From an uncultured Lachnospiraceae bacterium (GTDB lineage Bacteria; Bacillota; Clostridia; Lachnospirales; Lachnospiraceae): 49,906 bases of DNA. Below are positions 1 to 49,906 of the stretch, piece by piece. The position numbers and the translations under genes are program-made. The notes beneath the pieces were generated by a model, which saw only the letters and a list, made by a program, of their open reading frames with translations, searched no databases and was not told where the DNA came from. How positions within the stretch are numbered: position 1 is the stretch's first letter; the number at the start of each line of letters is the position of its first letter. The stretch spans positions 1-49,906 of the forward strand of contig CAMNJZ010000006.1 in NCBI GenBank assembly GCA_946541955.1. Direction: 5' to 3'.

Positions 1-439
1 TCTTGGAATGGAGCTCCTTTAAGGATTCCAGAAGGTCGATGGTATAGCGGACGGCGTCGCTCTGGGGAAGGGCATAGTTCCCCTTCAGGACCGATTCGAA
101 GGATCTGCCCTGCATGTATTCCATGACAATGAAGATGTCGTCCCCCTGGGTCACGTAGTTGTAGACAGTGGGCAGGCCTGTGGCCTTGGTGATGGCCATG
201 ATATCGGCTTCCCTGTGGTCCAGCTCCGGGTCTCCCTTGGGCCGTTTCATGTATTTGATGACATCCCGGCGGGGAAGCCTCTTATGATCGCCGGTAAAGA
301 CCAGGCCGCTTCCGCCGCTGCCAAGTCTGCGGATGTTGGTATAGTCCGAAGAAAAGACCTCCCTGATCCTTTCTTCCACATAGGCTTCCATGCTGCCTGC
401 GGAGATTTTTACGGGTTCCCGTCCCAGGGTCTGATCCAT
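1..439 (-). CDS. Ser/Thr protein kinase, N-terminal part (cut by window edge)
   Basis: The reading frame is open from an ATG at 439 to the window edge, giving 146 codons. It shows a eukaryotic-type kinase N-lobe. The glycine-rich loop LGSGGSGLVF lies at about residues 39-48, the ATP-binding lysine in DVIKYMK at about 63, a helix-C acid in HREADIM, and a hinge-like segment IVMEYMQG before the start of the C-lobe. The HRD and DFG motifs would lie beyond the edge. A purine-rich site (AAAGGAAAAGG) precedes the ATG. Such kinases phosphorylate Ser/Thr on cytosolic proteins; whether this one also has a membrane segment or sensor domain cannot be seen. It is divergent from the SEL1 gene. Confidence 0.85.
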   Translation of the reverse strand, partial: MDQTLGREPVKISAGSMEAYVEERIREVFSSDYTNIRRLGSGGSGLVFTGDHKRLPRRDVIKYMKRPKGDPELDHREADIMAITKATGLPTVYNYVTQGDDIFIVMEYMQGRSFESVLKGNYALPQSDAVRYTIDLLESLKELHSK

Positions 440-513
440 AATGCCTTTTCCTTTCTTCTGCAAAGTAAGAAGTACATTTTCAGAGTCTTAAATCTTTGTC
501 ATACGATGACCAA

Positions 514-519
514 ATTATA
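514..519 (-). promoter_or_regulatory. Possible -10 element of the kinase gene
   Basis: TATAAT on the minus strand, about 75 bases upstream of the kinase ATG. No good -35 hexamer was found at 16-18 bases, so this is only a tentative promoter. Confidence 0.35.
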
Positions 520-594
520 GCATACAGCTGCCCTTCTGAGGGGAAGCTTTCCGGAGGATTTGATCCGTCTGTAGTTATTTTCCGAACGGTTGAT

Positions 595-600
595 TATAAT
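595..600 (+). promoter_or_regulatory. Possible -10 element of the SEL1 gene
   Basis: TATAAT about 50 bases upstream of the SEL1 ATG, inside an AT-rich stretch. The -35 region is poor. Confidence 0.4.
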
Positions 601-651
601 ATATATACCAGTATTATCCGGTGATCATGTATCATTTTCAGGAGCCTTCCT

Positions 652-1536
652 ATGACTGTTATCAGACTCTTCTTATCCGAACCGGCCCCGGCCGACCTTG
701 TGCCTCCCCTGCAGAAGGGCTTTGGAGATCCCCTGCAGGCAGGCAGCAAAGACCTCGCGTTCCTGGCGGAGGACAGGGACCTGCTCTTTGAGCTGGGCGA
801 AGAATATTTTACCGGCAGACGGGGCATCAAAAATATTGCAAGGGCCTTCCGCTACTATTCTCTGGCAGCGGGCTTTGGACATTCCGCAGCCCAGTTCAAC
901 CTGGGCTGCATGTACTATTCCGGGATCCATGTAAAAAAAGATTTCACAATGGCCTGGAACTGGTTCCGCCTGGCCATGAACAACGGGCATCCCCGGGCCG
1001 CAGAAATGCTGAATCAGGTCGAAGATCTTCTCTTTAACAGGTCTCTGGAGGAACTGCAGCCTGAAGAACTCCGCAGAAGAGGGCTTTTATTCCTGCATGC
1101 CCCTGTCCCGGATTACAAAATGGCTCTGACCTGTCTGGGAAAAGCCGCCGACAAAGGCGATGTCCAGAGCATGTTTCAGCTGGGCCTTATGTCCGAACAC
1201 GGCGTAGGCATAGACCAGGACTATGAAAATGCCAGGAAATGGTACAAAAAGGCAGGGGAAAAAGGCTATATCCCGGCCTGTATCCTGCTGTCCGACCAGT
1301 ATCTGCACGGCAAAGGATGCCCCAAAAACAACCCCTATGCCCTCAAATGGGCCGAAACAGGGGCCAAGCTCGGGGATCCCGGCCTCATGTACAGGGCCGG
1401 CTACATGTATGAAAACGGTATGGGCTGCTTCAAAAGCCTTCCCTACGCCAGGGACTGGTACAAGAAAGCCGCCATGGCCGGCAGCAAGGAAGCGGTAAAG
1501 CGCCTTGGCGAACTCTACTACCGGGACGGCCGCTGA
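652..1536 (+). CDS. SEL1-like repeat protein
   Basis: 294 residues, with an AGGAG site 7 bases before the ATG. From about residue 65 onward it is built of alpha-helical SEL1/TPR-like repeats, for example AAQFNLGCMYYSG, SMFQLGLMSEHGVG, ACILLSDQYLHGKG and GLMYRAGYMYENGMG. The repeats alternate with WYKKA-type second helices. No signal peptide or membrane segment is visible, so it is probably cytosolic. SEL1 repeats act as protein-interaction scaffolds; no enzymatic role is implied. It lies divergent from the kinase gene and convergent with the YARHG protein gene. A functional link to the kinase is a guess from position. Confidence 0.85.
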   Translation: MTVIRLFLSEPAPADLVPPLQKGFGDPLQAGSKDLAFLAEDRDLLFELGEEYFTGRRGIKNIARAFRYYSLAAGFGHSAAQFNLGCMYYSGIHVKKDFTMAWNWFRLAMNNGHPRAAEMLNQVEDLLFNRSLEELQPEELRRRGLLFLHAPVPDYKMALTCLGKAADKGDVQSMFQLGLMSEHGVGIDQDYENARKWYKKAGEKGYIPACILLSDQYLHGKGCPKNNPYALKWAETGAKLGDPGLMYRAGYMYENGMGCFKSLPYARDWYKKAAMAGSKEAVKRLGELYYRDGR

Positions 1537-1544
1537 AACACTTC

Positions 1545-1596
1545 AGCCAAATAAGAGCCAGGTCTGCATCACGGCAGACCTGGCTCTTATTTGGCT
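1545..1596. terminator. Bidirectional terminator, 23-bp perfect stem
   Basis: Perfect inverted repeat with arms 1545-1567 and 1574-1596 and a 6-base loop. It lies between the convergent SEL1 and YARHG genes. The outer part of the stem is AT-rich and gives a U-rich 3' side on the plus strand. Confidence 0.85.
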
Positions 1597-1632
1597 TATT
1601 TTACGACGGGCTTTTCAGGTCCCGGGAGAGAT

Positions 1633-2406
1633 TCAGTTGGCCAGTTCGTCTCTGTGGGCGCCCAGGTTGGCAACGTTCTCATATTCATAATCGTTGAAGA
1701 CACTGTCGCTGAAGTTGGCGGAGGATATGGTCCCCTGGTACCAGTTCAGGCTCTCATAGTAGCTGCGCATGCTCTCATCCGCAAAGATATAGCCGTGGCG
1801 GGCGTAGATCTCATTGATGGCGTACTGGGTCTGCTTCAGGCCCAGCTTACTGATCTCGGCGTCGGAAAGGTATCTCTGGCTGCTGTCTGGGAAGACCTGG
1901 CCGTTGGTGGTGGTAACGATCTCATACTGGACCGGTTCCTCCTCTTCCTCTTCTTCCTCTTCCTCCTGGGGCGCGGGCTCCGGAGTTTCTTCGGGTTTTT
2001 CTTCCTCCTCAGCGGGGGCAGGTTCAGCTTCTTCTTCCTTCGCCTCTGCCTCTTCCTCCCGGGCGGCCTGGCCCTGGTTTACCACCTCCGGCTCCGCCTC
2101 TTCCTTGTTTTCTTCCGCCTGCACGAAGGTCTCATGAGTCTCCTTGGGCTCTTCCTTTTCCCCAAAGAGCCTGGTCCTGATGCCATCATTGAGCAGGAGG
2201 AATACGATCACTGCAGCCGCCATAAAAAAGGGAATCAGGAACAGGATCACATTGAGGAGCTTTCTTCCTCCGCTCTCCTCCTCTTCATAGGCTGCCGCCT
2301 TCTGCAGCTCTCTGGCCGTCTTGTCGGAGATCATTTTTGTGCCGCATACGGGACAGAATGCAGCGTCCGGATCGGATATCTGTTTTTTACAGTTCGGGCA
2401 ATACAT
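1633..2406 (-). CDS. Zinc-ribbon membrane protein with C-terminal YARHG domain
   Basis: Starting at the ATG at 2406, the protein has 257 residues. It begins with a zinc ribbon (CPNC...CPVC) in the first 25 residues, then a transmembrane helix at about 47-69 (LLNVILFLIPFFMAAAVIVF). A long Glu/Pro/Ala-rich linker follows, including a run of ten Glu. The C-terminal domain carries the YARHG signature (INEIYARHGYIF). The likely topology is zinc ribbon inside, YARHG outside. An in-frame GTG at 2418 is possible, but it sits only one base from the AAGGAG site, so the ATG is preferred. Function is unknown; YARHG domains are usually extracellular. Confidence 0.8.
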   Translation of the reverse strand: MYCPNCKKQISDPDAAFCPVCGTKMISDKTARELQKAAAYEEEESGGRKLLNVILFLIPFFMAAAVIVFLLLNDGIRTRLFGEKEEPKETHETFVQAEENKEEAEPEVVNQGQAAREEEAEAKEEEAEPAPAEEEEKPEETPEPAPQEEEEEEEEEEPVQYEIVTTTNGQVFPDSSQRYLSDAEISKLGLKQTQYAINEIYARHGYIFADESMRSYYESLNWYQGTISSANFSDSVFNDYEYENVANLGAHRDELAN

Positions 2407-2469
2407 AGCTTTTCTCACACTCCTTATGCAGATTGTCCAGGCGGGGCCGTTTTGGCCCTGCCTTCTGCT

Positions 2470-2499
2470 ATGTTATCACACCGGAGCGGAGCTTGACAA
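2470..2499 (-). promoter_or_regulatory. Sigma-A-type promoter for the YARHG gene
   Basis: Minus-strand TTGTCA (2494-2499), an 18-base spacer and TAACAT (2470-2475), about 65 bases upstream of the start. It lies just past the ptsI terminator. Confidence 0.5.
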
Positions 2500-2504
2500 T
2501 TCCG

Positions 2505-2540
2505 GAAAAAATGCCCCTGCACAGAGCGCTGTGCAGGGGC
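2505..2540 (-). terminator. Intrinsic terminator of ptsI
   Basis: On the minus strand a 12-bp stem (GCCCCTGCACAG with its complement, arms 2513-2524 and 2529-2540) with a 4-base loop is followed by six T. It lies 22 bases past the ptsI stop codon. Confidence 0.92.
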
Positions 2541-2562
2541 CTGAAAAAATCTGGCAAAGGGC

Positions 2563-4212
2563 TTATTTGCCGATGACAGTGGCGGGCTTGGACAGATCCA
2601 GGCTTCTGATGGCCTTTCTCAGAGGAAGCACGCTCTTGGGGTTCACGGAGAGCTCGTCTACGCCATAGCGCAGGAAGGTCTCGGTCAGGGTGGTGTCTGC
2701 GCCCAGCTCGCCGCAGATGCCTACCCATGTGCCATGTCTGTGGCCGGCTTCGATGGTCATCTTGATGGCGCGCAGTACGGCAGGGTGATGTGTATCGGAG
2801 AAGGGCTCCAGCTTTGCATTCTGTCTGTCGATGGCGCAGGTGTACTGGGTCAGATCGTTTGTGCCCAGGGAGAAGAAATCCACTTCTTCAGCCAGCTCGT
2901 CTGCACACAGAACAGCAGCGGGGGTCTCGACCATGATACCGATCTGGATGTTGTCGGCGATCTTGTAGCCTTCCTTGATCAGTTCCTGACGGCATTCTTC
3001 CATGATCTCCTTGCACTCGCGGACCTCGCGGACGGAGATGATCATAGGGAACATGATGCCCAGGCGGCCGTATGCGGAAGCACGCAGCAGAGCGCGGAGC
3101 TGTTTCTTGAAGAAAGGCTTCCTGGTCAGGCAGATACGGACAGCTCTGTAGCCCAGAGCAGGGTTCTCTTCCTTGTCCAGCTTCATGTAGTCGATGGTCT
3201 TGTCAGCGCCGATATCGCAGGTACGGATGATGACAAGCTTGGGAGCCAGAGATTCAAGGACTCTCTTGTAAGCAGTGAACTGCTCTTCCTCGGTGGGCTC
3301 TTCCTTGCTGTTGAGGTATACGAACTCGGAACGGAAGAGGCCTACGCCTTCTGCGTCGTTCTGGTTGACCGCGCCGACGTCTGAAGGACCGCCGATGTTT
3401 GCATAAACATGTACCTCATAGCCGTCGATGGTGGTGGAAGGCTTGCCCTTGAGCTCCTGAAGCAGGGCTTCCTTCTTCAGATCCTCTTCATGGCGGGCGG
3501 TCAGGACCTTGCGCAGATCTTCGGCGGGCTCGATGTAGACGCAGCCGTTCTTGCCGTCGATGATGGCATCCTTGCCGTCCCAGCTGTCGTCCACTTCCTT
3601 ACACTGCATCAGTGCGGGGATGTTCATGGACCTGGCCAGAATGGCGGTATGGGAGTTGGAGGAGCCTTCCTTGCAGATCATGCCAAGAAGCAGGGACTTG
3701 TCCAGCTTGACGGTCTGGGAAGGAGCAAAGTCGTCAGCGACCAGGATGGAGGGCTCTGTGCCCTGCATGGAAGCGCTGTCCAGACCCAGCAGGTTGTCAA
3801 GGACCATGCCCTGGATGTCAATGATGTCGGCTGCACGGGCCTTCATGTAAGGATCGTCCATGTCAGCGAACATCTGCGCATAATTTGCATAGCCTTCCTG
3901 GGTCGCATACTCTGCGCTTCTCTTCTGGCCTGTGATGATCTCCTTGACGGAATCGTTGAGGTCATCATCCTCCAGCATCATGGCGTGTACAAGGAATACC
4001 TCTGCGATGTCCTTGCCTGCGTCCTTGACGGCCTTTTCATACAGAACGTTCTGCTGGTCAATGGCCTTCTCCACAGCTGCCTCATAGCGGGCGACTTCTG
4101 CGGCGGTATCGTCGATCAGGCCTTCGTTGATGATTCTTTCGGGCTCTTTATAGATTTTGATCTTGCCAATGGCAATGCCGTTTACAATACTTTTACCGTT
4201 TCCAACAAGCAT
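2563..4212 (-). CDS. ptsI: Phosphotransferase system enzyme I
   Basis: 549 residues from the ATG at 4212, which has AAGGAGG 9 bases upstream. An upstream in-frame extension lacks a ribosome site and was not used. Enzyme I takes phosphate from phosphoenolpyruvate on a histidine and passes it to HPr. The phospho-histidine motif GSSNSHTAILAR puts the active His at 188. The PEP-binding TIM barrel carries RTCDIGADK, and the active Cys lies in GICGELGAD at about 500. Its length is slightly below the usual 570-575 but all core motifs are present. ptsH lies 200 bases upstream, and a strong terminator follows. Confidence 0.97.
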   Translation of the reverse strand: MLVGNGKSIVNGIAIGKIKIYKEPERIINEGLIDDTAAEVARYEAAVEKAIDQQNVLYEKAVKDAGKDIAEVFLVHAMMLEDDDLNDSVKEIITGQKRSAEYATQEGYANYAQMFADMDDPYMKARAADIIDIQGMVLDNLLGLDSASMQGTEPSILVADDFAPSQTVKLDKSLLLGMICKEGSSNSHTAILARSMNIPALMQCKEVDDSWDGKDAIIDGKNGCVYIEPAEDLRKVLTARHEEDLKKEALLQELKGKPSTTIDGYEVHVYANIGGPSDVGAVNQNDAEGVGLFRSEFVYLNSKEEPTEEEQFTAYKRVLESLAPKLVIIRTCDIGADKTIDYMKLDKEENPALGYRAVRICLTRKPFFKKQLRALLRASAYGRLGIMFPMIISVREVRECKEIMEECRQELIKEGYKIADNIQIGIMVETPAAVLCADELAEEVDFFSLGTNDLTQYTCAIDRQNAKLEPFSDTHHPAVLRAIKMTIEAGHRHGTWVGICGELGADTTLTETFLRYGVDELSVNPKSVLPLRKAIRSLDLSKPATVIGK

Positions 4213-4365
4213 CTTGAATATCCTCCTTACGGTTCTGCCAGTCCCTCTCCGCGGGGATCCCGTCAGAAATGGCACAGGCAGTTGTCTGCATATAAAAACG
4301 GGCAAAGAACGAGTACGTCAATATTCGTGCTTTGCCGCTTTCATATGGGTCATACAGAAACAGAG

Positions 4366-4379
4366 CTGCCCGAAGGCAG
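4366..4379 (-). other. UUCG-loop hairpin after ptsH
   Basis: Minus-strand CTGCC-TTCG-GGCAG hairpin, 34 bases past the ptsH stop, followed by a moderately T-rich stretch (CTCTGTTTCTG). It could be a weak terminator or an RNA-processing or stability element that sets the ptsH to ptsI ratio. Confidence 0.45.
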
Positions 4380-4412
4380 TTCTGCTCCGCATCTATTCAT
4401 TTAATATCTGAT

Positions 4413-4670
4413 TTAGAAGTTCTCTTTCAGGAAAGCTTCGATTGCAGCTGCGCATGCATCCTCGTCAGCGCCTTCAACCTGAACAACGATAGAATCGTTC
4501 TGCTTAACTGCCAGGCCCATCAGAGCAAGGAGCTTTCTCATATCGCAGCTCTTGTCGCCCTTGATCACGGTGATCTTGGAGGAGAACTTCTTAGCTTCCT
4601 TTACAAGGATGCCAGCGGGACGAGCATGAATTCCTAACGGATCTGTAACTGTGAAGTTGATTTCTTTCAT
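4413..4670 (-). CDS. ptsH: Phosphocarrier protein HPr
   Basis: 85 residues from the ATG at 4670, with AAAGGAG upstream. HPr passes phosphate from enzyme I to the sugar-specific EIIA domains. The active-site motif GIHARPA places His at 15 and Arg at 17, as in known HPr. An ungapped alignment by eye with Bacillus HPr puts Lys, not Ser, at position 46, in the segment CDMRKLLALMGL. The usual site of HPr kinase control therefore seems absent. The C-terminus (EGADEDACAAAIEAFLKE) is typical. Confidence 0.96.
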   Translation of the reverse strand: MKEINFTVTDPLGIHARPAGILVKEAKKFSSKITVIKGDKSCDMRKLLALMGLAVKQNDSIVVQVEGADEDACAAAIEAFLKENF

Positions 4671-4735
4671 TGTTTTCTCCTTTACATGATATGTTTTTGT
4701 CCGAGATTCACTGCGAATCCCAGTTGCATGCATTT

Positions 4736-4741
4736 ATTATA
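4736..4741 (-). promoter_or_regulatory. -10 element of the ptsH promoter
   Basis: Minus-strand TATAAT, 66 bases upstream of the ptsH ATG, in an AT-rich region that follows the terminator of the permease gene. The -35 region is weak. Confidence 0.5.
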
Positions 4742-4842
4742 CTACAATTCCACTAAAAGAGAATGTATCTCTATGAAAAAATTATGAAAATTTTTGGTTG
4801 TTCCCTGCCTGTAAGACGCATGTTTCGGTCATTTTTTCAGGT

Positions 4843-4879
4843 AAAAAACCGCACTCCGAAGGCCTGCTCCGGAGTGCGG
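4843..4879 (-). terminator. Intrinsic terminator of the PTS permease gene
   Basis: Minus strand: 10-bp stem CCGCACTCCG (arms 4849-4858 and 4870-4879) followed by six T. It ends the permease transcript 64 bases after the stop and separates it from ptsH. Confidence 0.92.
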
Positions 4880-4942
4880 AATAGCGTGCTTAATTAAGCC
4901 TGCTGCCGTACAGGCCTTGGGAAAGAGGCCCTCTCACAGGAA

Positions 4943-6799
4943 TCAGCCGCAGACAACGTCCTCATAATCATCGGAGTTGGTCAGAAGAACCACGACGCAG
5001 TCCGGATGATTTGCCTTGGCGATCTTGGCTCTGTCGAAGGTCATGATGACCTGGCCCTTCTTGACCTGGTCGCCTTCGGCAACGGTGGGAGCGAAGCCGT
5101 CGCCGTTCATGGCTACGGTGTCAACGCCGACGTGGATCAGAAGCTCCATGTCGCCAGGGCCTGTGATGCCGATGGCATGCTTGGACTCAGCAACGGAGGA
5201 AACGGTGCCGTCATAGGGAGCGAAGATCACGCCCTCGGTGGGGTTGATGCCTACGCCGTCGCCCAGAACGCCGGAAGCGAAGGTTGCATCCGGGATCTGG
5301 TCTCTGGGGATCACGGTACCGACTGCAGGAGCAATGACTTCACCGGCAGAGCACTTGATGACAGCATTGGTGGGTGCTGCGACTGCGGGAGCCGGAGCGG
5401 GAGCTGCCTTCTTGGGCTCTTCTTCGTGCCAGATCACGTTGGTGATGATGAATGCCAGACCGCCGGAGATGGCCAGAACGATGGTATAAAGCAGAGCGTT
5501 GTTGATGGTCAGATATCCGGGGATACCTGTTACGCCGTATGCAGATGCGCCGATGCCCATGAAAGCTGCGACCAGAGCGCCGGCCGCGCCGCCGATCATA
5601 CCGGCTACGAAGGGCTTGAAGAAGCGCATGTTGACACCGAAGATAGCGGGCTCAGTAATACCCAGGGCTGCGGACAGGGAGGAAGGGATCGCAACGGATT
5701 TGGTCTTCTGGTTCTTGCACTTGATACCGACTGCAAGGCAGGCGCCGAACTGTGCGAAGTTTGCAGCGGATGCGATGGGCATCCAGGTGTTGAGGCCCTT
5801 GGAAGCCAGCATGCCGGCTTCAATAACGTTGTACATGTGGTGCAGACCCATAACGACGGTGGCGGGATACAGAGCACCCATGAGGCAGGAACCGATGGGG
5901 TTGGAAACCAGCTTCTCAGCGCCGGCCAGAACGATCGTCTCCAGACCGGAGAAGATGGGGCCGATGATGGTGAAGGTCACCAGAGCGGTTACCAGGACAG
6001 TGGTCAGAGGCGTTACGAACAGGTCGATCATTTCCGGAACATGCTTATGCAGCCAGGATTCCAGCTTGGACATGAACAGCACTGCCAGCATGACGGGAAT
6101 AACGTGGCCCTGATAGCCCAGCTGGTTGATCTGGCCCAGGGTGTAGGTATCGGTGATCTTGATGTGACCGAACAGATACCATACGCCATAGCCGTCAGCA
6201 GCAGCCCAGCCGTTGGTCAGGGCGGAGTGGATCATCATCAGACCGATGACGGCGCCCAGGAAAATGTTGCCGCCGAATACTCTGGCAGCGGAAACAGCAA
6301 CGATAACAGGCAGATATGCGAATGCGGTATTGGCGACCATATCCAGGAATGCGAACCAGTCGGTATCGCCAAAGCCAAGTCCGGGGATCTTAGCCAGGGC
6401 TTCGACAAGGCCCATCATAAGACCGGAAGCAACGATCGCGGGCAGGATCGGGACGAATACGTCGCCGATGGGCTTGAGAAGACGGATGTACCAGGGCTGC
6501 TTGGCTGCCGCCGCTGCCTTGACGTCTTCCTTGGAAGCTGCAGATGCGCCTGTGATGGAAAGGAACTCGTCATAGACCTTGTTGACGGTGCCGGTACCAA
6601 TGATCAGCTGGAGCTGACCGTTGGACTCGAACATACCCTTGACGCCGTCGACGTTCTCGAGTGCTTCCTTGTTGACTTTGGCATTGTCAGCGATGACAAG
6701 GCGCAGTCTGGTGGCGCAGTGAGCAGCAGATACGACGTTTGCGCCGCCGCCGATATTGTCGGAGATCTCCTGGGCGCATTTTCTGTAATCTAATGCCAT
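4943..6799 (-). CDS. PTS EIIBCA permease, sucrose/trehalose type
   Basis: 618 residues from the ATG at 6799, with GGGAGG upstream. The EIIB domain comes first, with the phospho-cysteine at 28 in SAAHCATRLRLV. The membrane EIIC domain spans about 105-470 and includes GITEPAIFGVN and GLHHMYNVIEAG. A linker rich in Pro and Ala follows. The C-terminal EIIA-Glc-like domain has the paired histidines at about 541 (SKHAIGIT) and 556 (LLIHVGVDTV). It imports and phosphorylates a sugar. The EIIB and EIIC motifs match the sucrose/trehalose branch of the glucose superfamily; the exact substrate cannot be read from sequence. A 14-bp operator lies upstream. Confidence 0.9.
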   Translation of the reverse strand: MALDYRKCAQEISDNIGGGANVVSAAHCATRLRLVIADNAKVNKEALENVDGVKGMFESNGQLQLIIGTGTVNKVYDEFLSITGASAASKEDVKAAAAAKQPWYIRLLKPIGDVFVPILPAIVASGLMMGLVEALAKIPGLGFGDTDWFAFLDMVANTAFAYLPVIVAVSAARVFGGNIFLGAVIGLMMIHSALTNGWAAADGYGVWYLFGHIKITDTYTLGQINQLGYQGHVIPVMLAVLFMSKLESWLHKHVPEMIDLFVTPLTTVLVTALVTFTIIGPIFSGLETIVLAGAEKLVSNPIGSCLMGALYPATVVMGLHHMYNVIEAGMLASKGLNTWMPIASAANFAQFGACLAVGIKCKNQKTKSVAIPSSLSAALGITEPAIFGVNMRFFKPFVAGMIGGAAGALVAAFMGIGASAYGVTGIPGYLTINNALLYTIVLAISGGLAFIITNVIWHEEEPKKAAPAPAPAVAAPTNAVIKCSAGEVIAPAVGTVIPRDQIPDATFASGVLGDGVGINPTEGVIFAPYDGTVSSVAESKHAIGITGPGDMELLIHVGVDTVAMNGDGFAPTVAEGDQVKKGQVIMTFDRAKIAKANHPDCVVVLLTNSDDYEDVVCG

Positions 6800-6860
6800 T
6801 TGTTTGTCCTCCCTTTTCTGGTGGTAATATATAGTTTTCACCGCTTACAGCCGCATGGAT

Positions 6861-6874
6861 TGTAAACGATTTCA
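6861..6874. promoter_or_regulatory. LacI-family operator upstream of the PTS permease
   Basis: TGTAAACGATTTCA, an imperfect palindrome around a central CG, 62 bases upstream of the permease start. It fits the general LacI/CcpA pattern TGWAANCGNTNWCA. It is nearly the same as the site at 10202-10215, which points to shared control. Confidence 0.75.
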
Positions 6875-6960
6875 CGCAAGTTTATTTTATTTTAATTTTT
6901 CCCCTTTGTAAATTGATTTTCCAACCAATTTCTTATGGCATTTTTGTGCATAATGCCTTT

Positions 6961-7995
6961 TTACAAAGGGTCATGGTCCTGTTTTTTTGCGCAGGTAGTC
7001 CGGCCGATGGAGTCCCTGTCCACCAGGGTATAGGGCAGCATGACCTGAGAAGCCCCCTGGCCGCTCCCCTCCTCTTCGCCCCGGATGATCCGGACCAGAA
7101 GGTCTGCGGCCAGGGCGCCGCAGGATCTGTAATCCAGTCTGACGGTCGAGAGACGGGGGCAGGAGATGGTATCCGCCCAGCAGTCTCCGATCCCGGCAAG
7201 GCTCACCTGGTCCGGAATGGCAAAGCCTTTTTCCTGCAGGGCCAGCATGGCCCCCAGGGCGATCCGGTCCGTGGCGCCGATGACCGCATCAAAGGAGGCG
7301 CCGCTCTCCAGGATATCCAGCATCTTCTGCCTGCCGTCCTCCACATGGAAGCGGCTGACGGTCCGGATCAGAGCCTCCGGATCCAGGCCCGCCTCCCGGA
7401 GGGCCTCCTGTACGCCAAGGCGTCTGTAGCGGCCCACCGCCGCATCCTCCTCCGTGGCGCCCACATAGACAAAGCTTTTTCTGCCCCGGGCGATCATGAG
7501 GGCGGCCAGATCCTTAGCCGCATGGAAGTCGTCATGATAGATGCAGGGCAGGCCCTCCACCTTCTGGCCCGTGATGACCAGGGGCACCCGGCAGGCGTGG
7601 ATGGCCTCCAGGACATCGGGCCTGAGGATGGTCCCCATCAGGATGATGCCCTCCACCTGGTTGTATTCCATCAGCTCCAGATAGCGGATCTGGTTGAGGG
7701 AATCCTCATCCATGTCTCCCAGCATGGTCATATAGCCGTCCAGGGACAGGCGCTGGGTCGCGCCTGCCGTCACGCGGCTGACGGAATCGGAGTGGATCTT
7801 GGGTACGATCACCCCGACCTGGCCGCCGCGGCCGGTGCGCATGGTCCTGGCCATGAGGTTGGGCCGGTAGCCGGTCTCCTCAATGGCCCTGCGGACTCTT
7901 TCTTTTTTTTCTTCGCTGAGGGATCCTCCGTTTATATATCTGCTGACTGCAGCGGAGGATACGCCCGCCAGCCGGGCAACTTCTTTGATCGTCAT
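6961..7995 (-). CDS. LacI-family transcriptional regulator of the sugar locus
   Basis: 344 residues from the ATG at 7995; a TTG three codons upstream lies too close to the AGGA site. The N-terminal HTH reads TIKEVARLAGVSSAAVSRYI, followed by the hinge helix YRPNLMARTMRT. The rest is a periplasmic-binding-protein-like sugar sensor domain (VGVIVPKI, GIILMG, IGATDRIALG). It is encoded between the amylosucrase-like gene and the permease gene, and each of these has a LacI-type operator in front. It probably represses both and is released by an imported sugar or its phosphate (inference). Confidence 0.92.
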   Translation of the reverse strand: MTIKEVARLAGVSSAAVSRYINGGSLSEEKKERVRRAIEETGYRPNLMARTMRTGRGGQVGVIVPKIHSDSVSRVTAGATQRLSLDGYMTMLGDMDEDSLNQIRYLELMEYNQVEGIILMGTILRPDVLEAIHACRVPLVITGQKVEGLPCIYHDDFHAAKDLAALMIARGRKSFVYVGATEEDAAVGRYRRLGVQEALREAGLDPEALIRTVSRFHVEDGRQKMLDILESGASFDAVIGATDRIALGAMLALQEKGFAIPDQVSLAGIGDCWADTISCPRLSTVRLDYRSCGALAADLLVRIIRGEEEGSGQGASQVMLPYTLVDRDSIGRTTCAKKQDHDPL

Positions 7996-8051
7996 AATGC
8001 TCAAATCCTACCAATATACTAAGCTGCTCGTCATTGCACTGCCGGAACGCC

Positions 8052-10079
8052 TTATTCAGCGGGCGCGGCCTTTTTCCTGGCCGTCTTCTTTGCGGGCTTC
8101 TTTTCGGCTGCGGGCTTTACCACGGCTTTGGGGGCCGCTGCCTTTCCGGCAGGGGCCTTTTTGGCAGGTGCCTTCTTCACAGAGGCGGGATCCAGCATGG
8201 GGACTTTGCGGTCGGAAGGAGCAAAGCCGTATTCCGTGATCAGCCATGCGAACTCGAAGGGCTCCAGGACATAGTCCCTGGCCAGGGCCTTTTTGCCCGT
8301 CACCACGTTGACGTAGTCCTCGACCTCATTGATCCAGGCGGTCTGCCTGTTCTCGCTGAAGTTGAAGAGGCCGATGAACTTCATGCCCTTGTTGTAGCGG
8401 CCGATGCCCAGGACATGGTTGTTGCCGGTGTCGATGGTCCAGGCTCTGGCCTCGGCTTCAAAGACGCCGTACTGCCTGCGCAGGCCCTCCAGCTTTAAGA
8501 GGCCCTGGAAGATCTTGCCTTCCCTGGTATCGGGGTCATTTCTCAATTCCGCCTCGTTCCAGTCGAAGTCGCCCCGGTGGATGTAGCGGGAATCCTCGCA
8601 CTTGATGGGATCCGTATGATAGTCGTAGTCGTTCTTCTGGCCGATCTCATCGCCGCTGTAGAGGACCGGGATGCCGGACTGGGCCAGCATCAGGGCGTGG
8701 AGCATCAGATCCAGCTGAATGCCCCGCTCCAGCTTCCATGCATTCTTCTCATACTCCGCTGCTTCGATGCCGCAGAGGGAAGCGGTGGTGCCGCAGAGTC
8801 TGGCGTCGCCCAGGCGGGGATCGTCATTGTAAAGCTCGCCTCTGGCGTCGGAGTCATAGCCGCCCATGCCCCGGAACCAGTCATTGAGGAATTTCTTGTG
8901 AGCCACCTCCTCGATGCCGAACTGGCGCAGGTACTTGTAGTCCAGGCCCCAGCCGATATCGTCGTGGCAGCGCAGGTAGTTGAGGAAGGTATAATCGCTG
9001 GGCAGCTCATAGACCGTATCCAGCTGGTGGCGGAGGAGACGGACGTCCTTGGTGGCCACGGTATGCCAGATGGAGGCCATGGTGGTCACGTTGTAGATCA
9101 TATGGCACTCAGGTTTGTCCAGGGTTCCGAAGTAGGGGACCACTTCCTTGGGCTCCATGACGATCTCGCCCAGGAGCATGGTGCCGGGACAGACGATCTC
9201 GGAGCACATCCGCATGAGGCGGACCAGGGTATGGACCTTGGGAAGGTTGCGGCAATTGGTGCCCAGCTCCTTCCAGATATAGGGAGTCGCATCCAGACGG
9301 ACGATGTCGACGCCGTGGTTGCAGAGATTGAGCATGTCGGCGGTCATGTCATTGAATACGACAGGGTTTGCATAGTTGAGATCCCACTGATAGGGATAGA
9401 ACTGGGTCATGACCACCTTGCCCGCTTCTTCGCACCAGGTGAAGTTGCCGGGGGCCGTGGTGGGGAAGACCTGGGGAACGGTCTTCTCGAATTCGTTGGG
9501 GATGGTCCAGTCGTCATAGAAGAAATATCTGTCCTGGTATTCCTTCTCGCCGGCTCTGGCCCTCTTGGCCCAGGGATGGTCCTCGCTGGTATGGTTCATG
9601 ACAAAGTCCAGGCAGATGCTCATGCCGCGGCGGTGGCATTCGGTGCCCAGCTCGGCCAGATCCTCCATGGTGCCCAGCTCAGGCTGGACCTTGCGGAAGT
9701 TGGAAACGGCGTAGCCGCCGTCGCCCCTGTCCTTGGGGCTCTCCAGCAGGGGCATCAGGTGCAGGTAGTTGACGCCGCACTCCTGGATATAGTCCAGGTG
9801 GTCCTTGACGCCCTGGAGATTGCCGGCAAAGCAGTTGGTATACATCAGCATGCCCAGGACCTTGTTGCCCTTGACCCAGTCCGGATCCGCCGTCCGGACC
9901 CTGTCCCACTCCTTAAGGAGCGGAGACCTCTCCGAATAGTACTGATAGAGCATGTCCAGCAGGTAGGCAAAGGCCTGCTCGTCATTGTGGTAAATTTCAC
10001 CATAGAGCCATTTCATCTCGTCATAGTGTTTGGCCAGACGATTCGTAAATTCCGGCTCCCAGTTCTTTTTCACTTCCAT
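8052..10079 (-). CDS. Amylosucrase-like GH13 enzyme with basic C-terminal tail
   Basis: 675 residues, with AAGAGGAGGG upstream of the ATG. The layout is that of subfamily GH13_4: a helical N-terminal region, then the barrel with YLHLMPLL, DGGYAVSNFR and FVMNHTSEDH. The predicted nucleophile is Asp263 (VDIVRLDATPY), the acid/base Glu305 (LLGEIVMEP), and the transition-state Asp lies in LRCHDDIGW at about 373-374. Known relatives act on sucrose, as amylosucrases or sucrose hydrolases. There is no signal peptide, so it is cytosolic. The last 50 or so residues form a Lys/Ala/Pro-rich tail with repeated PAKK/APAK steps, which is not part of the family fold. Its own promoter and operator lie upstream. 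Confidence 0.88.
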   Translation of the reverse strand: MEVKKNWEPEFTNRLAKHYDEMKWLYGEIYHNDEQAFAYLLDMLYQYYSERSPLLKEWDRVRTADPDWVKGNKVLGMLMYTNCFAGNLQGVKDHLDYIQECGVNYLHLMPLLESPKDRGDGGYAVSNFRKVQPELGTMEDLAELGTECHRRGMSICLDFVMNHTSEDHPWAKRARAGEKEYQDRYFFYDDWTIPNEFEKTVPQVFPTTAPGNFTWCEEAGKVVMTQFYPYQWDLNYANPVVFNDMTADMLNLCNHGVDIVRLDATPYIWKELGTNCRNLPKVHTLVRLMRMCSEIVCPGTMLLGEIVMEPKEVVPYFGTLDKPECHMIYNVTTMASIWHTVATKDVRLLRHQLDTVYELPSDYTFLNYLRCHDDIGWGLDYKYLRQFGIEEVAHKKFLNDWFRGMGGYDSDARGELYNDDPRLGDARLCGTTASLCGIEAAEYEKNAWKLERGIQLDLMLHALMLAQSGIPVLYSGDEIGQKNDYDYHTDPIKCEDSRYIHRGDFDWNEAELRNDPDTREGKIFQGLLKLEGLRRQYGVFEAEARAWTIDTGNNHVLGIGRYNKGMKFIGLFNFSENRQTAWINEVEDYVNVVTGKKALARDYVLEPFEFAWLITEYGFAPSDRKVPMLDPASVKKAPAKKAPAGKAAAPKAVVKPAAEKKPAKKTARKKAAPAE

Positions 10080-10201
10080 AAGACACTTCCCTCCTCTTTA
10101 TTTTTCGGGTCCGGAAGGCCCGGCCCCGACGGGATCAGCAGAAAAGTCCTGTACGCTGACGCCTGAATGAGCGCTCGTCAGGATACGCTTCTGCAGTAAT
10201 G

Positions 10202-10215
10202 TGTAATCGTTTTCA
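10202..10215. promoter_or_regulatory. LacI-family operator at the amylosucrase-like promoter
   Basis: TGTAATCGTTTTCA directly abuts the minus-strand -10 element, so it covers the expected transcription start. Binding there would block initiation. It shares the TGTAA-CG-TTCA frame with the site at 6861-6874. Confidence 0.75.
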
Positions 10216-10243
10216 TTATAGGATTTCAGGCCTCTTTTTACAA
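10215..10243 (-). promoter_or_regulatory. Sigma-A promoter of the amylosucrase-like gene
   Basis: Minus-strand TTGTAA (10238-10243), an exact 17-base spacer and TATAAT (10215-10220). It is one of the best promoters in the window. Confidence 0.85.
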
Positions 10244-10372
10244 TTTTTCAATTCACTGAAATTGGGCCGGAAATTTTGTGCGTTTCTAACAAAAGGAGAA
10301 AAAGACCGCCGGACATGGCAATTTTGTATAGAATACCGTAAATATGCGCTTTTATTTTTAGTATTTCTACTA

Positions 10373-10378
10373 TATAAT
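10373..10378 (+). promoter_or_regulatory. -10 element of the fba promoter
   Basis: TATAAT 73 bases upstream of the fba ATG. The -35 region (TTTTAT-like, at about 10350) is weak. Confidence 0.55.
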
Positions 10379-10450
10379 AGGACAAAAGGTCTGCCCCCTG
10401 GGCAGGTATGCCTTGAATAACCAATCACCTTAAATAAGGAGGAAAAACAA

Positions 10451-11317
10451 ATGGCATTAGTATCCGCAAAAGAAATGCTCGAGAAGGCTGTGGCCGGCCA
10501 CTATGCAGTTCCCGCAATCAACCTCAACAACCTTGAGTGGACAAAGGCTGTTCTGAAGGGCGCTCAGGAAATGAACTCTCCCATCATCGTTCAGGTTTCC
10601 GAGGGTGCCGGCAAATACATGGCCGGCTTCAAGAACGTTGCTGATATCGTCAATAACGTAATCGAGAACCAGGGCATCACCGTTCCCGTAGCCCTGCACC
10701 TGGACCACGGCACCTACAACGGCGCCTACAAGTGCATCGAAGCAGGCTTCTCCTCCATCATGTTCGACGGCTCCTCTCTTCCCATCGAAGAGAACCTTGC
10801 CAAGACCGCAGAGCTGGCAAAGGTCTGCGCTGAGAAGGGTCTTTCCCTGGAAGCAGAAGTCGGCGCCATCGGCGGTGAAGAAGACGGCGTAGTCGGCATG
10901 GGCGAGTGTGCAGATCCCGATGAATGCAAGAAGATCGCTGACCTGGGCATCACAATGCTGGCAGCCGGCATCGGCAACATCCACGGCGTATATCCTGAAG
11001 GATGGCCGGGACTGCAGTTCGATGTTCTGCAGGCCATCAAGGACAAGGTAGGCGACATGCCTCTGGTCCTGCACGGCGGCTCCGGTATCCCCGAAGACCA
11101 GATCAAGGAAGCCATCTCCAAGGGCGTAGCCAAGATCAACGTCAACACAGAGTGCCAGATCGCTTTCGCTGAAGCTACCAGAGCTTACATCGAGGCTGGC
11201 AAGGACAAGGCTGGCAAGGGCTTCGACCCCCGCAAGCTCCTGGCTCCCGGCGCACAGGCCATCACAGACATGGTCAAGACCAAGATCGAGATCTTCGGTT
11301 CCGCAGGAAAGGCCTGA
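10451..11317 (+). CDS. fba: Class II fructose-bisphosphate aldolase
   Basis: 288 residues, with AAGGAGGAAAAACAA before the ATG. It catalyses the reversible aldol cleavage of fructose 1,6-bisphosphate to glyceraldehyde 3-phosphate and DHAP in glycolysis. Class II features are visible: the metal-site region ALHLDHGTYNGA (Asp85, His86), GNIHGVYPEG (His178), VLHGGSGIP (His208), and the phosphate-binding KINVNTE segment. Length is normal for the Bacillus FbaA type. It lies divergent from the sugar locus with its own promoter and terminator, so it is probably a constitutive monocistronic gene. Confidence 0.97.
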   Translation: MALVSAKEMLEKAVAGHYAVPAINLNNLEWTKAVLKGAQEMNSPIIVQVSEGAGKYMAGFKNVADIVNNVIENQGITVPVALHLDHGTYNGAYKCIEAGFSSIMFDGSSLPIEENLAKTAELAKVCAEKGLSLEAEVGAIGGEEDGVVGMGECADPDECKKIADLGITMLAAGIGNIHGVYPEGWPGLQFDVLQAIKDKVGDMPLVLHGGSGIPEDQIKEAISKGVAKINVNTECQIAFAEATRAYIEAGKDKAGKGFDPRKLLAPGAQAITDMVKTKIEIFGSAGKA

Positions 11318-11347
11318 TTGCCTCCCCGCACTGATCCATAATGTTAC

Positions 11348-11384
11348 AAAACGGGCTTCCTCCCAAGGGGGGAAGCCCGTTTTT
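11348..11384. terminator. Bidirectional intrinsic terminator between fba and the GH13_20 gene
   Basis: Stem ACGGGCTTCC/GGAAGCCCGT (11351-11360 and 11371-11380), with further C/G pairs inside. It is flanked by A3 on the left and T5 on the right, and serves both convergent genes. Confidence 0.92.
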
Positions 11385-11434
11385 GCGTGCTAATGCCAGA
11401 GATGGCAGCGAAAGCCTGCCCATCCCTGGCTCTG

Positions 11435-13495
11435 TCATGCTTTATGCAGGATTCCCGCCTCTGCTGTCAGGACCAGGGCGGACTGGGGCGGCAGGGGCAG
11501 GGTCAGGGTCCCCTCCCTGATGGGAAAGTCCTTTTCCTTTGTCGTATAGAAGGCCCGTCTTCCCCCTCCCCAGGACATAAAGATCCTTCTGGCCCTGCCT
11601 TCCTCCGGAAAGCCGCCGTAGAGGACCTTCAGGGAGACCTCCCTTTCCGCATCCAGGCTGTTGATCACGGTAAGGAGGGCCCCGGAGGCGTCGAACCTTG
11701 CATAGGCAATGACGCCGCCCTCTCCATAGAGGGCTTTTAAGGAGCCATATTTCAGACAGGGATACCTCTTATGCAGGGCAATGATGTCCTTATGGAAGGA
11801 AAGGAGCTTTTCATCCTCCCGGCCCCAGGGATAGGGCCTTCTGTTGTCCGGGTCCGTAAAGCCGCAAAGGCCCGCCTCGTCCCCGTAGTAGAGGGTGGGC
11901 ATGCCGGGCCAGGTCATAAGAAGGACCGTTCCCTGCATAAAGACCGCCCTCCGGATCCCCTTTTCGGCGTCCCGGCTCCGCTTCTGGCCCAGGCGCCCGG
12001 CCCTGCCCGAGGTCCTGGTGAGGAAGCGGGAATGGTCGTGGTTGGAGAGCTGGTTCATGCTGATCCAGGCAGGAGCTCCTGGCATGTATGCCTGATCCTG
12101 CCAGGTCATGGCCCGCCAGAAGGCCTCCGCATTATGATGGAGGTCCTCCCTGTAATAGTCGCTGTGCTTTTCCATGCCCGTCAGGAACCAGGTCACCGGC
12201 TCCATAAAGGCCTCATAGTTCATGATGGTATCCCACTCGTCTCCCTGCAGCCAGTCCTGGGAGCCGCAGTAATTCTCCGCCAGGATCACCGCCTCGGGAT
12301 TGGCCTCCTTGACCGCCCTTCGAAAGCGCTTCCAGAAGGCGTGGTTGAAGGCCGCCGAATGCCCCAGGTCGGCTGCCACGTCCAGGCGCCAGCCGTCACA
12401 GCAGTAGGGGGGAGAGACCCACTTTTTCCCGATGCCAAGGATATACTGGCAGAGGGCCTCTGATTCTTCATAGTTCAGCTTGGGCAGGGTATCATGGCCC
12501 CACCAGCCCTCATAATGCCGGTTGTCCGGCCAGGCATCCTCCGTAAAGCCAAAGAAGGACCGGGTGGGGGCGTCCGGGTCTGTATAGGCGCCGGGTCCAT
12601 AGCCCTGCCTGCCCTGGTAGATTTTCTCCCTGTCCAGCCACTTGTGGAAGGAGCCGCAGTGGTTGAAGACCCCGTCCAGAATGACCCGGATCCCCCGCCT
12701 GTGGGCTTCCTCCACCAGGCGGGCAAAGAAGGCGCCTGAGGCCTCCAGGTTTTCCCTGTCCGTCACCCGCTGTATGTAGCGGGAGGCGTGGGCGTTGTCC
12801 CTGTCTCCCTCCGCCAGGACCTGGCCTCCGTCCTTTACGATCTTCCCGAAATGGGGATCGATATAGTCATAGTCCTGGGTATCATACTTATGGTTGGAGG
12901 GGGAAACAAAGAGGGGATTGAAGTAGATCACGTCCACCCCCAGGGCCTCCAGATAATCCAGCCTGTCCAGGACCCCCTGCAGGTCTCCTCCGTAGAATTC
13001 CTGGACATCGTTGGGGGCAGGGTCCTGGTACCAGTCGGCGATCCGCCTGGTATAGTCACCGTTATAGAAATACTCCCTGTCCAGCACATCGGTGGAGGGA
13101 TCCCCCTTGCAGAAGCGGTCCACAAAGATCTGATAGCCCACGGCCCCGGCCGGCCAGTCCGGCACCGCAAAGTCCGGGATCAGATGAAAATAGTCCGCCT
13201 TCCCGGGCCTTCCGCCTTCCACAGGGCCCCGCCTGCCATAGCGGACCCAGTCCCCCTCCCGGCTCCGGATCCTGAAATAGTAGCGGATGGGGGAGGCAGA
13301 GGCAGGGATTCTTCCCTCATAGTAGTCAAAGACCTGGTCCGACCCTGCAGGCCGCATGGGCCTGCTTTTGCCCAGGGCCCTCACAAAACAGGAAAGGGCC
13401 TCGCCCTTCCTGATCCGGAGGCGGAGACAGATTTCTCCTCCCTGTCTTTTCATAAATGCCGGTGACTGATCTGCAAACAGCGCCTCTTTGTCCAT
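11435..13495 (-). CDS. Neopullulanase/cyclomaltodextrinase-type GH13 enzyme
   Basis: 686 residues; the ATG at 13495 has GAGG 8 bases upstream. The N-terminal 110 residues look like the beta-sandwich (CBM34-like) domain of GH13_20 enzymes. The barrel follows with GYQIFVDRF, the predicted nucleophile Asp372 (GWRLDVAADLG), acid/base Glu407 (VILAENY) and the third acid Asp487 (LSNHDHSRF). These enzymes hydrolyse maltodextrins, cyclodextrins or pullulan. No signal peptide is seen, so it should act on imported oligosaccharides. A structured leader lies upstream and a shared terminator downstream. Confidence 0.88.
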   Translation of the reverse strand: MDKEALFADQSPAFMKRQGGEICLRLRIRKGEALSCFVRALGKSRPMRPAGSDQVFDYYEGRIPASASPIRYYFRIRSREGDWVRYGRRGPVEGGRPGKADYFHLIPDFAVPDWPAGAVGYQIFVDRFCKGDPSTDVLDREYFYNGDYTRRIADWYQDPAPNDVQEFYGGDLQGVLDRLDYLEALGVDVIYFNPLFVSPSNHKYDTQDYDYIDPHFGKIVKDGGQVLAEGDRDNAHASRYIQRVTDRENLEASGAFFARLVEEAHRRGIRVILDGVFNHCGSFHKWLDREKIYQGRQGYGPGAYTDPDAPTRSFFGFTEDAWPDNRHYEGWWGHDTLPKLNYEESEALCQYILGIGKKWVSPPYCCDGWRLDVAADLGHSAAFNHAFWKRFRRAVKEANPEAVILAENYCGSQDWLQGDEWDTIMNYEAFMEPVTWFLTGMEKHSDYYREDLHHNAEAFWRAMTWQDQAYMPGAPAWISMNQLSNHDHSRFLTRTSGRAGRLGQKRSRDAEKGIRRAVFMQGTVLLMTWPGMPTLYYGDEAGLCGFTDPDNRRPYPWGREDEKLLSFHKDIIALHKRYPCLKYGSLKALYGEGGVIAYARFDASGALLTVINSLDAEREVSLKVLYGGFPEEGRARRIFMSWGGGRRAFYTTKEKDFPIREGTLTLPLPPQSALVLTAEAGILHKA

Positions 13496-13596
13496 TGCAA
13501 AGCCTCGATTCCTTGTTTTCCCTTAGTATATATCCAAAGCCCTGCAAAGGGCATAAAAAAAGCCTTCTCCCGCCCGGAAATCTGTTTCGGGACAGC

Positions 13597-13631
13597 AAAA
13601 AAGACAGCACTTGGGGGGAACTGTCTTTTTT
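13597..13631 (-). terminator. Terminator-like hairpin inside the GH13_20 leader
   Basis: Perfect 11-bp stem AAAAAAGACAG/CTGTCTTTTTT with a 13-base loop, able to act on either strand. It lies between the putative promoter and the start codon of the GH13_20 gene, about 100 bases upstream of the ATG, so it would act as an attenuator there. Confidence 0.7.
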
Positions 13632-13679
13632 AGAGAAGGTATTTCTTCTTATGGGGTATAGCAAAAAACTTATAATGTA

Positions 13680-13720
13680 TTGGGGGGGTTACGCATATTA
13701 TAGTAGCATGACCTCCCCAA
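13680..13720. repeat. 15-bp palindrome centred on a -10 element
   Basis: Arms 13680-13694 (TTGGGGGGGTTACGC) and 13706-13720 (GCATGACCTCCCCAA) pair at 12 of 15 positions, with two G-T wobbles and one mismatch. The 11-base centre holds TATAAT on the minus strand at 13697-13702. It could be an operator that covers the GH13_20 promoter or an RNA hairpin. Confidence 0.6.
13697..13702 (-). promoter_or_regulatory. Possible -10 element for the GH13_20 leader
   Basis: Minus-strand TATAAT in the loop of the 13680-13720 palindrome. The -35 hexamer (CAATTT at 17 bases) is poor, which could fit an activator-dependent promoter. Confidence 0.4.
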
Positions 13721-13839
13721 ATTGGTAAATGCATAGATTCCACAAAATCAACAAACTATCGCGGTGTGATTTGTGCAAATCCACCAGCTAGAATTGTTTT
13801 TGCATTTCCTTTCGGGCTTTTTCCCGCTAAGAATCCCCC

Positions 13840-15687
<1,848 letters not shown>

Positions 15688-15725
15688 TGCTTCCTTTCAT
15701 GGAGGAGTCTCTGTCTCTGCCAGGC

Positions 15726-16256
15726 TTACTCCTCAGTAAATTCAATGGTTCCGATATAAGGAAGATTTCTGTAGCGCTGGTCGTAGTCCATGCCGTAGCC
15801 GACTACGAATTCATCCGGGATCACAAAGCCCACATAGTCGATGTCCAGGTCCACTACGCGGCGGTCCGGCTTGTCCAGGAGGGTACAGAAACGGATGGTC
15901 CTGGTGCCTCTGTCGCGGAAAAGCTCCTGCAGATAGTTGAGGGTGCGGCCGGAGTCCACGATGTCCTCCACCACCAGGACATCCTTGCCCATCAGGGGCT
16001 CGTCCAGGTCCTTGACGATCCTGACGACGCCGCTGGATTTGGTGGAGCTCCCGTAGGAGGATACGGCCATGAAGTCGATGGATACGGGGACGGTGATCCG
16101 CTTGGCCAGCTCGCACATGAAGAAGCTTGCGCCCTTGAGGACGCCGACCATGTGGACCTGTCTGCCCGCATAGTCCCTGGAGATCTGTGCGCCCAGTTCC
16201 CGGATCTTTTTGTCCATTTCCTCTTCGCTGATCAGTACTTTGATATTTTCTTTCAC
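15726..16256 (-). CDS. hpt: Hypoxanthine phosphoribosyltransferase
   Basis: 176 residues when started at the GTG at 16256, which overlaps the tilS stop codon (GTGA) and has AGGA 8 bases upstream. An ATG 6 codons earlier inside tilS is less likely. The enzyme converts hypoxanthine or guanine plus PRPP to IMP or GMP in purine salvage. The PRPP motif VVEDIVDSGRT lies at about 95-105. Other family segments are VGVLKGASFF, DFMAVSSYG and the C-terminal VGYGMDYDQRYRNLPYIG. It is translationally coupled to tilS, as in many Firmicutes. Confidence 0.96.
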   Translation of the reverse strand: MKENIKVLISEEEMDKKIRELGAQISRDYAGRQVHMVGVLKGASFFMCELAKRITVPVSIDFMAVSSYGSSTKSSGVVRIVKDLDEPLMGKDVLVVEDIVDSGRTLNYLQELFRDRGTRTIRFCTLLDKPDRRVVDLDIDYVGFVIPDEFVVGYGMDYDQRYRNLPYIGTIEFTEE

Positions 16257-17611
16257 TTTTCTTTTCCTTTCCATGTAATCTCGAGTATATACCTTGTTGT
16301 CCTGCTCACTTTAAAACGTGCGCTGATCCTGCCCCCCGGGAGCCAAAGGAGCTCGCTTCCGTGCATGGGAAGGATGATCCGGTCCCGCAGTGCCGCGGGA
16401 ATTTTCCGGTCAATCATATATCGGGCAGTGGTTTTGGAGGACCCATCCTCAGACAGGGTCAGACGGTCTCCCTTCTGCCTGGTCCTGAAATCAGGAACAG
16501 TGTTTATTTTATCATAATCAAGCCATTTCGTATACAGCATTTGCGGGACCAGGGAGAGATCCCCGTCAAAGGGAAAGACCCGGAAGGCGTACTCGGAAGG
16601 GTCCAGGGGAAAGGCCGCTCTCTCCTCCTCCCCGGGGCCTGCGCCAAGGGTCAGAAGGTCATAGGTCTTCCTGGCCGTGACCCCTCCCGGCAGGGAAAGA
16701 GAGGCGCTCCCACCCTTTTTTGCCAGGTCCAGAAGGCTCTGGACATGGACCTGGCCCAGGTCCTTTTTCCCGGAGGCGGCCAGGGAGAGGGCCCTGTAGA
16801 GGACCCTGCCCTGGATATAGGGATCCATTTCCAAAAGGGCAGGCAGGAAAAGCCTGACCCCCTCCTGGCAGGGCCGCCTGCAGTCCTCCAGGGCCCTGCT
16901 CGTCTGCTTTTCCAGGTAGCTTTCCGCTTCCCCGGCCGAAAGGGCCAGCTGGGAAAGGTGCCTGTCGGCCCCGGCGTTGACCCCTTCCTTCAAAAGGGGC
17001 AGGACCTTGTTTCTGATAAAGTTCCGGCTGTAGGAGGGATCTGCATTGGACTCATCGGTCCGGTAGGAGAGCCTTCTATCTGCAAGGTAGGCCTCGATCT
17101 GGTCCCTGGTCACAAAAAGAAGGGGGCGGATGACAGACCCGGCCACGGGCTTCATGCCGGAAAGCCCCGCCAGGGAGGTCCCCCGGCAGATATGAAAGAG
17201 GAGGGTCTCGGCCTGGTCCTCCAGGTGATGGGCCACGGCGATTTTGCCGCCTTCCTGGCCGGCCGCCTCCTCAAAGGCCTCATAGCGCAGGATCCTGCCG
17301 GCCTCCTCCACCCCGCAGCGATGGGCCGCCCCATAGGCGGCCGCGTCCACACGGACGCAGGTCAGGGGCACCTCCAGGTCTCTGCAGAGGTCCCTGCAGA
17401 AGGCCTCGTCCCCGTCCGCATTTGCCCGCAGGCCGTGGTGGACGTGGACGGCCAGAAGGGTCAGGTCCAGATCCTTTCTAAATTCTGCCAGAAGGGCCAG
17501 AAGGCAGACCGAGTCCGCCCCGCCGGAGAGTCCCAGGACCACCCGGTCTCCCCTTTCCAGCATGCCGTATCTGCCTGCGGTCTCCCTGACTTCTTGTTCC
17601 AGTGTCTTCAT
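16253..17611 (-). CDS. tilS: tRNA(Ile)-lysidine synthetase
   Basis: 452 residues. TilS attaches lysine to C34 of the CAU-anticodon tRNA-Ile so that it reads AUA. The N-terminal ATP-binding PP-loop SGGADS is at 29-34. HVHHGLRANADGDEAFC, VAHHLEDQAET and YRTDESNADPSYSRNFIRN are typical of the catalytic domain. The C-terminal third holds the tRNA-binding region with FRTRQKGDRL. It is coupled to hpt by a 4-base overlap, and divIC lies just upstream. Confidence 0.96.
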   Translation of the reverse strand: MKTLEQEVRETAGRYGMLERGDRVVLGLSGGADSVCLLALLAEFRKDLDLTLLAVHVHHGLRANADGDEAFCRDLCRDLEVPLTCVRVDAAAYGAAHRCGVEEAGRILRYEAFEEAAGQEGGKIAVAHHLEDQAETLLFHICRGTSLAGLSGMKPVAGSVIRPLLFVTRDQIEAYLADRRLSYRTDESNADPSYSRNFIRNKVLPLLKEGVNAGADRHLSQLALSAGEAESYLEKQTSRALEDCRRPCQEGVRLFLPALLEMDPYIQGRVLYRALSLAASGKKDLGQVHVQSLLDLAKKGGSASLSLPGGVTARKTYDLLTLGAGPGEEERAAFPLDPSEYAFRVFPFDGDLSLVPQMLYTKWLDYDKINTVPDFRTRQKGDRLTLSEDGSSKTTARYMIDRKIPAALRDRIILPMHGSELLWLPGGRISARFKVSRTTRYILEITWKGKEK

Positions 17612-17663
17612 AATGCCTGTCTCCGCGGGTGCTGCCCGTCACGCGTAAAAAAGAGGACCGTCC

Positions 17664-17981
17664 TTACTGGCTGTCCTCTTCCCTGAAAATGATCTCACCT
17701 TCATAGAGCAGGCCCAGCTTTTCTCTGGCGATCTGCTCGATGAATTCATCGGTCTGTGTATAGGCCCGGTATTCTTCAATATACCGGCTTCTCTGTTCCT
17801 CTTCTTCCAGCTGTTCTTCCAGCTGGCTGATATGCTCCCGGTATCCGTCCAGCTTCTTCCGCATGGAGCTGCCGCTGACGTAGACTGCAGTCAGCAAGAT
17901 GATGACGACCGTCACAGCCAGGGCGATGTTCCAGCGGTTGGTCTGCCTTTCAGATTCGCGGCTTTCTTTTCTGCCTGCCAT
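17664..17981 (-). CDS. divIC: Septum formation protein of the DivIC/FtsB family
   Basis: 105 residues, with GGAGGAAG before the ATG. A short basic cytosolic start is followed by one transmembrane helix (about 18-36), an extracytoplasmic coiled coil (YREHISQLEEQLEEEEQRSRYIEEY), and the conserved tail IAREKLGLLYEGEIIF. Proteins of this type form the FtsL-DivIC complex that activates septal wall synthesis. Its position between rqcP and tilS matches the Bacillus order. The sporulation genes yabP and yabQ, often found just upstream, are not present here. Confidence 0.88.
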   Translation of the reverse strand: MAGRKESRESERQTNRWNIALAVTVVIILLTAVYVSGSSMRKKLDGYREHISQLEEQLEEEEQRSRYIEEYRAYTQTDEFIEQIAREKLGLLYEGEIIFREEDSQ

Positions 17982-18075
17982 CTGCTGCTTCCTCCAGATG
18001 CTCCAACCTGTCCTGAACTATTATCTTACCTTATTTTCAGACAATAGGAAAGTCCCTTTAAATGGCGTGTTTTGT

Positions 18076-18315
18076 TTACAGGTAGCGGAAAAGCTCGGCA
18101 GCTTCCTCCTTGCGGACCGTTTCCTGGACCGAAAGGACCTCCACTTTGGTCTCCCGGTTGCCGAAGGAGATGGTGATCACGTCCCCGGGCTTTACCTCCG
18201 CCGAGGCCCTGGCCACCTTGTCGTTGAGCATGACCCTGCCGGCGTCGCAGGCCTCGTTGGCCACGGTCCTTCTTTTGATCAGTCTCGATACCTTCAGATA
18301 CTTATCCAGTCTCAT
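18076..18315 (-). CDS. rqcP: S4-domain RNA-binding protein RqcP (YabO family)
   Basis: 79 residues from the ATG at 18315, with AAGGAAGG upstream; longer in-frame starts lack a ribosome site. The protein is almost wholly an S4 domain: MRLDKYLKVSRLIKRRT, ACDAGRVMLND and KPGDVITISFGN. Members bind 50S-peptidyl-tRNA in ribosome-associated quality control and help RqcH add alanine tails. It sits between hup and divIC, matching the usual Firmicutes neighbourhood. Confidence 0.9.
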   Translation of the reverse strand: MRLDKYLKVSRLIKRRTVANEACDAGRVMLNDKVARASAEVKPGDVITISFGNRETKVEVLSVQETVRKEEAAELFRYL

Positions 18316-18374
18316 GCTTTCTGCCTTCCTTTGAAAAAAACAGGCCCGGACGGGTCCGGACCTGGCGAAAATAA

Positions 18375-18432
18375 AAGTCAAAAAATGACAGTCATTTTTG
18401 ACTGTCATTTATTGACTGTCATTTTTTGACTT
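18375..18432 (-). terminator. Terminator after hup with three TGACTGTCA-type units
   Basis: The 20-bp perfect inverted repeat AAGTCAAAAAATGACAGTCA (18375-18394) pairs with 18413-18432, and a third copy of the motif lies in the loop. Two alternative stems can form. On the minus strand the inner one (TGACAGTCA with TGACTGTCA) is followed by TTTTTT, a normal intrinsic terminator. The right arm overlaps the hup stop codon. Confidence 0.85.
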
Positions 18433-18706
18433 ACTTATTGATGGCGTCCTTGAGGGCCTTGCCGGCTCTGAACTTGGGCGTTCTGGATGCCTCGATGGGC
18501 ATGGGCTCGCCGGTTCTGGGGTTTCTGCCGTCCCTGGCTGCTCTCTCGCTGACTTCAAAAGTACCAAAGCCTACCATCTGGACCTTGCCGCCCTGTCTGA
18601 GTTCTTCCGTTACTGTATCTGTGAATGCCTTCAGGACCTTCTCAGTATCTTTTTTGGATAATCCAGCCATTTCGGCGACAGAGCTGATCAGTTCATTCTT
18701 GTTCAT
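18431..18706 (-). CDS. hup: DNA-binding protein HU
   Basis: 91 residues, with AGAGGAAAG before the ATG. HU is the small dimeric nucleoid protein that bends DNA. It has the typical start MNKNELISSVAEMAGLSKKD, the signature segment VGFGTFEVSERAAR, and the DNA-binding arm GRNPRTGEPMPIEASRTPKF. It has its own strong promoter and a terminator, so it is expressed independently of the flanking genes. Confidence 0.97.
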   Translation of the reverse strand: MNKNELISSVAEMAGLSKKDTEKVLKAFTDTVTEELRQGGKVQMVGFGTFEVSERAARDGRNPRTGEPMPIEASRTPKFRAGKALKDAINK

Positions 18707-18721
18707 TTTCTTTCCTCTATG

Positions 18722-18738
18722 CAGGCCCGGAGGGCCTG
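18722..18738 (-). other. Hairpin in the hup leader
   Basis: Minus-strand CAGGCCC-TCC-GGGCCTG, a 7-bp GC-rich stem that ends 15 bases upstream of the hup ATG and just before its ribosome site. It may affect stability or translation of this abundant message. Confidence 0.45.
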
Positions 18739-18765
18739 ACTCCTTTCTCTCTGAATACTATAACA

Positions 18766-18794
18766 TTTATAAGCGCTTTTGGCGGGAATGTCAA
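18766..18794 (-). promoter_or_regulatory. Strong sigma-A promoter of hup
   Basis: Minus-strand consensus TTGACA (18789-18794), a 17-base spacer and TATAAA (18766-18771). The -35 overlaps the stop codon of cca. Confidence 0.88.
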
Positions 18795-20149
18795 GAAGAT
18801 CTGCCCTCGACATAGGTCCCCAGAAGATAGTCCCTGGTATTGTGCTCCGGATGGTCCAGCACGTCCTCCAGCATGGTATCCAGGAGCCTCCCCATTTCCA
18901 CCCCGGGACGGACCCCGGCGGAAATCAGATCTTTCCCGGAGATGGCCAGGTCCTTTAAGGTCAGGGCCTGGGCGCTTTCCATCAGCCGGTCAAAGCGGCG
19001 GCTGCATTCTGCGATCAGCTCCAGCTTGTCCTCCAGAAAGAAGGCGCCCTGGGCCAGGACGTCGGCCTCGTGGACCTCCAGCAGGAGGGGGAAGAGGTCT
19101 TCGCCCACTTTGGAGACCATTCTCCGCAGGGCGGCGTCCGTTTCGGGCAGGGCCTGGTCATGAAGCAGGACCAGCCGGGTCACGTTCTTCAGGGTGGCAT
19201 TGTCATACTTGAGCCGGCGCAGGATCTCCTCCGCCATCTCGGCCCCCTTCTCAGGATGGCCCCAGAAGTGATCGATCCCGTTCTCGTCCGTCCACCTGCA
19301 GGGGGGCTTGCCCACATCGTGCAGGAGCATTGTCAGACGCAGGGTCAGGTCCTGCCTGGTATTTTGAATGGCGTGGATGGTATGCTCTCCCACCGTAAAG
19401 CAGTGGTGGGGATTGTTCTGGAGGGTCTCCATCATGGTGTCGAACTCGGGCAGAAAGACCCGGGTCACCCCCAGGGCATAGGCCGTACGTAAAAGCTCCG
19501 GATGGTCGGAGACCAGGAGCTTGTTTAACTCCTCCCGGATCCTTTCGGCGCTGATCCTGGAGAGGGTGGGCGCCAGGGCCCGGATGGCCGCCGAGGTGGC
19601 GGGCTCGATGCCAAAGCCGAACTGGCCGGCAAAGCGGAGGGCCCGGAGGATCCGGAGGGCGTCCTCCTCGAAGCGCTGCCGGGGGTCTCCCACGGCCCGG
19701 ATGCATTTGCGGCGGAGGTCTCCCAGGCCGTCGAAGAGGTCCACCAGCCCGGCCCTGTCATTGTAGGCCATGGCGTTGATGGTGAAGTCCCGGCGCTTTA
19801 AGTCCTCCTCCAGGCTCCTGGTAAAGAGGACCTGGTCCGGGTGCCTGCCGTCTCCGTATTCCCCGTCGATCCGGTAGGTTGTGATCTCGAAGGCCTCCTC
19901 CCCCATGAGGACGGTGACCGTTCCGTGCTTCAGGCCGGTATCCACGGTCCGTCTGAAGAGAGCCTTGACCTCCATGGGCAGAGCGGAGGTGGTAATGTCC
20001 CAGTCGTGGGGCCGGCGGCCCATGACTGAGTCACGGACGCACCCGCCCACTGCGTAGGCTTCAAAGCCTGCTTTCTGAATGACATCGATGATTCTTGACG
20101 CATTCTCCGGTATCTGTATTTTAAAATCCCTGGCAGAATAGTCTGACAC
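18791..20149 (-). CDS. cca: CCA tRNA nucleotidyltransferase with HD domain
   Basis: 452 residues from a GTG at 20149, which has GGGG 8 bases upstream. It adds or repairs the 3' CCA of tRNA. The nucleotidyltransferase signature is GGCVRD at 35-40 and DWD at 49-51, followed by RRDFTINAMAYN and the RNA-binding region ALRFAGQFGFGIEP. An HD-type domain (TMLLHDVGKP ... HFWGHPEKGAEMA) follows in the C-terminal half. It lies 27 bases after proS and is probably cotranscribed with it. Confidence 0.95.
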   Translation of the reverse strand: MSDYSARDFKIQIPENASRIIDVIQKAGFEAYAVGGCVRDSVMGRRPHDWDITTSALPMEVKALFRRTVDTGLKHGTVTVLMGEEAFEITTYRIDGEYGDGRHPDQVLFTRSLEEDLKRRDFTINAMAYNDRAGLVDLFDGLGDLRRKCIRAVGDPRQRFEEDALRILRALRFAGQFGFGIEPATSAAIRALAPTLSRISAERIREELNKLLVSDHPELLRTAYALGVTRVFLPEFDTMMETLQNNPHHCFTVGEHTIHAIQNTRQDLTLRLTMLLHDVGKPPCRWTDENGIDHFWGHPEKGAEMAEEILRRLKYDNATLKNVTRLVLLHDQALPETDAALRRMVSKVGEDLFPLLLEVHEADVLAQGAFFLEDKLELIAECSRRFDRLMESAQALTLKDLAISGKDLISAGVRPGVEMGRLLDTMLEDVLDHPEHNTRDYLLGTYVEGRSS

Positions 20150-20175
20150 CCCTGTTCACCCCTTTGTTTACAAGA

Positions 20176-21609
20176 TCAATATGCCTTACCCCAGTAGACC
20201 ATCTTTTTGGCGGGTCTGCCGCAGCAGACGCAGACGTCGGAGACATGCTCCTGCTTGAAGGGCATGCAGCGGCTGGTCACGCCGTAATCTTCCTTGATCT
20301 TCTCCTCGCAGGCCTGGTCTTCGCACCACATGGCCTTGACGAAGCCGCTCTTTGTGGCAAAGAGAGTCTCGAACTCTTCCTTTGTCGCTGCTGTATAGGT
20401 ATGGTCCTCCAGGTGCTTCCTGGCCCTGTCATACATATCCTGCTGGATCTGGGGAAGGAGCTCTGCGATCTTCTGGGGAAGAGAAGCAATCTCGCACTCG
20501 ATCTTTTCATGGTTGTCGCGGCGGGCAATGATGCACTTTCCGGCCTCGATGTCTCTGGGACCGATCTCGATGCGGACCGGAATGCCGCGCATTTCCTGAT
20601 CTGCGAACTTGAATCCCGGGCTCTTGTCGGAATCGTCCACCTTGACGCGGAAGTCCTTCAGCATTTCCTTAATCTCAAAGGCCTTGTCCAGAACGCCGGC
20701 CTTCTTCTGCTGAATGGGCACGATCATGATCTGGGTGGGGGCGATCCTGGGAGGCAGGACCAGACCGGAATTGTCGCCGTGGACCATGATCAGGGCGCCG
20801 ATGATCCTGGTGGAAAGGCCCCAGGAGGTCTGGGCCGCGAACTTGAGCTTGTTGTCCCTGTCCGTGAACTGGATGCCGTAGGCCTCGGCGAACTTGGTGC
20901 CGAAGTCATGGCTGGTGCCGGACTGGAGGGCCCTGCCGTCATGCATCAGGGCTTCGATGGTATAGGTGGCGGTGGCGCCGGCAAATTTTTCCTTGTCGGT
21001 CTTGCGGCCCTTGACCACCGGGATGGCCAGATCCTCGGCGCAGAAATCCGCATAGACATTCAGCATCTGCTGGGTGCGGGCCTGTGCCTCCTCCTCGGTG
21101 GCGTGGACGGTATGGCCCTCCTGCCACATGAACTCACGGGAGCGGAGGAAGGGACGGGTCTCCTTTTCCCAGCGGACGACAGAACACCACTGGTTGTATA
21201 CCTTGGGCAGGTCGCGGTAGGACTGCACGTCGGTCCGGAAGAAGTCCGAGAAGACGGTCTCGGAGGTGGGACGGACGCAGAGCCTCTCCTGCAGGGGCTC
21301 GCTGCCGCCGGCGGTGACCCAGGCTACCTCAGGGGCAAAGCCGTTGACCAGATCGCCCTCCTTGGCCAGCAGGTTTTCGGGGATCAGCAGGGGCATGTAG
21401 ACATTTTCTACGCCGGTGGCCTTAAAACGGGCGTCCAGGAGGTTCTGGACCGCTTCCCAGAGGGCATAGCCCGCGGGCTTATAGACCAGGAAGCCCTTGA
21501 TGTGAGAATACGCCACCAGACCGGCCTTGACGACCACGTCTGTATACCACTGTGTGAAATCCTCATCCATGGATGTGATCTCAGCTACCAGTTTTTTCTG
21601 TTCTGCCAT
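20176..21609 (-). CDS. proS: Prolyl-tRNA synthetase, archaeal/eukaryotic type
   Basis: 477 residues, with TAGGAGATAAACAC before the ATG. It charges tRNA-Pro with proline. It is the compact type without the bacterial editing insertion (ProS type 3). Class II motifs are visible: RPTSETVF (motif 2 region), RWEKETRPFLRSREFMWQEGHT, and SWGLSTRIIGALIMVHGD (motif 3). The C-terminal domain carries a Cys cluster (CEDQACEEKI, CVCCGRPAKK) resembling the zinc site of this type. No T-box leader was found between leuA and proS; the gap is 25 bases. Confidence 0.95.
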   Translation of the reverse strand: MAEQKKLVAEITSMDEDFTQWYTDVVVKAGLVAYSHIKGFLVYKPAGYALWEAVQNLLDARFKATGVENVYMPLLIPENLLAKEGDLVNGFAPEVAWVTAGGSEPLQERLCVRPTSETVFSDFFRTDVQSYRDLPKVYNQWCSVVRWEKETRPFLRSREFMWQEGHTVHATEEEAQARTQQMLNVYADFCAEDLAIPVVKGRKTDKEKFAGATATYTIEALMHDGRALQSGTSHDFGTKFAEAYGIQFTDRDNKLKFAAQTSWGLSTRIIGALIMVHGDNSGLVLPPRIAPTQIMIVPIQQKKAGVLDKAFEIKEMLKDFRVKVDDSDKSPGFKFADQEMRGIPVRIEIGPRDIEAGKCIIARRDNHEKIECEIASLPQKIAELLPQIQQDMYDRARKHLEDHTYTAATKEEFETLFATKSGFVKAMWCEDQACEEKIKEDYGVTSRCMPFKQEHVSDVCVCCGRPAKKMVYWGKAY

Positions 21610-21634
21610 GTGTTTATCTCCTAACTTTAAATAT

Positions 21635-23278
21635 TTAACTGTGTTGGATCAGGCCTTCCCTTGCCTGGACAAAGCGGTTCAGGCCCGAGAAGACCGCCCG
21701 GGCCGAAGCCCTGGTGATGTTAGAGGAAACGCCTACCCCGTAGGTGGTTTTCCCGCTCTTTACGTCCATCATGTGGATGTAGGCCGCTGCCTGGGAGTCC
21801 GAGCCGGACTGGAGGGCGTGTTCCTCGTAGTCCAGGATCCGGATGGCAAAGCCCATCTCCTCGGCCAGGCCCCGCTGGATGGCGTCCAGGGGTCCCTTGC
21901 CCGCCGCCTGGATGTAGGCGTAAGCGCCGTGGTCCGAATAGGTCACCTTTACCCTGGTATCGAATTCGGGATTTCCCTCGCCGGAAAGGTCCGTGACCTG
22001 GAGCCTGCGGAAATGGTAGGGCTCGTTGTTGCGGATATATTCGCTGCGGAAGATCTCCAGGATCCTTTCGGGCTTCATCTCCTCCCTGGGATCCAGGGTC
22101 CTGCGGACCGTTTCGGAAAATTCCCGCCGCATGGCGCCGGGCAGCTTGAAACCGTATTCCCTTTCCATGATGACGGCCGGTTCCGCCGCTTCGGAGTCCG
22201 CCCGGACCAGGGGGTTGTAGACCCTGCCGATATCGCGGGGATCGATGATCATGTAGGGGACCTGCCAGACGTCGCCGCTCTCCTTCATGCCCCGGCTGAC
22301 CGCCTCCTGGTGGGATCTTGAGAAGGGGGTGAAGACCATGCGGCCGGCGTAGGGGTGCCTCTGGCCGACCCGCATGCCGGTGCAGCGCTGGCAGATGTCC
22401 ACGATCTCCGTCATGTTGTCGATGGTAAGCCCGGGATCGATCCCCTGGGTCAGAAGGTTCAGGGCCAGGGTCACCAGGTCGGCGCTGCCGGCCCGCTCGC
22501 CGGTGCCAAAGAGGGTCCCTTCCACCCTGCCGGCTCCTGCCAGGAGGGCAAGCTCCGCGGCGGCGGCGGCCATGCCCCGGTCATTGTGGGGCCGAACGCT
22601 GAGGACCACCCTTTCGGGGTCCAGGTGCCTGCGCATCCATTCCACCTGGTCTGCAAAGACATTGGGCATATGGAGCTCGGTCCCTCCGGGAAGTCCCAGG
22701 ATCAGGGGCTCCGAAGGCGTGGGCTCAAAGGCCTCCAGGACGGCCCTGCTGATTTCCAGGGCTCTGGAAAGGTCCATGCCCGCAAAGCCGTTCAGGGAAT
22801 ATTCCAGGCGGATCCTGCCGGGAAAGGCGTCTGCAAGGGAGCGGACGATGGCCGCCGCCTGACCGGCCTCTTCCGGGGTCTCCTTCTCGGGCTCCATGCT
22901 GTAGAGCCGGAGGATGGCGCGTTTGCAGCCCGCAAGGGCTTCAAAGGTCGCCTCTATGTCCCGTCTGTTTCCGGTGGAGAGGACCTGCAGGGTCACATTT
23001 TCGGGCAGCAGGTCCTTTTCGATCAGATGGCGCAGAAAGGCATACTCTGCGTCCGTGGAGGCAGGAGACCCGATCTCGATCTCCTCAAAGCCCAGTCTGA
23101 CCAGAAGGCGGAAAAGCTCCATCTTTTCGGGAAGACCGGCCTGGCCCAGGAGGGCCTGGTTCCTGTCCCGCAGATCCACACTGCACCAGACGGGGGCCTT
23201 CTCCAGGACCCGGCCCGGCCATTTTCTGTCTGCAAGGTCCACGACAGGACCCGGTCTGTACTTCTGATACTTTTTCAA
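21635..23278 (-). CDS. leuA: 2-Isopropylmalate synthase
   Basis: 547 residues from a TTG at 23278 with GAGGAAG just upstream; the resulting start KKYQKYRPGPVVDL matches clostridial LeuA. It condenses acetyl-CoA with 2-oxoisovalerate, the first step of leucine synthesis. The catalytic core has APVWCSVDLRDRNQALL, the metal-site HNDRG in RPHNDRG, and GTLFGTGERAGSADLVTLALN. The C-terminal third is the leucine-binding regulatory domain. The rest of the leu operon is not in this window; the gene sits alone between cdaR and proS. Confidence 0.94.
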   Translation of the reverse strand: MKKYQKYRPGPVVDLADRKWPGRVLEKAPVWCSVDLRDRNQALLGQAGLPEKMELFRLLVRLGFEEIEIGSPASTDAEYAFLRHLIEKDLLPENVTLQVLSTGNRRDIEATFEALAGCKRAILRLYSMEPEKETPEEAGQAAAIVRSLADAFPGRIRLEYSLNGFAGMDLSRALEISRAVLEAFEPTPSEPLILGLPGGTELHMPNVFADQVEWMRRHLDPERVVLSVRPHNDRGMAAAAAELALLAGAGRVEGTLFGTGERAGSADLVTLALNLLTQGIDPGLTIDNMTEIVDICQRCTGMRVGQRHPYAGRMVFTPFSRSHQEAVSRGMKESGDVWQVPYMIIDPRDIGRVYNPLVRADSEAAEPAVIMEREYGFKLPGAMRREFSETVRRTLDPREEMKPERILEIFRSEYIRNNEPYHFRRLQVTDLSGEGNPEFDTRVKVTYSDHGAYAYIQAAGKGPLDAIQRGLAEEMGFAIRILDYEEHALQSGSDSQAAAYIHMMDVKSGKTTYGVGVSSNITRASARAVFSGLNRFVQAREGLIQHS

Positions 23279-23317
23279 TGATCTTCCTCTTTTCTGATGT
23301 TTCCTCTTTGTATCGCA

Positions 23318-23360
23318 CAGAAATCGTTTGTCCCGTTCTCCGCGGTCCAAACGATTTCTG
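23318..23360. repeat. 13-bp inverted repeat upstream of leuA
   Basis: CAGAAATCGTTTG (23318-23330) and CAAACGATTTCTG (23348-23360) are perfect inverted copies with a 17-base spacer. It lies between the cdaR stop and the leuA start. No T run follows, so an operator or a leader hairpin is more likely than a terminator. Confidence 0.6.
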
Positions 23361-23374
23361 CATTGCGGTTCGTT

Positions 23375-24388
23375 TTAGTCTGTGTTTTCCGCATCCGTAT
23401 CATCCTCCTCAGGAGAAGGAACGATGCCGATCCGGATCTGGACCTTGCCGTCGAAGGACCGGTCTGCAAAGAAGGTGCCCTCCGGCAGGTAGGTGGTGAG
23501 GTTGATGGTCTTCTCCAGGCTCTGGCGCAGGCCGGCCACATTGAGCTCGGAGGCGGGGATCTCGATCCTGGAAAGATTCTTCAGGGTCTGGGCATTGCCC
23601 GCGATCCGGACCGCAGAGGGCGTCACCGTATTGGTGCCGCTCAGGGCAAAGCCTGCCCCGGGCTTGCCCATGGTGGAGATCTGGATCTCCACCTCCCTGA
23701 CCGGCAGGATTTCCACTGTCAGGCGGACCGTATAGATATTCATGCTGATGTTGGAGCCTGTCACAGGCTCTCCCTCCGCATCCAGAAGGACGATGTCACT
23801 GTAGGTGGTGATATTGTCCTTTGCCCCGGTGACGTCCACCGTGGCCACGGCTCTGGTAATGGAGGAGACCTGGCTGGCCGGGCCCGTTACACGGACCTGG
23901 TTCTGCTCCAGGCGGATATTGCCCAGCTCATAATCCTCGGCCAGGCTGCCGGTGGTTTCGGCTTCCAGGGTCAGATTCCTGGAGGCGCTGTCCTCCACCA
24001 GAAGCTCCACATAGGAGCTGGAGGACCGGATCGAATCCACGCTGGCGGAATATTTGTTGACCGATACGGTGATGGGCACCAGCCCGTCCTCGGTCATGGA
24101 GGCCACGTCGGCCGTCGCGCTCACGTCCTCTTTTCCGATCATATCCACCACCGACCGGGAGCCGGAGAGGCTGACCATGGAAATTACGTCCGAATTGTCC
24201 ACGACGCTGTAGAGCTTGTTGTCTTCCAGGATCAGGTCTGTGTGCAGGAGCTTGACCGGCACGTCATAGATCCTTGTCTCGATGACAGGGTCGTTGTAGT
24301 TGGTCACCAGAAGCCAGAGCATAAAGGCCATGCCGAGAGAAAAGAGCTTGAGCCCCATATTATTCAGGATTCTCGGTCTTGTCTTCAT
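23375..24388 (-). CDS. cdaR: YbbR-domain regulator of diadenylate cyclase (CdaR)
   Basis: 337 residues. An N-terminal membrane anchor (about 11-29, NMGLKLFSLGMAFMLWLLV) is followed by repeated extracellular YbbR beta domains. Typical repeat segments are DVPVKLLHTD, RVTGPASQVSSI and VTPSAVRIAG. The end is acidic. In Firmicutes such proteins bind CdaA and tune c-di-AMP synthesis. It overlaps the 3' end of cdaA by 29 bases, so the two are translationally linked. This protein is unrelated to the sugar-diacid regulator also called CdaR. Confidence 0.92.
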   Translation of the reverse strand: MKTRPRILNNMGLKLFSLGMAFMLWLLVTNYNDPVIETRIYDVPVKLLHTDLILEDNKLYSVVDNSDVISMVSLSGSRSVVDMIGKEDVSATADVASMTEDGLVPITVSVNKYSASVDSIRSSSSYVELLVEDSASRNLTLEAETTGSLAEDYELGNIRLEQNQVRVTGPASQVSSITRAVATVDVTGAKDNITTYSDIVLLDAEGEPVTGSNISMNIYTVRLTVEILPVREVEIQISTMGKPGAGFALSGTNTVTPSAVRIAGNAQTLKNLSRIEIPASELNVAGLRQSLEKTINLTTYLPEGTFFADRSFDGKVQIRIGIVPSPEEDDTDAENTD

Positions 24389-25280
24389 CTTTCTCAGTCT
24401 GTCCTTTCCTGAAAATACTGCTCAAGCGGAATAAAGGCACTGTTTCGTCTTCCGTCTTCTCTTCCTCCTCGAGCTTGTTCTGGAGCTCGACCAGCCACTT
24501 GCGCATGATCTCCTCATCCACGTTGCGGTAAAGCATGCCCTTGTAGGCGATGCTGATGGAACCGTTTTCCTCGGAAACGATCAGAGTCAGAGAATCCCCC
24601 TTCTCCGAAATGCCGACGCCGGCCCTGTGGCGGGTGCCCAGGGTCTTGTCCATGCGGCTGTCCGAAATGGGCAGGTAGCAGGTTGCGGATGCGATCCGGT
24701 TGCCCCGGATGATCACGGCCCCGTCGTGAAGAGGGGTGTTTTTCTCAAAAATATTCATAAGGAGCTGGGAGGAGACCGCGGCGTCGATGGTGATGCCGGT
24801 GCGTTCCTCCTCCTGGAGGGAGGTGGTCTGCTCGATGACGATGAGGGCGCCGGTCCTGACCCGGGCCATCATGGTGCAGGCGCGGATGATCTCATTGATG
24901 GTATTGTCCGAAAACCGCCCCTCCGGCGTTTTTCTCTCAATGCGAAACAAAGAACTGAGAAAGTTCTGCTGTCCCAGTTCTTCGATGGCTGCCCGCAGCT
25001 CCGGCTGCAGTACGATGACGACCGCGATGACGGCAAGGCCTGTCACGTTCTGGATGATCCAAAGAATCGTAGTCATGTTGAAGAAGGCGGCGATGACCAC
25101 AAAGACTGCAATGACCGCAACGCCCCGGAGCAGGGTCCAGGCGCGGGTGCCCTTTGCCCAGTTCAGCATATGATATACCAGAAACGCAATGATCAGGATC
25201 TCGACAATGTCTGTCCACCGCAGGATCGGCATATGTAGTTGTGTCCAGAAATTGATGAGTACTGCAATGAAGTGCTGCAT
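24360..25280 (-). CDS. cdaA: Diadenylate cyclase CdaA
   Basis: 306 residues. It makes the second messenger c-di-AMP from two ATP. Three N-terminal membrane helices lie within about 22-95. The DAC domain follows, with the catalytic LHDGAVII (DGA at 186-188) and GTRHRAGVG (RHR at 217-219). A charged C-terminal tail of about 50 residues follows the domain. Two unknown membrane proteins are encoded directly upstream in the same direction. No glmM is seen here, although it follows cdaR in many Firmicutes. Confidence 0.95.
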   Translation of the reverse strand: MQHFIAVLINFWTQLHMPILRWTDIVEILIIAFLVYHMLNWAKGTRAWTLLRGVAVIAVFVVIAAFFNMTTILWIIQNVTGLAVIAVVIVLQPELRAAIEELGQQNFLSSLFRIERKTPEGRFSDNTINEIIRACTMMARVRTGALIVIEQTTSLQEEERTGITIDAAVSSQLLMNIFEKNTPLHDGAVIIRGNRIASATCYLPISDSRMDKTLGTRHRAGVGISEKGDSLTLIVSEENGSISIAYKGMLYRNVDEEIMRKWLVELQNKLEEEEKTEDETVPLFRLSSIFRKGQTEKDEDKTENPE

Positions 25281-25309
25281 TATGCTATATAGTCCTAAAT
25301 CCTACAAAA

Positions 25310-26383
25310 CTATTTCTTTTTGCGGTCCGATCCCTTTCTCTGTGTCCAGGCGGCGGCGCGGTCTGAGAGATCCTTGACGGAATCCTTCAGGCTGGGCTTG
25401 TCCCCTGTGTTTTCTTTGGCCGCTCTGGGCTTGCCGGAACGGCTGATGGTCTTGACGGTTCTTCTGGCGGTGGGAAGCATGACCTTGGGAACAGCCTTGA
25501 CATAGTAATAGTAGTCGTCATCCTCGAACTGTACGCTCTCGATCCGGGTATAGTCCACGTTAAAGGCAAAGAAGCGGACCACCATGGCGATGGCGAAGGA
25601 AATGATGACGCCCAGGAAGATGGTGCCGAAGGAGAAGTTGGTGTTGAAGCGGATATCTCCGATCAGCAGCAGGATGAGCTCGGAGACCGTGCCTACGATG
25701 ATGGCGACGGCCCAGGCCTGGGTAATGGCCAGCCTGCGGATGAAGTACACAATGATTGCCGTGGCTGCCAGGGCAAACGCCATGATCCACATGGCCTTGT
25801 TGGTCAGGAAGGTGTCTGCCAGGTTCTGGAAGTTGATCATGGTGGTCACGCCCACTTCCTTGTTGGTCAGCGTTTCCTTGTTTTCAGCGATCATCTGGAC
25901 GAAGTTGATCATGATGATGCCGATGGCCGCGGGGGCCGCAGCGCCGGGGCTGCAAAGAAGCCCGCCCAGGATGGGCACCGCATAGTGGATGTTGAGCTTG
26001 TAGGCGATGGGCATCATAAGCAGCAGGATCGTATCCCTGGGGGTGAATCTGAAATACAGAAGGAAGATCACCAGGACCAGGACGGCACCGAAGATGGTCA
26101 CTTCATAGGATACCGTATAGAGATGGGCCAGCATGACTGCGGAGAGGACCGCCGGCGTAAAGGCCGCGGGGACCAGGGCGCAGACCAGGGACAGGATCAC
26201 CATCAGCAGGGGATCCGTCAGCATCTCATAGTAGCCGATCTTACTGTTGAGCATGGTCAGAAGGATCATGGCGATCACGAATTTCCCGACCGGGATCAGG
26301 ATATATTCATACTGATTGATGAAATCGGCCGCCTTTTCTCTGATCTCATAGAGGGCTGTCATATTGTTGTTAGATTTGTTCAT
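25310..26383 (-). CDS. Multi-pass membrane protein of unknown function, next to cdaA
   Basis: 357 residues. About eight membrane helices lie between residues 28 and 273. A cytosolic C-terminal part follows, starting with an unusual acid/tyrosine segment (FEDDDYYYYVKAVPK) and ending in a Lys/Arg-rich tail. I do not recognise the family. It lies 29 bases upstream of cdaA and two bases downstream of another small membrane protein gene, so all are probably one transcript with comF and recD2. The position suggests a link with c-di-AMP or envelope functions, but that is only inference. Confidence 0.75.
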   Translation of the reverse strand: MNKSNNNMTALYEIREKAADFINQYEYILIPVGKFVIAMILLTMLNSKIGYYEMLTDPLLMVILSLVCALVPAAFTPAVLSAVMLAHLYTVSYEVTIFGAVLVLVIFLLYFRFTPRDTILLLMMPIAYKLNIHYAVPILGGLLCSPGAAAPAAIGIIMINFVQMIAENKETLTNKEVGVTTMINFQNLADTFLTNKAMWIMAFALAATAIIVYFIRRLAITQAWAVAIIVGTVSELILLLIGDIRFNTNFSFGTIFLGVIISFAIAMVVRFFAFNVDYTRIESVQFEDDDYYYYVKAVPKVMLPTARRTVKTISRSGKPRAAKENTGDKPSLKDSVKDLSDRAAAWTQRKGSDRKKK

Positions 26384-26385
26384 GA

Positions 26386-26778
26386 TTATTCTTCTTCCTC
26401 ATAGCTGTCTTCCAGTGATTTGATCATCCTCCGGTACCTGCGGATCCGTTTGTGGGCGCTCATGCCCCGGAAGAGATAGACCAGGACCGTCAAAAGCAGG
26501 TAGGGGACCAGGAACCTGGTGTAGCGTCTTAAGAAATCGGCGATCACCACATTGAGCTGGCCGGAATAGACAATGGTCAAAATATCTTCGAAATGATACA
26601 TCCAGTAGGCAGCCGTATAGAGAGCAAAGGCGATCGTGTAAGTCACAAAGGATCCGACAGCCTTGCTGATCAGATAATCGGGCAGGAAATATCCGTTGAC
26701 CTTGAGATCCTCGACTCCTTCCTGCTCCTCATATATGGCCATGCGGGTCATGGTCCGGATTCGGTTGGTATTCAGCAT
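26386..26778 (-). CDS. Small two-helix membrane protein of unknown function
   Basis: 130 residues. It has hydrophobic segments at about 44-60 and 90-106 and a basic loop after the second (RIRRYRRMIKSL), then an acidic end. Its start codon overlaps the comF stop, and its stop codon is two bases before the next membrane protein gene, so the genes are tightly coupled. No known domain was recognised. Confidence 0.7.
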   Translation of the reverse strand: MLNTNRIRTMTRMAIYEEQEGVEDLKVNGYFLPDYLISKAVGSFVTYTIAFALYTAAYWMYHFEDILTIVYSGQLNVVIADFLRRYTRFLVPYLLLTVLVYLFRGMSAHKRIRRYRRMIKSLEDSYEEEE

Positions 26779-27542
26779 TACGTCTCTTCTCCAATAGCCA
26801 GTGTTAAAAAGGTTACATTTTCAGCCCCCGCGGCAAGCAGAGCCTGGGCGCAGGCGTCCATGGTAGCGCCGGTTGTATAAATATCGTCAATGAGCATAAT
26901 CGACTTTAATTTTACATCATTTCCATATACAAGGAAAGCCCTTTTCAAATTTTCTTGGCGCTCCCAGAAGTCCCGGGTCTTTAAAACCGCGGTGTCTCTG
27001 GTCCTGAAAAGGATGTCCTCCCGGCAGGGGATCCGGAGCCTTTTTGCCACCTCTCTGGCCAGAAGAGCCGCCTGGTTGTAGCCTCTTTTCCGCTCCCTTT
27101 CTCTGGAAAGCGGGACCGGCAGGATATAGTCGGGCTTTGGGAAGCGCCCTCTGCGGACCCTCTCCTTCAGGGCCCCTGTCATCTCCAGGCCGTACCAGGA
27201 GGCGTACTCCTGCCGCCCTCTGTACTTGTAGCGGTAGAGGGACCGGCTCATGCTCCGGTAGGAGAAGGCGGCGCAGCCCCTGACAAAGAGATGACGGTTG
27301 GTCTGGCAGCCGGAGCAGTAGGCCCTGTCCCAGGGCACAATGGTGCCGCACTGCAGGCAGGTGTTTCCCAGGGCCCTGACAGGGAGCCCCGCGCATTCCG
27401 GGCAGATCAGGGCCCCGAAGGGCCGGACCGGTCTGTCGCACATGGGGCAGCGCCTGGGATAAAGGAGGTCCAGGCCAAGGCGGCCCGCCTCTTTCAGGCC
27501 GGCCCTGGCCCTAGATGTCATTTTCTTTAAAGCATAACTCAT
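26778..27542 (-). CDS. comF: ComF family phosphoribosyltransferase-like protein
   Basis: 254 residues. The N-terminal zinc-binding part has four CxxC pairs (CPMC, CPEC, CLQC, CSGC). The C-terminal phosphoribosyltransferase fold has the PRPP-type motif MLIDDIYTTGATMD. ComF proteins support DNA uptake or DNA processing in competent bacteria. The start overlaps the recD2 end by 32 bases, with GGAAG 9 bases before the ATG. Whether this organism is competent cannot be judged here. Confidence 0.9.
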   Translation of the reverse strand: MSYALKKMTSRARAGLKEAGRLGLDLLYPRRCPMCDRPVRPFGALICPECAGLPVRALGNTCLQCGTIVPWDRAYCSGCQTNRHLFVRGCAAFSYRSMSRSLYRYKYRGRQEYASWYGLEMTGALKERVRRGRFPKPDYILPVPLSRERERKRGYNQAALLAREVAKRLRIPCREDILFRTRDTAVLKTRDFWERQENLKRAFLVYGNDVKLKSIMLIDDIYTTGATMDACAQALLAAGAENVTFLTLAIGEET

Positions 27543-29769
27543 GGATTCTATCTTCCAGTCCTGTATTTCTGGTATTTTCCCGGATGTTTTCGGTCATGGT
27601 CCTGACAGCCTCCCGGCTGCCCAGGATGACCACGCAGCTTTTGGCCCTGGTCACGGCCGTATAGAGGAGATTTCGGTTGAAAAGGCTCCTGGGCCCCGAC
27701 AGAAGGGGCAGGATCACGGCCGGATACTCGGAGCCCTGGCTCTTATGCACGGTAACGGCGTAGGCCAGCTCCAGATCCTCCAGCTCTCCGAAGGGGTATT
27801 CCACCACCTTGTCCTCGTCAAAGCAGACCGTCAGGATTTCCTGCCTGGGGTCCACGGAGACAATCCTTCCAAAGTCCCCGTTGAAGACCCCGGTTCCCTT
27901 TTCGATGGGAATGCCGAAGTTCCCACGGATCTCCCATTCGATCTGGTAATTGTTCCGGGTCTGCATGACCTTGTCTCCCTCCCGGAAGACAGTCTCCTGG
28001 CGGACATATTCCTGCTTGTCCGGCGAAGGAGGGTTGAGCACGCTCTGCAGGACCTCGTTGAGGCGGATCACGCCCAGGTTCCCCTTGCGCATGGGGGTCA
28101 GGACCTGGATGTCCCCGCTCTGGCAGTGGACGTAGCCCGGCAGCATCTGGGACATAAGCTGGACGATATTCTTATAGATGAGAGGGAGGGAGTCCCTTTC
28201 CAGGAAAAAGAAGTCTTTGCTCTGATTGCCCAGGGAGGGCATCTCGCCCCGAAGGATCCGGTGGGCGTTCAGAACGATGTCACTTCTCGCCGCCTGGCGG
28301 AAGATCTTCTGGAGGATCACGGTCCGGAAGACTCCTGAGCGGATCAGGTCCTGGAGGATCCGGCCGGGCCCTACGCTGGGCAGCTGGTTGACGTCCCCCA
28401 CCAGGATCAGTCTGGTCCCGGACCGGACTGCCTTCAGCAGGGAATGGAAAAGGAACATGTCCACCATGGACATCTCGTCCACGATGATGACGTCCGCCTC
28501 CAGGGGGTTGTCCTCATTCCGGCCAAAGTCTGTCAGCATGTCGCTCTGGGCGCCTTCCGACTCCTCCTCCCCGGCCCTGGCCCTGACCCCAAGCATGCGG
28601 TGGATGGTCATGGCCTCCCGGCCGGTGGCCTCGGTCATGCGCCTGGCCGCCCGGCCCGTGGGGGCGCAGAGGAAGACCTCCATGTCTTCTTCGTCGAAAT
28701 AGCGGATGATGGTATTGATGGTGGTGGTCTTGCCGGTGCCGGGGCCGCCGGAAATGAGAAGGATGGCGTGGTCTGCCGCCAAAAGGACCGCCTCCCGCTG
28801 AAGGTCGTCCAGCTCGATCCCCTGATTCTCCTCGATGCGGGCCAGTCTTTCCCTGGGCCGCAGGTCTCCCGAGATGGGAAGGGGAGCGCTGTCCAGCTCC
28901 AGAAGTGCCCTGGCGATCTGCTGCTCCCTGCGGTAGGCCATCATGGAATAGACCTGGGCCCGGCCCTCCCGGACCTGGATCCGGAGCTTTCTTTCTACGG
29001 CCAGGTTGTCCAGCTGGACCCCGATCTGCTCCTCGGGAAGGGCCAGCAGCTCGGCGGTCCGCCGGATGAGGGCTTCCCTCTCGATCCAGGTGCTGCCCTC
29101 TCCCAGGATCTCGGACAGGATAAAGAGCATGCCGGACCGGATCCGGAAGTCGGAGTCCGCCCGGATCCCCACTCTGGCCGCGATCTTGTCGGCGGTGGCA
29201 AAGCCTATGCCCCGGATATCGTCCGCCAGTCTGTAGGGATTCTCCCGGATGACCTCGTAGAGCTTCATCCCGTAGGTCTTCCAGATCCGGAGGGCGCTGG
29301 CCCCGCTGATCCCGTACTCCTGGAGGAAGATCATGGCGTCCCGCAGGTCCCGCCGGCCCTCCACCTGGGCCGCGATCTCCCGGGCCTTTCTGGGCGAGAT
29401 CCCCTTGATCTCGGCAAGGCGCTCCGGCTCCTCGTCCATGATCCGCATGGTATCCCTGCCGAACTTTGCCAGGATCCTGCGGGCCAGGGCCTCGCCGATC
29501 CCCTTGATGGCGCCGGAGGAAAGATAGCGGAGCATGGCCTGGGTGCTTTCGGGGGCCAGGGCCTTATAGGTCCGGACCCGGACCTGTTCTCCGTAGACGG
29601 GGTGTTCGGTCAGTTCCCCCTCCACCAGGCAGGTCTCCCCCTCGGAAAGGGAGGGGGGAAAGCCCGTACAGGTGATGGTCCCCCGGCCGTAGTCCAGCTC
29701 GAAGACCGTATAGGCGTTGTCGTCATTTCTGTATATGATATGTGATACGTATCCCTTGAATTCTTCCAT
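27511..29769 (-). CDS. recD2: RecD2-type 5'-3' DNA helicase
   Basis: 752 residues. The N-terminal OB-like and helix-hairpin-helix region (for example IKGIGEALARRIL, IKGISPRKAREIA) identifies the RecD2 class rather than a RecBCD subunit. Walker A is GGPGTGKTTT at 341-350. Motif II reads VIIVDEMSMVD, with VGDVNQLPSVGPG and the C-terminal VHKSQGSEYPAVI and YTAVTRAK motifs. It acts in DNA repair and recombination in bacteria lacking RecBCD. The ribosome site is weak (AGG 17 bases upstream). Confidence 0.95.
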   Translation of the reverse strand: MEEFKGYVSHIIYRNDDNAYTVFELDYGRGTITCTGFPPSLSEGETCLVEGELTEHPVYGEQVRVRTYKALAPESTQAMLRYLSSGAIKGIGEALARRILAKFGRDTMRIMDEEPERLAEIKGISPRKAREIAAQVEGRRDLRDAMIFLQEYGISGASALRIWKTYGMKLYEVIRENPYRLADDIRGIGFATADKIAARVGIRADSDFRIRSGMLFILSEILGEGSTWIEREALIRRTAELLALPEEQIGVQLDNLAVERKLRIQVREGRAQVYSMMAYRREQQIARALLELDSAPLPISGDLRPRERLARIEENQGIELDDLQREAVLLAADHAILLISGGPGTGKTTTINTIIRYFDEEDMEVFLCAPTGRAARRMTEATGREAMTIHRMLGVRARAGEEESEGAQSDMLTDFGRNEDNPLEADVIIVDEMSMVDMFLFHSLLKAVRSGTRLILVGDVNQLPSVGPGRILQDLIRSGVFRTVILQKIFRQAARSDIVLNAHRILRGEMPSLGNQSKDFFFLERDSLPLIYKNIVQLMSQMLPGYVHCQSGDIQVLTPMRKGNLGVIRLNEVLQSVLNPPSPDKQEYVRQETVFREGDKVMQTRNNYQIEWEIRGNFGIPIEKGTGVFNGDFGRIVSVDPRQEILTVCFDEDKVVEYPFGELEDLELAYAVTVHKSQGSEYPAVILPLLSGPRSLFNRNLLYTAVTRAKSCVVILGSREAVRTMTENIRENTRNTGLEDRIHELCFKENDI

Positions 29770-29814
29770 TTTTGTTTATCGCCTGTCCTGGGTATCTGGT
29801 CTGTACTTACAGGA

Positions 29815-29855
29815 AGGAGGGGCTGCCGGGTCTTTCAGGCCCGGCGGCCCCTCCT
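29815..29855. other. Strong stem-loop between uvrA and recD2
   Basis: A 16-bp stem with one wobble, AGGAGGGGCTGCCGGG (29815-29830) with 29840-29855, and a 9-base loop. It has no T run on either strand, so it is unlikely to be an efficient intrinsic terminator. It may stabilise or process the uvrA-recD2 transcript. The complementary minus-strand arm also contains anti-Shine-Dalgarno-like sequence. Confidence 0.6.
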
Positions 29856-29936
29856 GACTTGCTTCAGTATACAGCATTTGCGGCCTTTTGGCCCGCTCTC
29901 TCTGCCCCTCTGTGCGTTTTCTACATCCGAAACGCT

Positions 29937-32897
29937 TTATGCCTTTGTCTTTCCCTTGCGGGCAGCGTCCCGCTCCAGCATCTTGTGAATATAGTAGCCG
30001 GTATAGGAGGCATGGTTCCTGGCCACTTCCTCAGGGGTGCCGGCCGCGATCACGGTGCCGCCGCCGTCTCCCCCCTCGGGGCCCATGTCAATGATATAGT
30101 CTGCGGTCTTGATGACGTCCAGGTTGTGCTCGATCACCACCACGGTGTTGCCGCCTTCCACCAGCTTGTGGAGGATGCCCACCAGCTTGGCCACGTCGTC
30201 GAAATGCAGACCGGTGGTGGGCTCGTCCAGGATATAGATGGTCCGGCCTGTGCTCTTTCTGGAGAGCTCGGCCGCCAGCTTGATCCTCTGGGCTTCGCCT
30301 CCGGAGAGCTCGGTGGAGGGCTGGCCCAGCTTGACATAGCCCAGGCCCACGTCGTAGAGGGTCTGGATCTTTCTTGCGATGGAGGGCACGTTCCTGAAGA
30401 AGTCCACGGCCTCCTCCACGGTCATGTTCAGGACGTCGTAGATGCTCTTGCCCTTGTATTTGACCTCCAGGGTCTCCCGGTTGTAGCGCCTGCCGTGGCA
30501 GACCTCACAGGGGACATAGACGTCTGAGAGGAAGTGCATTTCGATCTTGATGATGCCGTCGCCCCGGCAGGATTCGCAGCGGCCGCCCTTGACGTTGAAG
30601 GAAAAGCGGCCCTTGCTGTAGCCTCTGGCCTTGGCGTCCGCCGTGGAAGCAAAGAGGTCCCGGATCATGTCGAAGACGCCGGTATAGGTGGCCGGATTGG
30701 ACCGGGGGGTCCTGCCGATGGGAGACTGGTCGATGTCGATGACCTTGTCCAGCTGGTCCAGGCCTTCGATCCCGTCATGCTTTCCGGGAACGGTCAGGGC
30801 CCGGTTCAGGTCATGGTTGAGGCGCTTGTTGAGGATCTCGTTGACCAGGGAGCTCTTGCCGGATCCCGAGACCCCGGTGACCGCCGTCATGACACCCAGG
30901 GGGAAGGAAACGTCGATGTGCTTTAAGTTATTGACAGCCGCCCCCTTCACAGTCAGCCAGCCCTGGGGCTGCCTTCTGGTCTCGGGCACGGGAATGAACT
31001 TCTTGCCGGACAGGTACTGGCCCGTCACGGATTCAGGCACCTCCATGATCTCCCGGGCCGTGCCCTGGGCAACGACCTGGCCGCCCCGGGAGCCGGCCCC
31101 GGGACCGATGTCCACGATATAGTCGGCTGCCAGCATGGTGTCCTCGTCGTGCTCCACCACCAGGACCGTATTCCACAGATCCCGCAGGTTCTTGAGGGTC
31201 CTTAGCAGCTTGTCGTTGTCTCTCTGGTGGAGACCGATGGAGGGCTCGTCCAGGATATAGCAGACGCCCACCAGGCCCGACCCGATCTGGGTGGCCAGGC
31301 GGATCCGCTGGGCCTCGCCGCCGGACAAAGTGGCCGTGGCTCTGGCCAGGGTCAGATAGTCCAGGCCCACGTCGATCAGGAAGGTGACCCGGGACCGGAT
31401 CTCCTTGAGGATCTGCCTGCCGATCAGCTCCTGGGTCTTTGTCAGTTCCAGAGTCTCCATGAATTCCTGAAGCTTTCCGATGGACAGGCAGGTCAGGTCA
31501 TAGATATTCATGCCGCCCACGGTGACGGCCAGGGACTCCCTGCGCAGGCGCTTCCCCTTGCAGGTATTGCAGGGCGTGATCTGCATGAATTTCTCATATT
31601 CCTGCTTGGCGGATTCGGAGTAGGTCTCCTTATAGCGGTTCTGGACGTTTTTGATGAGGCCCTCGAAGGCGATGGGATAGACGCCCTCGCCCCGCTGTCC
31701 CTTGTAATGGACGTTGACCTTCCGGTCCGTGCCGTAGAGGATGAGGTTCTTAATGTCTTCCGGATAGTCCTGGAAGGGGGTGTCGAGGGAAAAACCGAAG
31801 TCCTCCGCCATGGCCTTGAGCAGCTGGTTGGAGAAGGACCCGTCCCGGTTGGCGGACTGCCAGCCCATGACGGCAATGGCTCCCTCGTTGATGGACAGAC
31901 GGCCGTCGGGGATCAGGAGCCTGGGATCGAACTCCATGCGGTAGCCAAGGCCCACGCAGTCGGGGCAGGCGCCGAAGGGGTTGTTGAAGGAGAAGCTCCT
32001 GGGCTCGATCTCGGGAATGCTGGTGCCGCAGTTCGGGCAGGCGAAGTTCTGGCTGAACTGACGCATGCTGCCGCCTACCACGTCCACCTGGAGAAGGCCG
32101 TCGGCCAGGGCCAGGGCGTTCTCCACCGAATCCGTCAGTCTTCTTTCGATGCCGGGCCTGACGATCAGGCGGTCCACGACCACTTCAATGTTGTGCTTGA
32201 GGTTCTTGTCCAGCTTGATCTCCTCGGAGATATCATACTGGCTGCCGTCGATGCGCAGGCGGACATAGCCGGCCTTTCTGGCCCGGTCGATGACCTTGGT
32301 GTGTTCGCCCTTGCGGCCCCGGACAACGGGGGCCAGGATCTGGAACCTTGTCCCTTCCTCCAGGCTCATGATCTGGTCCACCATCTGGTCCACACTCTGG
32401 CGGGAGATCTCTCTGCCGCAGCCCGGGCAGTGGGGGATCCCGATCCTGGCGTAGAGGAGACGGAAGTAGTCATAGATTTCCGTCACGGTGCCCACAGTGG
32501 ACCTGGGGTTGCGGTTGGTGGATTTCTGGTCGATGGAGATGGCGGGGGAGAGTCCGTCGATCTTCTCCACATCCGGCTTTTCCATCTGGCCCAGGAACTG
32601 TCTGGCGTAGGAGGACAGGGATTCCATGTAGCGGCGCTGTCCCTCGGCGTAGATGGTATCGAAGGCCAGGGAGGACTTGCCGCTGCCGGAAAGGCCTGTC
32701 ATGACCACCAGCTCGTTCCGGGGGATGCGGAGGTCTATGTTCTTGAGGTTATGCTCGCTGGCGCCCTTGATCCGGATACAGTCCTCGGGATTGATCATCT
32801 TGCGGCGCAGCTCATCTGCCTTATGGGATTCCTTGGCCAGGCGCTCGTTCTCGCGCAGAGCCGGCCAGTAGTCGGGTTTCTTTATTTTAACTGCCAT
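29937..32897 (-). CDS. uvrA: Excinuclease ABC subunit A
   Basis: 986 residues, with AGAAGGAAATAT before the ATG. UvrA is the damage-sensing ATPase of nucleotide excision repair. Two ABC modules are seen: the first Walker [10 protein letters not shown] at 68-76, with its signature [14 protein letters not shown] later in the same half, and the second GVSGSGKSS, with [16 protein letters not shown]. Zinc sites are CPGCG, CPNC...CPDC, and CESCRG...CEVCHG. About 35 extra residues precede the usual start ([16 protein letters not shown]). The good ribosome site supports this longer form. Confidence 0.96.
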
Positions 32898-32992
32898 ATA
32901 TTTCCTTCTGTGATGTACTGAAAATGGTGTGTTGAAGCTGGGAGCGCTCAGAGGGAGGTTTGAACAATGGGACGCCCGGGGAGGCTGCCGGG
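32898..32992. other. Leader between the tandem repeat and uvrA
   Basis: 95 bases upstream of uvrA, with no clear -35/-10 pair. The only feature seen is the uvrA ribosome site. Confidence 0.5.
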
Positions 32993-33368
32993 CATGACTC
33001 CTGCACTTAGCTCCGGCGCGGGCGGCCGGAAGGGTCCTGCGGCCCTCGGCCCGCCCCGGTACTTCATGGTTCGGAGCGCCAGCGAACGAAGCATGTTAGT
33101 ACCGCTGGCCCGGGCCATGGAGCGAAAGCGTGCCGCTGACCCTCCGGATGGCTAAGCCGGACATGACTCCTGCACTTAGCACCGGCGCGGGCGGCCGGAA
33201 GGGTCCTGCGGCCCTCGGCCCGCCCCGGTACTTCATGGTTCGGAGCGCCAGCGAACGAAGCATGTTAGTACCGCTGGCCCGGGCCATGGAGCGAAAGCGT
33301 GCCGCTGACCCTCCGGATGGCTAAGCCGGACTTGACTCCTGCACTTAGCTCCGCGCGCGGGCGGCCGG
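32993..33368. repeat. 169-bp GC-rich tandem repeat between uvrB and uvrA
   Basis: Copy 1 (32993-33161) and copy 2 (33162-33330) are the same length and differ at one base seen by eye (T to A at unit position 20). A degenerate third copy breaks off at about 33368. Each unit can fold: GGGCGGCC pairs with GGCCCGCCC (33020-33056 in copy 1), then CGGTACT pairs with AGTACCG around a smaller TTCG/CGAA stem (33057-33104), then the palindrome GGCCCGGGCC. Because 169 is not a multiple of three, it cannot encode an in-frame repeat protein. No transposase is nearby. Confidence 0.92.
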
Positions 33369-33390
33369 GCCTGACAGCAGGTCCTGAATT

Positions 33391-35385
33391 CTACTTGCCG
33401 CCTTCGATGGCCAGGAGATGCTTCTTGAGGTCGATCATCTGGTCACGCAGCTCGGCGGCCGCTTCGAAGTTGAGGTCGGTGGCGGCCCGTTTCATCTTCT
33501 TCTCCACGTCTGCAATAAGGTTTCTGAGTTCGCCTGCATCCATGGACTCGGGATCCTTGGCGAAGCGGACCTCCTCCCTGGCGATCTCCTTTGAGATGGC
33601 GATGAGGTCCCTTACCTTCTTTTTGATGGTCTGGGGGGTGATGCCGTGTTCGTCGTTATAGGCCTGCTGGATGGCCCGTCTTCTTTTGGTCTCATCGATG
33701 GCCCGTTTCATGGAATCGGTCATGTTGTCGGCATACATGATGACGTGGCCTTCGGCGTTTCTGGCCGCCCGGCCGATGGTCTGGACCAGGGAGGTCTCGG
33801 ACCGCAGGAACCCTTCCTTGTCGGCGTCCAGGATGACCACCAGGGCGATTTCGGGGATATCCAGGCCCTCCCGCAGGAGGTTGATGCCCACCAGGACGTC
33901 GAAGACGTCCAGGCGCATGTCCCGGATGATCTCGGACCGTTCCAGGGTGTCGATGTCCGAATGGAGATAGCGGACCCGGATGCCCGCTTCCTGCAGGTAG
34001 TCGGTCAGGTCCTCGGCCATCTTCTTGGTCAGGGTGGTGACCAGGACCTTGTTGCCGCCTGCCACAGTCTGCCGGATCTCCCCGATCAGGTCGTCGATCT
34101 GGCCCTCCACGGGGCGGACGTCGATCTCCGGATCCAGAAGGCCTGTGGGCCGGATGACCTGCTCGGCCCGGAGGAGCTCGTGCTCCTCCTCGTAGGCGGC
34201 AGGAGTGGCCGATACGAAGAGCATCTGGTCGATATGCTGCTCAAATTCCTCAAAGCTCAGGGGCCGGTTGTCCAGGGCCGAGGGCAGGCGGAAGCCATAA
34301 TCCACCAGGGTGGTCTTGCGGGACCTGTCTCCGTGGTACATGGCGCCGATCTGGGGAATGGTCATGTGGGACTCGTCCACGATGATCAGATAGCCGCCCT
34401 CAAAGAAGTCCATGAGGGTCAGGGGCGGGGCGCCCGGCGGCATGAAGTTGAGGTGGCGGGAGTAGTTTTCGATTCCGGAGCAGAAGCCCGTCTCCCGCAT
34501 CATTTCGATATCAAAGTTGGTCCGCTCGGAAATACGCTGGGCCTCCAGAAGCTTGTCCTCCCCCTTGAAGAAGCGGATCCGCTCCTGGAGCTCCTCCTCG
34601 ATGTTGTCGCATGCTTTGTTGATCTTCTCCTGAGGAACAACGTAGTGGGAGGCCGGGTAGATCATGACGTGTTCCAGGGTGGCATGGAGGCGGCCCGTGA
34701 GCTGCTCCACCTGGCAGATCCTGTCGATCTCATCGCCGAACCACTCCACCCGGATCAGGTAATCTCCGCCCTGGGCCGGGCAGATCTCCAGGGTGTCGCC
34801 CCGGACCCGGAAGTTGGACCGGTCAAGCACTGCGTCATTCCGGGTATACTGGGTGGCGATCAGTTCCTTGATCACCTCGTCCCGGTCCTTGGCCATGCCG
34901 GGCCGGAGGGAGATGGACATGCCCTTGAATTCCTCGGGGCTGCCCAGGCCGTAGATGCAGGATACGGAGGCCACGACGATGACGTCTCTGCGCTCCGCCA
35001 GAGAAGCGGTGGCAGACAGGCGAAGCTTGTCGATCTCGTCGTTGATGGCCGAATCCTTGGCAATATAGGTGTCGCTGGAGGGGACATAGGCCTCCGGCTG
35101 ATAGTAATCATAGTAGGAAACAAAGTATTCCACCGCGTTCTCCGGGAAGAATTCCTTCATTTCTCCGTAGAGCTGGCCGGCCAGGGTCTTGTTGTGGGAA
35201 ATGATCAGGGTGGGCTTGTTCAGGGCCGCGATGATGTTGGCCATGGTGAAGGTCTTGCCGGATCCGGTCACTCCCAGCAGGGTCTCGAACTGGTTGCCCT
35301 CCTGAAAGCCTCTGACCAGGGCCTCGATGGCCTGGGGCTGGTCGCCCGTCGGTTTATATTCGGAATGCAGAACAAAATGATCCAT
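33391..35385 (-). CDS. uvrB: Excinuclease ABC subunit B
   Basis: 664 residues from the ATG at 35385, with GGAGGAGAGT upstream. UvrB verifies damage and recruits UvrC in nucleotide excision repair. It has Walker A GVTGSGKT (38-45), the beta-hairpin region [18 protein letters not shown], and helicase motifs including [10 protein letters not shown] and QTIGRAARN. The C-terminal UVR motif is [18 protein letters not shown] LexA-like box lies about 80 bases upstream. It is followed by the tandem repeat and uvrA. Confidence 0.97.
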
Positions 35386-35464
35386 ACTCTCCTCCGCTTT
35401 GTCCAAGGCCCCCGGGGTGTGCCTTCGGGCAGGATCTGCGCGATGTCATTGCCTTCTTTTCTTT

Positions 35465-35478
35465 AGAACGTGTATTCG
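35465..35478. promoter_or_regulatory. LexA-like SOS box upstream of uvrB
   Basis: Minus-strand CGAATACACGTTCT matches the Gram-positive LexA consensus CGAACRNRYGTTYG at 12 of 14 positions. It lies just downstream of the likely -10 (35493-35498), where bound LexA would block transcription. Confidence 0.6.
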
Positions 35479-35492
35479 AACGAGGTCTATAC

Positions 35493-35498
35493 AGTATA
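35493..35498 (-). promoter_or_regulatory. -10 element of the uvrB promoter
   Basis: Minus-strand TATACT, 15 bases upstream of the LexA-like box. The -35 region (TTTCTC) is weak. Confidence 0.5.
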
Positions 35499-35524
35499 TC
35501 ACAGATATTTTAAAAGAGAAACAT

Positions 35525-35555
35525 AAAAAGACGGGAATCCTCAAAGGATTCCCGC
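35525..35555 (-). terminator. Intrinsic terminator of the SPFH protein gene
   Basis: Minus strand: CGGGAATCC stem (35532-35540 with 35546-35554), 5-base loop, then TTTTT shortly after. It lies about 20 bases past the stop codon and insulates uvrB. Confidence 0.9.
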
Positions 35556-35573
35556 CTGAAAATCTGTCATTAC

Positions 35574-36803
35574 TCAGGGTCTCTTGCTTCCGCAGTTGGG
35601 GCAGAACTTGCCGGTCAGGTCTGCTGTGCCGCAGACAGGGCAGGTCCAGGGGCCGTCGGCCGGTCTGGGGGTTCCGCACTCGCCGCAGAACTTGCCGGTC
35701 AGGCCTGTGGTGCCGCAGTTGGGGCAGGTCCATGCGCCGGCAGGCTGCATCTGCGGCGCTGCCTGCTGGGGTGCCTGCTGAGGAGCCTGCTGGGCTGCCT
35801 GCTGCTGGGCCGCTACATTAAAGAGGCCTGCTGCGTTCATGCCGCCGGCGTTCTGAGCCATGTTGAGGCCTGCAAAGCCCATCATGGCGCCGTTGGGATT
35901 CTTGGCTGCATCCTGCATAGCCTGGGCATAGGCCTGGGCGGTGGCGCCTGCTGCATACTGGGCATTGCCGTAAACAGCGGTCTTCTGCAGCTCCTTGATC
36001 ATCTTCTCGTCTTCTTCGGGAGCCTTGACAGAGTTGACGCCGAAGGTAACGATCTCGATACCATAGGTCTTGCCCCAGCTCTCAGACAGAAGGTCGTTGA
36101 GGATCCTGCTCAGGTCATCTGCATGGCCGGGCAGAGCGGAGTAACGAATGCCCATCTCAGAGATCTGTGCGAAGGCAGGCTGCAGCTGTGTCAGCAGCTC
36201 GCTCTTGAGCTGGGAAGCGATCTGGTCCTTGGTGTAGACGCTGGATACGTTGCCGGAGATATTCTTATAGAAAAGGATGGGGTCTTTCATGCGGAAGGAA
36301 TACTCACCGAAGCACTTGATGGTGATATCCACGTCCAGACCGATGTTCCTGTCGACAACGCGGAAGGGAACCGGTGATGCGGTGCCGTACTTGTTGCCGA
36401 TGATGTCCTTGATGTTGAAGTAATAGATCCTCTGGTCCTTGGAAGGAATGCCGCCGTATTTGAAGCGCTCAAAGGTCTCCTTGATGCTGGCGCCCAGACC
36501 GCCGGAGAAGATGCTGGGGGAAGAAGAAGCATCATACTTGAAGGCACCGGGTTCTGCACAGACGTCGACAACGGCGCCCTGGTCCACGATGATGGCGCAC
36601 TGGCCTTCATTGACAACGATGGTGGAGCCGCTGGTGATGATGTTGTCTGCACCTCCGCGGTTCAAGAGTCCGCTCTTGCCGGTGTGATGCTCACCCTTTT
36701 TGACCAGGATATCATTTCCCAGGTCATTGCAGTAGAAATACTCAAGCCACTGGTCTCCCAGGACTGAAGCGATGGACGCGCCTGCTGCCATTACAAATCC
36801 CAT
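35574..36803 (-). CDS. SPFH/Band-7 domain protein with double zinc ribbon
   Basis: 409 residues, with ACAGGAGGTATATT before the ATG. The first 300 residues resemble the SPFH family of YdjI type, with segments such as VNEGQCAIIVDQGAVVD, YYFNIKDIIGNKYGT and YGIEIVTFGVNSVKAPEED. An Ala/Gln/Pro-rich linker follows, then two zinc ribbons (CPNC...CGEC and CPVC...CPNC). SPFH proteins organise membrane microdomains, and Bacillus YdjI belongs to a membrane stress system. The role here is not proven. Confidence 0.85.
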   Translation of the reverse strand: MGFVMAAGASIASVLGDQWLEYFYCNDLGNDILVKKGEHHTGKSGLLNRGGADNIITSGSTIVVNEGQCAIIVDQGAVVDVCAEPGAFKYDASSSPSIFSGGLGASIKETFERFKYGGIPSKDQRIYYFNIKDIIGNKYGTASPVPFRVVDRNIGLDVDITIKCFGEYSFRMKDPILFYKNISGNVSSVYTKDQIASQLKSELLTQLQPAFAQISEMGIRYSALPGHADDLSRILNDLLSESWGKTYGIEIVTFGVNSVKAPEEDEKMIKELQKTAVYGNAQYAAGATAQAYAQAMQDAAKNPNGAMMGFAGLNMAQNAGGMNAAGLFNVAAQQQAAQQAPQQAPQQAAPQMQPAGAWTCPNCGTTGLTGKFCGECGTPRPADGPWTCPVCGTADLTGKFCPNCGSKRP

Positions 36804-36878
36804 AATATACCTCCTGTATCATTACTTGCTTTTGCAGTTCGGTTCAAAGATACATATGCGGAAAAACCCACACATTTG

Positions 36879-36887
36879 ATTATAGCA
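36879..36887 (-). promoter_or_regulatory. Extended -10 promoter of the SPFH gene
   Basis: Minus-strand TGCTATAAT, an extended -10 that can work without a good -35, about 80 bases upstream of the SPFH gene start. Confidence 0.6.
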
Positions 36888-36960
36888 TAGATTGAATTGT
36901 CAGACCATTGAAAAATAGCCGGCCTAATTCACAGACTTTGTTTTCCCTTTCCGCCATCCT

Positions 36961-37137
36961 TTACATCTGGTGCCGGACCACCGCATATTCGTCGCCGTTG
37001 CGGTAGTAGGGACAGTGCTGATGCCGGTCCTGGAGGAACCTGGCATATTCGTCCTCGTCCATGTCTATGTCGCAGAGATATTCCTCATAGTCTTCATCGT
37101 AGACATAAAAGGCGCAGCTGTCACAGTCGTTTCCCAT
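36961..37137 (-). CDS. Small acidic CxxC protein, DUF6472-like
   Basis: 58 residues from the ATG at 37137, with GAGGTG upstream; an earlier in-frame start lacks a ribosome site. It has CDSC near the start, a run of Asp, Glu and Tyr (VYDEDYEEYLCDIDMDEDEY), a later HCPYYRNGDEY and the end VVRHQM. The four cysteines could bind one metal ion. This pattern resembles the DUF6472 family of Clostridia, whose function is unknown. It lies between an S41 protease gene and the SPFH gene. Confidence 0.8.
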   Translation of the reverse strand: MGNDCDSCAFYVYDEDYEEYLCDIDMDEDEYARFLQDRHQHCPYYRNGDEYAVVRHQM

Positions 37138-37196
37138 GTTCACCTCGTCTAAAAACACTATAGCGCCGGGCGGGGCCTTTGTCCCGCCGCCTGCTG

Positions 37197-38516
37197 TTAA
37201 TCCAAAAGCGCCGCATTCTGGTCCTGGGCCGGGGCCTCATAGGTCCCGTTCAGATAGTCCAGGGCGTCCCGAAGCTGGCTGTCAGTTTTATCCCTGGTAT
37301 AAAGCTCCTCGTCCAGCTCGGTCAGGATGTCCGGGGTGATCCCCTTCTCGTTGATGTCCTGGCCGCCCCGGGTGAAGTACTTGCCGATGGTCAGCTTCAT
37401 GCCGGACCCGTCCTGGAGGGAGTAAACGGTCTGGACCACCCCCTTGCCGAAGGTCTGGGTCCCCATAATGGTGCCGATGCCTGCGTCCTGGATGGCCCCG
37501 CTGAGGATCTCGGAGGCCGAAGCCGTATAGCCGTTGACCAGGACCACCAGAGGATAGTCAAAGTCCGCGCCCTTGCACTCATAGTCCAGGCGTCCCTTTT
37601 CCTTGCTCTCCATGTAGAAGACCAGGCCCTTGGGCAGGATCTGGTCCGCCACGCCCACAACGGCGTAGACAGTCCCGCCGGGATTGCCCCGCAGGTCCAG
37701 GATCATTCTTTCCATGCCGTCTGCCTTCAGCTCCTCCAGGGCCCTGGTGAACTGGTCCGCCGTGGTATTGGAGAACTGGCTGATCCCCAGAAGGCCTGTC
37801 TTTCCATCCTCCAGCATTTCCCAGGTCACGGTGGGCACATCCAGCTCCTGCCGGACCACGTCCACCTCCAGAAAATCGCCGTTCCGGAGCATCTTCAGAT
37901 GGACGGAGCTTCCGGCCTCACCCCTTACCCGGGAGGCCACCTCTTCTGTCGACATGGAATAAACATCGACTCCGTCCACCTCGTAGAAGTAGTCGCCGTT
38001 CTGGAGGCCTGCCTTGCTGGCGGGGCTTTCGTTGAAGACTCCTGTGATCATGGGGGCCCCGTTCTCAGGGTCCATGCCTATGTAGGCGCCGATGCCGGAG
38101 AAGGATCCGGACATCTCACTGTTGAAGGCCGCATATTCCTCGGCGGTATAGTATTCGGAATAGGGATCCTCCAGAGACTCCAGAAGGCCCTTGTAGAGGC
38201 CTGTGGACCGCTCTTCCTCCGACACCTCCTCCGACTTGTAGTAATAGCTGTCGATATATTGTTCCAGAAGACGGATCTTTTCCTCCCGGGCCGCATCGGT
38301 ATCTGTGGCTGCAGGGGCTGAGATTCCCTGGGCATTTGCCTCCTGGAGCTTTCCGGCCCGCAGGACGGTCCTGACATTCAGAGCCGTCAGCAGGAGGGCC
38401 ACCAGGGCGGCCACGATCAGGCCTATGGTCAGCCCCCTGTAAAAGCCTTCCTTTTCCTCCGCCTTCCGGGGAGATTCCTTTTCTTCCAGATCGTAGTAAT
38501 GATTTGAATCGCTCAT
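37197..38516 (-). CDS. S41-family C-terminal processing protease
   Basis: 439 residues. A cytosolic N-terminus is followed by one membrane anchor (about 29-48), and the rest lies outside the cell. A PDZ domain (about 138-210, GIGAYIGMD ... AGLQNGDYFYEVDGVDV) precedes the peptidase core. The core has DLRGNPGG, the serine motif NGYTASASEILSG at about 329-340 and the lysine in TFGKG at about 358. CtpA/CtpB-type enzymes cleave exported proteins. It lies 10 bases after ftsX and is probably cotranscribed with ftsEX, as is common in Gram-positive bacteria. Confidence 0.93.
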   Translation of the reverse strand: MSDSNHYYDLEEKESPRKAEEKEGFYRGLTIGLIVAALVALLLTALNVRTVLRAGKLQEANAQGISAPAATDTDAAREEKIRLLEQYIDSYYYKSEEVSEEERSTGLYKGLLESLEDPYSEYYTAEEYAAFNSEMSGSFSGIGAYIGMDPENGAPMITGVFNESPASKAGLQNGDYFYEVDGVDVYSMSTEEVASRVRGEAGSSVHLKMLRNGDFLEVDVVRQELDVPTVTWEMLEDGKTGLLGISQFSNTTADQFTRALEELKADGMERMILDLRGNPGGTVYAVVGVADQILPKGLVFYMESKEKGRLDYECKGADFDYPLVVLVNGYTASASEILSGAIQDAGIGTIMGTQTFGKGVVQTVYSLQDGSGMKLTIGKYFTRGGQDINEKGITPDILTELDEELYTRDKTDSQLRDALDYLNGTYEAPAQDQNAALLD

Positions 38517-38526
38517 TTTCCCTGCC

Positions 38527-39417
38527 TCATACCTTTAAATGCTTTCTTACCGTCAGAATGCTGCCCAGAAGGCCTATGCCCATGCCCAGTCCCAGAGAGA
38601 CGGGGACCAGGGTCTGAAAGATGGTCTCCGCCGGCAGAAACCGCATCAGGGAGTAGACCAGGGTAAAGTGCTGACCGATATAGAGGATGGCCCTGTCATA
38701 GACAAGCCAGACGATCCCCAGAGGGATCGCCGCCCCCACAAGACCGATCAGAAGGCCCTCCACCACATAGGGTCCCCGGACAAAGAAGTCCGAAGCGCCG
38801 ATGTATTTGAGGATCTCGATCTCCTCCTTGCGGGAAGCGATGCCCACCGTAATGGTCATGCTGATCAGGAAGGCGGAGACCGCCAGCAAAATGACGATGA
38901 TGATGGTGGAGGACAGGGTCAGAAGGGATGCGACCCCAAAGAGGCCCTCCGCCGCCGCATCGGAATATTTGACGCTGCGGACAATGGTCTGGTTCTCGAT
39001 ATAGGCCACCAGGTCCTTCTGCTGTCCCACGTCCTCCATGTAGATCCGGAGGTTGGCGGAATCCTTGAGGGGATTGCTGTTAAAGCTTTCTCCCCCGTCT
39101 CCCAGGTAGGACTCGCTGAAGTCGGCCCAGGCGTCCTCGGCCGAAATGTATTCGACCCGGGCCACCTCGGTCCGTTTTTCCAGATTTCCCTTGAGGGCCA
39201 GGATTTCCTCCTCCTCGGTTCCTCCTTCAAAGAATACGATCACACTGACGTCGCCCTGGGCGGATCGGACCGTTTCCTGCAGGTCCATCAGGATGGTATA
39301 GAACATTCCGAAGAGGAAGAGACAGACCGATACCGTCAGGATCGAGGCCAGGGAGTACCATTTGTTTCTGAACAGGTGGCCGAAGCCGCCGCCAATTGCA
39401 TTTCCCATACCCGTCAC
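38527..39417 (-). CDS. ftsX: Cell division protein FtsX
   Basis: 296 residues with four membrane helices (about 23-47, 163-190, 210-240 and 262-288). A large extracellular loop lies between the first and second. With FtsE it forms an ABC-type complex that activates peptidoglycan hydrolases outside the cell. Its ATG overlaps the ftsE stop by 4 bases, so the two are translationally coupled. Confidence 0.94.
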
Positions 39418-40148
39418 CTCTCTTTCAGGGACGGCAGTTTTTCGTCCCGGATGATCATGCCCCGTTTCATGGTGATCACTCTTTTGGCCATTTTTTCGAC
39501 GATCTCACGGTTATGGGTCACGACGACCACGGTGGTGCCGGCCTGGTTGGCCGCTTCCAGAAGGTCCATGATCTCCCAGGCGCTGTCGGCGTCCAGGTTG
39601 CCGGTGGGTTCGTCCGCCAGAATGATCTCGGGATGGTTGACCAGGGCCCTGGCCAGGGCAGCTTTCTGCTGCTCACCGCCCGAGAGCTGGCCGGGCCTTG
39701 CGGTCTTTCTGTCCAGAAGGCCCACCTGATTGAGGACCTCCTCCACCCGGGGTCTGACCGTGGCCGCAGGGGCGCCCACGGCCCGCATGGCCAGGGCCAC
39801 ATTGTCATAGATGGTCCGGTCCCTCAGGAGACGGAAATCCTGAAAGACGATGCCCAGACGGCGGCGGAGCCTGCTGATCCTGCCGCGGCGGATCCTGGTC
39901 AGATCCTGGTCCAGGACCCTGACCGTGCCCTTGTCAGCAGAAAGCTCCCTGGTCAGGAGCCGGATCAGGGTGGTCTTGCCGCTGCCGGAGCTCCCTGTCA
40001 CAAAGACAAATTCCCCGGCCTCAATGGAGAGAGAGATGCCTGAAAGGGCAGGCACCTGGTCTGCGGCGTCATATTTTTTTGTTACGTTCTCAAGAAAAAT
40101 CACACTGCCGGAAGCGGCAGTGTGATTCGTGGTTTGGTTTCCCAGCAT
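39414..40148 (-). CDS. ftsE: Cell division ATP-binding protein FtsE
   Basis: 244 residues. Walker A is [10 protein letters not shown], the ABC signature [15 protein letters not shown], Walker [13 protein letters not shown], and the H-loop VVVTHNREI. The ATG at 40148 has AAGGG 8 bases upstream. This adds about 16 residues before the usual ABC start ([13 protein letters not shown]). A perfect intrinsic terminator hairpin lies within these first codons (40095-40127). A GTG start just before IFLENV is possible but has no clear ribosome site. Confidence 0.94.
40095..40127 (-). terminator. Intrinsic terminator inside the start of ftsE
   Basis: Minus strand: perfect 13-bp stem (AATCACACTGCCG, 40115-40127 with 40098-40110), CTTC loop, then a T-rich end. 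It lies 22-54 bases into the ftsE reading frame and 35 bases past the stop of the upstream regulator gene. It probably ends that transcript unless ribosomes on ftsE disrupt it. Confidence 0.85.
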
Positions 40149-40161
40149 AATTCTGCCCTTG

Positions 40162-41250
40162 TTAAAAGTCGTACTGCTCCATATAGCGCATGTACTTGAC
40201 GACCATCAGGGCGATCTTGAAAGTAATGGCATCTTCAAACACGCGAAGATCCAGTCCGGTGCTCTTCTGCAGCTTGTCAAGACGGTAGACCAGGGTGTTC
40301 CTGTGGATGAAGAGCTGTCTGGACGTCTCGGAGACATTCAGGCTGTTCTCAAAGAACTTGTTGATCGTGGTCAGGGTCTCCTGGTCGAATTCATCAGGGC
40401 TCTTCCCCTTGAAGATCTCGCGGATGAACATCTTACAGAGCGGGATGGGAAGCTGATAGATCAGCCGGCCGATGCCCAGCTCGTTATAAGCGATCACACT
40501 GCGGTCCTCGAAGAAGATCTTACTGACATCCAGGGCCATCTTGGCTTCCTTATAAGAGCGGCTTACTTCCTTGATCTCGGACACCACCGTACCATAGGCG
40601 ATACGGACGTCCGTCAGGCCCATCCTGTGCAGGTAGGCCTCGACCCCGGCAGCCATTTTGTCGATATCCTTCTGTTTGCTGCCATCGGACAGATCCCGTA
40701 CGATGACAACATTGTTTTCGTCCACTGCGGTCACAAAGTCGGAGGCGGCGGTGCCGACATACTCCTGGATCAGCTCCAGGACATTCTTCTCCTTGTCCTG
40801 GCCGGCCTCAATGATGAGGACGACCCTCTGGGTATCCGCAGCAATATGCAGCTTCTTGGCTCTTCCATAGATATCCACCAGAAGGAGATTGTCCAGGAGG
40901 AGATTCTTCATGAAGCTGTCCTTGTCATAACGTTCCTTGAAGGCCGCCATCAGGCCCTTGAGCTGGAACGCAGCCATTCTGCCGACCAGCAGGGTATTGT
41001 CGGTGTCTCCGTAGACCACGATTACATACTCCAGCTGCTGCTCGTCAAAGACCTTGAAGAACTGGAACGGACCTGCCGACTGAGAGTCCGCAGGAGACAG
41101 CGCAAAATCCGGAATAGCTCCGGAAGCATCCGCAAATACAGGGGCAGTTACAGCCACTTCTCTCCCGTCAGCGTCCATAATTCCAAATTCCAGATGAGAA
41201 ATTTCTTTCAGTCCCTCAAGCGTGTTCTGTAGTACCTGGTTCGAAATCAT
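40162..41250 (-). CDS. PucR/CdaR-type transcriptional regulator
   Basis: 362 residues. The C-terminal HTH of the PucR family is clear (LNVSETSRQLFIHRNTLVYRLDKLQKSTGLDL). The middle contains a GGDEF-like linker region typical of the CdaR group (VVLIIEAGQD ... VRIAYGTVVSEIKEVSRSYKEA). The N-terminal part is probably the effector-binding domain. These proteins regulate sugar-diacid or other metabolite genes. The target here is unknown. The gene is followed by a terminator inside ftsE. Confidence 0.85.
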   Translation of the reverse strand: MISNQVLQNTLEGLKEISHLEFGIMDADGREVAVTAPVFADASGAIPDFALSPADSQSAGPFQFFKVFDEQQLEYVIVVYGDTDNTLLVGRMAAFQLKGLMAAFKERYDKDSFMKNLLLDNLLLVDIYGRAKKLHIAADTQRVVLIIEAGQDKEKNVLELIQEYVGTAASDFVTAVDENNVVIVRDLSDGSKQKDIDKMAAGVEAYLHRMGLTDVRIAYGTVVSEIKEVSRSYKEAKMALDVSKIFFEDRSVIAYNELGIGRLIYQLPIPLCKMFIREIFKGKSPDEFDQETLTTINKFFENSLNVSETSRQLFIHRNTLVYRLDKLQKSTGLDLRVFEDAITFKIALMVVKYMRYMEQYDF

Positions 41251-41357
41251 ACACTTCCACTCTTTCCTTAGTAACTATTACCCTATTCTCTATCTGCTGT
41301 CTGTGCAAATCCACAAGAAGCATTTTTCCCTTCTTACATTTTAATGCATATAGACAG

Positions 41358-41384
41358 AAAAATCCATAAAAACAGCGGATTTTT
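41358..41384 (-). terminator. AT-rich terminator-like hairpin after the CvfB-like gene
   Basis: Minus strand: AAAAATCC stem (41358-41365 with 41377-41384), with a T-rich 3' arm. It is weak because the stem is short and AT-rich. It lies about 40 bases past the stop. Confidence 0.5.
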
Positions 41385-41421
41385 TTGGTCATAATTACAA
41401 AGAGCTTTGTTTAAGATTTCC

Positions 41422-42279
41422 TCAGGCTTCCTTTCCTCCTTCTCCCGTCAGGACAATGCGGTCTTCTTCGATCCGAATCCTTCCGGCCTTGTAGAGCCTG
41501 CCGATGGCCCGTTTGAATTCATTCTTGCTCATCTGCATCTGTTCGCGGATCTCCTCCGGCGAGGATTTGTCGCAGAGCATGAGGGTTCCTCCCTCCAGAG
41601 CCAGCTTTGCCAGGATCTTTTCTCCGTCCCGGTCCATCTGCAGATAGGTTTTCTCCCGGATGCTCAGATCCAGCTTGCCGTCAGGCTTGACCTGGGTCAC
41701 TCTGGCGGAGATGGTCTCGCCGATCCGGATGTCATGGACCAGCTCCTTTTTGGGGATCAGGCCCGAATAGATGGAATCCACGGCCACGAAGGTCCCGAAA
41801 TTCTTACTGGTCTCATAGACGACGCCGGTGACCTGGTCTCCGGCCCTGTAGGGTGAGTCTGTCCGCAGATAGGGATAGACATTCATGGTGGCGCAGAGTC
41901 TTTCGCTCTTGTCAATGTATACGGCCACCAGGACCTCCTGTCCCTCCCGGACCCTGGTCTTTGGCTGCTCCCTGAAGGGCAGGAGCAGGTCCTTGTCCAG
42001 GCCCCAGTCCAGAAAGGCTCCGATCTTGCCGACCGCCGCCACATTCAGCCATCCCACCTGGCCCAGGGTCAGTCTGGGGGTCTTGCTGGTGGCGATCAGT
42101 CTGTCGCCGGAATCCTTGTACAGAAAGACTTCCAGGCTGTCCCCCACCTTTGTGCCCTCGGGCACCTGGGAGCCGGGCAGCAGGACTCTCTCGTCATCGC
42201 CCTTCTTTTCTGCCAGGTATACGCCGAATTCGACCTTCTTATCTACCAGAAGCGTCTGTTTTTCTCCAAGTTTAAACAT
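41422..42279 (-). CDS. CvfB-family S1-domain RNA-binding protein
   Basis: 285 residues. It has S1-like beta-barrel segments: VGWLNVAAVGKIGAFLDWGLDKDLLLP, GVVYETSKNFGTFVAVDSIYSGLIP and a first partial one near residue 10-60. A winged-helix-like C-terminal domain follows (SPEEIREQMQMSKNEFKRAIG). CvfB (YitL) proteins bind RNA and affect virulence-factor expression in staphylococci. The thioesterase gene lies 26 bases upstream, probably in the same operon. Confidence 0.9.
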   Translation of the reverse strand: MFKLGEKQTLLVDKKVEFGVYLAEKKGDDERVLLPGSQVPEGTKVGDSLEVFLYKDSGDRLIATSKTPRLTLGQVGWLNVAAVGKIGAFLDWGLDKDLLLPFREQPKTRVREGQEVLVAVYIDKSERLCATMNVYPYLRTDSPYRAGDQVTGVVYETSKNFGTFVAVDSIYSGLIPKKELVHDIRIGETISARVTQVKPDGKLDLSIREKTYLQMDRDGEKILAKLALEGGTLMLCDKSSPEEIREQMQMSKNEFKRAIGRLYKAGRIRIEEDRIVLTGEGGKEA

Positions 42280-42305
42280 AGTGTCCTTTCATTTCCTTAT
42301 TAAAG

Positions 42306-43028
42306 TCATACCGTCACTTCTGTCACGCAGAAGGCTTTTCCATCCCTGTCGCGCAGGGAGACCAGCCAGGTCCCCTGCCGGGTCTCATATACCAGAGGCT
42401 CCATGACGTCTCCCAGATGGGCCTGCTTCTGATAGGAGACCCGCAGACGGGAGATGGCAAGGCCCTCGGGCAGGGCGCTCAGCGCCAGTCTGACATACTG
42501 CACATTGTTGACATGGTGGTTGGTGTCCAGATGGTGCTCCTGGACCGTCACCGGACTTCCCTCCCTGAGGGAAAGGATCTCCTCCCCTTCGGGAAATTTG
42601 ATCTTGCGGGGAGTATATTCCATTTCAAAGGGTTCGTAGAGGGTATATTTCTCGTAGAACTCGGGCAGGATCCGGGCCGGAATCATTTTCTTCATATTAT
42701 AGAGGGACCAGACCGAGTTGGCATTGACCAGGCGCTCGCCCTCTGCGGTTTCCATCATGAAGTTTCGAAGGCCCATAAAGCCCTTGAGCTGGTAGGGGGA
42801 GGTGCCGATCACAACCCTTTCGCCCAGCCTGGGATAGCGTTTTACATCGATCTGCCAGAAGTTGACGATCCAGGCCAGGTCCAGCTGCCCCAGGCGGCTG
42901 ATGCCGATCCCCAGGTCCTCGGACTGGAAGGTGGAACAGTCCTGAAAATAATCGATCAGGCCCTCCATGGTCAGATACTGGTCTTCGTTAATCTCGCTGT
43001 AACGGATTCTGCTGTCAAAGGTATACAT
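42306..43028 (-). CDS. Acyl-ACP thioesterase
   Basis: 240 residues, with GGGGTGAAAG before the ATG. It releases fatty acids from acyl carrier protein. Two hot-dog domains are visible: the first has SEINEDQYLTMEGLIDYFQDCS and GTSPYQLKGFMGLRNFMM, and the second carries the family motif HHLDTNHHVNNVQYVRLA with Asp, Asn and His of the active site. Bacterial members are common in anaerobic Clostridia. It is divergent from the agcS gene, with 382 bases between them. Confidence 0.92.
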   Translation of the reverse strand: MYTFDSRIRYSEINEDQYLTMEGLIDYFQDCSTFQSEDLGIGISRLGQLDLAWIVNFWQIDVKRYPRLGERVVIGTSPYQLKGFMGLRNFMMETAEGERLVNANSVWSLYNMKKMIPARILPEFYEKYTLYEPFEMEYTPRKIKFPEGEEILSLREGSPVTVQEHHLDTNHHVNNVQYVRLALSALPEGLAISRLRVSYQKQAHLGDVMEPLVYETRQGTWLVSLRDRDGKAFCVTEVTV

Positions 43029-43186
43029 CTTTCACCCCATATAACGACAATTTCAGTCAGTATCATATATTAGCATTCTTTCAAGACCTGTGTCCATACA
43101 TCTTTGTTAACACTCTTCCTGTCCTCCTGTAGTCCCTCCTGTAAGTAGATTTTTTGGCGTATTTCTGTTTATGCGCGAATATTTTC

Positions 43187-43195
43187 TGTTATAAT
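43187..43195 (+). promoter_or_regulatory. Extended -10 promoter of agcS
   Basis: TGTTATAAT, an extended -10 element, with a weak GTTTAT at 17 bases upstream. It lies 216 bases upstream of the agcS ATG. Confidence 0.65.
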
Positions 43196-43328
43196 CACTT
43201 TATGCAGGAGTTATTCCTTTCACCGCCGGCTTTCCCCGCCAAAAAATGCAATTTCTTCGGTTTGCGGGTCCCGGCAAGGTATGTTAGTATCGGGGCTGTA
43301 TACAAAAGTCCGACCGGCAGGCAACGAT

Positions 43329-43355
43329 GCATGTACTTAGGTCCATGCTTTTTTT
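43329..43355 (+). terminator. First terminator-like hairpin of the agcS leader
   Basis: GCATG(T)AC-TTAG-GT(C)CATGC, 43329-43348, with one internal mismatch, followed by exactly seven T (43349-43355). It lies 55 bases before the agcS ATG, so it would stop transcription before the gene. Confidence 0.7.
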
Positions 43356-43370
43356 ATGGCCGTGGGACTT

Positions 43371-43395
43371 TGGCGCTTCAGCGCGCCAGCTTTTT
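43371..43395 (+). terminator. Second terminator-like hairpin of the agcS leader
   Basis: TGGCGC (43371-43376) with GCGCCA (43383-43388), then GC and five T (43391-43395), just before the agcS ribosome site. It may also shield the ribosome site. Confidence 0.6.
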
Positions 43396-43410
43396 GCTGT
43401 GGAGGTATTT

Positions 43411-44931
43411 ATGAACGCATTCATCGAAACTGTCACAAATGTCAACGGCGCTGTCAACAGCTTTGTCTGGGGCATCCCCATGCTGGTCCTTCTGATCGGT
43501 ACCGGCATCCTGATGACCGTCCTGACAAGGTTCTTCCAGGTCTCCTACTTCCGGCACTGGATGACAAAGACCATCGGCGCTGTCTTTACCGATAAGCATG
43601 TCACGGCCCATACGGCTGCGGACGACCAGTCCATCAGCCAGTTCCAGTCTCTGTGCACCGCCCTGGCCGCCACCATCGGCACCGGCAATATCGCCGGCGT
43701 TTCCGCCGCCATCGTATCCGGCGGCCCCGGCTCCATCTTCTGGATGTGGATCGTGGCCTTCTTCGGCATGATGACCAACTATTCCGAAAATGTCCTGGGC
43801 ATCTACTACCGCCGCAAGAATTCCAAGGATGAATGGTGCGGCGGCGCCATGTACTATCTGCGGGACGGCCTGGGCTCCAGGCCGGGCTTTGCCGGGATCG
43901 GCGCCCTTCTGGCCGTTCTCTTCTCCGCCTTCTGTGTCCTGGCCTCCTTCGGCATCGGCAACATGTCCCAGATCAATACCATTGCCGCAAACATGGATTC
44001 CGCCTTCGGCATTCCAAACATCGTCACCGGCATTGGCCTGATGATCCTGGCGGGCCTTGTCATCATCGGCGGCCTCAAGCGGATCGCCTCCGTGACCGAA
44101 ATGATCGTGCCCTTCATGGCCATCGCCTACGTCATCGGCGCCCTGGTCATCGTATTTGCCCACATCGGGACCCTGCCCGCTGTTTTCGTCTCCATCTTCA
44201 AGGGGGCCTTCGGTCTCCAGGCCGTGGGCGGCGGCATCGTAGGCTACGGCGTCAAGATGGCCCTGACCTGGGGCATGAAGCGGGGCGTCTTCTCCAACGA
44301 AGCAGGCCTTGGCTCCTCCGTTATGGTCCATTCCGCCTCCAACATCAAGGAGCCCGTCAAGCAGGGCATGTGGGGCATCTTCGAAGTATTCGCAGATACC
44401 ATGGTGGTCTGCACCCTGACCGCTCTGGCCATCCTGACCTCCGGCGTTGTCAACCTGGAGACCGGCGAGATGATCTCCACCTCCGCCTCCACCGCTCTGG
44501 TGGCCGAGGCCTTCTCCACCGTCTTCGGCTCCTTCGGCGCCAAGTTCATTGCCATTGCCGTCCTCCTCTTCGCCTTCTCCACCGTTCTGGGCTGGTCCCA
44601 GTACGGCATGCGGGGCTTTGAGTATCTCTTCGGCACAGCCGCCACCGTGGTCTACCGGATCATCTTCGTGCTCTTTATCGTTCTGGGCGCCACCATGAAC
44701 CTGGCCCTGGCCTGGGATCTGTCCGATACCTTCAACGGCCTGATGGCCATCCCCAACCTGATCGGCGTCCTGGCGGGCGTCCCCATCGTGGTCATGCTGA
44801 CAAAGAACTATGTCGAGCGTCAGATCCTGGGGCACAAGGATGTAAAGGCCATCTATTCCGCCTTCCCGGACATCCAGGAGATGCAGGAAAAGGCAGCCGC
44901 CGCCGATGCGGCCGGGGGCCTTGAAGAATAA
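43411..44931 (+). CDS. Sodium/alanine (AGCS) symporter
   Basis: 506 residues from the ATG at 43411, with GGAGGT upstream; an upstream in-frame start at 43327 has no ribosome site and overlaps the leader hairpins. It is a multi-pass membrane protein of about 11 helices. Family motifs include GTGNIAGVSAAIVSGGPGS, FWMWIVAFFGMMTNYSEN, and KRGVFSNEAGLGSSVMVHS. AGCS proteins import alanine or glycine with Na+ or H+. It is monocistronic, with a structured leader and a very strong terminator. Confidence 0.94.
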   Translation: MNAFIETVTNVNGAVNSFVWGIPMLVLLIGTGILMTVLTRFFQVSYFRHWMTKTIGAVFTDKHVTAHTAADDQSISQFQSLCTALAATIGTGNIAGVSAAIVSGGPGSIFWMWIVAFFGMMTNYSENVLGIYYRRKNSKDEWCGGAMYYLRDGLGSRPGFAGIGALLAVLFSAFCVLASFGIGNMSQINTIAANMDSAFGIPNIVTGIGLMILAGLVIIGGLKRIASVTEMIVPFMAIAYVIGALVIVFAHIGTLPAVFVSIFKGAFGLQAVGGGIVGYGVKMALTWGMKRGVFSNEAGLGSSVMVHSASNIKEPVKQGMWGIFEVFADTMVVCTLTALAILTSGVVNLETGEMISTSASTALVAEAFSTVFGSFGAKFIAIAVLLFAFSTVLGWSQYGMRGFEYLFGTAATVVYRIIFVLFIVLGATMNLALAWDLSDTFNGLMAIPNLIGVLAGVPIVVMLTKNYVERQILGHKDVKAIYSAFPDIQEMQEKAAAADAAGGLEE

Positions 44932-44957
44932 GCACGTCAGATAATACGCCTGGTCCG

Positions 44958-45010
44958 CCAGGACATGAAAAAACCGAAAGGCTGCTCCTTTCGGTTTTTT
45001 CATGTCCTGG
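44958..45010. terminator. Bidirectional terminator, 24-bp perfect stem
   Basis: CCAGGACATG...AAAGG (44958-44981) pairs perfectly with 44987-45010 around a 5-base loop. The stem includes six A and six T, so either strand has a U run. It lies between the convergent agcS and degV genes. Confidence 0.92.
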
Positions 45011-45070
45011 TATTCCGGCTTTCCCGGGCCTGCAGGCATCTTTCGGATGATGCTTTCGGAGGTTGCTCTG

Positions 45071-46012
45071 TCAAAGCAGGGAGAAAATTCTTTTTTCCTT
45101 CAGGGCCTCGTTGACAAGACGGCCCTGCTGCTCCCTGTCATAGCCGATGAAGAAAAGGGCTATGGTATCCGGTCCCACGTGGGAGCCGGTGCAGAAATCA
45201 TAGGAGGTATTGATAAAATCCCGGACCCGGACCCTTTCTGTAATGCCCTTTACCACGTAGAGGGAATCCTCATAGGCGTCTGCATGAGCGATGCCGATGA
45301 TCTGCTTTTCGCTTTCCACGATGTTTTCGCAGACCAGGTCGATCAGGGCGTTGAGGGCGGCCTTTCTGCCCCGCTTGAGGCCGCACTGGACGATAAAGCC
45401 GTCCTTACTGCCGCAGAGCAGGGGCTTGACCTTCAGAAGGTTGCCCACCATGGCCGTTCCCTTGTGAAGGCGGCCTGTATTGGCCAGGTATTTGAGATCG
45501 TCCACGGTAAAGATCCCGTTCATGCTGTGGGCCGTCTCCTGGAGGACGTCGGCGATCAGGGAGACCTCCAGGCCCTTTTCCCGAAACTCGCTGGCATAGA
45601 TGGCCAGAATGCCCTGGGCCAGGGAGGCGTTCATGGAATCCACCAGGCAGATCTTCCTGTCCGGATAGTCCTCGCGCAGGTCTTCGGCAGCGATCCTGGC
45701 TGCATTGAAGGTCCCGCTGATGTTGGCGCTGAGGGAAATGTAAAGAAGGTCCTTTCCCTGGGCCAGAACAGGTTCAAAGTGCTCTCTGAATTCGCCGGAG
45801 TTGACCAGGGAGGTCTGCACTTTGGCCCCCGCCCGGATGGCGTCGTAGTAGGCCTTTCCCTTCGCTCTCTCCTCCTCCGGGCTGAGACCGCTTTCAAAGC
45901 CCGGCACTTCTTTGCCGTCCACCAGGTTCATGAAGGGAATCACGTTGATTTTATATTTTTCCACGTACACTGCAGGAATGTTGGCGGCTGAGTCTACAAA
46001 TATTTCAAACAT
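45071..46012 (-). CDS. DegV family fatty-acid-binding protein
   Basis: 313 residues from the ATG at 46012, with AAAGGAAA upstream. DegV/FakB proteins bind a fatty acid and present it to a kinase (FakA). Features are the start IFVDSAANIP, the lipid-binding LSANISGTFNAA, VDSMNASLAQG, VDDLKYLANTGRL and GSHVGPDTIALFFIG near the end. A longer in-frame version begins at 46135, overlapping the stop of the phosphatase gene as TGATG. Its extra 41 residues look unlike DegV. Confidence 0.92.
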   Translation of the reverse strand: MFEIFVDSAANIPAVYVEKYKINVIPFMNLVDGKEVPGFESGLSPEEERAKGKAYYDAIRAGAKVQTSLVNSGEFREHFEPVLAQGKDLLYISLSANISGTFNAARIAAEDLREDYPDRKICLVDSMNASLAQGILAIYASEFREKGLEVSLIADVLQETAHSMNGIFTVDDLKYLANTGRLHKGTAMVGNLLKVKPLLCGSKDGFIVQCGLKRGRKAALNALIDLVCENIVESEKQIIGIAHADAYEDSLYVVKGITERVRVRDFINTSYDFCTGSHVGPDTIALFFIGYDREQQGRLVNEALKEKRIFSLL

Positions 46013-46134
46013 GGCCGTTTCCTTTCGGATCATCTGTCTTTTTTCTCCTCTCGGAGCACAGGCTTCCCCCTGGAAGCCAACTGTGTATCCCCCATCATAG
46101 CACTCCTGCCGAATTTCCTCAATCGGCAAAAGCA
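46013..46134 (-). other. Intergenic leader before degV
   Basis: 122 bases with an open frame continuous with degV and a hairpin GGCTTCC/GGAAGCC (46071-46088). It may be a leader coupled to the end of the phosphatase gene. No independent gene is claimed. Confidence 0.45.
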
Positions 46135-48063
46135 TCAGAGGCCCTGATAAGAGATGCAGAGCATGGTCATGTCATCGGCCTGGGGGGCGCTGCCGGCAAA
46201 GGCTGCGACCTTCTCCTGCACCAGGCCTACCAGCTCCCGGGGAGAATGCCGGCCCGCTTCCGGCAGGATCCCAGTCAGTCTTTCCATGCCAAAGAGGACT
46301 TTTTCTTCATTTACCGCTTCGGTCACGCCGTCGGTATAGACAAAGATCCTGTCTCCCGGGGCCAGGTCCAGGCTGGCAGACCTGTATCTTGTCATCTCCA
46401 TGGCCCCCAGGACAAAGCCGTGGGCCTCTTTTACGACCCGCAGCTGACCGTCTGCCCCAAGGAGCAGGGGATATTCATGGCCGGCATCCGAGAAGGTGAG
46501 TCTCCCTGTGGAGATTTCCAGGATCCCCAGCCAGGCCGTCACGAACATTTCCTCCGGATTCCGTGAACAGATCTGCCGGTTCACGGTCCTCAGGACCGCC
46601 GCAGGGTCTGCCGCCGGGCCGCTCTCCATGGCGGCATGGCGGATCATGGACATGGAGACCATCATAAAGAGGGAGGCCGGAACCCCCTTGCCGGAAACAT
46701 CGGCAATGACAAGGCCCAGATGATCGTCGTCGATCAGGAAATAATCATAGAAGTCGCCGCCCACCTCTCTGGCAGGCCGCATGTCTGCATAAAGATCGAA
46801 TTCCCTTCTTCCAGGGAAGGGGGGATCGTCCTTGGGCAGGGCGCTCAGCTGGATCCTGGCGGCCAGGGAAAGCTCCGCTTCGATCCTCTCCCGTTCCAGC
46901 TCCAGGGCCCTGCGGGCTCTGGAGGCCTGCAGGTAGTGGACGGCCAGGGCCATGACATAAAGAGCGGTCAGGGCTATGGGCAGATAAATGGGATGGGTCA
47001 GGATCCCGATTTTGCCAAGATCTACGGTCAGGACCAGGCCAAGTGCCAGGAGGGCTGCCAGAAGGCCTGCGCCGCCGGATACCCGGAGTCTTAAAAACAG
47101 AAACATGGCGCAGGCCCCGGCCAGAAAGAGCAGCACATACTGCAGGCTTTCCGGCGCTTCTTTTTTGAAGTTCTTCTCCAGAAGGCTCTGGATCACGTTG
47201 GCCTGGATCTCCACCCCGTACATCTGCGAGCCCTTGTCGATGGAGGTAAAGTAGGCGTCCTGAAGCCCCGGCGCGTAGGGACCGATCAGAACGATTTTGC
47301 CTGCGTAGTAGGCGGGCGGCACCTGGCCGCTGATCAGCATTGCAAGGGAGACCCCGTCATAAAAGTCTCCGGGGCCTGCGCTGTAGGGAATATAGAAGTG
47401 GTCCGCCCTGTCTGTGGGCGGGAGGACCAGGGCTTCTCCCCTGCTTTCCAGGTAGCGCCCCGCTGTCACGGCCGCCATGGAAGGGACCTTTTCTCCGTCC
47501 CCCCTGTCTGCATAGAGAAGGGCATGGCGCATGACGCCGTCCAGATCCGTCATGGCGTTGATATGGCCCTGGTCCGTCACGGCCTTCAGATCCGCAAAGG
47601 GCTCATAAAAATCCAGGACCGCTGCGGTCTGCAGATCCAGCACATGGCCGTTCTCCCAGACAATGCGCTCTCCGTACCGGGCCATGGAGGCCGTGACCAC
47701 ATTCCCCAGATCCTCAGCCGCCCTGACAAGACGCGCGTCCGCTTCGGGAGAGCTGGTCCCCGCATAGAGAATATCCACCGCGGTGACCGCAGGCTTCTGT
47801 TCCGGATCCGAGGCCAGTCTTTCCAGCGCCGCTGCGATCACCGTTCTGTCCCAGGTATTGTAGGGGCCCAGCATGTCCAGGGCTTCCTCGTCGATCCCGA
47901 TAATGACGATGTCTCCGGAAGGGACCGTCCGCTTTTGAAAGAGATAGTCCTGGGCCCACTTGTCCACCCGGCCAAAGGGCCCAAGGCCGATCAGGATCGT
48001 GACGGCAAGGGACGCCGCCAGGGGATAGAGATATTTCCGTATGTCCGCTTTGAAATTCTTCAC
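46135..48063 (-). CDS. CHASE2-SpoIIE serine phosphatase
   Basis: 642 residues. A membrane helix at about 12-30 is followed by an extracellular CHASE2 sensor (GDIVIIGIDEEALDMLGPYNTWDR ends an early strand; VLIGPYAPGLQDAYFT is near its end). Three further membrane helices span about 308-380. A coiled linker (LELERERIEAELSLAARIQ) leads to the PP2C-type SpoIIE domain, with EVGGDFYDYF, LVIADVSGKGVPASLFM, and DAGHEYPLLL, ending in ADDMTMLCI. It probably dephosphorylates an anti-sigma-factor antagonist in response to an outside signal. The partner is not in the window. Confidence 0.93.
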   Translation of the reverse strand: MKNFKADIRKYLYPLAASLAVTILIGLGPFGRVDKWAQDYLFQKRTVPSGDIVIIGIDEEALDMLGPYNTWDRTVIAAALERLASDPEQKPAVTAVDILYAGTSSPEADARLVRAAEDLGNVVTASMARYGERIVWENGHVLDLQTAAVLDFYEPFADLKAVTDQGHINAMTDLDGVMRHALLYADRGDGEKVPSMAAVTAGRYLESRGEALVLPPTDRADHFYIPYSAGPGDFYDGVSLAMLISGQVPPAYYAGKIVLIGPYAPGLQDAYFTSIDKGSQMYGVEIQANVIQSLLEKNFKKEAPESLQYVLLFLAGACAMFLFLRLRVSGGAGLLAALLALGLVLTVDLGKIGILTHPIYLPIALTALYVMALAVHYLQASRARRALELERERIEAELSLAARIQLSALPKDDPPFPGRREFDLYADMRPAREVGGDFYDYFLIDDDHLGLVIADVSGKGVPASLFMMVSMSMIRHAAMESGPAADPAAVLRTVNRQICSRNPEEMFVTAWLGILEISTGRLTFSDAGHEYPLLLGADGQLRVVKEAHGFVLGAMEMTRYRSASLDLAPGDRIFVYTDGVTEAVNEEKVLFGMERLTGILPEAGRHSPRELVGLVQEKVAAFAGSAPQADDMTMLCISYQGL

Positions 48064-48127
48064 AGCCCTGCCTCCTTTTTATCCGTCCGGGGCAGCCGCA
48101 TGGCGGGCCTTGGCCCGGGTCCTTCCT

Positions 48128-49906
48128 CTATGCCCCCTCCTCCGGGGCAGGCTCCTTTTCCTCTGTTTCTTCTTCCCCGGCCGGTTCTTCATCCGCCTCA
48201 TCCGGCAGGGCTTCTGTCTCCCTGACAGGCTCTTCGGCTTCCTCATCCGGCAGGGCTTCTGTCTCTCTGACAGGCTCTTCGGCTTCCTCTCCCGGCAGGG
48301 CTTCTGTCTCCCTGACAGGCTCCCCGGCTTCCTCTCCCGGCAGGGCTTCCTCCTCCTGGCCCGCCGTAAACAGCTTCATGCCAAAGCCTTCTTCCAGCGG
48401 CTCCCCGGGCTCCGTGATGGTCATGACATTGTCGGTATAGGAAATGTCATAGTTGGATTCCCTGCCGCTCAGGAAGGTCAGCTCCGGCTCCACAGTATAT
48501 ACGCCGACTTCTGTATAGGACCCTTCCGTGAGCTTGATTCTGCACCCCGGCAGGCTGAACAGGGCTGTCACAGACGAGGGGACATCCCATTCATATCCGA
48601 TGTCTTCGCTTTCGTTCTCGATCCATTCTCCCTGGCAGAGACAGCGGATGCCCTCCGCCAAGAAGGGGCCTCCGTAGTATTCCGCCTCAAAGCAGCCCAG
48701 AGAGAAGACAAGGGGCAGGGGATCCACCGTCAGAACGCCCAGTTCCTCCTTAACCGTATAGTTGGCCGCATTGGTATCGCCCCAGTCAAGGGTATAGGTA
48801 TTGGCAGCGCTTCCTGCGTCCGTCCTTGTCCCTGCAGCCTGCAGGGTAATGGCGTCAGTTTCCATCAGGCCGTCTGCTTCCGCATCAGCCTGGGTCAGCG
48901 GGGTCCCATCAAAGACCTTTCTGGCAGAGCCGGTGCGGATGGTCAGGGGCGCCGGCGTAATGGTCAGGGCCGTATTGGTAAAGCGGAAGGAAACGCCGGC
49001 GGCTGTCGAAGCGATCCGGTCCGGCTCCAGGGTATATTCGCCTGCATCCTTCCTGCCAGAAAGATCCAGGCTGAGTCTTCCGTTTTTCAGCTGGAATTCC
49101 ACATGGACGCCGACGGGCCTTTCGGATTCATCCAGAAGAAGGCTTTCCTCCTCCTTTACCGCCTCCGTTCCATCGGCATAGGCCGCTGTGATGCCCTCGG
49201 GTATATAGTATTCGCCGCTGTAAACTGCCTCGAAACCGCGCAGGTCGATGACCAGGTCTGTCTTTTTCAGCTCCACCGTGTCATGGATGTAGGAAATCTG
49301 GTAGTTGGATTCCTTTCCCTCCTGAAAAGTCAGCGCGGGCTCCAGGGTATGCTCTCCCTCGCCGGATACGGCGGGGATCTCCATGGTCACCTTTCCTCCC
49401 GGCAGGGTGAAGACCGCTTCCAGATAGGCCAGTTCAAACATGTCATAGTATTCTTCCTCCGAGTCTGCCGCAGCCCCCTCTGTATCTCCAAAGGAGACGG
49501 TCAGGTCTCCGGGGACCCAGGCCGTGTCGGAATCCACGATGTCCGGCGCCTGCAGATCAAAGAGGACCGGCAGGGGGGTGACCTCCAGGGTCCCGGGCAG
49601 GCTGGTCAGGCTGTAGTTGGACGCCTTAACAGCGCCCCAGTCGATGGTGAAGGAATTTTCAGCGCTCCCTGCGTCCGTAACAGAGCCTGTCGCCGTTACA
49701 AGGATCTCGTCATCTCCCTGCAGGCCTGTGATGGTCACCGCCCCTTCTGTCAGGGGACTTCCGTCATAAGACTTTTGGGCAGAGCCTGTTGCTATGGAAA
49801 GGTCCGCCGGCGTAACGGTCAGCGTTCCCAGCTCCTCTGTCAGGACATAGTTGCCCGGGTCCGTATCGCCCCAGTCAATCCTATAGGTATTCTCCGCACT
49901 GCCCGC
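48128..49906 (-). CDS. Repetitive MBG-type surface protein, C-terminal part (cut by window edge)
   Basis: The reading frame is open from the right edge to the stop at 48128, giving at least 592 residues; the start lies beyond. It is built of repeated beta domains, each ending in a segment like AGSAENTYRIDWGDT or AGSAANTYTLDWGDT, then NYxVxxELGxLTVxPL. This pattern resembles MBG domains of bacterial adhesins. The C-terminus is acidic, with four 15-residue repeats (EALPGEEAEEPVRET type). It has no LPxTG motif and no final membrane helix, so the anchoring mode is unclear. Confidence 0.82.
   Translation of the reverse strand, partial: AGSAENTYRIDWGDTDPGNYVLTEELGTLTVTPADLSIATGSAQKSYDGSPLTEGAVTITGLQGDDEILVTATGSVTDAGSAENSFTIDWGAVKASNYSLTSLPGTLEVTPLPVLFDLQAPDIVDSDTAWVPGDLTVSFGDTEGAAADSEEEYYDMFELAYLEAVFTLPGGKVTMEIPAVSGEGEHTLEPALTFQEGKESNYQISYIHDTVELKKTDLVIDLRGFEAVYSGEYYIPEGITAAYADGTEAVKEEESLLLDESERPVGVHVEFQLKNGRLSLDLSGRKDAGEYTLEPDRIASTAAGVSFRFTNTALTITPAPLTIRTGSARKVFDGTPLTQADAEADGLMETDAITLQAAGTRTDAGSAANTYTLDWGDTNAANYTVKEELGVLTVDPLPLVFSLGCFEAEYYGGPFLAEGIRCLCQGEWIENESEDIGYEWDVPSSVTALFSLPGCRIKLTEGSYTEVGVYTVEPELTFLSGRESNYDISYTDNVMTITEPGEPLEEGFGMKLFTAGQEEEALPGEEAGEPVRETEALPGEEAEEPVRETEALPDEEAEEPVRETEALPDEADEEPAGEEETEEKEPAPEEGA
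48198..48352 (-). repeat. 45-bp tandem repeat encoding a 15-residue acidic unit
   Basis: Repeat starts are spaced 45 bases apart: CGGCAGGGCTTC recurs at about 48203, 48248, 48293 and 48338. It encodes EALP(G/D)EEA(G/E)EPVRET near the end of the MBG-type protein. Copies are nearly identical in DNA, so the number may vary between strains. Confidence 0.9.

Follow-up and report, generated by a model that had tools for sequence, protein, structure and literature searches.

The window analysed here, 49,906 nt of DNA from an uncultured Lachnospiraceae bacterium, carries uvrA and uvrB (identified with NCBIfam) separated by an intergenic gap of 493 nt, of which 382 nt are occupied by a tandem array (Table 1). 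Tandem Repeats Finder places the array at 32987–33368, with a period of 169, 2.3 copies, 97% matches, a score of 734 and no indels. An earlier reading, made from the letters of this DNA alone and referred to below as the sequence-only reading, had recognized the 169-bp repeat and its position between the two genes; its start at 32993 was 6 nt late and, contrary to what it stated, the array does not fill the whole gap. The same reading was right that the unit is non-coding: 169 is not a multiple of three, and the ORF list of the window holds no ORF of at least 90 aa contained in the array, while one ORF (33299–33661) overlaps the array end and uvrB. CRISPR had also been dismissed, and is ruled out by the head-to-tail arrangement of the 169-bp units, with no spacers between them.

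Table 1. Positions in the window of the tandem array components and the neighbouring genes
Feature	Position	Strand	Remarks
169-bp unit 1	32987–33155	+	Strand with the GNRA and GA/GA-type motifs
169-bp unit 2	33156–33324	+	99% identical to unit 1
Partial third unit	33325–33368	+	First 44 nt of the unit; 93% identity over the aligned part
Structured core, unit 1	33030–33145	−	Whole-length match to model R1, 54.5 bits
Structured core, unit 2	33199–33314	−	Whole-length match to model R1, 54.5 bits
Central hairpin, unit 1	33057–33104	−	CGGTACTAA ... AGTACCG
Central hairpin, unit 2	33226–33273	−	Hairpin pattern
uvrA	29937–32897	−	NCBIfam; downstream neighbour, outside the element
uvrB	33391–35406	−	NCBIfam; upstream neighbour, outside the element

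Folding of a single unit, which had been proposed as a check, gave modest z-scores (−1.9 on the minus strand and −2.6 on the plus strand); the strong evidence for the fold is comparative. A terminator and promoter scan returned two weak terminator-like sites, both outside the array. At gathering score, no Rfam 15 family matched the window or the searched sets of 6 and 18 loci, and an E-value search of 32900–33450 gave three weak matches, all of them RNA families of animals, the best at E 0.18. In the source genome (G000; 2.24 Mb in 164 contigs, 85% complete), neither blastn nor the structure model R1, described below, listed further copies outside the window array. A second tandem repeat in the window, of 45 bp and 3.4 copies (48196–48349), lies near the C-terminus of a 536-aa minus-strand ORF (48128–49738), in which it encodes acidic repeats of ETEALPGEEAEEPVR type.

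In the five closest alignable relatives, which are 82–88% identical to the window over uvrB, the uvrA–uvrB spacer is 47, 19, 45, 42 and 43 nt long, compared with 493 nt in the window; in the sixth-closest relative, G045, the uvrA side does not align. The comparison covered 29 other loci of the genus, 25 of them alignable on both sides. Among these 25 the spacer ranges from 1 to 731 nt, and the six spacers of more than 200 nt are found in more distant members of the genus. The short spacers of the closest relatives indicate that the array is an insertion specific to this lineage when set against its closest kin; the spacer itself varies across the genus. When the window spacer is set beside those of its relatives, the ends of the element are not definable and no target duplication can be assigned. 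None of the 29 other uvrA–uvrB loci has an R1 match up to E 0.1, which leaves the suggestion that the unit is a processing site between the two messages without support. Spacers of 230–731 nt without an R1 match occur at loci L300, L302, L304, L305, L306 and L308. In G017, another genome of the genus (contig C19, 29974–30080), an R1 match is situated shortly upstream of uvrB, by extrapolation from the uvrB alignment.

Each unit contains a core of about 105 nt, the geometry of which is nearly constant across copies in other genomes. On the window plus strand, the order is an outer stem, a second stem, a CGGTACTT/AGTACCG helix, a variable cap and a CU bulge, and a GNRA-capped mini-hairpin is placed between the outer and second stems on the 3' side. 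The CGGTACT/AGTACCG pairing noticed by the sequence-only reading holds up: it forms the central helix of this family-wide structure, is nearly invariant, and has G+C-rich arms paired around it. Model R1 was derived from a seed alignment (A2) of 22 seeds with equal internal spacing, in which 24 of 33 pairs show two-sided changes and pairing lies above shuffled and slid controls. Running R1 on 100 chosen sources yielded 119 matches, giving an alignment (A3) of 117 distinct sequences with two-sided changes at 31 of the 33 pairs. In A3, 86.7% of cells are paired, compared with 61.6% after shuffling and at most 43.0% after sliding; fitting to the model biases this alignment towards the structure, and related sequences easily exceed shuffles.

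Several motifs recur on the plus strand of 108 non-redundant cores: the GNRA tetraloop in 101 (the script favoured GNRA on ties), the CU bulge (AG on the model strand) in 98, U.U (A.A on the model strand) in 79 and GA/GA (UC/UC on the model strand) in 60. Closing pairs of the mini-hairpin other than GC/GC are found in 10 of 104 closed loops, including AC/GT in four, CC/GG in three and AT/AT in one. Loci collected by pattern force an invariant look on the central helix; the 29 non-redundant rows found by the model alone, which relax this bias in part, contain the CU bulge in 23, U.U in 23 and GA/GA in 12. As RNA, the plus strand gives the more stable fold in 90 of 104 cores (mean −49.2 versus −44.7 kcal/mol for the minus strand), and it is slightly better with DNA parameters as well (77/104). 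In the second stem, G-U exceeds A-C on the minus strand (88 versus 21), and a subfamily sharing one U.G pair is possibly behind this surplus. The outer arms of 85 loci lean the other way (see below), and as such counts conflict between stems, they were not used as proof of strand.

Dispersed R1 matches occur in 21 of the 62 genomes of the same genus and in 108 of the 250 from Lachnospiraceae (the source genome included in both); weak matches are lost under the stricter filters of these scans. A class-wide sample, which doubles as a false-positive control for R1, had matches in 7 of 291 Clostridia genomes, all seven labelled as the source genome or as the same family; the E-values of R1 rest on a short calibration. 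A search of related Clostridia had been advised by the sequence-only reading, with simple local duplication as the fallback if the unit were found nowhere else, and the dispersed matches refute that fallback. With at most 150 candidates scored per genome, 133 matches were found in Eisenbergiella tayi, 124 in Oribacterium sinus, 31 in strain CE91-St56, and 30, 16 and 16 in genomes G741, G147 and G127, respectively. By blastn, weak partial matches to the unit were found in 3 of the other 61 genomes of the genus (nine matches in G059) and in 3 of the other 396 genomes of the family.

A pattern for the central hairpin matched 8 of the 62 same-genus genomes (source genome included). The reversed control pattern matched about a dozen genomes, in one to three places each, so that the hairpin pattern is weak alone and the sequences themselves decide. 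A longer pattern, applied to named genomes, found at least 118 stretches; among the 80 matches listed, all but three were titled Lachnospiraceae or other Clostridia/Bacillota. The three outliers were L101 (Proteobacteria), L104 (Selenomonadaceae) and L118 (Muribaculaceae). L101 was taken as a chance match because it has no R1 match up to E 0.1. L104 and L118, both from metagenome-assembled genomes (MAGs), do match R1, and their cores may reflect MAG contamination or transfer. Phages and plasmids gave no blastn match with either the 169-bp unit or an E. tayi core, and the exact pattern did not occur in viral contigs.

Most copies (111 of 120 distinct ones) are situated outside ORFs of at least 90 aa, as judged with a simple ORF caller. 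The genes flanking 111 copies are oriented same/same in 36 cases, opposite/opposite in 32, convergently in 16 and divergently in 7, and in 20 an ORF is absent on one side. There is no dominant partner gene within 4 kb of the cores. The two largest protein clusters, at 14 and 13 loci, appear from their sequences to be sensor-like and ABC-transporter-like, respectively.

Beyond the core, many elements extend as inverted repeats, here called arms, and some have none. In the best 20 E. tayi copies by score, the arms are 37–119 bp long and differ in sequence by locus; their self-complementarity is 89–100% in 19 copies and 75% in one, some being cut by masked bases. In O. sinus, the arms are paired at 64–83% in 18 of 20 copies, and those of the other two are only 12 nt long, so tight matching is not universal. 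The 5' arms in E. tayi (L351–L370) contain 11.4% A, 34.4% C and 27.2% G, compared with 27.5% A, 27.2% C and 14.0% G outside. Genome G147 has six near-identical cores with different arms. Of two orthologous copies shared by the species of L046 and L135, one shows a compensated arm change, and the other combines a similar core with unrelated yet self-complementary arms. Another copy, in L047 (2300–4200), has near-perfect arms of about 110 nt; its flanks are about 2.9 kb apart in CE91-St56, and no clean empty site was found in other Eisenbergiella genomes.

Homologous arms in CE91-St56 differ by 91 mirrored, 11 one-sided and 3 other changes, summed across the six pairings, not independent of one another, among four copies (four of seven fetched copies passed the boundary patterns). 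The corresponding comparison in E. tayi, in which 16 of 23 copies passed, is weak because arms differing by about half align poorly, and reliance is therefore placed on CE91-St56. Selection for an RNA stem is expected to leave G-U intermediates on one strand. On the plus strand, the numbers of GU and AC mismatches in the arms are 16 and 21 in E. tayi and 49 and 47 in O. sinus; over the outer arms of 85 loci, G-U and A-C number 114 and 81, a weak plus-strand lean (p 0.02). The lack of a clear G-U excess would suggest that one arm is copied from the other at the level of DNA.

In one genome, G457 (the genome of L048), the core moves as a miniature inverted-repeat transposable element (MITE) whose ends are those of an IS4-family transposon. 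The core is carried there in an element of about 189 bp with an 18-bp inverted end, CAATGTCATTAAGTTAAG. A 13-nt piece of this end has 130 forward and 138 reverse matches with one mismatch allowed (10 and 6 for the control), and exact target duplications of 9–10 bp flank 19 of 27 distinct copies, compared with 8 of 702 when the sides were mixed between copies. Locus L271 of the same genome is a 1.7-kb element with an IS4-family transposase and the ends common to the 189-bp copies; the core, however, lies outside the transposase gene, and other genomes show other outer sequences. Terminal inverted repeats common to an autonomous transposon were found in G457 only. No target duplications were seen by eye at the ends of the E. 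tayi arms and, as there is no definable end or duplication in the window either, transposition of the terminal-inverted-repeat type is shown for G457 only. The non-coding part of L271 (1–1821) includes a hairpin that reuses the core motif CGCTCTCGCT, a possible hint as to how the core meets transposon ends. At G457 loci including L064, L071 and L078, the insertions adjoin or interrupt a second palindromic repeat, GTTACTATTCACGGC/GCCGTGAATAGTAAC.

That the array is a palindromic mobile repeat, one of the options offered by the sequence-only reading, is supported by the dispersed copies, the short spacer in the closest relatives and the target duplications in one genome. A local tandem duplication without wider meaning has next to no chance of being the full account: the two near-identical units and the single locus in G000 are what it would predict, but the same fold occurs in more than 100 other genomes and the spacer in the five closest alignable relatives is 19–47 nt. 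Recent duplication, also proposed earlier, fits the tandem array itself. It is very unlikely that the family consists of REP/REPIN-type repeats mobilized by an IS200-like Y1 tyrosine transposase (RAYT). The copies are palindromic, dispersed and mostly intergenic, as such repeats are, but Y1_Tnp (PF01797) is no commoner in genomes with the core (60/108) than in the others (84/142; Fisher p 0.61), on which ground the association was rejected, and no Y1 match was found in 14 of the 31 genomes that had 14 or 15 of 15 scored matches. In addition, core and arms are far longer than the 20–40 bp of REPs, and a terminal GTAG or CGTC tag was not seen by eye in the copies inspected.

The core could instead be a functional RNA, regulatory or involved in processing, that is carried by transposons and owes its covariation to a selected fold. 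This is possible, if somewhat unlikely. The RNA-like motifs (GNRA, U.U and GA/GA) are specific to the window plus strand, which also folds better as RNA in most cores, and to that extent the earlier suggestion of an RNA element has substance. However, the plus strand is also slightly ahead under DNA parameters, G-U intermediates are few and, in the arms of E. tayi and O. sinus, not enriched relative to A-C, Rfam has no match at gathering score in the window and loci searched, and copies occur in both gene orientations without bias (36 same/same, 32 opposite/opposite). If the core inserted at the middle of palindromes already in place, such as terminators, the arms would be target sequence, which would explain both the six G147 copies and the unrelated arms around similar cores at the L046/L135 orthologous site. 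This mode of insertion seems improbable, as the E. tayi arms show, by eye, a shared degenerate consensus and are unlike their flanks in composition (for example in the A content of the 5' arm), the CE91-St56 arms are plainly homologous between loci, and no long palindrome was seen by eye in the short spacers of the window's relatives.

The array is therefore best regarded as a probable lineage-specific insertion of a non-autonomous mobile palindromic repeat that is found across the Lachnospiraceae, with tandem duplication following later. The core may spread by borrowing the ends of different transposons, and the outer arms would then differ by lineage. One arm would be copied repeatedly from the other by replication template switching in the hairpin, at the DNA level, and the arms would stay self-complementary through this arm-to-arm copying rather than through stepwise RNA compensation. 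Quasipalindrome mutagenesis of the template-switch type has reportedly been observed in E. coli. Conservation of the core could be due to recognition of its folded single-stranded form by a putative factor. A more tentative idea, and on present evidence an unlikely one, is that the core acts as a turn-around hairpin in its own propagation, copying of the element remaking one arm by fold-back synthesis on the other, such that the arms are hypervariable yet mirrored and the core is constant. If so, this would be a mobile element defined by its fold and mode of copying, not by its ends.

The structured repeats described here form a large family in common gut bacteria, with more than 100 matches in each of two named strains. 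The arms provide a natural record of inverted-repeat evolution and, since most differences between clearly homologous arms are mirrored, template switching and stepwise compensation can be tested directly against each other. They also serve as a warning that two-sided changes in palindromes do not, by themselves, prove a functional RNA.

A prior description of the family was not found in the literature searched (open-access papers in PMC), although a catalogue of 3161 structured RNAs from human microbiomes (PMC8040213) includes 250 palindromic candidates, one of which could be this family. Template switching is described, in the part of PMC8794818 drawn upon, as maintaining hairpins through single events in which both sides of the stem change together; the arms reported here differ in being long and dispersed, in many copies of one genome. 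REPs, according to the sections of PMC3733652 consulted, are 20–40 bp long with a GTAG or CGTC tag, and REP/REPIN repeats with RAYT resemble the present family as dispersed palindromic hairpins, whereas the elements here are much longer, without such a tag by eye and without association with a Y1 transposase. MITEs and small mobile repeats of the ERIC, YPAL, Correia and RUP types, as covered in the relevant part of a review (PMC2229807), are likewise short, non-coding, palindromic, dispersed, mostly intergenic and non-autonomous. The present family is set apart from these, by description and not by sequence, in having a family-wide structured core, lineage- or locus-specific arms and ends, and mirrored arm evolution. 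It belongs to the known class of non-autonomous mobile palindromic repeats, and is unusual within it for its combination of a structured core shared across the family with changing outer sequences and mirrored arms.
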